A stretch of 64,000 nucleotides of DNA from Nostoc sp. FACHB-973 (GTDB lineage: Bacteria > Cyanobacteriota > Cyanobacteriia > Cyanobacteriales > Nostocaceae): positions 1 to 64,000 of the forward strand of contig NZ_JACJSJ010000004.1 in the NCBI RefSeq assembly GCF_014698115.1, in the 5' to 3' direction. The stretch's first letter is position 1. The number at the start of each line of letters is the position of its first letter. Of this stretch, positions 1 to 64,000 are shown one piece after another. The notes under the pieces are model-generated. The model saw nothing but the letters and a program-made list of their open reading frames with translations. It was not told where the DNA came from and ran no database searches. The position numbers were made by a program, and so were the translations under genes.

Positions 1-2220
1 ATTGTTGTCCTCGTTGGTTTCACCCTGGTTGTTTCCTCCATCAGCGACAAATAACAGGTAGCGATCGCCTCCTGCTACATATTTGGGAATAGAAATATCC
101 TGAGTAGCTGTATAACTATCTGCTGCTGCTAGAGGCGTATTCTCTCCTGTATAACGATCAGTAAGATAGGTATCCCTGTAGTCGAAGAATTGGTCATCAG
201 AAATGTAAACACGGTCATACCAGTTAGCAAAAGCAGAAACTAGACCTTGGTTTTTAACTGTCCAAGATACAGAAATCGTCTCACCTAATGCAGCAGAGGT
301 TGGGGCATTAGCAGCAGTAATCACCAAATCTGGGGCATTTATAGTGATGGCTTGAGCGAATACATTATTGTCCTCGTTGGTTTCACCCTGGTTGCTGCCG
401 TACTCTCTTCTATCAGCGACAAATAACAGATAGTGATCGCCAGTTGCTACATCGTTGGGAATAGAAATGTCCTGGGTGGTTGTATAACTATCTGTGGCTG
501 CTAGAGGTGTATCCTCTCCTGCATAGCGGCTGGCTAGTTGGCGATCGCTGTAGTCGAAGAACTGGTCATCAGAAATGTAAACACTGTCATACCAGTCAGC
601 AAAAGCAGAAACCGTACCTTGGTTTTTAACTGTCCAAGATACAGAAATCGTCTCATTTAATCCAGCAGTCGTTGGGGCATTGGCGGCAGTAATGACCAAA
701 TCTGGGGCATTTATTGTGATGGCTTGGGCAAATATATTGTTGGTTTCATTGGTTTCACTCTGGTTGTAATACGCATCCGTGACAAATAAGAGGTAGCGAT
801 CGTCTGTTCCTACATAGTTACGAATAGAAATATCTTGGGTGGCTGTATAACTCCCCCCAGACGCTAGAGGCGTATCCTCTCCTGTATAACGCTCGTTGAG
901 ATAGGTATCGAAGTAGTCTAAGAACTGGTCATCAGAAATGTAAACACGGTCATACCAGTCAGCGAAAGCTGAAACTAGACCTTGGTTTTTAACTGTCCAA
1001 GATACAGAAATCGTCTCATTTAATGCCGCAGAGGTTGGGGCATTGGCTGCTGTCACGATTAAATCTGGGGCATTTATGGTGATTGCTTGGGCGAATACAT
1101 TGTTGGTTTCATCGGTTTCCACCTGGTAGTTATAGCCGTAGTATCCCCTATCAGCAACAAATAACAGATAGCGATCGCCAGTTGCTACAGAGTTGTCAAT
1201 ATAAATGTCCTGAGTAGCTGTATAACTATCTGCTGCTGCTAGAGGCGTATTCTCTCCTGTATCGTAGCCGGTGAGATAGCTATCGCTTTCGTCGAAGAAC
1301 TGGTCATCAGAAATGTAAACTGCGTCATACCAGTTAGATGAAGCAGAAAGTATACCTTGGTTTTTAACTGTCCAAGATACAGAAATCGTCTCATTTAATG
1401 CAGCCGTGGTTGGGGCATTAGCTGCTGTCACGATTAAATCTGGGGCATTTATGGTGATTGCTTGGGCGAATACATTGTTGGTTTCATTGGTTTCACCCTG
1501 GTTGTTGTCTCGATCAGCCACGAATAACAGGTAGCTATCGCCTGCTATATAGTCAGGAATAGAAATATCCTCGGTGGCTATATAACTCCCCCCAGATGCT
1601 AGAGGCGTATCCTCTCCTGTATAGCGCCTGGTGAGTTGGCGATCGCTTTCGTCGAAGAACTGGTCATCAGAAATGTAAACTGCGTCATACCAGTCAGCGA
1701 CAGCAGAAACTATACCTTGGTTTTTAACTGTCCAAGATACAGAAATCGTCTCATTTAATGCCGCAGAGGTTGGGGCATTGGCAGCAGTAATCACCAAATC
1801 TGGGTTTGTGAGAGTGATGGCTTGGGCGAATACATTGTTAGTTTCATTGGTTTCAACCTGGTAGTTGTCTCGATCCGCGACAAATAACAGGTAGCGATCG
1901 CCTATTTGGCCATAGCCAGGAATAGAAATATCCTGAGTAGCTGTATAACTACCTGCTGCTGCTAGAGGCGTATTCTCTCCTGTATAACGATCGGTAAGAT
2001 AGGTATCGCTAGAGTCGAAGAACTGGTCATCAGAAATGTAAACACGGTCATGCCAGTCAGCAAAAGCAGAAACTATACCTTGATTTTTAACAGTCCAAGA
2101 TACAGAAATCGTCTCACCTAATCCAGCCGTGATTGGGGCATTGGCGGCAGTAATAACCAAATCTGGGGCATTTATAGTGATGGCTTGGGCGAATACATTG
2201 TTGGTTTCATCGGTTTCACC
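1..2220 (-). pseudogene. In-frame continuation of the CARDB-repeat gene beyond the TAG, running off the window
   Basis: I read the codons from 2220 down to 1 in the frame of the upstream gene and found no further stop. Six more CARDB repeats follow, the last cut by the window edge. Spacing of the conserved TCTGGGGCAT landmark (329, 701, 1064, 1439, 1799 where it is diverged, 2162, 2534, 2900, 3278, 3641) is always a multiple of three, so there is no frameshift. The part downstream of the TAG has no obvious start of its own. It is therefore either a nonsense-inactivated distal half, a readthrough product, or an assembly/sequencing error. The remaining 3' end lies outside the window. Confidence 0.75.
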
Positions 2221-4026
2221 CTAGTAGTTGCCGGAGTATACTCCATCAGCGATAAATAATAGGTAGCGATCGCCTATTTGGCCATAGTCAGGAATAGAAA
2301 TATCCTGAGTAGCTGTATAACTATCTGCTGCTGCTAGAGGCGTATTATGTCCTGTAAAACGATAGGTGAGAAAGGTATCGCTGTAGTCGAAGAATTGGTC
2401 ATTGGAAATGTAAACTGCGTCATTCCAGTCAGCAAAAGCAGAAACTAAACCTTGGTTTTTAACAGTCCAAGATACAGAAATCGTCTCACCTAGTGCAGCC
2501 GTGGTTGGGGCATTGGCGGCAGTAATAACCAAATCTGGGGCATTTATAGTGATGGCTTGGGCGAATACATTGTTAGTTTCATTGGTTTCACCCTGGTTAT
2601 TGTCTCGATCAGCGACAAATAACAGATAGCGATCGCCTCCTGCTACAGAGTTGTCAATAGAAATATCCTGAGTAGCTGTATAACTATTTGCGGCTGCTAG
2701 AGGGGTATCCTCTTCTCTATAGCGGCTGGTGAGTCGGGTATCGCTGTTGTCTAATAACTGGTCATCGGAAATGTAAACTGTGTCATACCAGCCAACTGAT
2801 AAGGTAGAAACTAGACCTTGGTTTTTAACAGTCCAAGATACAGAAATCGTCTCACCTAGTGCAGCCGTGGTTGGGGCATTGGCGGCAGTAATCACCAAAT
2901 CTGGGGCATTTATAGTGATTGCTTGGGCGAATACATTGTTGGTTTCATCGGTTTCACCCTGGTTCTCACCCATGTATCCTCCTCCATCAGCGACAAATAA
3001 CAGGTAGCGATCGCCTGTTGCTACAGAGTTGTCAATAGAAATATCCTGAGTAGTTGTATAACTACCTGCTGCTGCTAGAGGCGTATTCTCTCCTGTATCA
3101 CGACGATAGATGAAAAAGGTATCGCTTTCGTCGATGAATTGGTCATCAGAAATGTAAACACGGTCATACCAGTTAGCAAAAGCAGAAACTAGACCTTGGT
3201 TTTTAACTGTCCAAGATACAGAAATCGTCTCACCTAGTGCAGCAGTAGTTGGGGCATTGGCAGCAGTAATCACCAAATCTGGGGCATTTATGGTGATTGC
3301 TTGGGCGAATACATTGTTGTCCTCGTTGGTTTCACCCTGGTCGTTGTATCTATCAGCGACAAATAACAGATAGCGATCGCCTATTTTGCCATAATCAGGA
3401 ATAGAAATATCCTGAGTAGCTGTATAACTACCTGCTGCTGCTAGAGGCGTATTCTCTCCTCTATAACGATTGGCTAGTTGGGTATCGCTTTCGTCGAAGA
3501 ATTGGTCATCAGAAATGTAAACATGGTCATCCCAGTCAGCAAAAGCAGAAACTGTACCTTGGTTTTTAACTGTCCAAGATACAGAAATCGTCTCACCTAA
3601 TTCAGCCGTGATTGGGACGTTAGCTGCTGTCACGACTAAATCTGGGGCATTTATAGTGATAGCTTGGGCGAATACATTGTTAGTTTCATTGGTTTCACCC
3701 TGGTTCTTTCCTCCATCAGTAACAAATAACAGGTAGCGGCTGATATTACCTCGTCCTACGGAGTTGGGAATAGAAATGTTCTGGGTGGCTGTATAACTAC
3801 CTGCGGCTGCTAGAGGCGTATTCTGTCCTCCATACCTATAGACGAGAAAAGTATCGCTTTGGTCTAATATCTCGTCATTGGAAATGTAAACTGCGTCATT
3901 CCAGTAGTTTACCAAGACAGAATCTGTACCTTGGTTTTTGACCGTCCAAGACACGGGAATCGTCTCACCCAAGGTGATATATAGTGGAGCCGTCACAGAA
4001 GACACTATCAAGTCAATATCGTTCAT
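2221..4026 (-). CDS. CARDB-repeat protein, N-terminal part up to a premature TAG
   Basis: This frame of 601 residues starts at ATG 4026 and consists of about five tandem beta-sandwich repeats of 120-126 residues. Each carries the same landmarks: APDLVITAANAP, ETISVSWTVKNQG, VYISDDQ, DRYLLFVAD and GETNETNNVFAQAITI. These are typical of the CARDB/APHP adhesion-type domain (family knowledge), usually found in large secreted or surface proteins. No signal peptide is visible at the start MNDIDLIVSS. The frame stops at TAG (2221-2223) exactly where every other repeat has a Gln codon (CAG), and the same repeat pattern continues in frame beyond it. The repeats are very similar at nucleotide level, suggesting recent tandem expansion or gene conversion. 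The specific role is unknown; adhesion or matrix protein is an inference. Confidence 0.85.
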   Translation of the reverse strand: MNDIDLIVSSVTAPLYITLGETIPVSWTVKNQGTDSVLVNYWNDAVYISNDEILDQSDTFLVYRYGGQNTPLAAAGSYTATQNISIPNSVGRGNISRYLLFVTDGGKNQGETNETNNVFAQAITINAPDLVVTAANVPITAELGETISVSWTVKNQGTVSAFADWDDHVYISDDQFFDESDTQLANRYRGENTPLAAAGSYTATQDISIPDYGKIGDRYLLFVADRYNDQGETNEDNNVFAQAITINAPDLVITAANAPTTAALGETISVSWTVKNQGLVSAFANWYDRVYISDDQFIDESDTFFIYRRDTGENTPLAAAGSYTTTQDISIDNSVATGDRYLLFVADGGGYMGENQGETDETNNVFAQAITINAPDLVITAANAPTTAALGETISVSWTVKNQGLVSTLSVGWYDTVYISDDQLLDNSDTRLTSRYREEDTPLAAANSYTATQDISIDNSVAGGDRYLLFVADRDNNQGETNETNNVFAQAITINAPDLVITAANAPTTAALGETISVSWTVKNQGLVSAFADWNDAVYISNDQFFDYSDTFLTYRFTGHNTPLAAADSYTATQDISIPDYGQIGDRYLLFIADGVYSGNY

Positions 4027-4199
4027 AAATAATCTCCCAATTGTTTAATAGATGCTGCCTTTTCCAACATAAACACCAATCTCCCCGTAGGTTGGGCTTA
4101 AAATCTAGTAGGATTTTTGAACAGCCTCCCTGCTTTATAAAGTCCAACTTGTGGGGTGTGGTGTTTGGTTTTATTGATCTATTTGTCCTCACACAGCGC

Positions 4200-4934
4200 T
4201 CAAAAAGTCATTACTGCGGGGATGACGGATTGATTTGGTACTAGATTTAGCTGATATGGTGAATTGAGAAACTTCGTGTTCACCAGTTCTTTGTAAGCCT
4301 CTATATCTGTCCGCCAGTTAGCAATTATTTCTGATAGAGCAGCTAGGCGCTGACTTTGTTCTTCTTGAACAATTGGGTGATTAAAAGTGGCAGTGAACAG
4401 CACGATGGGGCGCACTGTTTGATCTGGCAGTTGTAACCCTCCTTGATTGATATCCAAGCTCATCTGTGCCCCTTCTAGGGTGTAATTAAACCGCATCGCC
4501 GCTTGCACTGGTGCTTGGCCAAACTCATGCCAGGGGCCAGGATTCAGCAGTGTGCCAAAGATATAGTTGCGTGCTGTATTGTTTTGCTCCTCAAAAAACA
4601 CATGTCCTCGAAAGTTAATGGACACTCCCTGATAGTCTACTTGCGCCAATGTCTCTACATATTTGCCAGCTAGAGCCGGAATTTCTACCTCAGTGAATTC
4701 TTTAGTGGCGATCGCCTCTGTGAAAATAATCCGATTGACTTGTGCAGTGATACTGATGCTGTTTTGGAAGACTACCTGAGCAGCAGAATCTGTAATAATT
4801 GGGGGTTTAGCCAGTTCCCAGTCACTAGGGACGATGCCACTATACTTGAGAAAATCTGGAGTTAAGATTGTTGGATTGTGCTGTTTGGCTGCGATGGCAA
4901 TAGCAATTTCCTGAATATTTAGACTTTGATTCAT
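4200..4934 (-). CDS. Conserved hypothetical protein, 244 aa
   Basis: I do not recognise a characterised family. The 244-residue protein starts at ATG 4934 (MNQSLNIQEIAIAIAAKQHN) and has no signal peptide or membrane segment. It is rich in beta-strand-like stretches such as VSINFRGHVFFEEQ and VRPIVLFTATFNHP, with a C-terminal amphipathic helix around LAALSEIIANWRTDIEAYKE. Composition and codon use match its neighbours. It lies 173 bp upstream of the CARDB-repeat gene on the same strand, so the two may be co-transcribed, but the gap is long and no terminator or promoter is obvious. Its function cannot be inferred. Confidence 0.75.
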   Translation of the reverse strand: MNQSLNIQEIAIAIAAKQHNPTILTPDFLKYSGIVPSDWELAKPPIITDSAAQVVFQNSISITAQVNRIIFTEAIATKEFTEVEIPALAGKYVETLAQVDYQGVSINFRGHVFFEEQNNTARNYIFGTLLNPGPWHEFGQAPVQAAMRFNYTLEGAQMSLDINQGGLQLPDQTVRPIVLFTATFNHPIVQEEQSQRLAALSEIIANWRTDIEAYKELVNTKFLNSPYQLNLVPNQSVIPAVMTF

Positions 4935-5312
4935 TTGCTTTTTTTCTCTGTGGAAATTTAATTTTTCATCGGGGGATAGTCAACTAAAAATTCAGCCCAC
5001 TGTACCTTGCGGCTAGGGCTGGGTCGAATAAAAAGCCTTATTCTTGGCAGCTTTGCTCGACTTCAATACTTCGTCAAGTCCTCTACCTATTAATAATTAA
5101 TCATCAAATAATAATCTCAGTAAAAACTGGCATGATTATTGATGACATTCACCTATTTATATAACATGGCTACTTAATTAATTTATGAATAATCGCTATA
5201 TAATTACTGATTCTTTTAATAAAGAGCTTTTTAGAAAATTCTTCCAAGAAAGATAAAGTTTGAGTAAAGTGGAACTTTCTAAACAACTCCTGATTGCCGA
5301 TTCTATATTTAT

Positions 5313-5502
5313 AAGACTTACGCATTGACAGGAAAGACCAAATACGAATGATTTGAAAAACCACATCTTTCGTAAGGGCACAGCATTGCTGTGCCCCTAC
5401 AGCGCGGGTCTATCTACGATCAAAGAATGATTAATAAAAGCCTAAAACAACCTCTGCACGGTAAATGCATATCATGATTAATTTGTACAGTGCGTAAGTC
5501 CT
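5313..5502. mobile_element. MITE, family with AGGACTTA-type termini, 190 bp
   Basis: The element has imperfect terminal inverted repeats: AAGACTTACGCATTGACAGG on the left and GTACAGTGCGTAAGTCCT on the right. It has a central palindrome (GGGCACAGCATTGCTGTGCCC). A second copy lies in the opposite orientation at 8347-8554, and a fragment is embedded at 58320-58403. It has no coding capacity. It sits in the 830-bp gap between 4935 and 5764; apart from this element and the leader hairpin near 5638 I see no gene there. Confidence 0.7.
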
Positions 5503-5637
5503 AATTTATTCCATTGCAGCAGAATTCTCAGAGGATGGCTCAGGTAGCGATCGCATCCACTACTCAATTGATAAAATTTTTTATCAGTACCGCTCAAATA
5601 ACATTTCGCATAAAACTGCGGTAGCGATATATCCGAT

Positions 5638-5651
5638 CACCCTACCGGGTG
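5638..5651 (+). promoter_or_regulatory. Hairpin in the leader of the beta-barrel protein gene
   Basis: CACCC-TACC-GGGTG forms a 5-bp stem with a 4-nt loop about 115 nt upstream of the ATG at 5765. A loosely similar segment (CAGCCAGTAAGGTGAA) follows directly. This could belong to a structured 5' untranslated region, but I could not match it to a known riboswitch class. Confidence 0.25.
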
Positions 5652-5764
5652 AAAAACAATTCAGCCAGTAAGGTGAACCGATTGCGGGAGGTTACATTTT
5701 GTAAAAAAAGAGATTCTGGTACTAGAGAACATTGATATTACCTAACTCTAGTGAGAAGAATTCT

Positions 5765-6277
5765 ATGAAACTGACAAAATTAGCTGCCTCTGCGATCGCT
5801 GTTGCTTCTATTATCCTTTCAGGTGGTATTGCATCTGCTCAAACAGCAGGCACAAATGGTAATTATATTGGTGCTGGTATTGCGGCTGGTGCAACCAGTG
5901 GCGGACAAGGAAACGATGATGCACAACTTGGTGGAAATGTCCAAGCACGTTACGCCGTTCCTAAAACACCTCTTTCAGTGCGAGGTTCTGTACTGTATGG
6001 TGGTGATGCCGCTGCCATTATGCCCATAGTCACTTACGATGCGCCCATCGCCAAAAACACTAATGTTTACTTCGGTGGTGGTTATTCTTTTGTAACTGAC
6101 GAAGGTCAAAACAGCCCATTGGGCAATCGCAATGCACCTGTAGTTACCCTTGGTGTTGAATCAGAAGTTACCAACAATGTCATCGCCTATGGTGATACGA
6201 AATGGGGCATTGACGCTTATAGAAATAGTGATGCTGATGCTGTGAGCTTCCAAGCAGGATTGGGCTATCGCTTCTAG
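5765..6277 (+). CDS. Small secreted outer-membrane beta-barrel-like protein, 170 aa
   Basis: ATG 5765 is chosen because it is followed directly by a typical signal peptide: MKLTKL, a hydrophobic stretch AASAIAVASIILSGGIASA, then cleavage after ASAQ. The mature part of about 145 residues is rich in Gly, Ala and alternating hydrophobic residues (NGNYIGAGIAAG, LSVRGSVLYGGD, NVYFGGGYSF, SFQAGLGYRF). It ends in a C-terminal Phe after Tyr-Arg, as outer-membrane barrels usually do. An upstream TTG at 5732 would add residues before the signal peptide and is unlikely. It is probably a small porin-like or OmpA-barrel-like protein; substrate unknown. The gene stands alone between two MITEs. Confidence 0.75.
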   Translation: MKLTKLAASAIAVASIILSGGIASAQTAGTNGNYIGAGIAAGATSGGQGNDDAQLGGNVQARYAVPKTPLSVRGSVLYGGDAAAIMPIVTYDAPIAKNTNVYFGGGYSFVTDEGQNSPLGNRNAPVVTLGVESEVTNNVIAYGDTKWGIDAYRNSDADAVSFQAGLGYRF

Positions 6278-6347
6278 CGATCGCAACGGCTGATTCCGAA
6301 GCTAAAGCAATGATATCTGCCAACAGCGATCGCGCTTCACAACATCA

Positions 6348-6444
6348 TACAGCCTATTTCAGGTCAATGAAGTACACGCGTAGGGGCACAACATGTTGTG
6401 CCCCTACAATTATCTGTACCTCACGTCTGTTGCAATTTGTTGTA
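6348..6444. mobile_element. Palindromic MITE, 97 bp (TACAGC...TGTTGTA type)
   Basis: The element has a central perfect palindrome GGGGCACAACATGTTGTGCCCC flanked by arms starting TACAGCCTATTTCAGGTCAA and ending ACAATT...TTGTTGTA. The same arms and core occur at 57032-57323 (interrupted copy) and, partially, at 23374-23447. It lies just downstream of the barrel-protein gene and could act as a strong transcript-end hairpin. It occupies most of the 308-bp gap between 6278 and 6585. Confidence 0.65.
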
Positions 6445-6585
6445 TCTGAGTGTGAGTACTCAGATATGAATATTTTTGTTAATCATTTTTATTTATGAGT
6501 TTGAAAAAAAATGGTATTGGCTATTATTTATAGTTTCTTTTAGAGTAAAGTTATAAATTTTTAATGCTTGTATCAGAAATTACTT

Positions 6586-6897
6586 ATGGACAACATTAAT
6601 TCGATTCCAGAAATAGTTGGTGAAACAACCGACGTGGAATCTTGGCTGATTCGCTCAGGGCTAAGATTTTCAGACTTAGGAGACGATGCTACTAGCAGAG
6701 CAATTCGTAAGCAATGGCGAGAGTACCAAGCCGCAGTCCAAAGATGCTGTGCAATTCTACACCAACCACCATCACGAGTTCAATTGGGCGGCGATTATGC
6801 CAAGCTGAGAATACCTGGTGGTTTAAGGGGGAAGTGGGGAGTGGGGAGTGGGGAGTGGGGAGCCAGGGGGAGTGAGGGAGTGAGGGATAAGAATTAA
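6586..6897 (+). CDS. Small conserved hypothetical protein, 103 aa, with repeat-derived C-terminus
   Basis: ATG 6586 gives MDNINSIPEIVGETTDVESW. I do not recognise the family. Residues 1-80 look like a normal soluble helical protein (TSRAIRKQWREYQAAVQRC). The last about 20 residues ([17 protein letters not shown]) are encoded by an intergenic tandem repeat (GTGGGGA units at about 6828-6862), so the native C-terminus has probably been replaced or extended by repeat insertion. No RBS is evident. It converges with trhO downstream. Confidence 0.55.
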   Translation: MDNINSIPEIVGETTDVESWLIRSGLRFSDLGDDATSRAIRKQWREYQAAVQRCCAILHQPPSRVQLGGDYAKLRIPGGLRGKWGVGSGEWGARGSEGVRDKN

Positions 6898-6936
6898 TAA
6901 CCAATGCCCAATGCCCAATGCCCAATACCTAACCTA

Positions 6937-7851
6937 TTACCCAACATCCTTATTTTTGTTAGCAATTTGGCTTTGGTAGTGTCGCCATTTTTCCTGCTGA
7001 CGCGCTCTTTTCTCGTCGGTTAGGCTATCGAAACAATAGGCACAGGAGATACCTTGCTCATACTTGGGGGAAACTTTATCTTCCTCAGAAATCGGACGCC
7101 CACAACACAGGCATAATTCATAACTTCCTGACTCCAACCCATGACTGACGGCTACCCGTTCATCAAAAACAAAACATTCCCCTTCCCATAAACTTTCTTG
7201 GGCTGGAATTTCCTGCAAATATTTGAGAATGCCGCCTTTGAGATGATAGACTTCTGCAAAGCCTTGGGCAAGCATAAAGGATGAGGCTTTTTCACAACGA
7301 ATGCCCCCTGTACAAAATAGAGCAACTTTTTTGTGTTGCGTTGGGTCGAGGTGGTGGCGTACATAATCGGGGAATTCCCGGAATGACTCAGTTTGGGGAT
7401 TTTCTGCTCCTTGGAAAGTACCGATATTCACCTCATAATCATTGCGGGTGTCAATCACAGTTACTTCCGGATCGGAAATTAAATCATTCCATTCCTGGGG
7501 ACTGATATAAGTGCCGACTCGTTCGTTTGGGTCAATTTCTGGCAACCCTAAAGTGACAATTTCTTGCTTCAACCGCACCTTCATCCGCTCAAAAGGTGGA
7601 GTTTGGGTATAAGATTCTTTGTGTTCTAAATCGGCTAGACGGGGGTCAGAACGCAGAAACCAGAGAACGGAATCAATCGCCTGACGCGAACCTGCGATCG
7701 TACCGTTAATTCCTTCTTCTGCCAGCAAAATTGTTCCCTTGACACCTTGCCCTTGGCAGTAAGACAGCAGAGGTTCTTGTTTCTCGGTAAAATCTGGCAG
7801 CTTGACGAATTTATATAGTGTTGCGACGACCTGAATATTTTCTGGCTTCAT
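6937..7851 (-). CDS. trhO: tRNA uridine(34) hydroxylase (rhodanese-domain protein, TrhO/YceA family)
   Basis: This 304-residue protein matches the TrhO family in full length. The N-terminal acylphosphatase-like part (residues 1-95) contains [16 protein letters not shown]. The rhodanese domain (about 125-220) carries the active-site loop [10 protein letters not shown] with Cys180. The C-terminal zinc-binding-like cysteines are LCLCCGRP and CAYC. The family performs oxygen-dependent hydroxylation of U34 in tRNA, the first step to 5-carboxymethoxy- or methoxyuridine (family knowledge). The start ATG 7851 lies 72 bp from the divergent tRNA-Ala gene. The protein is cytosolic and housekeeping. Confidence 0.93.
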
Positions 7852-7922
7852 CCCTTTAGTAATTGAACAAGATAAGTTACAATAACAACGGCAAACAAAG
7901 TTACCTGCTATTTTAATTTTAC

Positions 7923-7995
7923 GGGGGTTTAGCTCAGTTGGTAGAGCGCCTGCTTTGCAAGCAGGATGTCAGCGGTTCGAGTCCGCTAACCTCCA
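7923..7995 (+). tRNA. tRNA-Ala (anticodon TGC)
   Basis: This is a complete 73-nt cloverleaf. The acceptor stem GGGGGTT pairs with AACCTCC (one G-T pair). The D arm is GCTCAGTTGGTAGAGC. The anticodon stem CCTGC/GCAGG holds loop TTTGCAA with anticodon TGC. The T arm GCGGTTCGAGTCCGC carries the usual TTCGA. The 3' CCA is not encoded. There is no intron. Confidence 0.97.
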
Positions 7996-8346
7996 TTGTT
8001 AGCTGAGAGTTTAACAGTTGCAGTATTGCTAAATATCGTACTCTCACCAAGAATGCAGACATGACCGCCTTTGCCAGGAGCATAACTGCTTTCTGGTTAG
8101 GGACTTCCAAATAAAAAAATATCCCAAAACTGACGCCAAAACCCTCTATATTTCTCCTCTCTCTGTGTTCTCTGCGCCTGGAGTGGTAGCCTACGGCAAG
8201 CCGCTGCGCGTCTACGTTTATTTGGATAATTTATTTCTTGGAAATCCCTTAACTTGAGTTAGGCATCAGCTAGCAAATGCAGCCCAACTCTGACAAACCT
8301 TGCTCCCTGATTTAGGATATGTACGCCAAAAATTTCCCACAGAAAT

Positions 8347-8554
8347 AGGACTTATGCACTGTACAAATGCATCGTGATGTGAATTAACGATGCTCCCGGT
8401 TGTTTCAGGCTTTTGTTAATTATCCTGCGATGCCTACGGCGGTAAACTACGTAAATAGACCATGTTGTAGGGGCACAGCATTGCTGTGCCCTTACGAAAG
8501 ATGTGGTTTTTAAACTTACTCATATTTGGTATTTATTATCAATGCCTAAGTCCT
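8347..8554. mobile_element. MITE, AGGACTTA family, 208 bp, with an inserted small dispersed repeat
   Basis: The ends are AGGACTTATGCACTGTAC and TCAATGCCTAAGTCCT. It is a homologue, in opposite orientation, of the copy at 5313-5502, including the ACGAAAGATGTGGTTTTT segment and the GGGCACAGCATTGCTGTGCCC core. Relative to that copy it carries an extra segment, GCGATGCCTACGGCGG followed by TAAACTACG (8427-8451), which is itself a dispersed repeat also present at 12310 and 21843. The surrounding 7996-8674 spacer holds no gene I can support. Confidence 0.7.
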
Positions 8555-8674
8555 AAGAAAATACAGAATACGTCCTTTAGTAGAACCAGAGCCACGAGAT
8601 CAAGGCTGTATCTTGGAATCAAAGCTATTTTATTAGTCTTTGATTGATTACAATTTATGCTAGGTTACTCCTTT

Positions 8675-8986
8675 ATGAAATTTTTAGTATTTCTTAATAC
8701 TGAATCTAGAGAGCAACACTGGCAAGGACAAGCTGACTCACTTGTGGAAGCAGAAGAAAAAGCCCTTGCCGCCATTGATGCACACAGCAAAACAATCAGT
8801 GATACATCTATATGTTGTCAATGGCACTGGCAATATAATCCTGAACTGGGCAACACTGAGCATTGCGATAATTGCGGTCATCCTGTCTACTCGGTGGGTG
8901 AAGAGTATTATTGCTCAGAATGCGCCCAACGATTGCGACGAGCCGAAGTAGATGGACAACTTTACACGCATCGGCACCCGGTTTAG
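8675..8986 (+). CDS. Hypothetical protein with C-terminal zinc-ribbon motif, 103 aa
   Basis: ATG 8675 (MKFLVFLNTESREQHWQG) is preferred over ATG 8657, which adds only MLGYSF. The C-terminal part contains CDNCG followed 13 residues later by YCSEC, a four-cysteine zinc-ribbon or knuckle. The first half is an alpha/beta stretch (SLVEAEEKALAAIDAHSKT). The family is not recognised. The stop codon TAG (8984-8986) lies inside the target-site duplication of the MITE that follows, so that element landed immediately 3' of the gene without changing its product. Confidence 0.65.
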   Translation: MKFLVFLNTESREQHWQGQADSLVEAEEKALAAIDAHSKTISDTSICCQWHWQYNPELGNTEHCDNCGHPVYSVGEEYYCSECAQRLRRAEVDGQLYTHRHPV

Positions 8987-9161
8987 AGGCGTTGCTGAAT
9001 GAGAATATGAAACTCAAAAATAAACTCTTCTCAACTCTTACTCTCTGCGCGGCGTTGCTGAATGAGAATATGAAACTCAAAAATAAACTCTTCTCAACTC
9101 TTACTCTCTGCGCCTCTGCGCCTCTGCGTGAGACTAATTCATATTTCTACTCAGCAACGCC
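8987..9161. mobile_element. MITE with 7-bp target duplication and internal 63-bp tandem duplication
   Basis: The element has terminal inverted repeats GGCGTTGCTGA and TCAGCAACGCC. It is flanked by the direct repeat GGTTTAG (8980-8986 and 9162-9168), read as a target-site duplication. Inside, a 63-bp unit starting GGCGTTGCTGAATGAG occurs twice in direct tandem (8988-9050 and 9051-9113), apparently identical. The rest contains the CTCTGCGCCTCTGCG repeat that is common in this genome. Confidence 0.75.
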
Positions 9162-9319
9162 GGTTTAGACAAGAACTTACAGCAGAATTCAGGAGTCAGA
9201 ATTCAGAATTAGAATACTTTCTCTGCCTACTTTTGAGACATAGATAGTGTACTTCGTTAACTTGAAATTTGCTGTATTGCTACATCCAGTTAATCTATCA
9301 TTTTACAACTGGAGAAGTT

Positions 9320-9547
9320 ATGAATTATATCAACCAAACTATCCTCGAACAGCTGCGTTCCGGGGGAAAAACTGCCGGAGAACTTAAAGATGCCCTTGAG
9401 TGTAGTTATAGTGTTCTTGACAGGGCTTTGCGCGATCTGATTGAAGCTTGTGAAATCGAGCCAGGATGGAGTAATGATGATTGTCCTGCGAGAATTTATA
9501 AACTTAAACGCAAACAAGGATCTATTCCTTTTTGGATAAATCAATAA
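9320..9547 (+). CDS. Small winged-helix-like DNA-binding protein, 75 aa
   Basis: ATG 9320 is preceded by a good RBS (GGAGAAG, 9311-9317), so the upstream in-frame TTG at 9269 is rejected. The sequence looks like a single winged helix-turn-helix: ILEQLRSGG, TAGELKDALECS (turn), YSVLDRALRDLIEACEIE (recognition helix), then a basic wing ARIYKLKRKQG. It may be a small regulator of a mobile or accessory region. The next gene on the same strand begins 72 bp downstream, so co-transcription is possible. Target unknown. Confidence 0.6.
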   Translation: MNYINQTILEQLRSGGKTAGELKDALECSYSVLDRALRDLIEACEIEPGWSNDDCPARIYKLKRKQGSIPFWINQ

Positions 9548-9619
9548 GCTCCAAAATGTCTGCTCCATCTATTTTACAGGTTTAGCCTCTGGCTATCAGA
9601 AGCAACAAAGATAAGAGTT

Positions 9620-10048
9620 ATGATAGATGAACTACATGAAATCCTCATTGACATTATTCAACGCTGGCTAGAACAAGATAGCGATCCACCAAGCTGCCGG
9701 CTTTTTTCCCGCTCTGTTTCTCTAACAGAGTTAATTGAGATTAAGACTATCAAAGAACGAGAACAAACCACTTACCAAAATGCTTGTTCTCAAGCAGGGC
9801 AGCGATGGCAACAATCTCTACAAATTCGCGCTTGTGATAGTGATTTACTCCGCGTTCCCTTCTTGGCACAGATTAAAATCAAGTATGGTTTAGAACGCCT
9901 CCAACAGCAAATTGATAGTGATTTGTTAGCAACTTATACCAACTGGTGTAATCAATATGGATGGACCGATTTATTTGTATTTGAAGGTCGTTTCTGGGCT
10001 TTCGCTCATGACGCTGTGCTACCATTGCCAATTTCGGAGGCGTCATAG
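9620..10048 (+). CDS. Conserved hypothetical protein, 142 aa
   Basis: ATG 9620 gives MIDELHEILIDIIQRWLEQD. It is a soluble, mostly helical protein with no catalytic or binding motif that I recognise. Notable stretches are YQNACSQAGQRWQQ and the aromatic-rich C-terminus GWTDLFVFEGRFWAFAHDAV. Codon use matches the neighbours. It follows the small winged-helix protein at 72 bp on the same strand. Function unknown. Confidence 0.6.
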   Translation: MIDELHEILIDIIQRWLEQDSDPPSCRLFSRSVSLTELIEIKTIKEREQTTYQNACSQAGQRWQQSLQIRACDSDLLRVPFLAQIKIKYGLERLQQQIDSDLLATYTNWCNQYGWTDLFVFEGRFWAFAHDAVLPLPISEAS

Positions 10049-10252
10049 ATTATGAATATGTGACAGCTAGGAGGCAATCGAATACTTGTCGGTTAAAGGG
10101 AAAAGGGAGAGCGTTTAAATTCACCCCTTACCCTTTTCCCAGATCGCACCAGAAGTGAACACTACTTATCCGAGAAGTATTAGGAGGCAATCAGTCACTC
10201 TGTACTGCCAAGCTCGATGCGACGCAATTTGTATTAGTTTTTTTACTAACAC

Positions 10253-10450
10253 TTATTCGCTGCTTCCGATAGCTTGACTGATATCAGTTAAGGTTTGATA
10301 CTGTTTTGGAGGTAATTGCTTCAAAGCTCGCAAAACAACCTCGTCAACACCTTTTTCTTCTGCATATCTCAGCAATTCTTCTCTGCTGATTGGGTAATTA
10401 ACTTCATTCAAATTGTTTTGTAATTTTGATAAATTGACTGTAGCACTCAT
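10253..10450 (-). CDS. DUF2795-like small protein, 65 aa
   Basis: ATG 10450 is preceded by a clear Shine-Dalgarno sequence (GGAGGAAAATC before ATG). The 65 residues include NYPISREELLRYAEEKGVDE and ALKQLPPKQYQTLTDISQAI, which resemble the DUF2795 pattern: a Y-P-x-x-x-E-L segment followed by a helix and an L-P-x-x-x-Y turn. DUF2795 proteins are small helical proteins of unknown function. It stands alone in a repeat-rich stretch. Confidence 0.6.
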   Translation of the reverse strand: MSATVNLSKLQNNLNEVNYPISREELLRYAEEKGVDEVVLRALKQLPPKQYQTLTDISQAIGSSE

Positions 10451-10983
10451 GATTTTCCTCCAAGTCTAATATTGTATATTTACTCAAAAAAATAGTTCTT
10501 GAGTTTAATACTCGTTCTGGGAACAATTGAAAACAGTTAGTTACAAATCAAGAAAGACTATCCCCAGCCAATGTGCTTTTGACTCAATTTGATTTAGGGT
10601 CTTATTTCCTCGGCAAACTTTATCGTTGCCACAATCAGGTTTTTACTCGCCTAATTGACACATAAAATTTTCACGTCTGCCATCTCTAGCTTCGGACATA
10701 TCTGTTCGTTAATTCATTCTCCTTAAGTAAGATTTGGCGTCGTTGCACTTCGAGCCTCAGCCTCAACCGTCACAAAATCTGCTTGAGCCAATCGAACCAC
10801 CAAAAAATTAGCGAGAACTTGCTGCCAGTGATGAGTAGGGGCACAGCCATTTTCCCTACAATTATCTGTACCTCACCAACTTGCAATCTGCTGTAGTAAT
10901 TTTTATAACAGAGATGGACTGCTATAAAATCGCTGTTAGCTTAGATATTGTACAATCGCTAAAAATACAATCCAGAAAGCGAC
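10451..10983. other. Spacer without a supported gene
   Basis: No open frame with coding character was found in these 533 bp. A decayed palindromic MITE of the TACAGC family is visible near 10812-10905: it keeps the ATTATCTGTACCTCACC arm and an incomplete GGGGCACAGCC core. The segment directly upstream of the acyltransferase is AT-rich and may hold its promoter. Confidence 0.4.
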
Positions 10984-12408
10984 TTGCCTAGATCAATTCA
11001 ATCTACTCAACCACCACTAAAATTTATTCCCCAACGGTTTAACCCATCGGTACTCCAGATTGTTCGGTGGTTACTGCCAATAGTGCTACGATTCCGGACT
11101 CGACCTTGGTTACCAGCTGGTATCGTCGGAATTGAAGCTGAGAATGTTGAGGTATTGGCTGAACTTTATCAACAATTCCAGGCTGGAAAAATTCGCTTTT
11201 TGTTGGCATTTCGCCATCCAGAGGTTGAAGATCCGCTGTGTATGCTGTATTTGCTTTCGCGGATTCTGCCACAGGTTGCACGTCAGAAAAATATCGAGTT
11301 GCAATATCCTGCTCACAGCTATTTTCTTTACGATCGCGGTATGACGGTTTGGGCTGGAGACTGGCTGGGTTGGTTATTTTCAAGGGTGGGGGGTGTGCCG
11401 GTTCATCGCGGTAGACGACTAGATCGCCAAGCTATTCAAACAGCGCGGGAGTTGTTTGTTAATGGCGAACTACCGATCGCAGTGGCACCGGAAGGCGGTA
11501 CTAATGGTCATAGTGGCATTGTTAGTCCCCTAGAACCTGGTGTTTCCCAAATGGGGTTTTGGTGTGTCGAAGATTTGCAAAAAGCCAAGCGTTCTGAGAC
11601 AGTTTTAATTGTGCCGATCGCCATTCAATATTCCTATGACAAGCCGCCTTGGTCAAAATTAGATTGGCTATTAAGTAAATTGGAAGCTGACAGTGGCTTA
11701 TCTGTAATGGAAATCACTCAAGGCGATGGTGAAGAAATTTATTATCAACGCATCTATCGTCTTGGTGAATATCTAATTACAGAAATGGAAGAATTTTATC
11801 GTCGTTTCTATCATCAAGACATCCCCAAAACCATCTCAATTGATGAATCTGCTAGTCCTAATGAAGTGTTAATTGCTCGACTCCATCGTCTACTAGATAA
11901 GTCTTTAGGAGTTACCGAGCAATATTTTGGAGTTCAACCACAGGGAAATTTCATTGACCGTTGTCGCCGTTTAGAAGAAGCTGGTTGGAATTATATTTAC
12001 CGCGAAGATTTGCCAGATATTAATAATTTACCACCCCTGAAACGCGGTTTGGCAGACTGGATTGCCCAAGAAGCAGACTTGCGAATGCGGCACATGCGGA
12101 TAGTCGAAAGTTTTGTTGCAGTCACCGCAAATTATATTCAAGAAAAACCCACAGCCGAAAAGTTTGCCGAAACAACTTTGTTGATTTTTGATATGCTTTC
12201 TCGAATTAAAGATACCACACTTCCGGGGCGACCCCGGTTAGGTTTGCGGCGGGCAAAAATCACCGTGGGAGAGCCAATTTCGGTTACTGAACGCTGGGAA
12301 AAATGTCAAGGCGATGCCTACGGCGGTAAACTACGCCACGCGACTAGGCAAGCTACGAGCCAATTAACTAAAGATTTGCAAATTGCTTTAGAGAAGATGA
12401 TTAGTTGA
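10984..12408 (+). CDS. PlsC-like phospholipid/glycerol acyltransferase, 474 aa
   Basis: The N-terminal half carries acyltransferase motif I as HPEVED (H78-x4-D) and motif III as APEGGTNGHSG (E170), typical of the PlsC superfamily that acylates glycerolipids. The protein is longer than a plain PlsC (about 240 aa), with a C-terminal helical extension of unknown role. The only start in frame after an upstream stop (10960) is TTG 10984, which is acceptable but unusual. Near the C-terminus the segment GDAYGGKLRHA is encoded by a copy of a dispersed repeat (12310-12337), a likely in-frame insertion. The true substrate is not evident. Confidence 0.8.
   Translation: MPRSIQSTQPPLKFIPQRFNPSVLQIVRWLLPIVLRFRTRPWLPAGIVGIEAENVEVLAELYQQFQAGKIRFLLAFRHPEVEDPLCMLYLLSRILPQVARQKNIELQYPAHSYFLYDRGMTVWAGDWLGWLFSRVGGVPVHRGRRLDRQAIQTARELFVNGELPIAVAPEGGTNGHSGIVSPLEPGVSQMGFWCVEDLQKAKRSETVLIVPIAIQYSYDKPPWSKLDWLLSKLEADSGLSVMEITQGDGEEIYYQRIYRLGEYLITEMEEFYRRFYHQDIPKTISIDESASPNEVLIARLHRLLDKSLGVTEQYFGVQPQGNFIDRCRRLEEAGWNYIYREDLPDINNLPPLKRGLADWIAQEADLRMRHMRIVESFVAVTANYIQEKPTAEKFAETTLLIFDMLSRIKDTTLPGRPRLGLRRAKITVGEPISVTERWEKCQGDAYGGKLRHATRQATSQLTKDLQIALEKMIS
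12310..12337. repeat. Small dispersed repeat inside the acyltransferase coding region
   Basis: GGCGATGCCTACGGCGG followed by TAAACTACGCC is shared almost base for base with intergenic positions 21843-21869 and 8427-8451. Within the gene it is translated as GDAYGGKLR without breaking the frame. Confidence 0.65.
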
Positions 12409-12442
12409 TTAACTCACGCAGAATTATTTTAAGTGATAGCTT

Positions 12443-12775
12443 ATGGGAATTGATGAAATACTCAAAGGCGATCGTGAAGAAATTCTGAGGATTGCTGCCA
12501 AGCATGGAGCATATAATGTGCGAGTGTTCGGCTCAGTTGCTAGGGGCAACGCAACACCAGATAGTGATGTAGATTTTTTAGTAGAACTTGAACCACAACG
12601 AACTTTATTAGACCAAATTGCTTTGATGCAATCATTAGAAGAGTTGCTAGGACGCAAGGTAGATGTGACTGAACCTGAAACTCTACATGAATGTATTAAA
12701 GAAAGAGTATTAAAAGAAGCTGTGGTTTTACAGCAGAATTCAGAATTCAGAAGTCAGAATTCAGAATTAGAATAG
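12443..12775 (+). CDS. MNT-type minimal nucleotidyltransferase (MntA-like antitoxin), orphan
   Basis: The 110-residue protein has the nucleotidyltransferase signature GSVARGNATPDSDVDFLVE (GS followed by DxD), the hallmark of minimal nucleotidyltransferases. These pair with HEPN toxins and can neutralise them by AMP transfer (family knowledge). No HEPN gene follows: downstream lie a MITE and then an ATPase gene. The last 14 residues (QQNSEFRSQNSELE) are encoded by an intergenic repeat of CAGAATT units, so the end of the gene, and perhaps its toxin partner, was replaced by repeat DNA. It may be a relic or a solitary antitoxin. Confidence 0.8.
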   Translation: MGIDEILKGDREEILRIAAKHGAYNVRVFGSVARGNATPDSDVDFLVELEPQRTLLDQIALMQSLEELLGRKVDVTEPETLHECIKERVLKEAVVLQQNSEFRSQNSELE

Positions 12776-12822
12776 GCTTTTGCAATCTTTCGTCTTGACG
12801 GCGATTTATCGCGTCTCATACC

Positions 12823-12919
12823 TTACAGCGTTTTTCATCTATTTGAACCACAATCCTCGATAGGGTAGCACAGCTGTGCTACCCTACAACGTGGTCTATT
12901 TACCTGAAAATTGCTGTAA
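12823..12919. mobile_element. Palindromic MITE, 97 bp (TTACAGC...GCTGTAA)
   Basis: The left arm TTACAGCGTTTTTCATCTAT and right arm ATTTACCTGAAAATTGCTGT form imperfect terminal inverted repeats around the core GGGTAGCACAGCTGTGCTACCC. The arms match the copy at 46134-46230, but the core palindrome there is a different one. Confidence 0.7.
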
Positions 12920-13012
12920 CCGAAGAGTATTGGGAATTCTGAGGCCAATTATCCGAAATCGCGGCTTTGTCCTCTGTATAATCACTGGAATGGGCAAGAC
13001 GGGTGATTTGTG

Positions 13013-14320
13013 ATGAAAATAGATTTAGTCAGGTTTTTCCAGGCTTGCAACCCCAGCAAGACTTTGGTTGTCAGCAAACCGGAAGATAGGCAGTATTATA
13101 TCGATTTTTCCAAAGTGCGTGGCGCCAAAATTATTGAGGAACTTGGGCGGACTATCACCCGCCTTTCACCGGAAGAACCTACTTGTCAATTATTTACCGG
13201 ACATATCGGCTGTGGCAAGTCTACTGAATTACTGCGCTTGAAAGCAGAGTTAGAACAGCAGGGATTTCATGTGGTTTATTTCGAGTCTAGCCAAAGCCTG
13301 GATATGGCTGATATTGATGTTACAGATATTTTACTGGCGATCGCTCGTGAAGTGAGTCAAAGTCTCGAAGCCATCAAAATTAACCTGAAACCAGGATACT
13401 TTAAAAATCTGTTTCATGAAATTTCGGAATTTTTGCAAACACCTCTAGACATCGGCGTTGAAGCGGAATTGTCTGTGGGTATTGCCAAAATTACTGCCAA
13501 AACTAAAGATAGTCCCAAACTTCGTGGCCAGTTGCGACAATATTTAGAACCGCTCACCAGTGGCATTTTAGAATCAATTAACAAAGAATTGCTCAAGCCT
13601 GCTAAAGAAAAACTTAAGCTGCAAGGTAAACAAGGACTAGTGGTAATTGTAGATAATCTTGACCGAGTTGATAATTCTTTGAAGCCTTCGGGTTATTATT
13701 ACCAACCAGAATATCTTTTTGTGGAACGTGGTGAACAGTTAAAGCAGTTAAATTGTCATGTTGTTTATACCATTCCCTTAGTATTGATTTTTTCCAACGC
13801 TTTAGGAAGGTTAAGAAATCGCTTTGGGGCAAACCCCAAAATTTTGCCGATGGTTCCTGTGCAACTACAGGATGGTTCTCAATTCTCACAAGGAATGACG
13901 CTGCTGCAACAAATGGTGATGGCGAGGGCTTTTCCTGGTGTCAGTTGGGAACAAAACCGAAATTTAATTACTAAGGTCTTTGATAGTTCTGATACTTTAG
14001 AACGACTTTGCCGAGTTAGCGGTGGTCATTTGCGTAACTTATTGATGCTGTTGTTGGACTGTCTTCAGCAAGCAGACCCACCCATTTCGCGGGACTGTGT
14101 AGACAGGGTAATTAAACAACACTGCAATGTCCTAGCTTTAGCAATTACTGCTGATGAATGGGAAGTATTGCGTGAGGTGGCGCAAGAGAAAAGGTTCAGA
14201 GGTCATGAAAGATATGAACTTTTGCTCCACAGTATGTTTGTATTTGAATACTGGGATGAGAATAATTGTTGGTTTGATATTAATCCGGTTTTGGCAGAAG
14301 CTAAGGAATTCGGGTTATGA
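13013..14320 (+). CDS. AAA-type P-loop ATPase coupled to the STAND/WD40 gene
   Basis: The protein (about 435 residues; ATG 13013 or GTG 13010) has Walker A GHIGCGKST near residue 65 and Walker B VVIVDNLDRVD near residue 213. This is the architecture of AAA/KAP/STAND-like signal ATPases. The C-terminal 120 residues are helical (LERLCRVSGGHLRNLLMLLL), like the sensor-2/winged region of such ATPases. It lacks repeats and transmembrane segments. Its TGA overlaps the ATG of the following 1634-residue gene (ATGA, 14317-14320), so the two are translationally coupled and probably act together. It could be the switch of a conflict or signalling module; this is inference. Confidence 0.8.
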   Translation: MKIDLVRFFQACNPSKTLVVSKPEDRQYYIDFSKVRGAKIIEELGRTITRLSPEEPTCQLFTGHIGCGKSTELLRLKAELEQQGFHVVYFESSQSLDMADIDVTDILLAIAREVSQSLEAIKINLKPGYFKNLFHEISEFLQTPLDIGVEAELSVGIAKITAKTKDSPKLRGQLRQYLEPLTSGILESINKELLKPAKEKLKLQGKQGLVVIVDNLDRVDNSLKPSGYYYQPEYLFVERGEQLKQLNCHVVYTIPLVLIFSNALGRLRNRFGANPKILPMVPVQLQDGSQFSQGMTLLQQMVMARAFPGVSWEQNRNLITKVFDSSDTLERLCRVSGGHLRNLLMLLLDCLQQADPPISRDCVDRVIKQHCNVLALAITADEWEVLREVAQEKRFRGHERYELLLHSMFVFEYWDENNCWFDINPVLAEAKEFGL

Positions 14321-17300
14321 CTAATCATGACGAATCAGAAAATTTAGCTGCTGACAATGAACATTCATTGCAAACTCTGCTACGAGCAATTACATTTTCT
14401 CAAGGAGAATTTTTGCTGATTTTACTGCGTTGTAACTATTCAGTTTTACGTCAAAATATAGTACAACGGTTGCACAAATTATCTCCTATAAAAATCCGTG
14501 AAATTACTTTACCTACATCAGTCAAAACTCTTTACACATCTATAAGCGAAGAACTGGGAGATGAACAACCATCAGCGTTAATGGTTTTTGGTTTGGAATC
14601 AGTTAAAGATATTGATACAGTTCTCACTTCAGCTAACCAAGTACGGGAGGAATTTAGAAAAAATTTTCCCTTTCCAGTGGTGTTATTAGTTAATGACCAA
14701 GTTCTCCAAAAGCTGATCAGATTAGCGGCAGATTTCAAGAATTGGGCAACAATAATTCCCACTGCGATCGCTACCACTGATTTAATTAAATTAATTAACC
14801 AAACTGCTGAGTCAGTATTTGCCCAAGTTTTAGATGCTGGTGCGGGAAAATTTATTAATAATTCTGCACTCAATCTTACAATTGGTTCGCCGCATCGCCT
14901 GGAATTGGAATCAGCAAAAGCCGAACTACAAACACGGGGTGTGAAATTAGACGCAGAACTAGAAGCCAGTTTAGAATTTGTTCTCGGTCGAGATGCTGTT
15001 TCGATGGAACAGTCACGCCAGCATTATGAACGCAGTCTAACACTTTGGCAGCAGATTTCTCAACTAGAGCAGCAAGGATGTGTACTGTACAATTTGGGGT
15101 TATGGTGGCGTACTTATGCCGTGCAACATTTAACAAAACAGCAATCGGCTTGTAAACAAGCTAAAGATTATTATCAAAAATGTCTGGAGGTATTTGAACA
15201 AGCAAATCGTCCCGATTTAATAGCAAAATTTATCAATGCTTTAGGAGAAGTACTGCAAAAACTCGAACTGTGGGATGAATTAGAAAAAATTGCACAAAAA
15301 GCTTTAAAACTATACGAAACCTATCCTGATTGGTTCAGAGAAGCTAGAGCTTACGGATTTATCGCTGAGGTAGCACTTGCTAAATCTGCTTGGAATAAAG
15401 CTAAACAAGCCGCCAAAAAAGCACTTTTTATTGTAGCTAGTAAGCAATCTACTGAAGCCAACGCTAATTTAGAATTAGTCCTATATTATCATCAGGGTTG
15501 GTATTTATTTGCACTAGCCAGAGCGCAACAGCAGCTTAATCAGGTACAAGATGCTTTAGGTACTCTAAAAACTGCCAGAAGAGAAACTAAACCTCAATAC
15601 GATCCAGAGCTTTATATTCGGATATTGGAGAATTTACGAGACATTTATTATCAAAAATGTCAATACATTGATGCTTTTCATATTAAGCAAGAACAAATAA
15701 AAGTTGAACATCAATATGGTTTTCGTGCCTTCATTGGAGCAGCTTATTTAAGTCCTCAATATGAAATAATTAATCCGGCATTGGTGCAAGTAGAAAATTC
15801 CATAAAAATTGCTCAAGAAATTGCTGTTTCTGGTCGGCAAAAAGATGTTAACCGATTGCTAGAAAGAATGAGTCGTAATGACCATAAATTAACTGTATTT
15901 CATGGTCATTCTGGAGTAGGTAAAAGTTCGATATTGTTTGGTGGATTAGTACCTGCACTGCAACTGCAATCAATTGATGCTCGTGATGTATTACCTATTG
16001 TGATGCGAGTTTATACAGATTGGATGGGAATATTGGCAAGGTGCTTGGCAGACAATGCTACCTCTAGTATTTCGATAGAATCCATATGTGAAAATTTGCA
16101 CAAAAATGCCGATCGCAATCTGTTAACAGTTTTAATTTTTGACCAGTTTGAAGAATTTTTCTTTGTTTACACAGACCAAAGCAAAAGACAGCCGTTTTAT
16201 GAGTTTTTGCACCTTTGCTTAAATATTCCTTTTGTAAAAGTGATTCTCTGTTTGAGAGAAGATTATTTACATTATTTATTGGAATGCGATCGCCTGTTTA
16301 ATTTTTCAGTAATTAATAACAATATTTTAGATAAGCATATTCGTTATGAATTAAAAAATTTATCTTCAGAAGATGCCAAAGCTGTTGTCCAGAGTCTGAC
16401 TAAGCAAACTAACTTTGATTTAGAGCCTGTGTTGATTGATAAATTAGTAGAAGATTTATCAGACCAACTTGGCGAAGTACGTCCCATTGAATTGCAAATC
16501 GTTGGCTCGCAACTCCAAACACATAGAATTACAACTTTAGAAAAATATCTCCAGGCAGGCACAAAAGAAAAATTGGTCGAGGGATTTTTAGAAGAAGTGA
16601 TTCAAGACTGTGGTGCTGAAAATGAACACTGCGCCAGAGTAGTTTTATATTTACTCACAGACGAAAATCGCACTCGTCCCCTCAAAACTTGCGATGATTT
16701 AGCAGAAGATTTAAAGACAGCAGATATTGTCTCAAATGAAAAACAACTAAATTTAGTCTTAGAGATTTTAGTCGGTTCGGGGTTGGTGTTAAATATTCCG
16801 GAAGACCCTGCTAACCTATATCAACTGGTTCATGACTATCTAGTATTTTTTATCAGGCAGTCACAACAAGCAAAACAATTAAAAGAACGGAAACAGGAAA
16901 AGGAACAACGACAACAGGTTGAAGCAAAGCTAAATCATGTTCTCAAACGGCAACGAAACTGGGCGATCGCGGGAAGTGCTATGATGTCCATTCTGACATT
17001 TCTAGCAGTAGGGTTTTGGGTACGGGCAGATTTTCAAAGAATAGAAGCTGAACATCAAAAAACAGAAGCTGAATATCAAAGGAAAAAATCAGAAAAAAAC
17101 CGCATAATCGCCATTAATAAAACTTCAGAAGCACTTTTTACCTCCCATCAAACATTTGATGCTCTGAAAGAAAGTATCCATGCTGGAATATTACTGAAAA
17201 AATCACATTTTGCACAAAGCGATATTCAACTTCAAAGTCAAGTTGTCGCTGCACTACAACAGTCAGTTTACTGGATAAAAGAGCGCGATCGCTTGGAGGG

Positions 17301-19221
17301 ACATCAGGCTCTGATCTGGGGCGTGAATTTCTCACATAACGGTAAGTTGATTGCCTCAACTAGTTATGACAATACTATAAAATTATGGAATTTAGATGGT
17401 AGTGTGTACAAGACGCTCAAAGGACATAAAGATAAAGTCTTAGGCATGAGTTTCTCACCTGACGATCAAACAATTGTCTCAGGTGATTTCCAGGGTGTTG
17501 TAAAACTTTGGAACCAGGACGGTACACTACTCGGAGAACTTCAAGAACACGGTAATAAAGCACACAGTAGCGGAGTTTATAGTATCGATTTTTCACCTGA
17601 TGGGAAAATAATTGCCACAGGAAGCCGGGATGGCACAGTCAAACTCTGGAACCGAGATGGTAGTTTACGAAAAACCCTAGAAGCGCATAAAGATGGCGTC
17701 AATAGTGTTGTTTTCTCACCAAACGGTACAATGATTGCGACTGGTGGTCGGGACAAAACCCTGAAACTTTGGACAAATGAAGGTGATCTTCTTGATACTC
17801 GAAAATATCAAGACTTTGTTTGGGACGTAGCTTGGTCAGCCGATAGCCAGACAATTGCGGCGGCCGCTGGTGGTACCTCTGCTACTAGTGATGACAACAC
17901 AGTCAAACTCTGGAGACGAAATGGCACTTTATTAAAAAGTTTTAAAGCACATGAAGATGGAATCAATAGCGTAGCTTTCTCACGCGACGGTAAGATGATT
18001 GCCACAGCTAGCGATGACAAGACTGTAAAGCTTTGGAAGCCTGACGGTACTTTACTGACAACTTTATCAGGACATACCAATGGGATCTATGCTGTCAGGT
18101 TTTCACCTGACTGTCAAACTCTCGTTTCTGCCAGTGCTGACAATACGATGAAACTTTGGCAAGTCGGTAGTATCAGTTGCTTGCCCAACGCTAAAAGTCC
18201 TACTTCTGCGATGGCTGACAGTGGCGTTGTAAGTATTCTAAACGCTCATAGCGATCGCGTGAATAACGTAACTTTCTCACCTGATAACAAAATTGCCTCA
18301 GCCAGCCGTGACAAGACAGTGAAACTCTGGAACCTCGATGGCACTTTGTACAAAACTCTTGACGGGCATAATGATAAAATTAGTTTCTCACCTGATGGCC
18401 AGAGAATTGTTACCGCCAGTGATGATAACACAGTAAAACTCTGGAAGCGTGACGGTGAATTCATAACAACCCTGTTTCAGAACAACGATAAAATATTTGA
18501 CTTGAATTTCTCACCCAACAGTAAGCTAATCGCTTTGGGTAGTATGGACAATGCAGTTAGAATATTGGGGCGAGATGGCGTCAAGCTTCAGGATCTCAAC
18601 AAGCATCAAGACTGGGTAAGGGCTGTAGCTTGGTCACCAGACGGTCATATTATTGCCTCGGCCAGTGATGACAATACTGTTAAACTTTGGAAACAGCAAG
18701 ATAACGGAGAATTTAAGCTCTCTAAGACTCTTATCGGGCATAACAGTTGGGTTTTGAGCGTTAGTTTCTCACCCGATGGTAAGATGATTGCCACGAGCAG
18801 TAATGATAAGACAGTCATACTTTGGAAACAGGATGACAAGGGCGAGTTTGGCTATTACAAACTGCTCAAAGGGCATACCGACCAGGTTAATAGCGTGATT
18901 TTTTCACCCGACGGTCAAATGATTGCCACAGCTAGCGACGACAAAACTGTAAAACTCTGGAAGCCAGATGGTAAATTAATTACAACTCTCACTGGGCATA
19001 GCAATTACTTATTAAGCGCGACTTTCTCAGCCGATGGCAAGACTCTTGCTTTGGGCAGTGCTGATGGGGCTATAATTCTTTGGAATTTGGATAAACTCGA
19101 TCTTAAAAATCTAAATCTAGATAGCTTACTGAAACGTGGCTGTAATTGGCTGCATGATTATTTGCACAATAACCCGAATGTGAGCCAGAGCGATCGCGAT
19201 CTGTGCGACGATATCAAGTAA
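14317..19221 (+). CDS. Giant TPR - STAND NTPase (nSTAND1-like) - WD40 protein, 1634 aa
   Basis: Domains in order: an N-terminal alpha/beta region (1-180) resembling a degenerate P-loop domain without Walker A; TPR-like helices (about 190-500); a STAND NTPase with Walker A GHSGVGKSS (about 529) and Walker B LIFDQFEEFFF (about 605); a coiled coil (KERKQEKEQRQQVEAKL); a membrane helix (about 880-905, AIAGSAMMSILTFLAVGF); a second coiled coil; and 14 WD40 repeats (about 995-1591), enough for two seven-bladed propellers. STAND proteins are ligand-triggered oligomerising switches, many in antiphage or programmed-death systems (family knowledge). Here the WD40 part is the likely sensor. No classical effector domain is recognised, so the output is unknown. 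Blades 6 and 13 share MIATASDDKTVKLWKPDG, indicating intragenic exchange. Confidence 0.88.
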   Translation: MTNHDESENLAADNEHSLQTLLRAITFSQGEFLLILLRCNYSVLRQNIVQRLHKLSPIKIREITLPTSVKTLYTSISEELGDEQPSALMVFGLESVKDIDTVLTSANQVREEFRKNFPFPVVLLVNDQVLQKLIRLAADFKNWATIIPTAIATTDLIKLINQTAESVFAQVLDAGAGKFINNSALNLTIGSPHRLELESAKAELQTRGVKLDAELEASLEFVLGRDAVSMEQSRQHYERSLTLWQQISQLEQQGCVLYNLGLWWRTYAVQHLTKQQSACKQAKDYYQKCLEVFEQANRPDLIAKFINALGEVLQKLELWDELEKIAQKALKLYETYPDWFREARAYGFIAEVALAKSAWNKAKQAAKKALFIVASKQSTEANANLELVLYYHQGWYLFALARAQQQLNQVQDALGTLKTARRETKPQYDPELYIRILENLRDIYYQKCQYIDAFHIKQEQIKVEHQYGFRAFIGAAYLSPQYEIINPALVQVENSIKIAQEIAVSGRQKDVNRLLERMSRNDHKLTVFHGHSGVGKSSILFGGLVPALQLQSIDARDVLPIVMRVYTDWMGILARCLADNATSSISIESICENLHKNADRNLLTVLIFDQFEEFFFVYTDQSKRQPFYEFLHLCLNIPFVKVILCLREDYLHYLLECDRLFNFSVINNNILDKHIRYELKNLSSEDAKAVVQSLTKQTNFDLEPVLIDKLVEDLSDQLGEVRPIELQIVGSQLQTHRITTLEKYLQAGTKEKLVEGFLEEVIQDCGAENEHCARVVLYLLTDENRTRPLKTCDDLAEDLKTADIVSNEKQLNLVLEILVGSGLVLNIPEDPANLYQLVHDYLVFFIRQSQQAKQLKERKQEKEQRQQVEAKLNHVLKRQRNWAIAGSAMMSILTFLAVGFWVRADFQRIEAEHQKTEAEYQRKKSEKNRIIAINKTSEALFTSHQTFDALKESIHAGILLKKSHFAQSDIQLQSQVVAALQQSVYWIKERDRLEGHQALIWGVNFSHNGKLIASTSYDNTIKLWNLDGSVYKTLKGHKDKVLGMSFSPDDQTIVSGDFQGVVKLWNQDGTLLGELQEHGNKAHSSGVYSIDFSPDGKIIATGSRDGTVKLWNRDGSLRKTLEAHKDGVNSVVFSPNGTMIATGGRDKTLKLWTNEGDLLDTRKYQDFVWDVAWSADSQTIAAAAGGTSATSDDNTVKLWRRNGTLLKSFKAHEDGINSVAFSRDGKMIATASDDKTVKLWKPDGTLLTTLSGHTNGIYAVRFSPDCQTLVSASADNTMKLWQVGSISCLPNAKSPTSAMADSGVVSILNAHSDRVNNVTFSPDNKIASASRDKTVKLWNLDGTLYKTLDGHNDKISFSPDGQRIVTASDDNTVKLWKRDGEFITTLFQNNDKIFDLNFSPNSKLIALGSMDNAVRILGRDGVKLQDLNKHQDWVRAVAWSPDGHIIASASDDNTVKLWKQQDNGEFKLSKTLIGHNSWVLSVSFSPDGKMIATSSNDKTVILWKQDDKGEFGYYKLLKGHTDQVNSVIFSPDGQMIATASDDKTVKLWKPDGKLITTLTGHSNYLLSATFSADGKTLALGSADGAIILWNLDKLDLKNLNLDSLLKRGCNWLHDYLHNNPNVSQSDRDLCDDIK

Positions 19222-19333
19222 CGAGCCAAGGGATGGCTAGACAACAAGCGGATGAACCGTCTACGCTAAGCACAATCATACATATTTTAAGTGTGTACAA
19301 TAAAGCTGATAGACAAAACACAGCGAAAAAATT

Positions 19334-19602
19334 ATGCATCGGCGTATTAATATCACCTTGCCAGATGAGACAATTGAACTAATCGATCGAGTCATTGAAA
19401 AAGGCGATTCTCCAGAGGAGAGGCTACGCCAACGCAGTCGATTCATCAACGAAGCTGTGCAATATTATATTGCTCAAAAAAGCTTAGCAATCTTAGAGAA
19501 CAGTTAAAAAACGCAGCCATTCAACGCGCAGAACGTGATTTGGGTTTAGTACAAGAATGGTTTGACTTGGAAGAAGAATTGTGGCACAGAAACGAAAAGT
19601 AA
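19334..19602 (+). pseudogene. RHH antitoxin (mazE-like) with SDR insertion and frameshift
   Basis: ATG 19334 opens a ribbon-helix-helix protein (MHRRINITLPDETIELIDRV, then SRFINEAVQYYIAQKS) that ends prematurely at TAA 19505-19507. Reading shifts by one base after AAAAGC: the other frame continues SNLREQLKNAAIQRAERD and LGLVQEWFDLEEELWHRN to TAA 19600-19602, which is what antitoxins of this kind have as toxin-binding tail. In addition, 27 nt (19409-19435, encoding SPEERLRQR) look like a small dispersed repeat (GAGAGGCTACGCCAACGC) inserted in frame between KGD and SRF. The antitoxin is therefore doubly altered. Confidence 0.75.
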
Positions 19603-19720
19603 ATTATCCCAAACGTGGTGAAGTATAGTTAGTCAATTTCGCTCTAACTATTAGTACAGAGATTAAAAAAACACGCCCAGCTTTAATCTTACAAAAGAAT
19701 ATACTAGTCCAAACCGCTAC
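19581..19720 (+). pseudogene. mazF-like toxin remnant
   Basis: GTG 19581 lies inside the antitoxin tail in another frame, as in many overlapping TA operons. The translation AQKRKVNYPKRGEV, a TAG stop (19626-19628), then LVNFALTISTEIKKTRPALI matches the start of MazF/PemK toxins (family pattern: RGEV-LVNF-P-G-E-KK-RPALI). After ILQKN the similarity ends and the rest of the toxin is missing. It is thus nonsense-interrupted and truncated at the 3' end. Confidence 0.7.
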
Positions 19721-19860
19721 TTTTCTCTTCGATTTCAAAAGTTTGTGGGGGAATTGACTTTTTTAGTTGATTACTTTGTTCTGCTGTCACATACTCGATT
19801 GCGAGATTGATGGTATTTTATTTTTGCACAAACTCCTTTATCTCAATCCCAATACAAGCT

Positions 19861-20499
19861 ATGACACTGAATTTATATTTACTGCGACATGGAGAAACTA
19901 CTTTTAGTCAAAGTGGTAATTTCTGCGGTAAAACTGATGCGGAGTTGACAAGAGAAGGGATGCGGATGGCAGAGAGTTTTGCCGATGTTTATCAAAAATT
20001 GAAGTGGGAGGGTGTTTATGTTAGCCCGATGAAGCGCACAATTGCAACTGCCAAGCCATTTTGTGATGCTATCGGCATGGATATGCAGTTGCGTGACGGA
20101 CTTAGAGAAGGTAGTTATGGCGAATGGGAAACTAAGAGTAAATCGTTTGCCCAAGAGAATTACGCAGAAAATTATTTAAAATGGTTGACAGAACCTGCTT
20201 GGAATGCACCACTAGGTGGAGAAACTGCGGTAGATATTGCTAACCGTTCTATGCCTGTGATTGCTGAAATTCAAGAAAAACATCCCCAAGGTAATGTTTT
20301 AGTAGTTTCCCATAAAGCCACAATTCGGATTATGCTTTGCAGTTTACTGGGGATCGATTTGGGACGCTATCGCTATCGGGTGAATATTTTGGTCGCGTCG
20401 GTAAGTATGGTTAAATTTGATGTTAATGGCCCTTTGTTAGAAATATTAGGCGATCGCCATCATATACCCGATGATATTCGCTCTCGTCCGGGAACATAA
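19861..20499 (+). CDS. Histidine phosphatase family protein (phosphoglycerate-mutase-like), 212 aa
   Basis: ATG 19861 gives MTLNLYLLRHGETTFSQSG with the catalytic LRHGE motif (H10). An upstream in-frame TTG at 19807 would add a poorly conserved stretch and is rejected. The second catalytic region is VVSHKATIRIMLCSLLG. The family uses a phosphohistidine intermediate and includes cofactor-dependent phosphoglycerate mutases, alpha-ribazole phosphatase (CobC) and broad phosphatases. The exact substrate cannot be decided from this sequence, and no cobalamin gene is adjacent. Confidence 0.88.
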   Translation: MTLNLYLLRHGETTFSQSGNFCGKTDAELTREGMRMAESFADVYQKLKWEGVYVSPMKRTIATAKPFCDAIGMDMQLRDGLREGSYGEWETKSKSFAQENYAENYLKWLTEPAWNAPLGGETAVDIANRSMPVIAEIQEKHPQGNVLVVSHKATIRIMLCSLLGIDLGRYRYRVNILVASVSMVKFDVNGPLLEILGDRHHIPDDIRSRPGT

Positions 20500-20539
20500 T
20501 AGTCCCTAATAGTACAGCACGGCGGAAATAAACAGACGG

Positions 20540-20691
20540 CTACCGTGTATACACAACTCGAATTACCCCCCTTAATCCCCCCTTATAAAGGGGGGAAACA
20601 GGAAAATCTAGTTCCCTCCCCTTTATAAGGGGAGGGTTAGGGTGGGGTAAAATCCAGGTTTTTAAGCGCTTCAAACTTGTGTACACCGTAG
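20540..20691. mobile_element. MITE, 152 bp, termini CTACCGTGTATACACAA
   Basis: The ends CTACCGTGTATACACAA and TTGTGTACACCGTAG are inverted repeats. The interior has paired CCCCCCTTAATCCCCCC-like and CCCTCCCCTTATAAGGGG hairpins. Related ends occur at 58236-58498. The remaining spacer up to 20957 has a CCCCTGCCT tandem repeat (about 20812-20840) and no gene. Confidence 0.65.
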
Positions 20692-20957
20692 CCGCAAGCG
20701 AGCAGGGGAGCGTTTGCTCCCAAGCATTTGCTCTTTGGGGGACTGTATTGCAACGAAGTGATAACCGCTACATAATACCATTTCACCAAATTACCGATAC
20801 AAATTACTTCCCCTGCCTCCCCTGCCTCCCCTGCCTGCCATCTGTATCAGTCTTAAAGTGAAACGGTATAACCCCTTTCTCTTCTGTTGGGACGATGAAG
20901 TAAAATATTTATCATGCCATCATCAGCTATGAAGTAAAACGTCAGGCGAGGTTTTTC

Positions 20958-21632
20958 ATGGCATTAGAAGGGGTGATTTTAGATATTGATGGAACACTGG
21001 TTTTAAGTAATGATGCTCATGCAAATTCCTGGGTAGAGGCATTTGCATCTTATGACTTAGATGTGCCATTTAAAACAGTCAGGCCACTCATGGGCATGGG
21101 TGGAGACCAACTGATTCCCAAAGTAGTGCCAGAATTAAATAGTGAAGAAGGAACTGGCAAAGCGATCGCTAAACTACGCAAAGAACTATTATTTGATAAA
21201 TATATACCGCAAATTACTGCTGCCAATGGGAGCAGGGAGTTAATATTAAAGATGCAAAAATCAGGATTGCATCTGGTTGTTGCAAGTTCAGCGAGTTCTG
21301 AAGAACTTGAGATCATGCTCAAAATTGCCCAAGTAGATGATTTGCTCTCGGAAGTCACTACATCCGATGATGCCGAAGCATCTAAACCTGCTCCTGACAT
21401 TGTACAAGCCGCTTTGAAAAAAGGGCAAATGACACCTGATAAAGTAGTGATGCTAGGAGATTCTCCCTACGATATTGAGTCCGCCGGCAAAGCTGGGGTA
21501 GGTGTGATTGCTTTGCGCTGCGGTGGCTTTAGCGATGAACAACTGTCCCAAGCCCTGGCAATTTATGATGACCCAGAAGATTTGCTACAGCACTATGATT
21601 CTTCTATTCTGGGCGCAAATTTAGAATTATGA
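20958..21632 (+). CDS. HAD-superfamily hydrolase (subfamily IA), 224 aa
   Basis: The four HAD motifs are present: I, LDIDGTLVLS (nucleophile D9, acid/base D11); II, VVASSASSEEL; III, the lysine of ASKPAPD; IV, MLGDSPYDIESA. The helical cap between motifs I and II makes it subfamily IA, which includes phosphoglycolate phosphatase and beta-phosphoglucomutase-like enzymes. The substrate is not determinable here. It stands alone on the plus strand between repeat-rich spacers. Confidence 0.9.
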   Translation: MALEGVILDIDGTLVLSNDAHANSWVEAFASYDLDVPFKTVRPLMGMGGDQLIPKVVPELNSEEGTGKAIAKLRKELLFDKYIPQITAANGSRELILKMQKSGLHLVVASSASSEELEIMLKIAQVDDLLSEVTTSDDAEASKPAPDIVQAALKKGQMTPDKVVMLGDSPYDIESAGKAGVGVIALRCGGFSDEQLSQALAIYDDPEDLLQHYDSSILGANLEL

Positions 21633-21640
21633 ATTATACT

Positions 21641-21925
21641 AATTCGTAATTCGTAATTCGTAATTCGTAATTAATACACACTATAAAAAGCTTGATCCAG
21701 TTTGTTTCCAAAGTTTTAATCTACTACTCAAACAATACTAACTTTGACAATTGGGTATTATGAATTCAGTCTGAAAATATGCTCTAGGTCTAGCTACTAG
21801 ACCTAGATTGTGTACTTGATCGCACTCGTTTAAATTATTTTAGGCGATGCCTACGGCGGTAAACTACGCTTTTAGATAAAATCCGAATTTCTTAATTACG
21901 AATTACGAATTACGAATTACGAATT
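21641..21925. repeat. Inverted pair of heptamer arrays (AATTCGT / ACGAATT)
   Basis: AATTCGTAATTCGTAATTCG units lie at 21641-21673, and their reverse complement, ATTACGAATTACGAATTACG, at 21894-21925. Both flank a 220-bp segment that also contains a small dispersed repeat (21843-21869). The arms could pair into a long hairpin between the convergent HAD and P450 genes. Confidence 0.7.
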
Positions 21926-21930
21926 GGTAT

Positions 21931-23298
21931 TTACACACCCACAGCAGTTTTCACCTTTTGCCGCTGACCGGTTGCAATTAACCACTTCCCGCCAGAAGGG
22001 CCTAAAGTTATGCCACGACGCATCGGTTTAACTGGATAATTGTCAACTAATGCTAAATTCATTTGTGATAACACAGTTGCCAATACCAATTTCATTTCAA
22101 ACATCGCAAACGCCATACCAATACAGGTACGATTACCGCCACCAAAGGGTAAATATTCGTACTGAGAATACTGGCGTTCTAAAAATCTTTCTGGCTTAAA
22201 CTGCTTTGGTTCTGGATATAAGTCTTCGCGGTGATGCATTAAATATATAGAACCTGTGAGCAATGTCCCTGGTTGAAGTTCATAGCCCATAATTTCTATT
22301 GGTTTCTTGACTATGCGAGGGATAGTAAGCATGATGATTGGGTAAATACGGAGTGTCTCTTGGCATACCGCAGTTAGATAAGGTAAGCGAGAAACTTCAT
22401 TCCAATCAGGATTTTCGTTAACATTATCTAACTCGGTTAGCAGCTTTTCTCGTACTTGTGGCAAATGATGAATCCAATAAATTGCCCATGTCAAGGCTGA
22501 AGCGGTGGTTTCATGACCGGCGACTAACAAAGTCATTAACTCATCGCGCAACTCAACATCAGTCATGGGTTCACCATTCACGTCACGCGCCGACATCATC
22601 AACGAAAGAATATCACTGCGAGAAGCATCTGGGTTATCTCTGCGTTCTTGAATCTCGCTGTAAAGGAGTTCGTCAATTTGCCGCATTTGAAGCAAAAATT
22701 TTCCCCAAGGACTCCAGTTACCCCAATCTACTTGCAGTGCGCGAATAAATGTGACGGAAGCACGCAAGGGGGAACCAGATAACTCCAGAACGGAACGCAA
22801 CAGTCCTGACAATTTTGTGAAACGTTCTCCTTTATTTAGACCAAATACAGCTTGGAGTATGACTTTGAGGGAGATTTCTTGCATGGAGTCACGGATAGAA
22901 AAAGGTTCGCCAATTTTCCAACTACTGATGACTTCATGAGTGATATCAGCAATAATTTGACCGTAAGCTTTCATGCGATCGCCATGAAAAGGCGGCGTCA
23001 ATAATCGCCGCTGGCGTTGGTGAGATGCACCAGATAGCAATATTAACGAGTTTTCACCCAACAAAGATTTTAAAAGTTGCGCTGAACCTTTAGCGTCCAA
23101 CTGCTCAAGTGGAGCTGTAAAAATCTGCCCAATTGCTTGGGGATTACTAAACAATACCATTGGGCTGTTACCAGTTAGCTGTAGCGAAAAACATTCGCCA
23201 TGCGCCTTTGCAGATGTTTCCATCAGTTTCAAAGGATTAAAAATCCACTGAAGCAACTGTATAAATTTTGGAGTTTGTGGACTCTCTGGCAGTTTCAT
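21931..23298 (-). CDS. Cytochrome P450, CYP110-like, 455 aa
   Basis: All P450 signatures are visible: I-helix LVAGHETTASALTWA, the ExxR in CQETLRIYP, PERF after YPEPKQF, and the heme-binding loop FGGGNRTCIGMAFA with the Cys ligand near residue 391. The N-terminal part (LPESPQTPKFIQLLQWIFNP) resembles the cyanobacterial CYP110 group, known for oxidising fatty acids or terpenes (family knowledge). No redox partner or terpene synthase lies nearby, so the substrate is open. Start ATG 23298. Confidence 0.92.
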   Translation of the reverse strand: MKLPESPQTPKFIQLLQWIFNPLKLMETSAKAHGECFSLQLTGNSPMVLFSNPQAIGQIFTAPLEQLDAKGSAQLLKSLLGENSLILLSGASHQRQRRLLTPPFHGDRMKAYGQIIADITHEVISSWKIGEPFSIRDSMQEISLKVILQAVFGLNKGERFTKLSGLLRSVLELSGSPLRASVTFIRALQVDWGNWSPWGKFLLQMRQIDELLYSEIQERRDNPDASRSDILSLMMSARDVNGEPMTDVELRDELMTLLVAGHETTASALTWAIYWIHHLPQVREKLLTELDNVNENPDWNEVSRLPYLTAVCQETLRIYPIIMLTIPRIVKKPIEIMGYELQPGTLLTGSIYLMHHREDLYPEPKQFKPERFLERQYSQYEYLPFGGGNRTCIGMAFAMFEMKLVLATVLSQMNLALVDNYPVKPMRRGITLGPSGGKWLIATGQRQKVKTAVGV

Positions 23299-23373
23299 AA
23301 AAATACTCCGATTAGTTCTATTTACACTAACTTAGCAGAAGCAAAATTAAGATGTTCTTTTTGAAGAAGAATT

Positions 23374-23447
23374 CAGTGAGGTACAAATAATCGTAGGGGC
23401 ACAACATGTTGTGCCCCTACCCGTGTACTTCATTTATCTGAAATACT
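23374..23447. mobile_element. Partial palindromic MITE (GGGGCACAACATGTTGTGCCCC core)
   Basis: The perfect palindrome at about 23394-23421 is flanked by GAGGTACAAATAATC and GTGTACTTCATTTATCTGAA. These arms match the copies at 6348 and 57032 in inverted orientation, but the outer ends are missing. It lies between two minus-strand genes and may act as a transcript-end hairpin. Confidence 0.6.
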
Positions 23448-23451
23448 AAAA

Positions 23452-24120
23452 TTATTCAGTAAGCAAGCTAGGAGAAGTTAACACAAACACATCCCTACTT
23501 CCTTGAGCAGCAATCTCTGGTTTGATGGGAGTAGTGAAGTGGAAAAAATCATGATCGTTGACTAATAAAAGTTCTCCAGAATTTAGAATTTTACTAAATA
23601 CAGGCTTTTCTTTTTTGGCAGCATATAAGTGTGTTTCTCCGCCTTGAATATTATCTCTATCTACTGAGAAAATCCCAATAAAATCAGTACCATCTTGATG
23701 GATACCTTCAGGTGCAGGATTACCTAAATTATCTGGCGAACAAATAGTTCTGATTTGATGAACTCCGATTTCTGCTTCCGGATGAAGTTTACAAGAATCA
23801 CTAAATGCTAAGACAAGATTTCTAAAAATATCAAGCTCTATGAGAGCATCATCTAATTCTGCAAACTCTCTTTTGATGTCGCCTAATAATGGATTATACT
23901 CTTTACTTTGGAAGAGGTAGCCATGAGGTAATTTAATTAACTGATCCTCAGCAACTATAAACCGAGATAATCTTCTCGAACGATAGTTGCCTTTGATGTA
24001 AGGATCAATAGGCATATTACTAAAAAATGGCTTGAAACCTTCTACATTAATTGAATTAACTTTTCTTAAAGTAAACAGAAAAGCGTATTCTAATTCCGTT
24101 GCTGTCCACACTTTTTGCAT
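23452..24120 (-). CDS. 2OG-Fe(II) dioxygenase family protein (PF10014 type), 222 aa
   Basis: The sequence carries a metal triad consistent with 2-oxoglutarate/Fe(II) oxygenases: HQDGTD (H141, D143) and a distal His in NDHDFFHFTTP (H194, possibly H190), followed by basic residues for 2-oxoglutarate. Overall layout and the GIHQDG and GGETHLY segments match the family that includes bacterial free amino-acid hydroxylases such as isoleucine 4-hydroxylase. It is a soluble, single-domain enzyme. Substrate unknown; amino acid hydroxylation is an inference from the family. Confidence 0.8.
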   Translation of the reverse strand: MQKVWTATELEYAFLFTLRKVNSINVEGFKPFFSNMPIDPYIKGNYRSRRLSRFIVAEDQLIKLPHGYLFQSKEYNPLLGDIKREFAELDDALIELDIFRNLVLAFSDSCKLHPEAEIGVHQIRTICSPDNLGNPAPEGIHQDGTDFIGIFSVDRDNIQGGETHLYAAKKEKPVFSKILNSGELLLVNDHDFFHFTTPIKPEIAAQGSRDVFVLTSPSLLTE

Positions 24121-24274
24121 AGGATTTACCTCCTTGCACGTTGAATTTCTCCCGGATTTTTCTTTATGGGAGCGTTATGACACTTAGTATATGCTACTTT
24201 TTATTAATATGTTGTCAATTTGACTACAAAAGTTGACAATCCATGATATATAAAGCCAAATTTCATCATCGGGT

Positions 24275-24303
24275 GTAGAGACGTTGCAATGCAACGTCTC
24301 TAC
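24275..24303. repeat. Perfect palindrome in the spacer upstream of sfsA
   Basis: GTAGAGACGTTGCAATGCAA continues symmetrically to CGTCTCTAC, a 29-bp dyad of a kind common in Nostocales spacers. The rest of the 24121-24426 gap is AT-rich with a CTAAAATC heptamer array (about 24380-24412) and no gene. Confidence 0.6.
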
Positions 24304-24426
24304 ATCTGTTTGAATAGGGAAAAATTGTGGAGTGTGGGGTATAATATCTGATTCGCCAACAGTTGTTATGAACTGAAATAATCTAAAATCTAAAATCCAA
24401 AATCCAAAATTATAGAAGGTTTGATA

Positions 24427-25152
24427 ATGATTGATTGGCTTTATCGTTACCCACCTTTGTATCCGGGTATTCTGCTAAAACGTTACAAGCGGTTTTTTGT
24501 AGACGTTCAACTTACTTCTGGCGAGATAGTGACAGCACACTGTCCAAATACGGGGCCGATGACTGGAGTATCGACTCCCCTAAGTGCGGTACAGCTTTCT
24601 AAAAGTGATAACCCAAACCGCAAGTTGGCTTATACCTTAGAACTAATTCAGGTACATGACAACGAGCCGACTTGGGTAGGTGTGAATACTGTTTTGCCCA
24701 ATCGGGTGGTAAAGTTAGCTTTGGCAAAATATCTTTTCCCGGAATTGGGCGAATATAGCCAAATTAAGGGTGAAGTGGTTTATGGACTAGATAATAAAAG
24801 TCGAGTGGATTTTTTCTTGACAGGAAGTGGCGAGGAACGCCCAATTTATTTAGAAGTAAAAAATACAACTTTTTCTGACGGGAGATTAGCTTTATTTCCG
24901 GACACCGAAACTACCAGAGGACAAAAGCACTTGCGAGAATTAACGGCGCTGTTGCCTTTAACGCGTGCGGTGATGCTTTATTTTATCAATCGCAGTGATT
25001 GTACAGAATTTTCTCCTGGCGATCGCACTGACCCAGTATATGGTAAATTATTGCGGCAGGCGATCGCTCTTGGTTTAGAAGTGTTACCTTGCCGTTTTGA
25101 CATTTCCCCCGAAGGTATACGTTACTTGGGTTTGGCAAAACTGAAAATTTGA
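24427..25152 (+). CDS. sfsA: SfsA family protein, 241 aa
   Basis: ATG 24427 gives MIDWLYRYPPLYPGILLKRY. Hallmarks are AHCPNTGPM in the N-terminal OB-like domain and the nuclease-like core SRVDFFLTG, IYLEVKNTTF and FPDTETTRGQKHL. SfsA was named for sugar fermentation stimulation in E. coli; the family has DNA-binding and predicted nuclease features, and its precise role is unsettled. Length and motif order are normal. Confidence 0.93.
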   Translation: MIDWLYRYPPLYPGILLKRYKRFFVDVQLTSGEIVTAHCPNTGPMTGVSTPLSAVQLSKSDNPNRKLAYTLELIQVHDNEPTWVGVNTVLPNRVVKLALAKYLFPELGEYSQIKGEVVYGLDNKSRVDFFLTGSGEERPIYLEVKNTTFSDGRLALFPDTETTRGQKHLRELTALLPLTRAVMLYFINRSDCTEFSPGDRTDPVYGKLLRQAIALGLEVLPCRFDISPEGIRYLGLAKLKI

Positions 25153-25168
25153 TTCCCCTAGTTCAAAC

Positions 25169-25205
25169 AATAAATCCATCTAGGCACTATCTAGATGGAT
25201 TTATT
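25169..25205 (+). terminator. Strong hairpin after sfsA
   Basis: AATAAATCCATCTAG (25169-25183) pairs perfectly with CTAGATGGATTTATT (25191-25205) over 15 bp around a 7-nt loop, 17 nt after the sfsA stop. There is no long U-tract, so it may be a factor-independent terminator or an mRNA-end stabiliser. The remaining spacer to 25461 contains CTAAAATC/CCAAAATC heptamer repeats. Confidence 0.55.
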
Positions 25206-25461
25206 CGTAGCTGGCGTTTACTAAAAAACGTTCAAACAGTGATGGAGAAGGAACTTATTGATAGTCACCACCCCAAAAATAGCGTTTGCTATTTCCACCC
25301 TCCGAATTTTAGATTTTAAATTTTGGATTTTGGCTTATTCTTTCGGTTCGATTAAGCCCCTTGTGGGCGGAATAAATCTAAAATCCCCAAGCTGCAACCC
25401 AAGAGTCGATGCAGTAAATCTAAAATCTAAAATCCAAAATCTAAAATTGTTTGACGTTTGC

Positions 25462-25863
25462 TTATGCAGGAATCAAAACTGTATCAATGACATGGATAAC
25501 GCCGTTATCAGCAGCAACATCTGCGGTTGCAACTTTTGCATCATTTATCTTGACACCATTAGAAGCATCAATTTTTACATCTGAACCTTCAACTGTTTTA
25601 GCTGTCTTGAGTTTCGCCACATCAGCAGCTAGTACTTTACCTGAGACAACATGATAGGTCAAGATTTTCTTGAGCTTTGGAATATCTTTGAGTAACGCGT
25701 CTACTGTGCCTGCTGGAAGCTTATTAAACGCTGCATCAGTGGGTGCAAAGACGGTGAATGGGCCATCACCTTTTAGTGTATCTACCAGACCAGCCGCTTC
25801 GATTGCTGCAACTAGTGTCTTGAAAGAACCATTATTGGTAGCAGTGTCAATTATGTTGGCCAT
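25462..25863 (-). CDS. Fasciclin (FAS1) domain protein, 133 aa
   Basis: This is a single FAS1 domain from start to end: H1 box [17 protein letters not shown], central YH motif [10 protein letters not shown], and H2 box [16 protein letters not shown]1 domains mediate cell adhesion or matrix contacts, and bacterial ones are usually exported. Here no signal peptide precedes [17 protein letters not shown], so the protein is cytoplasmic or leaves by another route. It stands alone. Confidence 0.92.
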
Positions 25864-26108
25864 GTGTTTTACCTAGTTCTGTGTAACCTGTTACAAATCT
25901 AAACTCTTTTATCATAAAATATATCTATCATTAGACGTATCTCGAATCAATTTTTTTATTGATAAGATCAAAGTTTATACATATTTTTATACAAAGAGAG
26001 AATTATATATAATCTGGGCGGATGCTTTACAAGCATTGCAGGATGCATAGTTTACCAACCCAGGTATTGCTGCTTTTTTATACAGCGGTAGGAGCGATCG
26101 CTTCTATT

Positions 26109-26219
26109 AGGACTCATATTTGATTATTGAAATATACGTAGGGTGGAATGGCACTTAACTTAAGCGGTATTCCACCCTACATACTACTTAGATTTTTTCA
26201 GAAATCAAATCATAGTCCT
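26109..26219. mobile_element. MITE, 111 bp, termini AGGACT...AGTCCT
   Basis: AGGACTCATATTTGATTATT at the left and its imperfect complement ending AATCATAGTCCT at the right enclose the inner palindromic arms GTAGGGTGGAAT and ATTCCACCCTAC. It lies just downstream of the nucleotidyltransferase gene of the RiPP-like cluster. The rest of the 25864-26265 spacer holds no gene. Confidence 0.7.
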
Positions 26220-26265
26220 ATATGGTTCTCGTATTTCAATATTTAGATGCGTTTGCTCTGGTAGT

Positions 26266-27501
26266 TTACCTATATGTACTATTAGTTATGTATCTACTTA
26301 CCAATCGTATTGGTCGGATTAAGTAGTATAGGAAATAAAGACCAGATGGCAATGGGAAAACTTCTCGGTCTTCTTGATTTGAATCAGTTATTACCAACCT
26401 GGTTGTAAAACTCAAAAATTGCCACACTAGATAAACACGAACTGGCATTCTACTAAGTGGGCCTTTGATCATCAAGTGGTGAAAAAAAAGTTTAATAAAC
26501 AGTGGAGTTTTAACTTCCGTGAAAAGCTGTTTCTGCATCCGCACAGCATAAATTAAAATTGTCGGATCGATTTGGATCTGTTGTTGAATAGCCTGCTTTA
26601 CTTGATCTGGTAAAGGGGTATTCAGGACAGTGTTAACTATTAACAGACTAATAAAGAATGGTCTTTCAAGTTCTAGACTGTTTACTTGCTGCAATAATTG
26701 TTCCCAATCTAATGGTTTTTGAATACGCAATAATTCAGCTAAATCGCAAATCTGAGCCAAAGATTCTCTACCTTCATTAACTCCTCTGGCAACTTGTACA
26801 GCCAGGATGATCAACAAATCATTAGAAGACAAGTCAAGGATAGATTCGCCTTTGAGTGTTAAAGACCTGCTTCGTTGCCACAAAGTTTCAAAATCAGGAA
26901 GTTTAAAAGGGAAGTAAGATAAGGGAGTCAATTCACAGTGAAGATCCACCACTATTTCTGGTTTCTGGCTATGGACAAAAGTTTGTTGCCAACCATAGTA
27001 GTCAGCTTCTAGTTGATATTTATGAACAATCAATAATTCTTGAGCTTTGACTATATCCTGTTGTCTCACCAGAATATCTAGGTCGCTAAATTGTCTCATG
27101 GCTAAGTTGCCATAAATAGAAATAGCTAAAACAAGGCCTTTAAAAGGAATTGCCCGAATTTTGTGAGCTTCAAAAAGCTTAAGAATGTTAAGCAATTCGT
27201 GGCTCAAAAATAAGTTGCGGCTAGCATTAGTGTGGTAATGATTCTGAAGCTGAGTTAAAACTGTTTTGGGAATAGCTTCTTTCCCAGTAGTCTTGAGACT
27301 CTGGTACAGGAGTGGTATCGTCCCATGATATGCTGCTATTTCCATGAGATATGTCCAGTCTATCTGTTGCTGGAGTATGGTATTAATTCGCTCTGCTGTT
27401 TTGGGGTCTATATGAGTTCGGGTACAACACAGAAGTAGCTCAATTTCTGGACGTTTAATCTTTGTTGGCAATTGAGTAATAGGCTTGTTTAAGGTAATCA
27501 T
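26266..27501 (-). CDS. Nucleotidyltransferase family protein (NTP_transf_5-like), last gene of the RiPP-like cluster
   Basis: The 411-residue protein has IPFKGLVLAISIYGN followed by LAMRQFSDLDILV, with the DxD (D140, D142) of the nucleotidyltransferase fold. This family is often found in lasso-peptide loci; in at least one Bacillus lasso cluster such a gene is linked to tailoring of a phosphorylated peptide. The start ATG 27501 lies 3 bp after the stop of the ABC transporter gene, so the two are co-transcribed. A plausible role is transfer of a nucleotidyl or sugar group to the peptide or a carrier, but this is inference. Confidence 0.8.
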   Translation of the reverse strand: MITLNKPITQLPTKIKRPEIELLLCCTRTHIDPKTAERINTILQQQIDWTYLMEIAAYHGTIPLLYQSLKTTGKEAIPKTVLTQLQNHYHTNASRNLFLSHELLNILKLFEAHKIRAIPFKGLVLAISIYGNLAMRQFSDLDILVRQQDIVKAQELLIVHKYQLEADYYGWQQTFVHSQKPEIVVDLHCELTPLSYFPFKLPDFETLWQRSRSLTLKGESILDLSSNDLLIILAVQVARGVNEGRESLAQICDLAELLRIQKPLDWEQLLQQVNSLELERPFFISLLIVNTVLNTPLPDQVKQAIQQQIQIDPTILIYAVRMQKQLFTEVKTPLFIKLFFHHLMIKGPLSRMPVRVYLVWQFLSFTTRLVITDSNQEDREVFPLPSGLYFLYYLIRPIRLVSRYITNSTYR

Positions 27502-27504
27502 AAA

Positions 27505-29322
27505 TTACTTATAGTGTTGGGCTTGGGTTTCAAACAAGTTTGCATAGCTACTACCCAGATTTATCAGTTCTTCATGGGTGCCGCTTTCAATAATTGAACC
27601 GTTTGCCATCACATAGATACAGTCAGCCATTCTGACGGTTGATAAGCGATGGCTGATGAGGATAGCAGCTTGATTTTTAATCAGTTGACGGAAATTCTGA
27701 AACACCTCTTCTTCAGCTTTCGGGTCTAGAGCGCTAGTTGGTTCATCCAACACAATTAACTGTGAATCTCGCAAAAATGCCCTTGCCAAAGCGATTTTTT
27801 GCCACTGACCGATGCTCAATTCTTCTCCTTGTTCAAAGAATTTACCCAGTATGGTATCGTAACCTTGAGGTAGCTTTCTGATAACATCATCAGCACCGGA
27901 ACGACGGGCAGCGGCGGTGATTTTTTCGTAGTTGAATGGCAGGTTGATATTTGCCAACCAAATGTTTTCTTTAGCAGTCAGATGATATTTTGTATAGTCT
28001 TGAAAAATCACGCTAATTTGACTGCGGAGAGCAGCAATTTCAAATTGGCGTAAATCTATGCCATCAATGGTAATGCTACCAAAAGTGGGATCGTATAAGC
28101 GACACAAAAGCTTAATTAAAGTAGTCTTACCTGAGCCGTTTTCTCCTACAAATGCCACCACTTCTCCTGGGCGAATAGTCAGATTAATATCCTGAAGTGC
28201 CTGACGCTTCGTAGTTGCATATTGAAAACTGACATGATTAAACACAATGCCATTTTGCATTGGTATGGGAAGAGGTTTTGGATATAACGGTTCTATAACC
28301 TTTGGTTTCAGGTCTAGAAATTCATATAAGTTAGCAAGAAATAGATTGTCTTCATATAAACCAGACAGACCACCCAAGAGACTTTTTAGGTCGTTTTGTC
28401 CTCGTTGCAATGCCTGGTAATAGAGTACTAAGTCACCAAAGCGGATAGTGCCTTGCATGGTTTGATAAATAATGAAACCATAGGCAGCAAAAACTAAAGT
28501 TGTCGCCGTTGCTTGGGCACCAAGATTAGCCACAGACTGTCTTTTGGTCATGGCTATGTTTTCCTGATATAGTTGGCGCCGCAAGCGCAGATACCACTGA
28601 CTAAAGAAAGAACCTAAATCAAACAAGCGAATTTCTTTAGCGTGTTGCTCTGTAGTCAGTATCCGACTCAAGTAGCCTGCTTGGCGTTCCTGGGCTGTCT
28701 TTTGACGCTGCCAATGATACATGATGCCGGAGTATTTCACCCGCACTATCAAAGCCGGAATCGCGGCAACAAATAAGATAACTCCTATTCCCCAATGCAA
28801 TGACAGTAGCAACCCCAGCATCGCCACCAAAGAGATACTACTCAAACATAGCCATGCCAAACGATGTAGGATTTGCCCTGGTCGAGAAGGAGCTTCTTTT
28901 TGCGCTCGCTGCAAGGCATCATAATATTCAGAGTTTTCATAATACTCCAGGTCTACCTCAATTGATTTAGCATGGAGGATGTTTTGCATGTAGTCAGTGA
29001 GTTGCTGAGATTGGGCGGCATACACCAGTTCAGTCAGGGAAGAACACAGGGTAGTTACTAGGGTGATAGCAACAAAGAAGCCAAGCAAAAGTAATACTTG
29101 ATTAAAGGCGGCTCCTTTGTCGGCAACATTAACACTGGCGGCTATTGTATCTACGATGAGTTTGGTGAGATAGAGAGAAAGTAGAGGCAATAAACCTTGA
29201 ATAACCAAAAGTGCAACCAAAGCAATAGTCAAACGAGGACTACTGTTCCAAACTAGGCGCAACGCAGGCAGAATGCGTAAGCTTTGCTGGATTTTATATC
29301 TTAAAGTTTTGCCTGCTTTCAT
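27505..29322 (-). CDS. ABC transporter, fused permease-ATPase (peptide exporter type), 605 aa
   Basis: The start ATG 29322 (MKAGKTLRYKIQQSL) is preferred over an upstream start at 29391 because it begins 4 bp after the stop of the protease gene. The N-terminal half has about six membrane segments (for example LTIALVALLVIQGLLPLLSL). The ATPase has Walker A GENGSGKTT (about 390), signature LSIGQWQK (about 500) and Walker B LIVLDEPTSALD, then the H-loop ISHR. It lacks a C39 peptidase domain, in keeping with the separate protease gene next to it. It probably exports the mature peptide (lasso D role). Confidence 0.9.
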   Translation of the reverse strand: MKAGKTLRYKIQQSLRILPALRLVWNSSPRLTIALVALLVIQGLLPLLSLYLTKLIVDTIAASVNVADKGAAFNQVLLLLGFFVAITLVTTLCSSLTELVYAAQSQQLTDYMQNILHAKSIEVDLEYYENSEYYDALQRAQKEAPSRPGQILHRLAWLCLSSISLVAMLGLLLSLHWGIGVILFVAAIPALIVRVKYSGIMYHWQRQKTAQERQAGYLSRILTTEQHAKEIRLFDLGSFFSQWYLRLRRQLYQENIAMTKRQSVANLGAQATATTLVFAAYGFIIYQTMQGTIRFGDLVLYYQALQRGQNDLKSLLGGLSGLYEDNLFLANLYEFLDLKPKVIEPLYPKPLPIPMQNGIVFNHVSFQYATTKRQALQDINLTIRPGEVVAFVGENGSGKTTLIKLLCRLYDPTFGSITIDGIDLRQFEIAALRSQISVIFQDYTKYHLTAKENIWLANINLPFNYEKITAAARRSGADDVIRKLPQGYDTILGKFFEQGEELSIGQWQKIALARAFLRDSQLIVLDEPTSALDPKAEEEVFQNFRQLIKNQAAILISHRLSTVRMADCIYVMANGSIIESGTHEELINLGSSYANLFETQAQHYK

Positions 29323-29326
29323 ATTT

Positions 29327-29770
29327 TTAAAGATGCTCTTTTGCAAAAGATGCCAGTTGGCTAAAATTAGAAAGGTCTGCAACATCGCCAATTACAACCT
29401 GTCCCTGATTTTCTAACCACGCATGAGCCTTTAACTCTCCTTCTTGATCTTTGGCAACACCAATGCAGAGATTAGATGTATAACCGTGGCGACTCATGAA
29501 AAACTGGCAAGTCAAGGCACGCGCTAGACACTTGACACCAGGCATATAATGACTGCTAACTTCCACAGCCCAGACGATTTTATCAATAGAGATGTGGTAT
29601 TTTTCTTGGCATTTAGGTTTGGTATTACTTAGCTTTAATAGAAGTTTATGCAAGGTTTTAAATGACAGCAACCATAAACCTAATCTAACTAATGTCAATA
29701 CAATAAAAGTGTTAATTAAAAGTTGTTTTTTCTGATATTCTAATTTGAGAAACTTAGATAAGTGCTTCAT
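29327..29770 (-). CDS. Lasso-peptide B2-type leader protease (transglutaminase-like), 147 aa
   Basis: The sequence contains PGVKCLARALTCQFFMSRHG with catalytic Cys81, AHAWLE with His116 and GDV with Asp129: the triad and spacing of the lasso B2 protein (Transglut_core3). An N-terminal hydrophobic stretch (INTFIVLTLVRLGLWLL) may anchor it. B2 removes the leader after a conserved Thr at the penultimate leader position, guided by the PqqD-like B1 protein (family knowledge). The ABC exporter follows at 4 bp. Finding B2 without a cyclase is the key oddity of this locus. Confidence 0.88.
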   Translation of the reverse strand: MKHLSKFLKLEYQKKQLLINTFIVLTLVRLGLWLLSFKTLHKLLLKLSNTKPKCQEKYHISIDKIVWAVEVSSHYMPGVKCLARALTCQFFMSRHGYTSNLCIGVAKDQEGELKAHAWLENQGQVVIGDVADLSNFSQLASFAKEHL

Positions 29771-29830
29771 TTTTACTCAAATGTTTGATAATTTTGTTAT
29801 TTACAACGCAATTTGGATTTTCTAAATCTT

Positions 29831-29995
29831 AGAGGATATTTGAAAAGTAGTTAGCTGTGATTTTAGGCACTTTTTGATCCCCCCTAACCCCCCTTAAAAA
29901 GGGGGGAACCGGAATTAAAGTCCCCCTTCTTAAGGGGGATTTAGGGGGATCTAGAACGTTTTGCTACTAACAAGAGGACTTTTCAAACATCCTCT
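29831..29995. mobile_element. MITE copy 1, 165 bp, termini AGAGGATATTTGAAAAGT
   Basis: Terminal inverted repeats AGAGGATATTTGAAAAGT / ACTTTTCAAACATCCTCT enclose two G/C-rich hairpins (CCCCCCTTAAAAAGGGGGG and CCCCCTTCTTAAGGGGG). Other copies lie at 36521-36685 (inverted) and 39591-39745. Its right end touches the stop codon of the epimerase gene (TAA, 29995-29997) and separates the epimerase from the protease within the RiPP-like cluster. Confidence 0.8.
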
Positions 29996-30966
29996 TAAGC
30001 AGATAGAGGAAACCGTTGTTTTGAATAATTATCATTGTTGCTCAAAGATGATGCAATAAAAAAATTAATAGCCGACTCTGGTGACCACTGAGGATGAAAA
30101 TCTAAACATGTAGATATCCTGGAAATATCAGCTTGTGAATGCTGAATGTCTCCCAAACGAGGAGAAACGAAATTAATTTCTGATTGCCATTGCGGAAAAT
30201 GATTTTTCAGAATATCAATCAACTGCACTAAAGAAGTAGATTTTCCAGTTCCTAAGTTACAAATTAAGGATGAACCAGGGGTAAAATTTGCTTTGAATGC
30301 TTGAGAAAAAGCCCCCACTACGTCTTTAACATAAATAAAGTCTCTGGTTTGATTTCCATCACCATAAATAGTAATTGGCAAGCCACGTTGCATAACATCA
30401 AAAAATCGGGAAATTACGCCAGAGTAGCTTGAATTAGGAACTTGTCTAGGGCCAAATACGTTAAAAATTCGTAAGCCAACAAATGAAAAACCTAGTTGTT
30501 TAGCAAAGATACTAGCGTATTGTTCACTCACCAATTTTTGTAAGCCGTAGGGTGACAGAGGAGAAGTTTTTTGTTCTTCTGAAATTGGTAATTGGGTGAG
30601 ATTACCGTAAACAGATGCGGAACTGGCAAACACTAACTTAGGAATAGTTAAAGCTTGGCAAAGTTGAATCACAGCCAGGGTTGCCGAAAGATTATTGTGA
30701 TGAGCCTCTAGGGGACGATACAAAGATTCTGTCACCGATGAAATAGCTGCTAAATGGGCGATACCATCAACTTTCTCTGTAAAATCTTCTGGTTGACATA
30801 TCAAAATATCTTTTTGGAGAAACGTCAGACGAGGATGTTTGGGTAAGTTCTCTAAGCGTCCAGTGGTCAGATTATCAACTACAGTGACACGATGACCTTC
30901 TGATAATAATTGTTCTGTAAGATGAGAGCCAATAAATCCGGCTCCGCCAGTGACAATAAAATGCAT
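29995..30966 (-). CDS. NAD-dependent nucleotide-sugar epimerase/dehydratase, 323 aa
   Basis: ATG 30966 gives MHFIVTGGAGFIGSHLTEQL with the GGAGFIG dinucleotide-binding loop. A longer frame upstream overlaps the neighbour and is rejected. Catalytic features are SSASVYG and SPYGLQKLVSEQY (YxxxK), typical of UDP-glucose 4-epimerase-like extended SDRs. It begins 4 bp after the upstream glycosyltransferase stop and probably supplies a sugar nucleotide to the glycosyltransferases of the cluster. The stop codon abuts a MITE end. Confidence 0.9.
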   Translation of the reverse strand: MHFIVTGGAGFIGSHLTEQLLSEGHRVTVVDNLTTGRLENLPKHPRLTFLQKDILICQPEDFTEKVDGIAHLAAISSVTESLYRPLEAHHNNLSATLAVIQLCQALTIPKLVFASSASVYGNLTQLPISEEQKTSPLSPYGLQKLVSEQYASIFAKQLGFSFVGLRIFNVFGPRQVPNSSYSGVISRFFDVMQRGLPITIYGDGNQTRDFIYVKDVVGAFSQAFKANFTPGSSLICNLGTGKSTSLVQLIDILKNHFPQWQSEINFVSPRLGDIQHSQADISRISTCLDFHPQWSPESAINFFIASSLSNNDNYSKQRFPLSA

Positions 30967-30970
30967 GATC

Positions 30971-31870
30971 TTAAATTTGCTTAGTAGATATAGATAATCG
31001 CAACTCCTCATACCTAGCGGTTTCACCCCGCATTTCTCGATAGCGATGCAAAACTCTACGCGCTTGCTCTATTTGATGAGTTTGAATATGCAAATTGGCA
31101 AGTTGGAGGTAGATATTGTAAAAGCAAGGATCGAGAAAATTAACAGGGATTTTTAGGAATTCTGGATTGCGATCGATGACTTTTTCCTTAACGCGCAGGT
31201 GGTTAGTGAACATCTGCTCTTTATCTTGAGAAAGATTATTTGGCGATTGCCGATAACGTGCTAAGGGTTGATTTAAAAAATAAATCGGAAATTTTTCAAT
31301 CAGGCGCAGCCATAAATCGTAATCTTCACAACATCTCAGAGTTTCATCAAACAAACCCACTTTATCTAAACAGTCTCGACGCACAACAACCGTTAGGACT
31401 GGAATGTAGTTGTATCTAAAAAGAGTCCATAATACCTGAAGATTCGGGGTAGGATATGCTGTATTGTACGAACCCGGAAACAAACCTTCTTTATCACAAA
31501 AAAAGAGTGAATCTGAATAGATCAAACCAATGCGTGGATTGGCTTCCAAGACGGAAATCTGTTTTTCTAACTTCTGAGGTTCCCAGAGATCGTCATCATC
31601 TAAAAAGGCAATATACTTTCCTCTAGCAGAGCGAATTCCAGCATTGCGAGCCGCAGATAATCCTTGATTGGCTTGATGAATAGCGGTAATGCGATCGCGA
31701 TCGCTAAATTGAGCCAAAACTTGCTGAGTATTATCCTGAGAACCATCATTGATGACAATAATTTCGTAGTCTTCGTAGGTTTGAGCCAAAACGCTGTTAA
31801 TTGCCTGACTGACAAGATGGCCACGCTGGTAAGTAGGAATAATAACGCTGACGGTTGGCTTAAATTGCAT
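30971..31870 (-). CDS. Glycosyltransferase family 2, downstream copy of a tandem pair, 299 aa
   Basis: ATG 31870 gives MQFKPTVSVIIPTYQRGHLV. The GT-A signature includes VINDGSQDNTQQ and KYIAFLDDDDLWEP (metal-binding Asp triplet). The C-terminal helical part has IQTHQIEQARRVLHRYREMR. It is closely similar, in both protein and DNA, to the gene at 31926-32834, including the flanking sequence, so the two arose by tandem duplication. It probably adds sugar to the peptide or to an oligosaccharide made in the cluster; acceptor unknown. Confidence 0.88.
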   Translation of the reverse strand: MQFKPTVSVIIPTYQRGHLVSQAINSVLAQTYEDYEIIVINDGSQDNTQQVLAQFSDRDRITAIHQANQGLSAARNAGIRSARGKYIAFLDDDDLWEPQKLEKQISVLEANPRIGLIYSDSLFFCDKEGLFPGSYNTAYPTPNLQVLWTLFRYNYIPVLTVVVRRDCLDKVGLFDETLRCCEDYDLWLRLIEKFPIYFLNQPLARYRQSPNNLSQDKEQMFTNHLRVKEKVIDRNPEFLKIPVNFLDPCFYNIYLQLANLHIQTHQIEQARRVLHRYREMRGETARYEELRLSISTKQI

Positions 31871-31925
31871 GTTTAAAAATTTACCTCCAAATCTGGCTTT
31901 GCCAGTAACAAGAAAATGCTTCAGC
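31871..31925 (-). pseudogene. Fossil of the epimerase gene start between the two glycosyltransferases
   Basis: Read on the minus strand, 31885-31921 gives KHFLVTGKARFGG, a decayed match to the true epimerase start MHFIVTGGAGFIG, in the same position relative to the upstream glycosyltransferase stop. The duplication unit was therefore a glycosyltransferase gene plus the first few dozen bases of the epimerase gene. Confidence 0.65.
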
Positions 31926-32834
31926 TTAAATTGGCTCAGTAGATGTAGATATAGATAATCGCAACTCCTCATACCTGGGGGTTTCACCCCGTACTTCTCG
32001 ATAGCGTTGCAAAACTCTACGCGCTTTCTCTATTTGATGATTTTGAAGATGTAAATTGGCAAGTTCAAGGTAGATATTGTAAAAGTAAGGATCGAGAAAA
32101 TGAACAGGAATTTTTAGAAATTCTGGATTGCGCCCAATGACTTTTTCCTTAACTCGTAGCAAGCTAACTATAAATAGTTCTTGATTTTGAGAAAGACTAT
32201 TTGATGATTTGCGATAACGTGCTAAAGGCTCATTTAAAAAATAAATCGGAAAATGTTCAATCAGCCGTAACCATAAATCATAATCTTCACAAGGAATAAC
32301 AGTTTCATCAAACAAACCCACTTGTTCTAAACAGTCTTGACGCACAACAACCGTCGGCATTGGAATGTAGTTGTACCTAAAAAGAGTAAAGACGACCTGA
32401 AGATTAGGAGTGGGAAACGCTGCATTGTACGACCTCTTTGATAAACCCTTTTGAGCAGAAAAAGAGACTGAATCTGAATAGATTAAGCCAAGATATGGAT
32501 TTGAATCCAAGACAGAAATCTGTTTTTCTAACTTTTGAGGTTCCCAGAGGTCGTCGTCATCTAAAAAAGCGATATACTTCCCTCTAGCAGAGCGAATTCC
32601 AGCATTGCGAGCCGCAGACACTCCTTGATTTGCTTGATGAATTGTGGTAATGCAATGGCGATCGCTAAATTGAGCCAGGACTTGCTGAGTATTATCCTGA
32701 GAACCATCGTTGATGACAATAATTTCGTAGTCTTTGTAGGTTTGTGCCAAAACGCTGTTAATTGCCTGACTGACAAGATGGCCGCGCTGGTAAGTAGGAA
32801 TAATAACGCTGACGGCTGGCTTAAAAACTTGCAT
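31926..32834 (-). CDS. Glycosyltransferase family 2, upstream copy of a tandem pair, 302 aa
   Basis: ATG 32834 gives MQVFKPAVSVIIPTYQRGHL. The same GT2 signatures occur as in its neighbour: VINDGSQDNTQQ, KYIAFLDDDDLWEP, CEDYDLWLRLIEHFP. The paralogues differ mainly around residues 120-150 and in the C-terminal third, consistent with divergence after duplication and possibly different acceptors or donors. It follows the kinase gene with a 52-bp gap. It is cytosolic or membrane-peripheral, with no membrane helix. Confidence 0.88.
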   Translation of the reverse strand: MQVFKPAVSVIIPTYQRGHLVSQAINSVLAQTYKDYEIIVINDGSQDNTQQVLAQFSDRHCITTIHQANQGVSAARNAGIRSARGKYIAFLDDDDLWEPQKLEKQISVLDSNPYLGLIYSDSVSFSAQKGLSKRSYNAAFPTPNLQVVFTLFRYNYIPMPTVVVRQDCLEQVGLFDETVIPCEDYDLWLRLIEHFPIYFLNEPLARYRKSSNSLSQNQELFIVSLLRVKEKVIGRNPEFLKIPVHFLDPYFYNIYLELANLHLQNHQIEKARRVLQRYREVRGETPRYEELRLSISTSTEPI

Positions 32835-32886
32835 ATTTAAAAATTTGCTTAGTAAATATAGGCAGATATCCAAATTACTGGTGTTG

Positions 32887-33900
32887 CTAAACCAAAGTAT
32901 GAATCAAGCGCAAGTTTTCTAAAATAACATCATAAATTTGCCCCAAATTTCCCAAATTATCAGGAAGTAATAACTCCCGCACAGGAACAGTCTTTGCCAA
33001 TTGACCTAATTCTTGAAACTCCTGTCTGCACTGTTGAGGAGTGAGGAAAGCACGCCCATAGGAATTGAACATTAGATGCTTCATGGCTTCAGGCAGAGAA
33101 AGAGAGTTAATGATAGGTGCTGTGAGGTTTGAGTCACGTTCTCCTAATATGTACACAGCAATTAATGGCAAAGCTTGCGATTGAAACTGCCACTGTTCTC
33201 TATCTTTTATTTGCAAATCTATAAAGCGTTTATCTAGACTAGTTGATACTAGTGATAAATCTTCTATTGAGCCGTGAATGGCATTTGCAGAATTAGGCCA
33301 CAGGCGTAGACGAGGATAAGCAGACTGTACCCAAAACCTTTTTTCATCAGGAATCAGTGCGGCAATATCATCTGCCAATACGGAGAATCCACGGCTAGCC
33401 AACGCTGCTGCTGTGGTTGATTTACCTGCGCCTGATTGTCCTAAAATGGCGATCGCGCTACCATCAACCGCAACCACGCTAGCATGAAGACAAGTCACTC
33501 CCCGCAGCCGTAACAGATGACCGAGTACGCAACCCAGCAGCAAAGATACTGCATCTGTAAATAGTGCATCTCTAGACCAAAAACCCCAAACTTGACTACC
33601 ATCAGGATTCAAGATGAATTCCAAGCAATCAACCCCATCAAAAGACCGTATCCTCCAGTAAGTACCGTCATCTCGGTGTGTCGTCCATAGGTGAAAGCCT
33701 GTTTGTTGATACCATTCAAGCGGCACATTCCAAAAAGCCTGTTCGAGTAACGGTAGTTGACTTTGTTGTTCGCCAACTAGGTCAATAGCCACATCTATTG
33801 ATGTAGAGCTATTGACAGTAGCTAACCCTGGAAGCAGTCGATTAATAGATAGGTTGAGTCCATAAAATTGATAGGAATAATTATCATTTTTTATCAACAT
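32887..33900 (-). CDS. HPr-kinase-like peptide serine kinase, 337 aa
   Basis: The C-terminal half is an HprK-type P-loop kinase: TCLHASVVAVDG, Walker A LGQSGAGKSTTAAAL (about 154-162) and VLADDIAAL with the acidic pair. The N-terminal half resembles the extra domain of lasso-peptide kinases. Homologues in lasso clusters phosphorylate the C-terminal serine of the precursor (family knowledge). Here neither precursor ends in Ser (ends GLP and TPP), so the site would have to be one of the internal Ser/Thr residues, or the target differs. It lies directly downstream of the precursor genes. Confidence 0.85.
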   Translation of the reverse strand: MLIKNDNYSYQFYGLNLSINRLLPGLATVNSSTSIDVAIDLVGEQQSQLPLLEQAFWNVPLEWYQQTGFHLWTTHRDDGTYWRIRSFDGVDCLEFILNPDGSQVWGFWSRDALFTDAVSLLLGCVLGHLLRLRGVTCLHASVVAVDGSAIAILGQSGAGKSTTAAALASRGFSVLADDIAALIPDEKRFWVQSAYPRLRLWPNSANAIHGSIEDLSLVSTSLDKRFIDLQIKDREQWQFQSQALPLIAVYILGERDSNLTAPIINSLSLPEAMKHLMFNSYGRAFLTPQQCRQEFQELGQLAKTVPVRELLLPDNLGNLGQIYDVILENLRLIHTLV

Positions 33901-33935
33901 TTGTGTTTATTTTTATTTGCAAATTCAAATTTTTT

Positions 33936-33968
33936 AAAATCCCGACTTATTTAAAAAGTCAGGATTTT
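33936..33968 (-). terminator. Hairpin after the precursor genes, before the kinase
   Basis: AAAATCCCGACTT (33936-33948) and AAGTCAGGATTTT (33956-33968) form a 12-of-13-bp stem around a 7-nt loop, with A/T tracts on both sides. It sits 58 bp downstream of precursor 1 in the direction of transcription. It is a candidate attenuator that would let precursor mRNA exceed that of the processing genes, as is common in RiPP operons. Confidence 0.5.
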
Positions 33969-34025
33969 TTGAAAACTAAAACTTACATAATTTTCCTCCA
34001 ATGGAAGAAAAATGTAGAAAATGTA

Positions 34026-34166
34026 TTACGGAAGACCGGTGATGGGTGCGGCTGTAGTACTAAAACCACCACTACCACCGACTTGTTGTGTCAAACCAGA
34101 TATTTTGCCGTGAGCTTTCAATTCCGGCTCAGAATAATTCTTTCTCACGTTTTCAGATTGTGACAT
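34026..34166 (-). CDS. RiPP precursor peptide 1 with lasso-type leader, 46 aa
   Basis: The peptide begins MSQSENVRKNYSEPEL, continues KAHGKISGLTQQ and ends VGGSGGFSTTAAPITGLP. YSEPELKAHG is a perfect YxxPxLxxxG recognition motif for PqqD-like RREs, followed by LT, as in lasso leaders where Thr is the penultimate leader residue. If cleaved after LTQ, the core would be Q plus VGGSGGFSTTAAPITGLP, with no Asp, Glu, Lys, Arg or Cys. A lasso macrolactam needs Asp/Glu at position 7-9 and is excluded. Ser/Thr residues could be phosphorylated or glycosylated. Located between precursor 2 and the kinase. Confidence 0.82.
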   Translation of the reverse strand: MSQSENVRKNYSEPELKAHGKISGLTQQVGGSGGFSTTAAPITGLP

Positions 34167-34208
34167 TTGAAGAATCCTTACGTGTGTAAACAATAGCCTC
34201 ATAAGAGG

Positions 34209-34280
34209 GCAAGTAGAAAGGTGTATTTAATCTAGATTTATTAGGCAATTTTATTGACCTAATAAATCCTTCCTACTTGC
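34209..34280 (-). promoter_or_regulatory. Stem-loop between the two precursor genes
   Basis: Outer arms GCAAGTAG (34209-34216) / CTACTTGC (34273-34280) enclose an inner perfect stem TTTATTAGG (34237-34245) / CCTAATAAA (34258-34266). On the minus strand it lies between precursor 2 and precursor 1. It may terminate, process or stabilise the precursor transcript. Confidence 0.4.
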
Positions 34281-34352
34281 TAACTCTACCCTGCCATCAT
34301 TTATATGACAGCGAGTGAAGTTGAGCTTTTGGTGTTTTTTTCTACTTAACTA

Positions 34353-34490
34353 CTAAGGAGGAGTCCCAGTGGTAGTAGGTATGGGGAATCCGGTTGTAGT
34401 ACCAAAACCACCGCTACTACCCACTTGTTGTGTCAAACCAGATATTTTACCGTGAGCTTTCAATTCAGGCTCAGAATAGTTCTTTTTCAT
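34353..34490 (-). CDS. RiPP precursor peptide 2 with lasso-type leader, 45 aa
   Basis: The peptide begins MKKNYSEPELKAHG, continues KISGLTQQ and ends with VGSSGGFGTTTG then FPIPTTTGTPP. The leader is identical to that of precursor 1 from NYSEPEL to LTQQVG. The core diverges and is longer, and is again devoid of Asp, Glu, Lys, Arg and Cys but rich in Thr, Gly and Pro. Upstream of the ATG the homologous N-terminus (ATGTTTCAATTTTAA) carries a stop, and translation starts at a codon that is GTG (Val) in precursor 1. The two peptides are thus paralogues that duplicated and diverged in the core. Confidence 0.82.
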   Translation of the reverse strand: MKKNYSEPELKAHGKISGLTQQVGSSGGFGTTTGFPIPTTTGTPP

Positions 34491-34868
34491 GTTTTAAAAT
34501 TGAAACATTTGAGTAATCCTTGTTTTTTGTGCTTTGCTGATTTGGAATTATCAGATTATGAATACAGTACAACGATCGCGTCGTTGTTTTTATAAAGTTT
34601 GTGTAAAATATGTGCTATTTTTTGTTATTAAAAGTTATCAAAAAGACCATAATTAAAGATTATTTTAAAAATAAAAATCAATTGTGTTCAATTAATGCTA
34701 AAAACTGCAATTGATGTAGGTTGAATTGAGGATAATCTACGAGAACTGGTAGAGTAACCCAACCTACTTTTCTGCTGAAGCTATATCATTGTTTTGTATC
34801 TTCTAAGTCTATCGATTTCGTCATTTATATTTATATGTAAGACATAATCAAACTTAATAATGGAAAAT
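34491..34868. other. AT-rich spacer upstream of the precursor genes
   Basis: These 378 bp probably hold the promoter of the precursor genes on the minus strand. The only marked structure is a pair GTAGGTTG (about 34716-34723) / CAACCTAC (about 34760-34767), the arms of a common small repeat. I found no third precursor gene here on either strand. Confidence 0.4.
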
Positions 34869-36050
34869 TTAGGCAGAGATTGGCTTAGTAGTAGATGCCA
34901 AATCTTCATATACTCGGAACAGCCGATTTTGTAAATTCGCTTCATCATATTGTTCGACAATCGCTTGCCGTGCTTTTGCAAGATGTGATTCTCGTTCTTG
35001 GGGAGGTTGATTGACGACTTTAATCATTGCCTTTGCCAAAGCTTCTGGGTTTTCAGATTCTACCAAAGTACAAAATTCTTCAATAAAAGTACCCCGATAA
35101 GCTGGCAAATCACAAGTAATCACCGGGCGTTCGCAGGCAACTGCTTCAATGAGTGTGGAAGGAAAAGCATCGTTAGTAGGATAATTGATAATTACATCTG
35201 CTAAGTTGTAGCCTGTAGGCATGAAACTATAAGGTAGGGCGGGCATCCAGCGCAGGTTTTCTAATAAGCCAAGTTGTTGAGCTTGTTTGCTGATGCTTTC
35301 GTATATAGTTACTGCTTCTTCCCCACCAGCACGCCCTAGCTTTGAAAAGACGAGTACCGTTGGTTTGGTGAATTGGGGAAAAGCCTGTGTATAGGCTGTA
35401 AATATCTGCTCGTGGTTGTACAGTTTAGACCAACCACGGGGCGAAAGCAGAATTGTGGCTTCTTCATCAATCTTCAAGATTTCCCGTCGCCACTTTGGTA
35501 AATCTTTTGTGACTCCAGAGCGAAAATGTTTAGGGTTTGTCCCTAGAGGAATTAATTCTACCCGTTGTTCGGGGTTCAACAGTGCTTTGGATTTTTCTAT
35601 CAAATTGGGTGTCTCTACAATCAGCACACCAGTATGCTTAAATACTTGGCTAACCCTATCTTTATGCTTGCTGGATTCCTTTTCTGGTTGTAGCAAATGA
35701 TTTAAAAAGCCCCAAGCAGAGACGACAAGAGGGCTTAAATTCGCCAGGACACAACACTGGGCGTGCCAGCCAATGGCGTGGACATGGATGATATCAGGCT
35801 GGAATTCGTCTGCAAGTTTACGTAGCGGCTCCGCCATTTCCTCGGCCATCCGATCTTCGTATGGGTAGGTGTTGGTAAACTCCTCTTGATACTTTCGCCA
35901 AACAGTGGGGAAATAGCGATAATTTTTGGGAGCTTCGGTTTCATAGGGGTCTACATCTCCTAGTAGCCAAACTTCATAACCTGCTTTAACTACCCAATTT
36001 AAGGGTCTTGTCAAGGCAACGCCCCCAGCACCAATCATCAGTACACGCAT
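34869..36050 (-). CDS. Glycosyltransferase family 4, 393 aa
   Basis: This is a GT-B fold protein: N-terminal MRVLMIGAGGVALTRPLNW and IIHVHAIGWHAQC; C-terminal donor site with LLSPRGWSKLYNHEQIF and the E-x7-E-like region NDAFPSTLIEAVACERPVI. These are typical of GT4 retaining transferases in exopolysaccharide and natural-product loci. It follows the PqqD-like gene by 28 bp on the same strand. It may glycosylate the peptide, or build an oligosaccharide with the two GT2 enzymes. Substrate unknown. Confidence 0.9.
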   Translation of the reverse strand: MRVLMIGAGGVALTRPLNWVVKAGYEVWLLGDVDPYETEAPKNYRYFPTVWRKYQEEFTNTYPYEDRMAEEMAEPLRKLADEFQPDIIHVHAIGWHAQCCVLANLSPLVVSAWGFLNHLLQPEKESSKHKDRVSQVFKHTGVLIVETPNLIEKSKALLNPEQRVELIPLGTNPKHFRSGVTKDLPKWRREILKIDEEATILLSPRGWSKLYNHEQIFTAYTQAFPQFTKPTVLVFSKLGRAGGEEAVTIYESISKQAQQLGLLENLRWMPALPYSFMPTGYNLADVIINYPTNDAFPSTLIEAVACERPVITCDLPAYRGTFIEEFCTLVESENPEALAKAMIKVVNQPPQERESHLAKARQAIVEQYDEANLQNRLFRVYEDLASTTKPISA

Positions 36051-36078
36051 GATTTGATTTTTTGCTTTAAGTTAAGAG

Positions 36079-36369
36079 TTAAGAATCAGTAATTTCCACT
36101 AGTCCAGCCTTAACCAATTTATCAATAAACTTGAGCAAGTCTTGTTTTAACTTCTCTGGCTCGACATCATACTCTTTTAGCAAGGTGTCGTAAGCTGTCT
36201 GGATAGAATCTGACTCAGTTAGCACAAAGAATATTTTTGTACCAACTTCGTTTTGACTAAAATATTCTTCAGTTTGCAGATTCAACAAAACTGACTCCCC
36301 TGCTAAGTCTTGAGTCAGAACATTTGCAGATAAGGATACTTTTTTATTTAAGACTATTTGTGTTGTCAT
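36079..36369 (-). CDS. PqqD-family RiPP recognition protein (lasso B1-like), 96 aa
   Basis: This stand-alone RRE-type protein (MTTQIVLNKKVSLSANVLTQ, SVLLNLQTEEYFSQNEVGTK, QTAYDTLLKEYDVEPEKLKQ) has the three-helix wing of PqqD/lasso B1 proteins. These bind the YxxPxL leader motif and deliver the precursor to the protease (family knowledge). It is the first gene of the cluster. Its presence with a B2 protease and two YxxPxL leaders strongly supports a shared RiPP pathway. Confidence 0.85.
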   Translation of the reverse strand: MTTQIVLNKKVSLSANVLTQDLAGESVLLNLQTEEYFSQNEVGTKIFFVLTESDSIQTAYDTLLKEYDVEPEKLKQDLLKFIDKLVKAGLVEITDS

Positions 36370-36520
36370 TTGTTACAAGAGGTCATGATTGTAGTTGATT
36401 ATAAGTTTTTTTTGGCATTCTGTAGGGTTTTTCAAGACTTTGATTTCACTCTTAATCTGATTGAGTTCTCCTTTAAAAGTGTGAATTTCAAACCAATGAT
36501 TTTGGAGAAGCCAAGCGGTA

Positions 36521-36685
36521 AGAGGATGTTTGAAAAGTCCTTTTCTTAGTAGCAAAACGTTTTAGATCCCCCTAAATCCCCCTTAAAAAGGGGGACTTTG
36601 ATTCCAGTTCCCCCCTTTTTAAGGGGGGTTAGGGGGGATCAATAAGAGCCTAAAATCACAGCTAAATACTTTTCAAACAACCTCT
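36521..36685. mobile_element. MITE copy 2, 165 bp (inverted relative to copies 1 and 3)
   Basis: It starts AGAGGATGTTTGAAAAGT and ends TACTTTTCAAACAACCTCT, with the same two G/C-rich hairpins as 29831-29995. It lies upstream of the first gene of the RiPP-like cluster, so two copies in opposite orientation bracket most of the cluster. A fragment of another palindromic repeat (GGGCACAGCATTGCTGTGCCC) follows at 36688. The 36370-36850 spacer has no gene. Confidence 0.8.
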
Positions 36686-36850
36686 AAGGGCACAGCATTG
36701 CTGTGCCCCTACGACAGATGTGGTTTAAATACATCAAAAGTGCTGTAATTATTGGCTTAGCATATCCTACAGCGATCGCCTTAATGAACGCATCGTATAA
36801 GTGTCCTATTTTGGACTAGGATCAATGACCTATATAAGTATTAATTATTG

Positions 36851-39004
36851 TTAGATTTGATAGTCCAGTGCAAGTAAAACTCTGCCACATTGCTGATTTG
36901 CGGGTACAGCTTCCAAGATTTTTTTCGGTTGGGGTAAGTTGAGGTTGTTCATTTGTTCGATGAACTGATTGCGGCTGTGTCCAGCAAACCGGGGATTCCA
37001 GCGCTTTTCTTCGCCAATGGTGGATACTGTCCGTCCTTGGTAGTCGTGAGCGGGATATACTAGGGTGTCTTCTGGTAATGTGAATAGCTTTTGAGTAACG
37101 GCATCATATAATTCTCCTGGGTCGCCGTTTTGGAAGTCGGTACGACCGCAACCCCCAATAAACAAGGCATCTCCCGTTAACAGATGAGTGTCGTTGACTA
37201 AATATGCTAAGTGGCTGTTAGTATGACCAGGAGTAGCGATCGCTCGAATTTGCACACTCCCCAATTGCAAGATGTTACCATCACCAATGTACTGGTCTGC
37301 AAAGATAGCCGCTGAATTCTCAGGCACAACACCTAAACAACCTGTCAGTGACCTGAGTCTATCTATGCCAGTGATGTGGTCGGCATGGATGTGAGTTTCT
37401 AGACAATAGCGCAGAGTCAAATCTAATTGTCGCAAAACTTTTAAATCGCGTTCAACTTGTTCCAATACAGAATCAACTAGGATGGCTGTTTTACTTTCTG
37501 GGTCAGCAATCAAGTAAGTATAAGTACTCGTTTCTTTATCGAACAGTTGACGAAATAGCATAACAGGTTTCCTCAACGTGAATGATAGATTTTCTTCCAC
37601 AGCAGTAGCATGGAAATTGAGAGATTTCAGTAACTCTAGTGCCAAACTTGCTGCTTGCACCCGAATTTCTGGAACAGCGGTGGTTTCCCAAAGATTGCCT
37701 TTGCGTGGCGTTCCTAAGGTGTACAGCATTTGAGATGCTTTACCATCTGCATCTATCAAGGCGCCATTTGGGGCTGTGTCGATTCCCATTGACAAGGTGT
37801 TGAAATGAATCAAACGTTGTTCTTGCAGGCTAGCCACCAATGGATGCTGCAATCTGCGGTAATCACAATTTGCGCCGGTGCAATTTATAATTCGGTTGAC
37901 TTGCAAAACAATATCTTTGTGTGTCCCACGTTGGGAGATTTTCACATCTACGCCATTTTCCAACTGCTGACAGCTTTGAATTCGACCTGCGTAATGGATG
38001 AGTTGACCAGATTCCATTGCAGTATCGAGTACTTGGGCAATTTCTTCGGCAATGCGATGACGGTGAACTTCCCAATAAGCTTTCACATGACGCAAAAATC
38101 GCTTCTGTTCGGGTAATGATAGTGTTTGCCACAGCTGTTGAGTAACTGGGCGAATGGCATCGATTACTCCACGCCAATCTTGCCCTTGACTAAGTGCCGA
38201 TCGCAGTTCTTGACGTACTATGTGTAGTAGTCCTCGCGCAGTTTTGGGTGCAGTTTCCACATCAATAAATGCTGGATAAGGCATTGTTGATTTGTGGCGA
38301 CAAGGCATTAATCCGTGACGCGAGACAGCGTGGATTTTTCCCTGGAAACCTTGCTGGCGTAAGGCAACTACGGTATCCGCCATCGTTAAACCAGTGCCCA
38401 CCAAGAGAATAGCATCCTCTGGATTTAAATCAGCGATCGCATTATTCGACCAAGCATCTTTGACATATTGCTTGTTTAAACTCGCAATTGGTTTAGGCAG
38501 AATTGCCGGGAAATTCCCCAAAGCTAACACAGCCTTTTGCACATCCAAACACTGACCACTGCTGAGGTATATGATTGTGCTAGAGGATTTTGTTTCAATG
38601 GCGATCGCTTCATCTACAATTTTTTCTAACTGCACATTTGCCGATGCATTATCCTGTGCTGCTTTTAAAGTCGCCTGCAGATAATCGCCATAAACCCGAC
38701 GTGGAACGAAGGTAGATGCAGTTACCTGTTCATGTCCGTTGCTGTGCAGCCAGTTAAGAAAGTGATTAGGTGCATCCACAAATGCACTCATCTTGCCAGC
38801 CGGCACATTCAGCAAATGACAATCCACTGGTGTACCGTAAGCAACTCCTCTCCCCACTTGGGAATTCCGTTCAATTAATTTGATAGTTAATGGCGTAGTT
38901 GCGTTGCGTAAAAGATTGGCTGCAACCAAAGAACCGCTAAAACCACCACCAATAATTGCAATAGTAACTGGAGAAACTGTTTGGTTAAAAATACTGTTAT
39001 TCAT
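36851..39004 (-). CDS. Fused FAD/NAD(P)-binding protein and persulfide-dioxygenase-like MBL hydrolase, 717 aa
   Basis: ATG 39004 (MNNSIFNQTVSPVTIAIIGG) is preferred to a non-ATG start upstream. Residues 1-460 form a flavoprotein of the NAD_binding_9 type: IAIIGGGFSGSLVAANLL, GVAYGTPVDCHLLNVPAGKM and AILLVGTGLTMADTVVALR. Residues 475-717 form an ETHE1-like metallo-beta-lactamase: ETHIHADHITG, TPGHTNSHLAYL, LLTGDALFIGGCGRTDF and YPAHDYQG. ETHE1-type enzymes oxidise glutathione persulfide with an Fe(II) centre. The fusion suggests the flavin part produces or reduces a sulfur substrate used by the second half; this is inference. Confidence 0.85.
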   Translation of the reverse strand: MNNSIFNQTVSPVTIAIIGGGFSGSLVAANLLRNATTPLTIKLIERNSQVGRGVAYGTPVDCHLLNVPAGKMSAFVDAPNHFLNWLHSNGHEQVTASTFVPRRVYGDYLQATLKAAQDNASANVQLEKIVDEAIAIETKSSSTIIYLSSGQCLDVQKAVLALGNFPAILPKPIASLNKQYVKDAWSNNAIADLNPEDAILLVGTGLTMADTVVALRQQGFQGKIHAVSRHGLMPCRHKSTMPYPAFIDVETAPKTARGLLHIVRQELRSALSQGQDWRGVIDAIRPVTQQLWQTLSLPEQKRFLRHVKAYWEVHRHRIAEEIAQVLDTAMESGQLIHYAGRIQSCQQLENGVDVKISQRGTHKDIVLQVNRIINCTGANCDYRRLQHPLVASLQEQRLIHFNTLSMGIDTAPNGALIDADGKASQMLYTLGTPRKGNLWETTAVPEIRVQAASLALELLKSLNFHATAVEENLSFTLRKPVMLFRQLFDKETSTYTYLIADPESKTAILVDSVLEQVERDLKVLRQLDLTLRYCLETHIHADHITGIDRLRSLTGCLGVVPENSAAIFADQYIGDGNILQLGSVQIRAIATPGHTNSHLAYLVNDTHLLTGDALFIGGCGRTDFQNGDPGELYDAVTQKLFTLPEDTLVYPAHDYQGRTVSTIGEEKRWNPRFAGHSRNQFIEQMNNLNLPQPKKILEAVPANQQCGRVLLALDYQI

Positions 39005-39759
39005 AAGACGTATAAGTTGAACTTGCCACTTTCTACACAATTAATTTACGCTAGTTCAACTGAAAATTATGCCTCTTGGAACCTGTGAAATCTATGAATT
39101 GGCAAAATAACCACATAGGCACATGAAAAAGTGGGAATTTAATTTCAGCGTCCAATTTCTGAAATTTAGAGAATGGCGATCGCAATATTAGACAAATGAC
39201 AATCCTTATTTCATAAGCCTTTAAAACCAATTTTCTAAAATTTATCTGTCTTTTGCATCCCAATCCGATGGAAATACCGTGGTTTTCAATTAACCCCAAA
39301 ATGCCCCTGAAAAACCCAGAATTTTACCCCGATAATGTCAAAATTTTATGACACTACTGTTATCCCGCCACAACTACACCTAATTTTTGGCATTGCACAA
39401 ACAAACAATGAAATTTATGCATTAACTCCTCATTCTCTCTGCGCCTCTGCGCCTCTGCGTGAGATAAATCATCCTTTTTTTAACGAACCGCCTTCTCTAC
39501 GAGAGGCTTCCGCCAACGCGCAGCGCCTCGTAGAGAAGAACGCCAAGGGCGCAGAGAGAAGAAAAAACAAGTAATCTTCTAGAGGGTGTTTGAAAAGTGT
39601 TTCTCTGTGACTTTAGGCACTTTTAGATCCCCCCTAACCCCCCTTAAAAAGGGGGGAACCGGAGTTGAAGTCCCCCTTTTTAAGGGGGATTTAGGGGGAT
39701 CTAAAACGTTTTGCTACCAACAAGAGGACTTTTCAAACATCCTCTTAGCAAGAGGGCAC
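39005..39759. other. Long spacer with dispersed repeats and MITE copy 3
   Basis: The 755-bp gap contains a CTCTGCGCCTCTGCGCC array (about 39438-39460) and an inverted small dispersed repeat, TCTACGAGAGGCTTCCGCC with GCGCCTCGTAGAGAA, at about 39494-39538. The third copy of the 165-bp MITE family lies at 39591-39745. Open frames here have no coding character. Confidence 0.5.
39591..39745. mobile_element. MITE copy 3, 155 bp
   Basis: It starts AGAGGGTGTTTGAAAAGT and ends ACTTTTCAAACATCCTCT. The interior is nearly identical to copy 1 at 29831-29995 (shared GATCCCCCCTAACCCCCC and TTTAGGGGGATCTA), in the same orientation. Confidence 0.8.
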
Positions 39760-41127
39760 CTAAATTACCCTCTGATTCATAAGGGCTGTACTTTGCTTCA
39801 GCGTTACTTTCACCCCAAATGCAGGGCGTAACGTAATCGAAGCTTGGGGAACAATTGGATGATCTGGCACAAGATTTAATTCAAATTTTTGGGCGATAGT
39901 TGCTAATAATAAAACCGCTTCCATTAAAGCAAAACTCTTACCAATACAAATCCGCGGCCCGTCACCAAAGGGAAAGTAAACTCCTCTAGGCAGATTTTTC
40001 TCTAAATTATTAGCCCAACGTTCTGGTTTAAATACTTCTGGATCTTCAAAGTAGCGAGGATTGCGATGCATTACCCACTGACTCATAATCAGCATACAAC
40101 CTTCTGGCACTTGATAACCATCAATTTCACAATCTTGAGCAGCTTTACGTGCCATGTTATAAACAGGAGGAAATATTCGCATTGTCTCCTTGATAACCAT
40201 ATCTGTGTAGCGCAAGTTTGGTAGATCTGCAATGGTAGGAGAACGCCCTCCTAAAACTTGTTGTAATTCTGTTAATAATTGAGTACGTGCTTGGGGATAT
40301 CGAGATAAAAGTATCCATACTCCCGTTAAAGTATTAGATGTAGTTTCATGTCCTGCTAACATTAAAGTTGCGATTTCATCTCGCAATTGGCGATCGCTCA
40401 TTTGACTGCCATCTTCTTCATCCCTTGCTGCCATTAACATTGAGAGTAAATCTCCGGGATTTTCACCACTAGCACGCCGTTGATTTATCATCTCATAAAT
40501 AGTTTTATCCATCTGCTTGATAGCATTTCTGTAGCGAATATTCTCTGGTCTAGGGAACCATTCCAAAAAGATAAAATTTTGCTGGCGTTTACTTTCAAAC
40601 CAATCTGATGTTACATCTAATGCATGGGCAACATCTTGTGCTTGTCCTTCGCTGAGGTCGCGGTTAAATATTGTTTTCATGACAATATTTAATGTCAAGC
40701 GCATCATGTCTCGGTGAATATCACGAGTTTCGCCATCTTGCCAAGTATCCAGCATTTGTTCAGTGTAGGCAACCATAATATCGCCATAGGTAGCAATGCG
40801 CTTCTGGTGGAATACAGGTTGGATCAACCGTCGTTGGCGAAACCAAGAATCTCCTTCGCTAGTGAGAAGTCCTTCACCCAATAACGTTTTGAGGGCATGT
40901 AAAGAACGACTTTTAACAAATAATTTTGTGTCTTTAAGTACTTGCTCAATATAGTTAGGATTAGTTAACAAACAAGCTGGTGTCAATCCCAAACGTATAG
41001 GTACAATATCACCATATTCATTAGCACACTTCGTTAAAAACCCCAAAGGATCGCGACCAAAATCAAGCAGACTACCCACAATAGAATTTCCTTCTGGGCC
41101 GGGTAATTCAAATATATCTTGAGTCAT
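39760..41127 (-). CDS. Cytochrome P450, 455 aa
   Basis: P450 signatures: I-helix LMLAGHETTSNTLTG, ExxR in KETMRIFPP, PERW, and heme loop FGDGPRICIGKSFA (Cys near residue 394). The N-terminus LPGPEGNSIVGSLLDFGRDP lacks a membrane anchor, so it is a soluble bacterial type. It resembles bacterial P450s related to fatty-acid or terpenoid hydroxylases. It is clearly distinct from the CYP110-like enzyme at 21931 and not a recent duplicate. Substrate and redox partner unknown. Confidence 0.92.
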   Translation of the reverse strand: MTQDIFELPGPEGNSIVGSLLDFGRDPLGFLTKCANEYGDIVPIRLGLTPACLLTNPNYIEQVLKDTKLFVKSRSLHALKTLLGEGLLTSEGDSWFRQRRLIQPVFHQKRIATYGDIMVAYTEQMLDTWQDGETRDIHRDMMRLTLNIVMKTIFNRDLSEGQAQDVAHALDVTSDWFESKRQQNFIFLEWFPRPENIRYRNAIKQMDKTIYEMINQRRASGENPGDLLSMLMAARDEEDGSQMSDRQLRDEIATLMLAGHETTSNTLTGVWILLSRYPQARTQLLTELQQVLGGRSPTIADLPNLRYTDMVIKETMRIFPPVYNMARKAAQDCEIDGYQVPEGCMLIMSQWVMHRNPRYFEDPEVFKPERWANNLEKNLPRGVYFPFGDGPRICIGKSFALMEAVLLLATIAQKFELNLVPDHPIVPQASITLRPAFGVKVTLKQSTALMNQRVI

Positions 41128-41167
41128 GTGGATTTCTCGCCTCGCTGGGTAAGTCCTAACTCAAATC

Positions 41168-41540
41168 TTGAAAAACCTGCGATGTCTTAACTTCTATCAA
41201 AGGGAAGAAGCTTTTTGGAGTAGAGAAGATATTACAGGTTCCCTTGTAAATGTCACCATAACTCGCACTTCTTCTGGTAAATACATTGCTAGTATTTTGT
41301 GCGAGACTGAGGTACAGAAACACCCCCAATCCACTGAAAATATTGGCTTAGACTTGGGAATCAAAGCTTATCTTGTTACCAGCAAGGGTGAAATTGTAGA
41401 TAATCCCAAATATTATCGGACACAAAAAAGGAAGCTACGCAAGGCACACAAAAAACTATCCCGCACTGTAAAAGGTAGTAGGAATAGAGCCAAAGTGAAA
41501 ATCAAGCTGGCTCGTACTTTCAGTCGTGTGAGGTTCAATT
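41168..41540 (+). pseudogene. Fragment of an IS200/IS605-type tnpB
   Basis: The fragment encodes GLDLGIKAYLVTSKGE (the first RuvC motif with its catalytic Asp), then KYYRTQKRKLRKAHKKLSRT and SRNRAKVKIKLARTFSRVR, all typical of TnpB. The N-terminal third and everything after the first RuvC motif are absent. At about 41545 the frame runs into a palindromic MITE (core GTAGCACAGCTGTGCTAC) that supplies a random C-terminus and stop. Non-functional. Confidence 0.8.
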
Positions 41541-41780
41541 TTATATCGAGCATTTATAGTAATTTTCATTTGAATGAGGTACACGGTAGGGTAGCACAGC
41601 TGTGCTACCCTACGAATTGTCTGTACTCCATGCAATTGCAAAACGCTATGTACTCATTTTGGAATTTGTTGCTCTGTTTTGGCAAATTGGTATAACTCCT
41701 AACTCCCAAACCTTAACTTAGCACTCAGCACTTTGCTATAACATTAGATTCGGGCGTGTTTACTGTTCAGGAGTGCCAAA

Positions 41781-42953
41781 ATGTCTAAACAGCTGGGTCA
41801 AAAAATCGCACCCACACCTATATCTAATGATATTAATGTGGTGGATTTGATTGATAAATACTTCACCGCCTACAATTCAGCACGTTTGCGGGAAATCTGC
41901 CAACTACTGAGTCGTGATGTGCTGACAGAAGGTGTCACCGTGGGAGTTAGCCTTTCTGGTGCGATGACGCCAGCCGGATTTGGGGTTTCAGCGCTTGCAC
42001 CCTTAATTCGCAACGGCTTTATTGACTGGATGATTAGCACTGGTGCAAATCTTTACCATGATATGCATTATGGTTTGGGTTTTGAATTGTTTGCTGGTAA
42101 TCCGTTTTTGGATGATGTGAAACTGCGTCAACAAGGCACAATTCGGATTTATGACATTATCTTTGGCTACGATGTGCTGTTGGAAACCGATGCTTTTATC
42201 CGCAAAATTTTGCAAGCAGAACCTTTCCAAAAACGCATGGGAACCGCTGAGTTTCACTATTTACTAGGTAAGTATGTCCGGGAAGTAGAAAAGCAATTGG
42301 GTGTGGAGAATTCTTGCTTACTGGCTACAGCTTATGAATATGGCGTACCGATTTATACATCTTCCCCTGGAGATAGTTCCATTGGGATGAACGTAGCAGC
42401 TTTGGCATTGGAAGGTTCACAATTAATATTAGACCCTTCAATTGATGTAAATGAGACAGCAGCGATCGCTTACAATGCTCGTGAATCTGAAGGGAAAAGT
42501 GCCGCTGTCATTCTTGGTGGTGGCAGTCCCAAAAACTTTTTGCTACAAACACAACCGCAAATTCACGAAGTCTTAGGACTAGAAGAACGCGGACATGATT
42601 ACTTTGTGCAATTTACCGATGCTCGTCCAGATACAGGTGGTTTGTCTGGGGCAACCCCATCGGAAGCTGTCAGCTGGGGTAAGATTGACCCTGAGGAGTT
42701 ACCTAACACAATTGTTTGTTACACAGATAGCACGATCGCCTTACCACTAGTAACAGCATACGTCCTCAATAAGTGTCAACCTCGTCCGCTAAAACGTTTG
42801 TATGACAGACGAGAAGCCATTTTAGAAAAACTGCAAACAGATTATTTAGCAGCCAAAAACCAACCATCAGATCAAGTTCCAGCAGCGGTGGCTGAAAATG
42901 CTGCACAGCCAACAGCGACTTATCCTTGCGGTAGGTTGATTCCGAATACGTAG
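41781..42953 (+). CDS. Deoxyhypusine-synthase-family protein (probably polyamine/homospermidine synthesis), 390 aa
   Basis: The NAD-binding and active-site features of deoxyhypusine synthase are present: [38 protein letters not shown] and [17 protein letters not shown], where Lys251 is the equivalent of the catalytic lysine. Bacteria lack the eIF5A substrate, and bacterial relatives are implicated in homospermidine or other aminobutyl-transfer chemistry (family knowledge). The C-terminal tail ([15 protein letters not shown]) is low complexity. A single gene with no polyamine genes nearby. Confidence 0.85.
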
Positions 42954-43086
42954 GGAGTGGGGAGTGGGGAGTGGGGAGTAGGGGGGGCAGGGGAGCAGGG
43001 GAGCAGAGGAGAGTTCAATGTGCCTTGTTCTTTCCCCTCTGCCCCTCTGCCCCTTTGCCCCTCTGCCTCTTCCAATGCTCCATGCC
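42954..43086. repeat. Low-complexity tandem repeat spacer
   Basis: GGGAGTGGGGAGTGGGGAGT units are followed by the complementary-type C-rich array TGCCCCTCTGCCCCTTTGCC. The two arms could pair into an imperfect hairpin between the convergent DHS-family and cyclase genes. Confidence 0.6.
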
Positions 43087-45435
43087 CTATGCCCGATTCC
43101 CAATTAACCAATAAGTCGTCATTTTCCCTTTGCCTTTAACTTCGATTTCGCCCCGCTTTTCAAACAAAAATTCATTACACAAGGATTTATAAGTATTTTC
43201 TGTCACCTGGATTTTGCCAGCAATGCCTTGAGACTCCATGCGGCTGGCGATGTTTACCGTGTCTCCCCAGAGGTCGTAAGTAAACTTTTTCAGCCCAATG
43301 ACTCCGGCAACTACGGAACCGCTATGAATACCGATGCGGATGCTAAAATTTTGGTTGTTCTCAGCGTTAAATAAAGCGATCGCTGTCTGCATATCGAGTG
43401 CCATAAGGGCAATGGCTTGAGCATGATCTGGGCGTCCTGTGGGCAAGCCGCCGACTACCATATAAGCATCGCCAATGGTTTTGATTTTTTCTAAATTATG
43501 TTGTTCGGTGAGGCGATCGAAAGCTGAAAAAATCGGGTTGAGTAGGTTTACCAGTTGAATCGCACTCATGGAAGCCGCGATTTGGCTGAAGCCGACGATA
43601 TCTGCAAATAAAACTGTGACATCAGCAAAATCTTCGGTGATGCTGGCTGGTTGTTCTTTCAAGCGTTTGGAAATTGCTGCTGGCAAAATATTTAGCAACA
43701 AACGTTCGGTTTGTTCCTGTTGATGACGCAGTGCTTTTTCTGCTGCTAATCGCTGGGTAACGTTGCGAAAAATTCCATGAGTAGCAACTGGATGACCTTC
43801 AATAAATTTACCGCTAATGTTACCTTCTAAAAAGATTGTCTCACGGTTTTTGGTAATGAATCCGGCTTTGATTTGCTCCTGCTTTTCTCCGGAAAGCACG
43901 CGATAAAACTTTTGCCAAGAGTATTGTCTAAACTCTGGATGTATAATATCAAAAACATTCAAAGAAGCAATTTCAGCTTCGCTATATCCCAAAGTTTCTC
44001 GCCATGCGCGATTGACATACAAAAAACGACCATAGGCATTAACGGCTTGAATCAAATCGTTAGCATTTTCAAATAAATCTCGATATCGTTGTTCGCTTTC
44101 GACAAGAGCGATTTCTGCTTGTTTGCGTTTAATAAACTGGGCGATTTGGCTACCAATAGAACTTATCATTTCCAACAGGTCTGGATCTTTTGGTTGGATG
44201 TCTCGGCTAAAGAAAACCATCACCCCTAAGATTTCATTATCGTCTAAAATGGGGAAACCAAAAGCTGCGTGCAATCCAGCTTCGGCAGCAGATTGCGATC
44301 GCCTTTTGTCTCCATCTTGTGTGATATCCTGAGTCCACAGGGGCGATCGTTCGATCCAAATTTCACCAGGTAACCCAACACCAGGAGTATAAGTAGTTTG
44401 CCACGTAACTGCTTTAAATTCTCTGGCAGAAACTACTCGACTTGACCAAATCTCCACACACCTTAATACTGCATTGATACTGTGTCTTTTTACTGAAGTA
44501 CCGATATATTGACTTGGTGTCCAAAGTTCGCCTAAATCCCATCCCAGATTTTGACAAATCGACTGCAAAATTTGGGGAATTACCTGTTTTATACTCTGGG
44601 ATTCTGATAGGATGCGGGTGATAGCATACTGGGCGCTTGTACGCTGTTCCCTACGTTGTCGAGCAGTAATATCCCGACCTATGTAAACAATATCTTCTTG
44701 CCCTTCTGTTGCTTTAGAAATCACCGAACAAGAAAAAGCAATCAAGCGTTTTTCTCGAGTTTTGGTTCTACAAACTACCTCTAAATTCTGAAAACTTTGT
44801 TTGGTAGCAAAATGCTGGTAAATTGCTTTTATTACTACTTGATCGTCAATTATCAATGATATGGGTTGATTAATTAATTCTTTTTCAGTAAAACCAAATA
44901 ATTCTTCAGCAGCATGATTGACTTTGATGATTTTCCCCAAATTATTAGTTACCAAAAAAGCATCTGCCATTGAAGTGATTACTTGATCCATGTAACTTTT
45001 ACAAGTTATTAAAGCAGTTGATAGCAGATTCGCTTCATTAGCTTGCTGTGCTAACTGTTGTTTTAAAACAATTTTGTCGGTAACATCCTCAATCAGTAGG
45101 ATTAATCTATTTTTCAATTTTTCATGTTGTTCAGCAACAATATATATATCTATGTATACATGAGATTTTTGGTTTGAACTTCGTTTAATCCCTTGTAATT
45201 CAAACAGTTCTTGCTTTCCGTACAAGATAGCTTTTAAAATATCTTCAAGTCCGATCAACTCAGGAAAGCCTAGCCGGATATCTTTACCCCGTGTCACCTC
45301 CTCAGGGCGATGTGCAAACCGTTCCACTTGCTTGGATGTATCTATAATGCAAAAATTATCATCCAGTTCCAAGCGTTCAAATTTATGTGGGAAAGAAGGT
45401 TTATTAAAAATCCGGTCTAATACTTGGTCTTTCAT
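43087..45435 (-). CDS. PAS/GAF-regulated class III adenylate cyclase, 782 aa
   Basis: Order of domains: a diverged N-terminal PAS-like domain (1-125), PAS (about 145-260), GAF (about 275-440), PAS (about 450-570), a coiled linker (HQQEQTERLLLNILP), then the cyclase domain (about 585-780). Cyclase residues visible are FADIVGFSQIA (metal Asp), the adenine-selecting Lys in EKIKTIGDAYM, the partner Asp in YDLWGDTVNIASRM and RIGIHSGSVVAGVIG, so cAMP rather than cGMP is expected. It is a soluble sensor without membrane helices. The GAF lacks the Cys-His pair of bilin-binding GAFs. The signal sensed is unknown. Confidence 0.92.
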   Translation of the reverse strand: MKDQVLDRIFNKPSFPHKFERLELDDNFCIIDTSKQVERFAHRPEEVTRGKDIRLGFPELIGLEDILKAILYGKQELFELQGIKRSSNQKSHVYIDIYIVAEQHEKLKNRLILLIEDVTDKIVLKQQLAQQANEANLLSTALITCKSYMDQVITSMADAFLVTNNLGKIIKVNHAAEELFGFTEKELINQPISLIIDDQVVIKAIYQHFATKQSFQNLEVVCRTKTREKRLIAFSCSVISKATEGQEDIVYIGRDITARQRREQRTSAQYAITRILSESQSIKQVIPQILQSICQNLGWDLGELWTPSQYIGTSVKRHSINAVLRCVEIWSSRVVSAREFKAVTWQTTYTPGVGLPGEIWIERSPLWTQDITQDGDKRRSQSAAEAGLHAAFGFPILDDNEILGVMVFFSRDIQPKDPDLLEMISSIGSQIAQFIKRKQAEIALVESEQRYRDLFENANDLIQAVNAYGRFLYVNRAWRETLGYSEAEIASLNVFDIIHPEFRQYSWQKFYRVLSGEKQEQIKAGFITKNRETIFLEGNISGKFIEGHPVATHGIFRNVTQRLAAEKALRHQQEQTERLLLNILPAAISKRLKEQPASITEDFADVTVLFADIVGFSQIAASMSAIQLVNLLNPIFSAFDRLTEQHNLEKIKTIGDAYMVVGGLPTGRPDHAQAIALMALDMQTAIALFNAENNQNFSIRIGIHSGSVVAGVIGLKKFTYDLWGDTVNIASRMESQGIAGKIQVTENTYKSLCNEFLFEKRGEIEVKGKGKMTTYWLIGNRA

Positions 45436-46133
45436 CGCGGTGTGGGAGCAGGCTTGAGATTTATCTTTTAAAGGAACATCGAAAGAGGAGATTTCAGCGG
45501 ATAAGAAGAAAAAAATTCAAATTATTTATCTAACAGTATCACTTTGCCGATAACTCAGAAGTGAACAATAACAATTAGTAATTTAGCACTACTGATGGAT
45601 AATTCTCTAAGCTATTGTTTCAAATGTTTCATCGATATACAGGCCTGTTGGCGCATAATTTGTAGAACTTGTTAATACTCAGTTTTTTTACTGACATTAA
45701 TATTATTTTATGAAATATGAGATTTTTCTGCTTTAACTCAGTGTAGTTGAGCAAAAATGAGGAGCAGCAAGCTTTTGATTTAGTCGATCGCAATTAAGTA
45801 AGTCACCTTAAATAAACTTAATATTTATATGTTACTTCTTTTGGGAGATTGACAAATAAATATAACTTTGTATGTATATCAGGAGATTATATTTATACTA
45901 AGCTGCGTTCAAACAGAATATTCTTACTCTCTAGTCCCAGCCCAAGTTACTATCTTTGACTGCAACTGAGTAATTTAAAAAGTAAAGTTTTATTCAGATG
46001 TAAAGTAGCACAGCGATCGCCTAAAATTTAAAATTGAGATTTTTCAAACTGGTGGATAGCCTGCATAGTTATTGGGCATGGGGAATTAGTCATCAGTTAT
46101 TGTCCCTCATCCTCCTCCGCTCCCCGCAAGAGT
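45436..46133. other. Long AT-rich spacer
   Basis: About 700 bp with no open frame of coding character and no recognisable RNA. It lies upstream of the divergent adenylate cyclase and VOC genes and may hold both promoters. Confidence 0.4.
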
Positions 46134-46230
46134 TTACAGCAGTTTTCATGTATTTGAACCACATCTGTCGTAGGGGCACAGCATTGCTGTGCCCCTACCG
46201 CGTGGTCTATTTACCTGAAAATTGCTGTAA
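46134..46230. mobile_element. Palindromic MITE, 97 bp (TTACAGC...GCTGTAA)
   Basis: The left arm TTACAGCAGTTTTCATGTAT and right arm ATTTACCTGAAAATTGCTGT enclose the palindrome GGGGCACAGCATTGCTGTGCCCC. The arms equal those of the copy at 12823-12919, while the central palindrome differs. Confidence 0.7.
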
Positions 46231-46271
46231 ACTACGTCAAAATTTAAATAAACGCGATCGCACCTACAACA

Positions 46272-46631
46272 ATGCAGATTACCCAAAGTCTCCACACAGC
46301 AATTCTTGTAACTGACTTAGAACGCTCCGAACACTTTTATGGCAAAGTCTTAGGATTAGCCAAAATAGATCGTTCTCTGAAATACGCTGGTGCATGGTAT
46401 CAAGTCGGCAATTACCAAATTCACCTCATAGTTGCACCGACTGTCCCCACCGAAAACCAAAACGAAAAATGGGGACGCAACCCTCACTTCGCCTTCTCCG
46501 TTGCTGACTTGGACATTGCAAAACAAGAATTGCTCAATCATAATTATCCCATTCAACCAAGCGCCTCAGGCCGCCCTGCCCTGTTTACTCAAGATCCTGA
46601 TGGGAATATTGTTGAATTGAGTCAACAGTAA
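46272..46631 (+). CDS. VOC/glyoxalase-like metalloenzyme-fold protein, 119 aa
   Basis: Two beta-alpha-beta-beta-beta modules of the vicinal oxygen chelate fold are apparent: HTAILVTDLERSEHFYGKVL and PHFAFSVADLDIAKQELL, ending with FTQDPDGNIVELSQ. Candidate metal ligands are His8, His54 (YQIHLIV), His73 and Glu115. The family includes glyoxalase I, dioxygenases and fosfomycin-resistance proteins; substrate not decidable. The serine-recombinase-like gene follows on the same strand about 95 bp downstream. Confidence 0.85.
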   Translation: MQITQSLHTAILVTDLERSEHFYGKVLGLAKIDRSLKYAGAWYQVGNYQIHLIVAPTVPTENQNEKWGRNPHFAFSVADLDIAKQELLNHNYPIQPSASGRPALFTQDPDGNIVELSQQ

Positions 46632-46727
46632 GGGGGAGTGGGGAGACGGGGAGACGCTCTTACGCTCTTACGCAAAGAAAAACAAATGCCCCATGCCCAA
46701 TGCCCAATTCCCAATTCCCAATTCCCA

Positions 46728-48044
46728 ATGAAAATAATTGCCTACTCTTACACCGATCCTCTACTAGAATCTTCTCCCGAAGAAAGCAGTTGGGGATGGG
46801 AAGTCGATCGAGTTTATCAAGATTTGGGCAAGGGAGAATCCTCTAAATACGCTACGCGAACGCAACTACAACAATTACTCACAGATTGCCAAACTCAAGG
46901 TGCAGATTATCTGTTGGTTCGTCGGTTGGAAGAATTAGGCGATACTGTAGAGGAAGTAAGCGATCGCCTTCATGAACTCGAAGCAATGGGAGTGGCGGTA
47001 ATTGCCACTGAACAACCCTACACTTCAGAAAATTCCCCTCTCCGGGCTGACTTGCTGAGTTTACTACATGCAATCCAACGCGAACAACGCAGTCGTCGCA
47101 TCCGCCAAGGACACGCCCGTAATCGTCTCGACGCTGCACCGCCACCCGGTAAGGTTCCCTACGGCTACCGCAGAGGTAAGGGAAAATATACCATTGACCG
47201 CAGCACATCACCAGTGGTGAAGGATTTTTTTGACCATTTTTTACTCTATGGTTCCTTACGGGGTTCAGTCCGCTATTTGGCGAAAAAATACGGCAAGAAA
47301 ATCTCTGTCACCACTGGACGCCGCTGGTTAACTAATCCAGTTTATCGGGGCAATACAGCTTACCAAAATGGTGAAATTATCTCCGATACCCATATTCCCA
47401 TAATTTCTAAGGAAGAAGCTGCCCAAGTTGACCGACTTTTGCGCCGTAACAGCCGTTTACCATCTCGTACTGCTAGTGCGCCACGTTCTTTAGCAGGGTT
47501 GATTGTCTGTGGCGAATGTCAATCGCATCTGACGGTTACCCGTGTCACCCAACGCAACCAAGACAAAGAATATCTGTATTTACGTTGTATTAGCTGTCCC
47601 CGACGCCCCAAATGTCCGGCTATTCCCTACCAAGAAGTTTTAGAACAGACAATTGAAACTGTTTGCCGCGACTTACCCCTAGCTGTAGCCGGAATGAATT
47701 TTCCCCAGTTGGATGCAGTCAAAAATAGTTTAAGCCAAGCGATCGCTCGTCAGCAAGAAATACTCGCTCAGTTACCCGCTTTAATTGAAAATGGAATTTT
47801 AGATACTGAAACAGCAAAATTAAGAGCTTATAAACTCCGCACAGAAATTTCTACACTCGAAGCCAAGTTGGCAATTCTTCCCCCAGTTAATTTGCGTTCT
47901 GTTGCTGTTGCTGTTTCCATTCCACAATTCTGGTTAGATTTGTCCGAAACAGAGCGACGATTTTACTTTCGAGAATTCATTAAAGAAATTGAAATTGTTC
48001 GCCAAGAACAAAAATGGAACTTGCAAGTTATTTTTATCTTTTAA
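46728..48044 (+). CDS. Serine-recombinase-family protein lacking the canonical active-site motif, 438 aa
   Basis: ATG 46728 (MKIIAYSYTDPLLESSPEES) begins right after a CCCAATT repeat array, so a longer start at 46638 is rejected. The resolvase-like domain has LLVRRLEELGDTVEEVSDRL and RREQRSRRIRQGHARN-like basic helices (QREQRSRRIRQGHARN). The Recombinase domain GKVPYGYRRGKGKY is followed by a zinc ribbon (CGECQSHL ... CISCPRRPKCP) and a coiled coil, the large serine-recombinase layout of XisF-type proteins. However, the usual Y-x-R-V-S start is replaced by YSYTD, so the catalytic Ser and Arg appear missing. It may be a non-catalytic or divergent recombinase. Confidence 0.8.
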   Translation: MKIIAYSYTDPLLESSPEESSWGWEVDRVYQDLGKGESSKYATRTQLQQLLTDCQTQGADYLLVRRLEELGDTVEEVSDRLHELEAMGVAVIATEQPYTSENSPLRADLLSLLHAIQREQRSRRIRQGHARNRLDAAPPPGKVPYGYRRGKGKYTIDRSTSPVVKDFFDHFLLYGSLRGSVRYLAKKYGKKISVTTGRRWLTNPVYRGNTAYQNGEIISDTHIPIISKEEAAQVDRLLRRNSRLPSRTASAPRSLAGLIVCGECQSHLTVTRVTQRNQDKEYLYLRCISCPRRPKCPAIPYQEVLEQTIETVCRDLPLAVAGMNFPQLDAVKNSLSQAIARQQEILAQLPALIENGILDTETAKLRAYKLRTEISTLEAKLAILPPVNLRSVAVAVSIPQFWLDLSETERRFYFREFIKEIEIVRQEQKWNLQVIFIF

Positions 48045-48370
48045 GAATTCTGAATTATGCTATGTAATACTATCATCCTATTAGTAACAAAAAAGCCGGA
48101 TAAAATATCAGGCAATGTAGATTTAATTACAGAGTAGTCAAAAGTATTTAGCCAGTTTTTATACGTCTTATTTTTATCAGTTATCTACAAAAATGATCGT
48201 TAAATAATTCAGATAAATTTCCCGGAAAAATAGTACTAATTAGAGAAAGTTGAGTTAATCTTGGAAACTAGCAATCGTTAAGAACAGACGTTGTTACTGG
48301 GCCACAACATTGGAGATTCGCTTTGGTCTCTATGTAATCAAACCAGCAAGTAAAATGATTACCAGAGAAT
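48045..48370. other. Spacer without a supported gene
   Basis: 326 bp, AT-rich, no open frame of note and no strong repeat. The segment before 48371 is the likely promoter region of the GT-C gene. Confidence 0.35.
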
Positions 48371-49987
48371 ATGCAAGAAGGAAGCTTTATTTGGGGTCAT
48401 CTAGAAAAACAGCATCGCACAGTTGGCAGATGGGTTGATTGGGTATGGCTTCTCGTGTTGTTTTTAGCAGCAGTGTTACTGTTTAGCGTCAATCTGGGGG
48501 GATTACCCCTGCGAGATTGGGATGAAGGTACAGTGGCACAAGTCGCTAGGGAAATTTGGCAAGCACCAGCAGACTCAATGCGCTGGCTTTACCCAACTCT
48601 AGGAGGCGAACCATACCATAACAAGCCGCCTTTAATGCATTTGCTAATTGCTTGGGCTTATTCTCTAGGAGGCGAAAATGAATTCACTACGCGGCTTCCC
48701 GGAGCAATTTTAACATCAAGCTCAGTACCTTTACTGTATTGTATTGGTCGAGAATTATTTCGCCAGCGTTGGGCAGCTATTTATAGTGCCTTGATTTATC
48801 TAACAATGCTACCCGTGGTGCGTCATGGACGTTTGGCGATGTTAGATGGGGCGGTGGTCAGTTTTTTGATGGTGATGATGTTGTGCGTGTTGCGATCGCG
48901 CCGGGATTTACGTTATTGCCTTGGTGTTGGCATCGGTTTTGGGTTGATTTGCCTGACTCAAGGCTTGGTGGGCATATTGCTAGGTGCGATCGCCATTGTA
49001 TTTTTATTTTGGGATACACCACGGCTACTCACCTGTTACTATCTGTGGATAGCAATTTTGATTGGCATTTTACCTGTGATTGGTTGGTACGGTGCCCAAC
49101 TAATTCACTATGGTTATACTTTCGCCCAAGTTGGCCTTGTAAATTCATCTAGCCGAATTGGCACAGTTGCAGAGATAAATTTTGAACCACCTTGGTACTA
49201 CGTTATTGAACTTCTCAAGTACACATGGCCGTGGCTATTATTCTTACCGCAAACTGTACGTTTAACTTGGGAAAATCGCAACCTTAGTTGGGCAAAACTA
49301 GTACTAGCGTGGAGTGGTGTTTATCTGGTAGTAATTTCCTTGATGATTACCAAACTTCCCTGGTATGTATTCCCGATTTATCCCAGCTTAGCCTTAGCTT
49401 TTGGTATCCAGTTAGCAGATACAGAAAATTCGCCTTTAGTGTCATCCTATCCCCGTACTTGGGTGGCAGGTTTAGCAATTTTAGCTGTAGTCGCTTCTGC
49501 CGGCAGCATTTATTTTAGTTGGGGTACAACACCGAAAACAGACTTACAGCTAATTTTTGCAGCAGTAGCTTTAACAATGACCTTAGCAGCTATTTTGGCA
49601 GAGCGAGGCGACGGGCAATTTCTGAAGATTTTGTTCTGGGGAAGTTATGTTTCGCTGCTACTGTTAATGAAATCCAATTACTGGGTTTGGGAATTATCTG
49701 AGGCTTATCCAGTTAAACCAGTAGCTGCGATGATCGTGCGGGCAAATCCAGCTACGAAAAAGATTTATACATCTTTTCCCTACTCTCGTCCTTCATTGGA
49801 TTATTACAGCGATCGCACCATTATTCCCGCTTCTGTTGGTGAACTGCAATATTATTGGCACTACAACGGGCAACCCTACTTCTTGCTTCATGCATCTGTT
49901 TTCAACAATCTTCAACTAGAGTCAATCAAGCTAATTGACCAAGCTGAAGGTTGGAAATTAGTTACCAAAGATACAAATCGATTGTAA
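48371..49987 (+). CDS. GT-C membrane glycosyltransferase (ArnT/PMT_2 family), 538 aa
   Basis: The N-terminal cytosolic segment is followed by a membrane helix (WLLVLFLAAVLLFSVNLG) and the first lumenal loop with the catalytic acidic motif LPLRDWDEGTVAQVARE. About ten further membrane helices and HNKPPLMHLLIAWAYSLGG follow, as in undecaprenyl-phosphate-sugar-dependent GT-C transferases. A C-terminal soluble part (about 445-538) follows. Such enzymes transfer sugars from polyprenyl phosphate to lipids or proteins on the outer face of the membrane. Acceptor unknown; single gene. Confidence 0.88.
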   Translation: MQEGSFIWGHLEKQHRTVGRWVDWVWLLVLFLAAVLLFSVNLGGLPLRDWDEGTVAQVAREIWQAPADSMRWLYPTLGGEPYHNKPPLMHLLIAWAYSLGGENEFTTRLPGAILTSSSVPLLYCIGRELFRQRWAAIYSALIYLTMLPVVRHGRLAMLDGAVVSFLMVMMLCVLRSRRDLRYCLGVGIGFGLICLTQGLVGILLGAIAIVFLFWDTPRLLTCYYLWIAILIGILPVIGWYGAQLIHYGYTFAQVGLVNSSSRIGTVAEINFEPPWYYVIELLKYTWPWLLFLPQTVRLTWENRNLSWAKLVLAWSGVYLVVISLMITKLPWYVFPIYPSLALAFGIQLADTENSPLVSSYPRTWVAGLAILAVVASAGSIYFSWGTTPKTDLQLIFAAVALTMTLAAILAERGDGQFLKILFWGSYVSLLLLMKSNYWVWELSEAYPVKPVAAMIVRANPATKKIYTSFPYSRPSLDYYSDRTIIPASVGELQYYWHYNGQPYFLLHASVFNNLQLESIKLIDQAEGWKLVTKDTNRL

Positions 49988-50169
49988 ACGCAGGGCAGGC
50001 GTGGGGCATTGCTTCCTCATCTCCCCCTGCTCCCTCTGCCTCCCCTGCGTTGACAACTGGGAGTGTAGGTAGTTCACTAAGGCTATACATAAAACAGTGT
50101 TCTATTTGTTGGGTACATCTAGAACACTGTTGTGAAGTACCCCACCGCATAGGCGGATGGGGCTTCGCG

Positions 50170-50460
50170 TCTCACTCGTCGTTGCCACGTTAGGAATTCT
50201 TATTGCTAAGAATTCGGGACTAAACCCGATGATGGTCTTATACAACGTCTCTCGGTTTTCACCGTTTATCCTCTCAATAGAGAAACCCGCGCAGCCGCCC
50301 TGCTTCCCAAGGCAGTTATTACTTTCTCGTACACTTCTGTGTGGCTTATCTTTTACCGCCTTAGTAGATAGGCAAACCAGTGACCGAAGTCTTTTCCCTT
50401 TTCTCACGCTATACGTCAAGGCATAGCGTTTTACCGCTACTGTGGCCGTTTGTTATGAGC
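50170..50460 (-). ncRNA. Possible omegaRNA/reRNA-like segment of the relic element
   Basis: This non-coding, comparatively GC-rich stretch directly precedes the right-end hairpin on the minus strand. It has several short complementary pairs (for example GGTTTAGTCCC... and AATTCTTAGCAATAAGAATT). In TnpB-bearing elements the guide RNA is encoded at this position, ending at the right end with the guide just outside. No tnpB is present, and no covariance comparison was possible. Confidence 0.3.
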
Positions 50461-50487
50461 CGTGTGGGTGGGTCAACAACCATTACA

Positions 50488-50520
50488 ATGGTAGCACATC
50501 CATATTTTATTTGCTACCAT
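50488..50520 (+). promoter_or_regulatory. Inverted repeat overlapping the RHH start codon
   Basis: ATGGTAGC (50488-50495) and GCTACCAT (50513-50520) are perfect inverted repeats, the second overlapping the ATG of the RHH gene at 50519. This is a likely autorepression operator for the RHH protein. Confidence 0.5.
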
Positions 50521-50665
50521 GACACAGATTAGTTTGAGGTTGTCTGAACGGGAAAAAGAACATTTGCAGAAGTATTGCGAATTGACTCAAAGAAATCAGA
50601 CAGAAGTGTTACGCGACCTCATAAGAAAATTGTCAATCAAAGGGGCATTGAACCCCCTTGATTGA
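50519..50665 (+). CDS. Small ribbon-helix-helix protein, 48 aa
   Basis: ATG 50519 gives MTQISLRLSEREKEHLQKYC followed by ELTQRNQTEVLRDLIRKL: the beta-strand (TQISLRLS) and two helices of CopG-type RHH repressors. The end of the gene (SIKGALNPLD and stop) coincides with a 12-of-13-bp hairpin (50633-50665) that belongs to the element end. It runs opposite to the presumed lost tnpB and probably regulates the element. Confidence 0.7.
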   Translation: MTQISLRLSEREKEHLQKYCELTQRNQTEVLRDLIRKLSIKGALNPLD

Positions 50666-50792
50666 CCTGCTATCCATCCCCACCGTATAGACGGATGGGG
50701 AATTCCGCCGAATTAGTTAAATAAATATAAGGGACTTGCAAAATTAAAGAGAGTAAAGTAAAATCTCATTGACCGCAGGGGTCATATCCATA

Positions 50793-51176
50793 CTATGGGA
50801 ATTTTTCGTCTGGTTTTTTAATTTGCTCTGTAGAAAGCACTTGACGATCTGAGTTCGTGGTTTCCTGGGTGATAGCAATCATACTAAAAACAATGGCACT
50901 TCCTACAGCAAAAGCCACCATAGGACGCTTGAGTAGGACAAAATCCCTGATAATTCTAGCCAAAGGTCGGCTTTGACGCCGTAGCGCCGAAGAAATCATC
51001 ATTTGTCTCCAAGTAAATGGATCGCGGACGTAATGACCGCTTTGGCAAACAACTAGCCGTTCTTGGCAATAGGGACAACAAAACAAGCCAATACGCGTTT
51101 TAATTGGTTTGGGCGTGGCATTTCTTTGGCAAATTGGGCAAGTAACATAATGATTATCAAAGGTGTGTATATTCAT
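50793..51176 (-). CDS. Zinc-ribbon membrane protein of unknown function, 127 aa
   Basis: The N-terminal part has two CxxC pairs (CPICQ at about 13-17 and CCPYCQ at about 33-38), a zinc ribbon. A basic amphipathic stretch (SALRRQSRPLARIIRDFVLL) and one membrane helix (MVAFAVGSAIVFSMIAI, about 85-101) follow, with a short polar tail. The ribbon is predicted to face the cytosol. The family is not recognised beyond this layout, and no partner gene is adjacent. Confidence 0.7.
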   Translation of the reverse strand: MNIHTFDNHYVTCPICQRNATPKPIKTRIGLFCCPYCQERLVVCQSGHYVRDPFTWRQMMISSALRRQSRPLARIIRDFVLLKRPMVAFAVGSAIVFSMIAITQETTNSDRQVLSTEQIKKPDEKFP

Positions 51177-51302
51177 TTACTCGCAGTATAAGAATAGCTA
51201 TATTGAATTGCGGTCAACGAAGAGGACAAGGAGAAGGGGAGACAAGGGGAGCAGGTTTTTTATTCCTTTTGCCTCCTTGTTACCTTGTCTCCCCTTTCTC
51301 TA

Positions 51303-51445
51303 ATATCATGTCCGGTTGAAGACTTATCATTAGGGCTGACGCGGGGACATGGAGAGAAGCCTAAGATCAGGCTTCGTTACATCACAACTTCTCATAAGGA
51401 AGACGCAAAGAGCTTTTTTGATAAGTGATTAGGCGGACATGATAT
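51303..51445. mobile_element. MITE, 143 bp, termini ATATCATGTCCG
   Basis: ATATCATGTCCG and CGGACATGATAT are perfect 12-bp terminal inverted repeats; ACTTATCA recurs a few bases further in on both arms. It has no coding capacity. It lies in the 655-bp spacer 51177-51831, which otherwise holds a GGGGAGACAAGGGGAGCAGG repeat with its complement (about 51229-51296) and a small dispersed repeat near 51640, but no gene. Confidence 0.7.
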
Positions 51446-51831
51446 AACTTCTAAGTCTAGTTTGACTTTAGTACTAAATCACACATACATTCTATTACTA
51501 CCAAGGATGGCTCAATGGTCGCAACACGAGTATAGCTAGATTTAGGCGAAAATGACTTCTCATTAATGCTTGTGGCTCACAGTACCTCTGTTGTCTCTAG
51601 AGAGAATAGGGTTGACTAGTACCTCATCAGCGTAGGCTAGCATTTACCGTAGGCATCGCCGACCCCCAGATAATAATTGTCTCCCATTTAACTATTCTCC
51701 CCACAAAAATTTTGCTAAAGCTTTGTAAATCGAGCAAATAAAGTCTACTTGTCTGGTTGCTAAATAATGGCTCACAATGAGAAGTAACAGATAAAAATTT
51801 AAATTTTTTCTTACATTTACCCTGCCTCTCA

Positions 51832-53706
51832 ATGACTCTCTTGCCTCCCACTCAACTGAGGAAGGTAACGGAACAACCTGCCTTTCCTACACCTTCTGCC
51901 CGCTTAGCTCACCTAATAAACCGTTTTCAACCATCCCCAGAAACCCTTGTGCTGTTTTTAGCCATGTTAATTGGCGGTGGCACTGGTATGGGTGTAGTCA
52001 CTTTTCACTATTTGATCGAGCTGATCCACCGTTTAATGCTAGAAAATTTGATGGGTCAGATCGGTGTCTGGGGTGCTTGGACTCTAGCTTGCGTTCCTAC
52101 CCTTGGCGGATTAATTGTTGGCTTGATGCGCTGGCGTACTCAAGACTTCGGTCCTGGACTTTCATCTCTCATCGCCGCCTCTCACGAAACCGAGATTAGG
52201 CGACCACTACGACCAGTTACCAAAATGCTAGCCGCATCTGTTTCTTTGGGAAGTGGTGCTTCTTTAGGACCAGAGGGGCCAAGTGTAGAAATTGGTGCAA
52301 ACTTTGGCATGTTGTTGTCTGTGATCCTAAATGTATCTCAGGAACAACGACGTTTACTTTTGGGTGCTGGCGCTGCTGCTGGATTAGCGGCTGGATTTAA
52401 TGCTCCCATTGCCGGAGTATTTTTTGCCTTAGAGGTGGTGATGGGAGCAACATCTTTTGCTACTTCTGCTGTCAGTGTGGTGCTGCTGGCGGCGGTAGTA
52501 GCAGCGTTAATTGCTCAAATTGGTTTGGGGGCACAACCTGCTTTTGATTTACCGGCTTACCAAGTCCGCAGTCCTTTAGAATTACCCCTTTATCTTGGCT
52601 TGGGTTTAGGGGCTAGCCTAATTTCTCTAACTTATACTCAATCAATTCGTTTGGCTAAAGCCTGCTTTGCTGGTAAGGTTCCAGGCTTTCAATTTTTGGG
52701 ACGAATTCCTCAGCCAATTCATCCAATTATTGGCGGTGTCATTGTTGGCGCAGTTGCTTTGCACTTCCCGCAAATTCTAGGCGTTGGTTATGAAACCGTG
52801 GAAGCAATGCTTCAGGATGTCAAGTTTTCATTGCACTTGTTAGTTGTGCTGTTGGTGGTGAAGCTACTAATGACTGCAATTAGTGCGGGTAGTGGCTTTG
52901 TCGGCGGTTTGTTTGCACCTGCGATGTTTCTAGGTGCTTCTTTTGGTTCGGCTTATGCCAAAATTTTAGCTGTGGTATTCCCGGCAATTTGTGAGCAAAT
53001 GGCAGCTCCTCCAGCTTATGCGATGGTAGGAATGGCGGCAGTCTTGGCTGCAAGTGTCAGGGCACCGTTAACGGCTATTTTAATGCTGTTTGAATTAACC
53101 CGCGACTACCGGATTGTTTTACCGCTGATGGCTGCTGTGGGTTTGAGTGTCTGGTTAGTGGAAAGGATTAAACCGACTTTTAACTCTAACTCTAATCTAC
53201 AACAAATTGGTCTTTCGGAATTGAAAGATGAACGAGCGGAAATTATGCAGCAAATTTTGGTAGAAGATGCTATGCATCCTTATCCCAAAAAATTACCTGC
53301 AACTTTGAGTGTGTTAGAAGCAGCGGTGGAAATGATCCGCGATCGCACACGAAGTGCTTTAGTAATTGATCAAGCAGAGCAATTAGTTGGTATCCTTTCT
53401 TTAGAAGATATTAACCGTGCCCTTGCTCTTTGGCAAACTTACCCAAATTCAACAACTGAAATTTCAGATAATTTATCCAGTCAAACTCTCAAGGACATTT
53501 GTACTACTGAAATTGTTTACGCATGGCAGGATGAACTATTATCTGAAGCTTTAGACCGGATGAGTGTTCGAGGTTTGCATCAATTACCAGTGGTAGCACG
53601 AGACAAACCCGATCGCATTTTAGGTTTACTAGAAAAAGAGCAAATTGCATTAACCTGCAATTTAGCAGTTACGCGCAAAGCACTGCGTCACTATTTACCA
53701 TATTAG
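51832..53706 (+). CDS. ClC-family chloride channel/transporter with CBS pair, 624 aa
   Basis: The selectivity-filter motifs are present: GSGASLGPEGPSVEIG (with the gating Glu near residue 149), GFNAPIAGVFFALE and SGFVGGLFAPAMFLGASFGS. About ten hydrophobic membrane helices precede a C-terminal CBS pair (about 480-615: VEDAMHPYPKKLPATLSVLE and SEALDRMSVRGLHQLPVVAR). The gating Glu is retained, so it could be a channel or an H+/Cl- antiporter. The CBS pair suggests nucleotide regulation. It sits in the inner or thylakoid membrane. Confidence 0.93.
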   Translation: MTLLPPTQLRKVTEQPAFPTPSARLAHLINRFQPSPETLVLFLAMLIGGGTGMGVVTFHYLIELIHRLMLENLMGQIGVWGAWTLACVPTLGGLIVGLMRWRTQDFGPGLSSLIAASHETEIRRPLRPVTKMLAASVSLGSGASLGPEGPSVEIGANFGMLLSVILNVSQEQRRLLLGAGAAAGLAAGFNAPIAGVFFALEVVMGATSFATSAVSVVLLAAVVAALIAQIGLGAQPAFDLPAYQVRSPLELPLYLGLGLGASLISLTYTQSIRLAKACFAGKVPGFQFLGRIPQPIHPIIGGVIVGAVALHFPQILGVGYETVEAMLQDVKFSLHLLVVLLVVKLLMTAISAGSGFVGGLFAPAMFLGASFGSAYAKILAVVFPAICEQMAAPPAYAMVGMAAVLAASVRAPLTAILMLFELTRDYRIVLPLMAAVGLSVWLVERIKPTFNSNSNLQQIGLSELKDERAEIMQQILVEDAMHPYPKKLPATLSVLEAAVEMIRDRTRSALVIDQAEQLVGILSLEDINRALALWQTYPNSTTEISDNLSSQTLKDICTTEIVYAWQDELLSEALDRMSVRGLHQLPVVARDKPDRILGLLEKEQIALTCNLAVTRKALRHYLPY

Positions 53707-53852
53707 TCATTAGTCATTGGTCATTAGTCATTGGTCATTAGTCATTGGTTTTCACAAATGACAAACACAGAAGTATGAACTGAGTATTCCTTAGTTCAGA
53801 ACTTCAGGGACAAATGACTATTGACTATTGACAATTGACTAATGACTATTTA
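53705..53852. repeat. Heptamer array (TAGTCATTGGTCAT units)
   Basis: TAGTCATTAGTCATTGGTCA units at 53705-53750 and complementary AATGACTA-type units at 53813-53848 bracket the spacer between the convergent ClC and cyAbrB genes. Further copies stand at 54592-54630 and 55243-55266. Confidence 0.7.
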
Positions 53853-54266
53853 TTAAGCCGTGGCTTCTAGAGTTTCATCGTCTTCCCGATCTTCTGGATC
53901 TACCTGTCTCAAACGAATGTGCTTTTTACCTAAAGTGATGAGAAACTCATCTCCTGGTTTGAGATTCATCTGTTTTGTATAAGCTGAACCGATAAGCAAG
54001 TTACCATTGGATTGCACACTAATCCTATAGCTAGCACTACGTCCACCGCGCCCATTAGCACTGGGTGTACTGTCCAACTGAATGCCTTCGGCATCGATTA
54101 GGGCATTTAAGAACTTCATCATATTGACGCGCTCTATACCATTTTTGGTAACGGTATAGTAGCCGCACTTCTTGGCCTTGTCTTCCTTGCTCTCGTTCTC
54201 TAGCTCTTTGACTTTTTTGAGCAGTTCTTCGCCGACTAGGGGTTCAATTTTTTTCTGTTTAGGCAT
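53853..54266 (-). CDS. cyAbrB family transcriptional regulator, 137 aa
   Basis: ATG 54266 gives MPKQKKIEPLVGEELLKKVK; a non-ATG start one codon upstream is rejected. The cyanobacterial AbrB pattern is plain: KAKKCGYYTVTKNGIERVNM, SANGRGGRSASYRISVQSNG and the C-terminal AbrB-like segment NLKPGDEFLITLGKKHIRLR. cyAbrB proteins are abundant DNA-binding regulators of carbon/nitrogen balance, hydrogenase and redox genes (family knowledge). I cannot assign it to the cyAbrB1 or cyAbrB2 branch with certainty. Confidence 0.9.
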   Translation of the reverse strand: MPKQKKIEPLVGEELLKKVKELENESKEDKAKKCGYYTVTKNGIERVNMMKFLNALIDAEGIQLDSTPSANGRGGRSASYRISVQSNGNLLIGSAYTKQMNLKPGDEFLITLGKKHIRLRQVDPEDREDDETLEATA

Positions 54267-54732
54267 CAACTTAGGTCGAAAACGAATGTTTGAAGTGTTT
54301 GAATCGATTTTATTTTAGCTTCTGTTGAGCTAATAGGAAGATAATCCTTTAGTTTTTATCTCAACATAGCCAAGTATATTACACTCACAGCCAGAATTGT
54401 TATGCGAATACCAAATATTTCCCAGGCAATTTATTTTATAGAATGCTGGCAATGCTGATAACTATATATATATAGTTTGTGAATTCCTGCTAAACTATAT
54501 TTGTTTAAGTTTTCTAAACTAACCTTTAAAAGGTTGTCTAGTTGCTGAAGATGATAACTGAGTCACAGAATGATAAGCAAAACTGATCCTTGGTCATTAG
54601 TCATTGGTAATTAGTCATTAGTCATTGGTCTAAATAAATGACAAAGGACAACTGACAAAGCGCAAAGCCACCAGCGCCTATTTCCGGCACTCAGAACTTT
54701 GTAACAGAGGGCAAACAACAAAGCTTACCAGA
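54267..54732. other. Divergent promoter region of cyAbrB and the Rrf2-type gene
   Basis: The 466-bp spacer is AT-rich on the cyAbrB side and contains TCATTAGTCATTGG heptamer repeats at 54592-54630 on the other. No gene seen. It should hold promoters for both divergent regulator genes. Confidence 0.4.
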
Positions 54733-55176
54733 ATGAAACTAACTACCAGAGGACATTACAGTGTGAAGGCGTTGCTAGATTTGAGTTTACAGCCAAGATA
54801 TGGGCCTGCATCTGTAAAAGCGATCGCCAAACGCCAAGATATCCCAGCTCCTTACCTCGAAAAACTACTAATAGAAATGCGTCGTGCGTCTTTAGTGAAT
54901 TCAATTCGTGGTAGCATTGGCGGATATCAATTGGCAAGAGAACCTATACAAATATCTATAGGGCAAATTTTAGAAGCAGTCGGTGAGAGCATTACTCATT
55001 TACCCCATCACACTCCAGCACCCACACAAGCTGAAGATTGGGTAACATTTACCCTTTGGCAAAGGCTCAATCAAAAGCTCAAAGAAGCTTTGTACACTAT
55101 TACTCTGGCAGACCTTTATTACGATGCTCGTAGTTGGCAAGCTTCCCTTGGGGAAGAAGCTAGTTTTGTGGTTTAG
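54733..55176 (+). CDS. Rrf2-family transcriptional regulator, 147 aa
   Basis: Rrf2 winged-helix hallmarks are MKLTTRGHYSVKALLDLSLQ, IAKRQDIPAPYLEKLL and VNSIRGSIGGYQLAREP. The three cysteines that bind the Fe-S cluster in IscR are absent (there is no Cys in the protein), so it senses something else or uses other ligands. Cyanobacterial relatives regulate photosystem or iron-responsive genes. cbiB follows on the same strand after an 87-bp spacer of GGGGATT repeats. Confidence 0.9.
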   Translation: MKLTTRGHYSVKALLDLSLQPRYGPASVKAIAKRQDIPAPYLEKLLIEMRRASLVNSIRGSIGGYQLAREPIQISIGQILEAVGESITHLPHHTPAPTQAEDWVTFTLWQRLNQKLKEALYTITLADLYYDARSWQASLGEEASFVV

Positions 55177-55263
55177 TCATTGGGAATTGGGGATTGGGGA
55201 TTGGGGATTGGGGATTGGGGATTGATTATTCTTAACTAACTAATGACTAATGACTAATGACTA

Positions 55264-56262
55264 ATGACATCCGCTGTTGTTTTAATCATTGCCGCACTTT
55301 TAGATTACTTAATTGGCGATCCTTGGGGTTGGCCTCATCCTGTGCAATTTATCGGGTGGGTAATTTCTTGGCTGACCAAGTTTTCTCTGCAATTGTGTCA
55401 ACATTCTCTAACACAACGTCTAGCTGGAATTTTACTAGGCATTATCGTCATAATTGGTAGCGGTCTTGTCGGTTTTTTGCTCGTTCAAAGTGCCAGATGG
55501 GTGCATCCAGTGTTGGGAATTGCTTTAGAAAGTATTCTTTTGGCTAGTTGTTTTGCTAGCAGAAGTTTGCGAACAGCAGCAGTGGCTGTTTTACAACCTT
55601 TAACAGCAGGAGATTTACCAGAAGCTCGTAATATTTTAAGTAATTATGTTGGTCGAGATACACAAAATCTCTCAGAAGCAGAAATTTTGCGAGCCGTTTT
55701 AGAAACAGTCACGGAAAATGCTACTGATGCGGTAATGGCTCCACTTTTTTATGCAATTATTGGTGTCTTTGTGCCAATTGTGGGGTCAATTCCCTTAGCT
55801 TTAGCATACAAAGCCAGTAGTACTCTTGATTCAATGGTGGGTTACCGGGAAGCACCTTATACTTATTTTGGGTGGTTTAGTGCGCGATTGGAAGATTGTT
55901 TGACTTGGCTACCTTGCCGATTAACAGTTATCACTCTAGCAGTGTTATCGGGTAAACCGATGCATGTTTGGCGAATTTGTCGCCGGGATGCAATTACCGA
56001 TCCTAGTCCCAATTCCGGCTGGAGTGAGTGCGCCTACGCTGCTATTTTAGGTGTACAAATGGGGGGTAAAAATTGGTATCGTGGGGTAGCTAAACACAAA
56101 CCATTGCTAGGAGACGCTATTTATCCCATTACCCCAAATTCTATTTACAATGCTTTGCAACTGACTCGATATTGTTTTTTACTATGGTTAGGAATAGCGA
56201 TCGCTATTTTTTTAACTAATTCGGCGGAATTCCCCATCCGTCTATACGGTGGGGATGGATAG
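55264..56262 (+). CDS. cbiB: Adenosylcobinamide-phosphate synthase (CbiB/CobD), C-terminus altered by an IS end
   Basis: The membrane protein carries family motifs: LLDYLIGDPWGWPHPVQFIG near the start, VETVTENATDAVMAPLFYA-like ETVTENATDAVMAPLFYAI, TLDSMVGYREAPYTYFGW and GWSECAYAAILGVQMGG. It joins aminopropanol phosphate to adenosylcobyric acid in cobalamin synthesis. The last 15 residues (TNSAEFPIRLYGGDG, 318-332) are encoded by the inserted IS200/IS605-like end at 56211-56303, so the native last helix (LLWLGIAIAIFL) has an abnormal tail. Activity is probably kept, because the catalytic core is upstream. Confidence 0.9.
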   Translation: MTSAVVLIIAALLDYLIGDPWGWPHPVQFIGWVISWLTKFSLQLCQHSLTQRLAGILLGIIVIIGSGLVGFLLVQSARWVHPVLGIALESILLASCFASRSLRTAAVAVLQPLTAGDLPEARNILSNYVGRDTQNLSEAEILRAVLETVTENATDAVMAPLFYAIIGVFVPIVGSIPLALAYKASSTLDSMVGYREAPYTYFGWFSARLEDCLTWLPCRLTVITLAVLSGKPMHVWRICRRDAITDPSPNSGWSECAYAAILGVQMGGKNWYRGVAKHKPLLGDAIYPITPNSIYNALQLTRYCFLLWLGIAIAIFLTNSAEFPIRLYGGDG

Positions 56263-56303
56263 CAGGTCAATCAAGGGGGTTCAATGCCCCTTTGATTGAC
56301 AAT
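56211..56303 (+). mobile_element. Solo end (93 bp) of the IS200/IS605-type element, overlapping cbiB
   Basis: The 93 bp are the near-exact reverse complement of 50629-50721: TTTAACTAATTCGGCGGAAT, the CCCCATCCGTCTATACGG hairpin, and TCAATCAAGGGGGTTC with its complement. The shared sequence includes the TTAAC presumed target. No right end is found, so it is a solo left end or a one-ended remnant. Confidence 0.75.
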
Positions 56304-56442
56304 ATTGGGCATTGGGCATGGGGCATTGGGCATGGGGCATTAGTTATTCCCCTCATCTCCCTCATCCCCCTCATCTCCCTCATCTCCCTCATCCCGACTC
56401 CCCACTCCCCACTCCCCACTCCCCACTCCCCTAAAGATACCT
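56304..56442. repeat. Low-complexity arrays upstream of pyrR
   Basis: TTGGGCATGGGGCATTGGGC units are followed by CTCATCTCCCTCATCCCCCT and CCCACTCCCCACTCCCCACT arrays, up to 17 bp before the pyrR start. Any pyrR promoter must lie in or before these repeats. Confidence 0.65.
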
Positions 56443-56979
56443 ATGTCTGCAAAAGTAGTTGAGATCCTCTCATCAGAAGAAATTCGTCGTACTTTGACTC
56501 GCCTTGCCTCTCAAATTGTAGAAAGGTCGCGTGATTTGTCCCAATTGGTGCTTCTTGGTATATATACTAGGGGTGCTGTATTAGCACAATTGTTGGCGCG
56601 TCAGATTGAGACACTCGAAGGTGTAGCCGTTTCCGTCGGCGCTTTAGATATTACATTTTATCGAGATGACCTTGACAAAATTGGTTTGCGAACTCCGACC
56701 AAAAGCGATATTCCTTTTGATCTGACGGGGAAAACCGTTGTACTCGTGGATGATGTGATTTTCAAAGGACGGACAATTCGTGCTGCTTTGAATGCTGTAA
56801 ATGAGTACGGAAGACCAGAGGTAATTCGTTTAGCTGTGTTGGTAGACAGGGGTCATCGTGAGTTACCAATTCACCCAGATTTTATTGGTAAGCTGTTGCC
56901 TACCGCTAAAGAAGAAATTGTCAAAGTTTACTTACAAGATTGTGATGGACGAGATGCAGTGGAGTTGATGGGAGATTAG
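56443..56979 (+). CDS. pyrR: PyrR bifunctional regulator / uracil phosphoribosyltransferase, 178 aa
   Basis: A type I PRTase fold with the PRPP loop [18 protein letters not shown], the N-terminal [20 protein letters not shown] and the family segment [20 protein letters not shown]. PyrR in Gram-positive bacteria attenuates the pyr operon by RNA binding and has UPRT activity. In cyanobacteria the gene stands alone, as here, and its regulatory role is uncertain. Full length. Confidence 0.93.
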
Positions 56980-57031
56980 TTATTTGCCATTTGTCATTTG
57001 TCATTTGTCATTTGGAGTTGGGAGGTATAAC

Positions 57032-57323
57032 TACAGCGTATTTCAGGTAAATGAACTAGACGGGTAGGGGCACAACATGTTCATTGGTGTCAACTTAACG
57101 TGAAACCTTTCATTCACTTACGGTTACTCACCGCATCACCCCACCCTAACCCTCCCCGTATGTATTGGGGAGGGAACTAGATTCCTTTTTCCCCCCAATG
57201 CATCGGGGGGATTAAGGGGGGTAAAACGTATGTGGGACAAGCGTTTAAGCTTAAGTTGATATCTATGCAACATGTTGTGCCCCTACGATTATCTGTACCT
57301 CACACCTGTTACAATCTGCTGTA
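57032..57323. mobile_element. Palindromic MITE interrupted by a second MITE
   Basis: The host element (arms TACAGCGTATTTCAGGTAAA and ACAATCTGCTGTA, core CACAACATGTTGTG) is split in its core. The left part ends CAACATGT at 57080 and the right part restarts CAACATGT at 57268, an 8-bp target duplication around the insert. Uninterrupted relatives are at 6348-6444. Confidence 0.75.
57081..57267. mobile_element. Inserted MITE, 187 bp, inside the palindromic MITE
   Basis: The ends TCATTGGTGTCAACTTAA and TTAAGTTGATATCTATG are imperfect inverted repeats, flanked by the direct repeat CAACATGT on both sides. The interior carries CCCTCCCCGTATGTATTGGG- and CCCCCCAATGCATCGGGGGG-type hairpins. Noncoding. 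Confidence 0.75.
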
Positions 57324-57345
57324 TAACGCTTCTGGTTTGAGTTTC

Positions 57346-57597
57346 GAGTTCCGAACACCAACTGCCGAGTTCTGAACACCAACTGCCAAGTTCCAAACAG
57401 GAACGGCCTCATTTCAAACAGGAACGGCCTCATTTCAAACAGAAACAACCTAGTTTCAAACAGGAACAGCCTCATTTCAAACAGAAACAACCTAGTTTCA
57501 AACAAGAACAGCCTCATTTCAAACAGGAACAACCTATTTTCAAACAGGAACAACCTAGTTTCAAACAGGAACGGCCTCATTTCAAATAAGAACGGCC
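57346..57597. repeat. 21-bp minisatellite, 12 units
   Basis: Units of the type TCATTTCAAACAGGAACGGCC and TAGTTTCAAACAGGAACAACC repeat 12 times without a length change, often alternating TCA and TAG at the start (a 42-bp higher-order pattern). The array is open on the minus strand with a heptad RLFLFET/RLFLFEM and on one plus frame with FKQEQPH/FKQKQPS. Neither has a convincing start or RBS, so I call it a repeat, not a gene. Confidence 0.8.
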
Positions 57598-57758
57598 GAG
57601 TTCTCTGCTCAAAAACTTGGCTACGATCGCTAAACTAATACTAAAATACGGCCGAATCAGCAGTTATTTTTGTAAGCTAAGGGCTTCATAGCAAGTGCTA
57701 ACAAGAACTACACTGTAATTAAAGAGCAATTAGGTAGCGATCGCTCAAAATAAACTGC

Positions 57759-58166
57759 GTGTTTAACCTTTTTCAGCCAATTGTAGAATTCTACAACAAC
57801 AAAAAAGAGTTTATTAACAACCTGCTCTCAGGTGCGTTTCCGGCGATTGTCTGTTATTTCGGGTGGTTCATCTGGGCACACCGCCAGCGGCGCATTCCGG
57901 AGAAAACTTTTGCCTTTGAGGTGATTAAACCGAAATCTCCAGACCTGATGCAGCGGATTTTGGGCGGTGAGGATGACGATCCTTTGGCTGATAGAAACAT
58001 AGTTTACCAACAACGCGTAGCAAATCGTCACATCCGCAATGAACTAAAGCGGCAGATAGAAGAACGTCGGTGGATATTGATTTTAGGACGCACGGGATTA
58101 GGGAAAACGCGGGAAGCAGCAGAGTTGGCAAAGCACCTCAATCAAGAAGGCTGGACGGTGCTTTAG
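57759..58166 (+). pseudogene. Truncated P-loop NTPase (N-terminal fragment)
   Basis: GTG 57759 opens a frame with a membrane-like segment (FPAIVCYFGWFIWAHRQRR), a linker and then RRWILILGRTGLGKTREAAE with a perfect Walker A, ending at EGWTVL. The stop TAG belongs to the TTAGTCATTAG heptamer repeat that starts there, and everything after the first P-loop strand (Walker B, sensors, effector or sensor domains) is gone. It is the start of a membrane-anchored STAND-like NTPase, broken by repeat/MITE insertion. Non-functional. Confidence 0.7.
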
Positions 58167-58178
58167 TCATTAGTCATT

Positions 58179-58553
58179 AGACCTCTTGCATAAATCAAAA
58201 ATAAATAACCCCACCCCGCAAATGCTTACGCAAACGACCGTGTATACACAAGTTAGTAAGGGCACGGCAGTGCCGTGCCCCTAGGAGAAATCTATCTGTA
58301 TCAAGGTTTTCGTGAAATGGTATTAGGCATTGACAGGAAATACCAAACATGCATCATTCAAAAACCACATCTTTCGTAGGGGCACAGCACTGCTGTGCCC
58401 TTTATTGAGGACTTTGCTAGCGCTGCACTCGTAATGACAATTTATTGGGTCTAGAAGGCTTGAAACCTTTGCAGATAGCACTTGTGTATACACCGTAGCC
58501 TTACTAAGGGGAGGGGTTGGGGGTGGGGTGTTAGGGACTTTTGCAAGAGGTCT
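58179..58553. mobile_element. Mosaic of nested MITEs
   Basis: Outer ends are AGACCTCTTGCA and TGCAAGAGGTCT (58179-58190, 58542-58553). Inside are the ends ACCGTGTATACACAA and TTGTGTATACACCGT (58236-58498, the family of 20540-20691). Inside those is a fragment of the AGGACTTA family (about 58320-58403: GGCATTGACAGGAAATACC, AACCACATCTTTCGTAGGGG). Successive insertions seem likely. No gene lies in the 58167-58633 gap. Confidence 0.6.
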
Positions 58554-58633
58554 ATTAGTCATTAGTTATCTCTTCCCCTGCTCCCCCTGCTCCCCCTGCT
58601 CCCCCTGCTCCCTCATCCCCCTCATCCCCACAC

Positions 58634-59017
58634 TCACCGCAAAATCGGACTCCCATGATGATGAACTAAATACCACTTACCACCGAGAAACTGAAATACA
58701 TTTGTAGCTGTTGATTGTGCTTCAAGTCTTCTGTCATTTACGACTTGAAACACATTTTCTATCAACACAACATAAGCGATATTATCAGTTAATTCTGTAG
58801 TAATTACATCTGTGTTTATTTCAATATAAGCAGTGTTTTTAAATATCTGCTCCCAAGACGTGCGAATCTCTTTCCAACCTCGCAACACTCTACTTCCAGG
58901 ATGAATACAAAAACTACCCGTTCCTTGTGACCATATTGCACTCATCGCCTCAATATCTTTTCTTTCAAAAGCTCGATAAAAAGCTGCATTAGTGGCTAGA
59001 ACTTCATCGTTGGTCAT
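58634..59017 (-). CDS. NTF2-like (SnoaL/nuclear transport factor 2 family) protein, 127 aa
   Basis: The cone-shaped alpha+beta fold is suggested by NAAFYRAFERKDIEAMSAIW, SFCIHPGSRVLRGWKEIRTS and the terminal strand NVFQFLGGKWYLVHHHGSPI. Members are small cytosolic enzymes or binding proteins without a fixed activity. His at CIHPG and the HHHG near the end are candidate pocket residues. It stands alone upstream of an AACTCCTAACTCC repeat array. Confidence 0.8.
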   Translation of the reverse strand: MTNDEVLATNAAFYRAFERKDIEAMSAIWSQGTGSFCIHPGSRVLRGWKEIRTSWEQIFKNTAYIEINTDVITTELTDNIAYVVLIENVFQVVNDRRLEAQSTATNVFQFLGGKWYLVHHHGSPILR

Positions 59018-59262
59018 GGGGAGTTAAATAGTTAGGAGTTAGGAGTTGAGAGTTAGGAGTTACTAAATTATAACTCTCAAGTTGCAATTAATTAGTTGAT
59101 TTATCAAGTATCATTACGGCTTTAGCCTAACGCACCGTGTTATTTAGCAGTGCCTTATGCGATCGTGTCATGTTTTTTATGGCCAATCATCTCTAAATAT
59201 GTACATAACACATCTGACAAGGATTTTAATTTTATTAACTCCTAACTCCTAACTCCTAACTC
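59018..59262. repeat. Inverted heptamer arrays (AGTTAGG / CCTAACT)
   Basis: GAGTTAAATAGTTAGGAGTT-type units at 59029-59063 and CCTAACTCCTAACTCCTAAC at about 59240-59267 face each other across the spacer and run into the stop of the hybrid kinase gene. Confidence 0.6.
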
Positions 59263-61152
59263 CTAACTCTTTTTAACTGTACTAATAGTTTGTAATAATT
59301 GGTTAGCTGTATAAGGTTTAGACAAAAAGGCTTTGATACCTATTTCATAAGCTGCATCAACTTTATCTGCTGAACTCAGTCCACTGACGGCAATAATTTT
59401 GACATTTGGGTTAATTTTTCGCAGGGTACGGATGGTAGTTAGCCCATCCATTGATGGCATAAGCATATCAGTTAATACAAGAGATATTTCATCTCGGTGT
59501 TCTGCATATAAGGCTATAGCTTCAATGCCATCACTGGCTGTAATTGCTTTATAATTATGACTTTCTAAAGATGTTTTTGTCACATCTCGAATGGCTGCTT
59601 CGTCATCTACAACTAAAATTAATTCTCCTTGACCTGGAGGTAGTTCTTGGTGTTGTTCTTCTATGGTTTCCACTGCATCTTGTGCAGGCAAATATACCTT
59701 AAATTGGCTACCTTTTCCGGCTTCACTGTATACGTTGATAAAACCACCGTGGCTTTTAATGATACCAAGTACTGTAGACAGACCAAGACCAGTTCCTTTG
59801 CCAACTTCTTTCGTAGTAAAAAATGGCTCAAATATCCGATCTAATATTTCTGGTTGAATACCAATTCCCCCATCAGCAACGCTAATCATGATGTGATGAC
59901 CAACTTTAGCATCAATATGCATTTTGGTAAAATTCTCATCAATGAAAAGGTTCTCGGCAGAGATTTTTAAAGTTCCACCATTTGGCATAGCATCACGAGC
60001 ATTGACACATAGATTCATCAGTACTTGATGCAGTTGGGTAGCATCGCCGCATACAGTCCAAAGATTTTGGGGAATTTGGGTAAAAACTTCTATGGATTTG
60101 GGAAAAGTTTCTTTTATAATTTGCTGAATTTCAATTATTAAATGCTTTAATTGTAAAACTGTGCGATCGCCTTCCAGTCCACGAGTAAACGATAATACTT
60201 GCTTGACTAGGCTTGCCCCCCGTTTAGCGTTAGCAATCAATATTGGCAGCAGTCGCCGAGAACGCTCATCATGAACTTGTGCTTCTAACAGTTGAGCTGT
60301 CATCAAAATCGGCGCCAGAACGTTATTCAAATCGTGGGCGATACCACTGGCTAAGGTGCCAATGCTTTCCAATCGCTGGGCGCGGAGAAATTGGGCTTCT
60401 AGTTGTTTTTTTTGTGTGATGTCAGTGTTAACAACGAGAATAGTTTGTGTTTTTTTACTAAATTCACGTACTAATGTCCAACGGCTTTCAACAATAATTT
60501 CTTTACCTGATTTTGTTTTTTGATGTAACTCTCCTTGCCAACAACCATTTTTCATCAAAATACTGAGTGCTTCTTGAACTTGAAGCGCCTGTTTTTCCTG
60601 CCAGAGAACTCGTGTCTTTTTATTGATAGCTTCTTCTTTTTTCCAACCGTACAGATGCTCAGCAGCTTTATTCCAAAATAAAATTTTATCGTCTAGATCG
60701 CGCACAAAAATTGCATCGGTGGCAACATCCAGTAAAGCAGCTTGTTCACGAATTTTTTGTTCTGTTTGTTTCCGTTCAATGGCGTAGCGAATAGAACGCT
60801 CTAATAAAGGTGCCGTCAATTGGCTTTTTTCCAAATAATCTGCGGCTCCGGCTTTCATGGCTTCTAGGTCTATTTCCCAGTCGCCCTGACCTGTGAGTAA
60901 AATTATCGGAGAACAACAGCCGTTGGTAATTGCTTCGCGCAATAGTTCTAGTCCATTGTGCGGCCCCAAACGGTAGTCTACAAGATAAATGTCATGTTGG
61001 TGTAGAGCGATCGCACTTCTGGCTGCTTCATAATTATCCACCCATTGCAGCTCGCAGTTTGCTACCTGGAATTCACTAAACCAATAACGAGTCAAAATAT
61101 AATCATCTTCATCATCATCAACGAACAGAACTTTGATGGGGCTGTTGTCCAT
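59263..61152 (-). CDS. Hybrid histidine kinase: REC - PAS - HisKA - HATPase - REC, 629 aa
   Basis: ATG 61152 (MDNSPIKVLFVDDDEDDYIL) is chosen because it starts the receiver domain directly; it overlaps the end of the upstream response regulator gene by 35 bp. Domains: REC (1-125, phospho-Asp in YLVDYRLGPHNG), PAS (about 135-245), HisKA with TLASGIAHDLNNVLAPI, HATPase with NLCVNARDAMPNGG and FFTTKEVGKGTGLGLS, and a C-terminal REC (about 510-629, LVLTDMLMPSMDG). It is cytosolic, without membrane helices. It probably relays a signal from the upstream kinase or response regulator. The output is unknown. Confidence 0.9.
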   Translation of the reverse strand: MDNSPIKVLFVDDDEDDYILTRYWFSEFQVANCELQWVDNYEAARSAIALHQHDIYLVDYRLGPHNGLELLREAITNGCCSPIILLTGQGDWEIDLEAMKAGAADYLEKSQLTAPLLERSIRYAIERKQTEQKIREQAALLDVATDAIFVRDLDDKILFWNKAAEHLYGWKKEEAINKKTRVLWQEKQALQVQEALSILMKNGCWQGELHQKTKSGKEIIVESRWTLVREFSKKTQTILVVNTDITQKKQLEAQFLRAQRLESIGTLASGIAHDLNNVLAPILMTAQLLEAQVHDERSRRLLPILIANAKRGASLVKQVLSFTRGLEGDRTVLQLKHLIIEIQQIIKETFPKSIEVFTQIPQNLWTVCGDATQLHQVLMNLCVNARDAMPNGGTLKISAENLFIDENFTKMHIDAKVGHHIMISVADGGIGIQPEILDRIFEPFFTTKEVGKGTGLGLSTVLGIIKSHGGFINVYSEAGKGSQFKVYLPAQDAVETIEEQHQELPPGQGELILVVDDEAAIRDVTKTSLESHNYKAITASDGIEAIALYAEHRDEISLVLTDMLMPSMDGLTTIRTLRKINPNVKIIAVSGLSSADKVDAAYEIGIKAFLSKPYTANQLLQTISTVKKS

Positions 61153-61615
61153 GTTTGTCTCCCATTGCTTCTGCTGGCAGTTGCACAATTTCAAACCAGT
61201 ATTTTCCTAGAGTCTTCATCACCTCAACTAATGAGGTAAAAGTCACTGGCTTAATGATGAAAGAGTTTGCACCCAAATCGTAGGTATTATATATATCTTC
61301 TTGGGCACTTGATGTTGACAGCATGACAACAGGAATTCGCCGCAGTTGGGGGTCAGTTTTGATTTCTTTGAGCGCCTCAAGACCGCCTTTTTTGGGCATA
61401 TTCAAATCTAACAAAATCAACCCTGGATGCGGTTTCCTGGTGTTGCCAGCATATCGGCCACGGTGGTATAAATAATCCATCAACTCTTCACCATTACTAA
61501 CGATGTATAGTTGAATTGGCAATTGACTTTCTGCCAACGCTTCACGAACTAACATACCGTCGTCTTCATCATCATCAGCCATTAAAATTGTGACGTTTGT
61601 TTTTCGACCCTTCAC
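61118..61615 (-). CDS. Rcp1-like single-domain response regulator, about 165 aa
   Basis: GTG 61615 has a good RBS (AAAGGAG 10 nt upstream) and starts just before the receiver domain (TNVTILMADDDEDDGMLV); longer starts add an unrelated stretch. Receiver features: acidic pair DDDEDD, phospho-Asp in LILLDLNMPKKGG, Thr/Ser in VVMLSTSSAQED and Lys in FIIKPVTF. Rcp1-type regulators serve phytochrome-class kinases (family knowledge), which fits the cyanobacteriochrome kinase upstream. A C-terminal tail without an output domain follows. Confidence 0.9.
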   Translation of the reverse strand: MKGRKTNVTILMADDDEDDGMLVREALAESQLPIQLYIVSNGEELMDYLYHRGRYAGNTRKPHPGLILLDLNMPKKGGLEALKEIKTDPQLRRIPVVMLSTSSAQEDIYNTYDLGANSFIIKPVTFTSLVEVMKTLGKYWFEIVQLPAEAMGDKHGQQPHQSSVR

Positions 61616-61941
61616 TATGCATCGTCTCCTTTGCATTGGTTTATTAGTATGAATCAAGTGAATAACTTGGGATAGATGGCGACTTGCACATTGACAAAAA
61701 TAATCAAATATGCAATTCATATATTGAGCTATGAAAGCTTTATTTTTTCACTATAAACAAGGGATATCTAACAACAAACTGATGTTGGAGTAGTCATCTC
61801 AAGGCGGAAATAATCGAATCTTATTAAGAGTTAACATTATGGACGATTTGTACAACACATAAGTCCTAGAAATTAGAGGGCACAATTGTACAATTAAGCT
61901 AATTTTTTGGTCTGGTCTTAATCCCTCTCCAGGAAGAAAAA
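61616..61941. other. Spacer between the photoreceptor kinase and the response regulator
   Basis: 326 bp without a supported gene; AT-rich. A short TTTGTACAACACATAAGTCCT (61848-61868) resembles one end of the AGGACTTA MITE family. It may contain a promoter for the regulator/hybrid-kinase pair. Confidence 0.35.
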
Positions 61942-64000
61942 TTAAGGATGGGAATTAACTAATAATGTGACAAAAAACTTTGATCCTTGCCCTGGTTGAC
62001 TTTGGGCTGCGATCGTTCCATGATGACGCTCGGTAATTTTCCGGCAGATAGCTAAACCTATGCCAGTTCCGTTGTATTCAGTATTACTATGCAAGCGTTG
62101 AAAAACATTAAAAATCCGATCGAGATACTTTTCTTCAAAACCAATGCCGTTGTCCTCTACAACGATTTGGCAAATATCAGAATTATTAGACGTGCTATTT
62201 GCTTGCTTGTTTAAAATATTACCATAAATTTTGATCGCAGGTGGTACTTGCGGGCGGTGGAATTTCAGGGCATTACCGATGAGATTTTGTAGTAATTGCC
62301 GCATCTGTAGAGGATCGGCTTGAATGGTGGGTAACTCCCCGATTTCGACACTTGCCCCAGTTTGCTGGACATACACTTCTAAATCAGACAATACCTCTTG
62401 GGCAATCTTGGCGAGATTTACTGTTACAAAAGGCTGCCCCCTGGTAGTAACTCGTGAAAGTGTCAACAAGTCTTCAACCAATGTCTGCATTCTGGTGGCG
62501 GCATTCTGCATTCGTTCTAAGTAATCATGTCCCTGTTCGGTTAATGCGTCGGCACAAGTAGCTTTGAGGCGATCGCCAAAGGTTTTAATCTTACGTAGTG
62601 GCTCTTGCAAATCATGGGAGGCGACAAATGCAAATTCTTGCAATTCTTTATTGGAACGGGCGAGTTCTTGCCGCTGGCGAGTTTCTTGTTCCAGGATTTG
62701 GCTCTGAGCTAAGGCAATACCTATTTGATCTGCCAGCTGTTGCAAAAGTTCAATTTCCCAGCTAGTCCACTCGCGGGAATGGGCACACTGATGAGCAATT
62801 AACAGCCCCCAGAGTTGATTTTTCAGGAAAATCGGGACTACAAGGTTGGCTTTGATGGCAAATCGTTGCAGGAATTCAAAGTGGCAAGGTTGGATATCAG
62901 CTTCCCTGGTGTCCCTAATGGAACTAATTCGCCCTTGGCGGTAACGCTCGATGTAATCGTCACGAAAGCAAGAGTCAGTAATTTGCTGTCCCATAACAAC
63001 AGGTAAACCCGGAACTACTGCTTCTTGAAGCGCCATAAAAGAGCCATTTGGCTCTAGGCGCAAGATTAATACACGGTCGGCAAGCAGTAGCTTTTGCACC
63101 TCTACGACGCTGGTTTGCAGAATTTCATCGATTTGTAAAGATTGACGAATTTTCAGGGTGATATTAGCCAAGAGGCGCGATCGCATATTTTGGCGTTGTA
63201 ATTCTGCTTGAGCGCGATTGCGTTCCTGTAGCGCGGCTTGCTTTTCGCTAATATCCATCATTGCGCCGATCATTCGCACTGGCTTACCTGTGTGGTCATG
63301 GATAATATAACCGCGATCAAAAACGTAGGCATAAGAACCGTTGCCGCGGCGAAAGCGGTATTCATTTGACCAGAATTTTTCACCGCTATTTATAAGTGCA
63401 ACCGTTTCCGAGCCGATTCTCTGCCTGTCGTCTGGATGTATTTGTTCATACCACCAATTAACGTCAAATCTTATTTGCTCTATGGAGTAACCAAGGAGTG
63501 TCTGTAGAGCTTGATTCCACCACACCTCATCAGTCTGCAAATCCCAGTCCCATAAAATATCATTACTAGCACGCCCAACTATCTGGAAACGTTCTTCGCT
63601 CTGACGCAATTGTTCTTCTGCCAGTTTGCGTTCAGTGATGTCACTGTGACAACTTGTCATGCGTACTACATCACCATTTTCGTCCCAGACTGCCTGACCG
63701 CGATTCAAAACCCATTTATAAGTGCCATCTTTACATCGAATTCGATGTTCGCTGATGAAAAACGGGGTAATTTTGGCAAAGTGATCGGCGATCGCTTTTC
63801 TCACAAATCCCATATCATCTGGATGCACTCGTGTTGCCCATTCATCTAAATCATGGGAAATTTCATCTTCTTCGTAACCAAGCATTTCCTTCCAGCGAGT
63901 TGAAAAAAATACTTGATTATTTTGAACGTTCCAGTCCCAAATACCATCATTATTACCCCGCACCACTAACTGACAAAGTTCTTCGCTTTCTTTGAGTGCG
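61942..64000 (-). CDS. DXCF-type cyanobacteriochrome histidine kinase (PAS-PAS-GAF-HisKA-HATPase), 5' end outside window
   Basis: The frame is open to the window edge (ESEELCQLVVRGNNDGIWDW precedes the first listed start), so the N-terminus is missing. Visible domains: PAS with NNDGIWDWNVQNNQVFF, PAS with WDWDLQTDEVWWN, a bilin-type GAF, HisKA with VASHDLQEPLRKIKTFGDRL and HATPase with NLIGNALKFH and GTGIGLAICRK. The GAF has the canonical chromophore Cys in IQPCHFEFLQRF, plus the second Cys in ITDSCFRDDYIERY (a DXCF motif) exactly 28 residues before it. This indicates a dual-Cys, blue- or violet-absorbing photoreceptor. Its partners are the downstream Rcp1-like regulator and hybrid kinase. 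Confidence 0.88.
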   Translation of the reverse strand, partial: ALKESEELCQLVVRGNNDGIWDWNVQNNQVFFSTRWKEMLGYEEDEISHDLDEWATRVHPDDMGFVRKAIADHFAKITPFFISEHRIRCKDGTYKWVLNRGQAVWDENGDVVRMTSCHSDITERKLAEEQLRQSEERFQIVGRASNDILWDWDLQTDEVWWNQALQTLLGYSIEQIRFDVNWWYEQIHPDDRQRIGSETVALINSGEKFWSNEYRFRRGNGSYAYVFDRGYIIHDHTGKPVRMIGAMMDISEKQAALQERNRAQAELQRQNMRSRLLANITLKIRQSLQIDEILQTSVVEVQKLLLADRVLILRLEPNGSFMALQEAVVPGLPVVMGQQITDSCFRDDYIERYRQGRISSIRDTREADIQPCHFEFLQRFAIKANLVVPIFLKNQLWGLLIAHQCAHSREWTSWEIELLQQLADQIGIALAQSQILEQETRQRQELARSNKELQEFAFVASHDLQEPLRKIKTFGDRLKATCADALTEQGHDYLERMQNAATRMQTLVEDLLTLSRVTTRGQPFVTVNLAKIAQEVLSDLEVYVQQTGASVEIGELPTIQADPLQMRQLLQNLIGNALKFHRPQVPPAIKIYGNILNKQANSTSNNSDICQIVVEDNGIGFEEKYLDRIFNVFQRLHSNTEYNGTGIGLAICRKITERHHGTIAAQSQPGQGSKFFVTLLVNSHP

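Follow-up and report, generated by a model that had tools for sequence, protein, structure and literature searches.

The window, a 64,000-nucleotide stretch of the genome of Nostoc sp. FACHB-973, contains at 26266-36369 a module that we consider, with a probability of about 0.7, to be a lasso-derived RiPP system without a macrolactam cyclase, making an exported linear phospho/glycopeptide from which the leader is removed by the B2 peptidase. The named parts are all on the minus strand (Table 1), and their coordinates and Pfam/NCBIfam matches agree with the initial annotation. That annotation had described lasso recognition and protease parts without a cyclase, and this description is borne out: a YxxPxL...(L/I)T leader, a discrete RRE and a B2 peptidase are present, as in lasso systems, and an Asn-synthase-like macrolactam cyclase is found neither within the locus nor elsewhere in the genome. 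As the cyclase is missing and glycosyltransferases have been gained, small linear peptides, phosphorylated and glycosylated, are the probable products.

Table 1. Features of the cyclase-less module in the window.
Feature	Coordinates	Strand	Supporting match or property
PqqD-like discrete RRE (B1 protein, leader-binding)	36079..36369	-	PF05402 54.8 bits
GT4-family glycosyltransferase	34869..36050	-	PF00534 55.8 bits
Precursor 1, 45 aa	34353..34490	-	NF033528 'lasso_cyano' 31.5 bits, cut-off 33
Precursor 2, 46 aa	34026..34166	-	leader identical to precursor 1
HprK-like peptide kinase	32887..33900	-	PF07475 34.8 bits, cut-off 33.3; P-loop GQSGAGKST, LADDI motif
GT2-family glycosyltransferase copy a	31926..32873	-	PF00535 128.9 bits
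GT2-family glycosyltransferase copy b	30971..31987	-	PF00535 130.3 bits; repeats D1 and D2
NAD-dependent sugar epimerase/dehydratase	29995..31026	-	PF01370 195.4 bits
B2 leader peptidase, transglutaminase-like Cys protease	29327..29770	-	NF033537 114.5 bits, cut-off 33; PF13471 82.6 bits
MsbA-like ABC exporter	27505..29322	-	PF00005 118.8 bits
NTP_transf_5 nucleotidyltransferase-like protein	26266..27501	-	PF14907 196.9 bits

The leaders of the two precursors are the same, YSEPELKAHGKISGLT, followed by the core QVGSSGGFGTTTGFPIPTTTGTPP in precursor 1 and by QVGGSGGFSTTAAPITGLP in precursor 2. This leader recurs in 27 of the 28 precursors of the clade, the remaining one having YYEPELKAHGKISGLT. 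The core start QVGGSGGFxTT is common to all 28, with Ser5, Thr10 and Thr11 invariant, and the tail lengths and C-termini differ widely. As a group, the clade cores do not have the Asp/Glu ring acceptor of lasso peptides at about core position 7-9: Asp or Glu at positions 7-10 occurs in one of the 28 (Asp9) and in neither core of the window, when compared with 63 of the 71 leader-pattern ORFs of cyclase loci (55 at 7-9), a set in which at least three chance-looking ORFs have been retained. The rule 'no cyclase, no acceptor' is broken by the other cyclase-less loci, since six of their nine leader-pattern ORFs have Asp/Glu at 7-9. In precursor 1, an in-frame TAA cuts off an upstream start that is used by the relatives; this lost start and the single Asp9 core are observations that speak against the preferred reading.

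The PqqD-like protein scores 55.1 bits on the NF033536 (lasso_PqqD_Bac) model, under the cut-off of 80, and its nearest solved chains are TbiB1 (5v1u) and a lasso PqqD chaperone (9x90). The motifs of the HprK-like kinase are retained when aligned with the HprK-like kinases of other lasso loci. The ABC exporter has 605 residues when started at the ATG at 29322, whereas the TTG at 29391, given as its start in the ORF list, would make it overlap B2; as called in the relatives, the length is 605 residues in several and 628 in others. The B2 protein, the sole PF13471 match of its genome, is ordinary by profile and alignment, with its Cys (in CLARAL) and His (in AHAW) retained. It is conceivable that B2, having a transglutaminase fold and with these two residues in place, forms a ring of another kind, such as a head-to-tail one, or that some other protein does so; transpeptidation is an ability of cysteine proteases in other RiPP pathways. 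The ordinary character of B2 and the divergent tails and C-termini, however, make such a ring quite improbable.

The initial annotation had proposed a search of the genome for a lasso cyclase, and PF00733 matches at six places, none of them a lasso cyclase. Four of these are full-length Asn-synthase-family proteins; the two others are a 71-residue frame adjoining one of the full-length proteins and a short protein taken, from its sequence, for QueC. On the lasso cyclase model the four proteins score 34.8-238.5 bits, none reaching the cut-off of 525, against 937-1108 bits for most cyclases of canonical loci (about 812 and 664 bits for two split matches). The cut-off alone could miss odd cyclases, since the divergent cyclase of L100 (G055:C72) scores 370 bits (E 2.4e-110). 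Twelve of the 13 genomes carrying the module have no cyclase above the cut-off, and their best scores are all under 370 bits too; in 10 of the 12 a search at E 1e-90, which would have detected the divergent G055 cyclase given its E value, returns nothing, and the best scores of the other two (G246 and G094) are 243 and 223 bits. The 13th module genome (G229) has a cyclase, which sits in a separate, complete canonical lasso locus.

The presence of four Asn-synthase-family proteins, two of which lack the N-terminal Cys, could be taken to suggest a lasso locus served in trans by a cyclase encoded elsewhere in the genome. However, besides scoring below the cut-off, these four proteins form a tree group separate from the B2-locus cyclases (support 99, FastTree, with a long-branch warning), and the two whose co-occurrence was compared do not track the locus. 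Of the 13 genomes with the module, 12 have the L003 type and one has a close L001 orthologue (>85% identity); among 19 genomes of the same genus that lack the module, the counts are 16 and three, respectively (19 of at least 20 such genomes, G384, which is 72% complete, being left out). With cores that have no ring acceptors, a trans-acting cyclase is scarcely probable, and it was rejected as the main reading. The linear product expected in the initial annotation is supported by these data.

The precursor type is found in 13 of 217 genomes of the family, including that of the window; these 13 span four genus codes. Named strains with the module include Nostoc paludosum FACHB-159, Nostoc linckia z4 and Cylindrospermum sp. 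FACHB-282. A cyclase is present in each of the eight genomes whose precursors are only weakly similar. Since the same block is found in 12 other genomes, the locus is more than a chance arrangement. The gene order is kept in all 11 uncut module loci, L188 and L190 being cut by contig ends. In five of these 12 genomes, the upstream limit of the DNA similarity lies at 36370-36489; the downstream limit is at 26270-26280 in three of the five and at 27.1-27.5 kb, inside the NTP_transf_5 gene, in the remaining two (L064 and L067). The relative G401 has an empty site, and the module is present or absent as a unit.

The module genes are under purifying selection, with median dN/dS values of 0.13-0.41 over seven genes. 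The highest value is that of B2 (0.41; 0.40-0.43 without mis-started ORFs), which evolves faster than the other six, a further point against the preferred reading. The leader has a median dN of 0 and a median dS of 0.34, describing a near-constant protein sequence while synonymous sites vary. These values, together with a state common to 13 genomes in four genus codes and with the four precursors found in each of two of them, make it very improbable that the locus is a decaying remnant from which the cyclase was lost by accident, even though the lost start of precursor 1, the epimerase remnants in two relatives and the faster evolution of B2 would agree with decay.

Decoration with phosphate and sugar and subsequent export are a reasonable inference from the gene set; the order of the steps, the modified residues and the cut site are proposals, and the matrix or signalling role suggested in the initial annotation is conjectural. 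The PqqD protein would bind the YSEPEL leader, after which the HprK-like kinase would phosphorylate the core, Ser5 being the likeliest residue and, from its invariance, a candidate for a Ser near the core N-terminus bearing multiple phosphates as in LPP, the linear polyphosphorylated peptides of Bacillota. The phosphate may then receive sugar from NTP_transf_5 and the GT4/GT2 enzymes, which may also, or instead, glycosylate the invariant Thr10 and Thr11 and the tail rich in Thr, Ser and Pro. Cleavage by B2 at GLT(Q) would remove the leader, leaving a linear phospho/glycopeptide of 16-26 residues for export by the ABC protein. Phosphorylation without a cyclase has been reported for LPP (Popov et al. 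2026, PMC13381572), and the succession of kinase and NTP transferase chemistry has been reported for pseudomycoidin, as summarized in a review (PMC9266682). A point against the preferred reading is that deleting the NTP transferase in the LPP study was without visible effect (PMC13381572).

Another acceptor for the glycosyltransferases is conceivable, and it is possible, though unlikely, that the locus makes an LPP-like phosphopeptide and that the glycosyltransferases and the epimerase serve a separate glycan, of which the peptide might be a primer or regulator. The GT4, GT2 and epimerase families are common in polysaccharide synthesis, the epimerase is dispensable, three of the 11 uncut loci having only a remnant of the gene or none, and LPP clusters are located in glycosyltransferase-rich capsule loci (PMC13381572). 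A separate glycan is, however, at odds with the gene arrangement: in 12 of 13 loci GT4 separates PqqD from the precursors (the L188 contig ends before PqqD), and the block common to all neighbourhoods contains no additional gene of the window's ORF list. GT4 is present in all 13 loci (one copy truncated by a contig end) and is 83-92% identical in three relatives; its relatives in a pattern-based scan of genome contigs are nine close matches, all cyanobacterial, and one distant match. GT2 is single-copy in the relatives whose contig spans the gene, and copy b is a tandem duplicate carried, among the 13 module loci, only by the window.

Canonical cyanobacterial lasso loci (for example L043, L056 and L089) have the order PqqD-B2-cyclase-precursor-HprK-ABC-NTP_transf_5, and a canonical cluster with its cyclase is also described in PMC9332814. 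They share with the module the leader type and the PqqD, B2, HprK, ABC and NTP_transf_5 families. Unlike the module, they have a cyclase and a ring acceptor, PqqD adjoins B2 with no GT4, GT2 or epimerase gene between, and a GT4-family enzyme is not part of the set. In the trees the module clade sits among such cyclase-bearing loci, and the other cyclase-less loci are on separate branches. An Asn-synthase gene is missing in 10 of the 60 loci having PqqD, B2 and HprK, the window included, and in 36 of the 100 fetched B2 regions; of these 36 regions, only the 10 entered the tree, many of the others having neither HprK nor a recognisable precursor or running into contig edges. The careful tree requires six changes for the 10 (bootstraps 6-6), at least four of them forced by the starred branches, and one common origin for every cyclase-less locus is thus unsupported. 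L085 and L094 are weak cases with odd gene order, L094 being a 10-kb contig, and the genome of L070 (G061) has cyclases elsewhere. As a tentative suggestion, with the odds rather against it, cyclase losses may have been repeated in cyanobacteria, leaving a shared RRE-B2-kinase-NTP-transferase chassis for linear peptides with different cores (GGSGGF-TT, RGG-repeat tails, 8-12 residues), and the GT4/GT2 enzymes recruited here might build a glycan on the peptide phosphate, a new exported peptide-phospho-sugar linkage.

The closest known system is LPP, a cyclase-free RRE/kinase/NTP-transferase/exporter family that was described in 2026 and is stated by its authors to be restricted to Bacillota (PMC13381572). 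As in LPP, there is no cyclase, the set of discrete RRE, HprK-like kinase, NTP transferase and MsbA-like exporter is present, and a YxxP leader is combined with variable C-termini and a linear product, the last being inferred in Nostoc. Three features differ from that description: B2 takes the place of the signal-peptidase-like serine protease LppS (no protein of the SpI/SipW-like LppS family was found among ten locus proteins scanned), the LPP leader motif is YxxPxVLxHQxIxFETxxS, and the LPP core set has no glycosyltransferase. The initial annotation had stated that no described pathway has exactly this combination; this has to be qualified, since the cyclase-free chassis is described for LPP, from which the module differs in peptidase, leader motif and glycosyltransferases. 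HprK-like kinases also occur in the paeninodin (PadeK) and pseudomycoidin (PsmK/PsmN) pathways, where, according to PMC9266682, the peptide is ringed by a cyclase and phosphorylated at a C-terminal Ser, and the nucleotidyltransferase is required for hexose on the phospho-Ser of pseudomycoidin. No family-specific kinase or PqqD model of the SynChlorMet (SCM)/HPr-rel-A systems is over its cut-off (TIGR04249, 22 bits, cut-off 125; TIGR04352, 35.7, 200; TIGR04248, 22 bits, 100; TIGR04353, 16.7, 35). Glycocins and mycofactocin are RiPPs glycosylated by dedicated glycosyltransferases, the mycofactocin pathway using a radical SAM enzyme; to our knowledge, neither combines a lasso leader with the RRE/B2 pair and an HprK-like kinase. 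A literature search (titles and abstract starts of open-licence papers) recognised no cyanobacterial cyclase-free lasso-type cluster.

If the preferred reading is correct, the lasso chassis would be a general platform for leader-guided phosphorylation and glycosylation in which the knot is optional, and it would serve in this way beyond the Bacillota, the phylum to which LPP are confined according to the authors of that study. The compact single-strand module would provide a test bed for NTP_transf_5 chemistry and possibly for peptide-directed GT4/GT2 enzymes. Structure models built from four close sequences each are too poor to use (mean pLDDT 49.6 for GT4 and 31.6 for HprK), and searches of solved structures gave no match for B2 or NTP_transf_5, one weak match for GT4, and weak or generic matches for HprK and GT2. 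Promoter-like sites show no excess (28, when compared with a shuffle mean of 28.3), and terminator-like sites are slightly above the shuffles (14, mean 8.3, sd 3.2), partly from a dispersed repeat.

The absence of a cyclase from the window, noted in the initial annotation, extends to the whole genome: none of the asparagine-synthase proteins in the 9.5 Mb searched passes the cut-off of the lasso cyclase model (525 bits). The four full-length ones score 34.8-238.5 bits, all score higher on ordinary asparagine-synthase or amidotransferase models, and in a FastTree of 65 proteins, which carries a long-branch warning, they form one group (99) separate from the cyclases of B2 loci. Two of these proteins, L003 (G000:C77) and L004 (G000:C53), have no N-terminal cysteine; L003 orthologues are found in 28 of 32 genomes tried, and L004 adjoins a gene presumed from its sequence to encode a PLP decarboxylase. 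The single B2 match and the two precursor matches of the genome all lie in the module.

Genes of the cyclase-less module in the direction of transcription, with families assigned by NCBIfam and Pfam profiles
Feature	Position	Strand	Basis
PqqD	36079-36369	minus	NCBIfam + Pfam
GT4	34869-36050	minus	NCBIfam + Pfam
Precursor 1	34353-34490	minus	NCBI 'lasso_cyano' model, 31.5 bits (cut-off 33)
Precursor 2	34026-34166	minus	small precursor ORF
HprK-like kinase	32887-33900	minus	NCBIfam + Pfam
GT2, first copy	31926-32873	minus	NCBIfam + Pfam
GT2, second copy	30971-31987	minus	NCBIfam + Pfam
Epimerase	29995-31026	minus	NCBIfam + Pfam
B2	29327-29770	minus	lasso B2 model, 114.5 bits (cut-off 33)
ABC exporter	27505-29322	minus	NCBIfam + Pfam
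NTP_transf_5	26266-27501	minus	NCBIfam + Pfam

The precursors agree with this absence. In 28 precursors from 13 loci, none of which contains cysteine, the leader YSEPELKAHGKISGLT is found in 27, and the core starts, with few exceptions, as (Q/A)VGGSGGFxTT (invariant: Val2, Gly3, Ser5, Gly7, Phe8, Thr10 and Thr11), followed by tails that are mostly Thr-, Ser- and Pro-rich. When the cores are numbered by taking Thr as the penultimate leader residue, as described for lasso precursors (PMC10368454), Asp or Glu occurs at core positions 7-10 in 1/28 module precursors versus 63/71 leader-pattern ORFs of cyclase loci, or, by locus, in 1/13 versus 38/42 (Fisher p 5e-8, relatedness ignored). In the window clade, the cyclase and the residue that it needs are absent together. 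The leader is almost constant although dS is 0.34, and median dN/dS between loci is 0.13 for ABC, 0.14 for PqqD, 0.15 for HprK, 0.18 for GT4, 0.25 for GT2, 0.28 for NTP_transf_5 and 0.41 for B2; in the alignments, B2 retains its Cys and His, and the kinase its P-loop and DD motif. Precursor 1 of the window has an in-frame TAA (within 34490-34510) downstream of the start that its relatives use, so that an internal ATG is probably its translation start; one precursor match in each of genomes G395 and G394 also contains a TAA.

A model built from eight precursors and run on 217 family genomes finds this precursor type in 13, including the own genome (best E < 1e-20), and weak matches in 8 others (best E 5e-5 to 3e-4), all 8 of which have cyclases. 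No cyclase over the cut-off is found in 12 of the 13; in the remaining one, G229, the cyclase lies in a second locus, which is canonical and has precursors of its own. Some of the 12 assemblies have few contigs (10 in G392 and G393, 4 in G330), which makes gaps in the drafts an unlikely explanation. Scanning a contig collection with two short exact GT4 patterns gave one distant match and nine close relatives at 84-100% identity. The nine are cyanobacterial without exception and belong to the 13 carriers: Nostoc paludosum FACHB-159, N. linckia z4, N. calcicola FACHB-3891, Nostoc sp. ATCC 43529, Desmonostoc muscorum FACHB-395, two Desmonostoc MAGs, Cylindrospermum sp. FACHB-282 and one uncultured cyanobacterium.

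PqqD, GT4, precursors (1-4 per locus), HprK, GT2, B2, ABC and NTP_transf_5 have the same order in all 11 loci uncut by contig ends, with one additional opposite-strand gene between GT4 and precursors in L067. Eight of these loci carry a full-length epimerase, two retain a remnant of it (51 and 31 residues), and one has none. DNA similarity ends upstream at 36370-36489 (L058, L064, L067, L187, L191) and downstream at 26270-26280 (L058, L187, L191), whereas in six other loci it continues into the flanks of the module, on both sides in five and upstream only in L190 (L188 being a short contig). In G401, which has no module, the window's flanks at 25213 and 36867 are separated by 434 bases that include no part of the module, which is an empty site. 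The module is thus gained or lost as one unit and occupies more than one neighbourhood. A dispersed repeat of ~168 bases (29830-29997, 36519-36688 and 39580-39747; copies 91-94% alike), with numerous matches across same-genus genomes, has one copy just upstream of the module and another inside, between epimerase and B2. The tandem GT2 duplication (30984-31517 and 31945-32478) is found, among 13 loci, in the window only.

We infer the chemistry by analogy from the observed genes and sequences. In pseudomycoidin, as described in PMC9266682, a kinase acts first and a nucleotidyltransferase is then required for hexoses on phospho-Ser; in the linear polyphosphorylated peptides (LPPs), as described by Popov et al. 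(PMC13381572), which have an RRE, an HprK-like kinase places several phosphates on core Ser3 and no ring is formed. By analogy with both, PqqD would bind the leader, the kinase would phosphorylate Ser5, NTP_transf_5 and/or GT4/GT2 would add sugars on the phosphate or the Thr-rich stretch, B2 would cleave off the leader and the peptide would be exported. The module looks LPP-like in its manner of working. By definition it encodes neither a lasso peptide (cyclase and ring acceptor were looked for, and neither was found) nor an LPP (likewise for the LPP peptidase, among the ten locus proteins scanned, and for the LPP leader motif). LPPs are confined to Bacillota according to Popov et al. (PMC13381572), and no cyanobacterial counterpart was found in searches of open-licence papers.

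B2 is present in 85 of 291 genomes sampled from the order. Among 100 fetched B2 regions (spanning 103 listed places, the window's own excluded), 64 have an asparagine-synthase gene, frequently in the order PqqD-B2-cyclase-precursor(s)-HprK-ABC-NTP_transf_5. The window locus differs from these canonical loci in lacking the cyclase, in carrying GT4, GT2 and an epimerase as extra genes, and in the separation of PqqD from B2. In a tree of concatenated PqqD, B2 and HprK from 60 loci, 50 of them with an asparagine-synthase gene, the four included loci of the window clade (100/100) are nested with six cyclase-bearing ones in a set of ten rows (100/100). Across the tree, the ten cyclase-less loci require six changes, at least four being forced by starred branches. 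As cyclase-less loci are surrounded by cyclase-bearing ones, loss of the cyclase is a simpler reading than gain, the tree alone giving no direction.

At the other cyclase-less loci, there is more room than in the window clade for a cyclase acting in trans or for a recent loss, because 6/9 of their leader-pattern ORFs, unlike those of the window clade, keep Asp/Glu at positions 7-9. No cyclase over the cut-off is found in the genomes of L060, L061, L054 and L063; that of L054 (G055) contains a divergent cyclase, scoring 370 bits, at a different locus. L060 (G173) and L061 (G247, cut by a contig end) have precursor tails of RGG or GGR repeats, and most of their cores keep Asp at position 9 or 7; L060 has an additional 332-aa protein between HprK and ABC. 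L054 and L063 (G242) have a minimal set, PqqD-B2-two precursors-HprK-NTP_transf_5, with cores of 8-12 residues and Ser at core position 3 in three of four. Six PqqD-B2 pairs (L092, L106, L108, L121, L122 and L124), which lack a cyclase or kinase label as well as a convincing precursor in their vicinity, are possibly further RiPP types.
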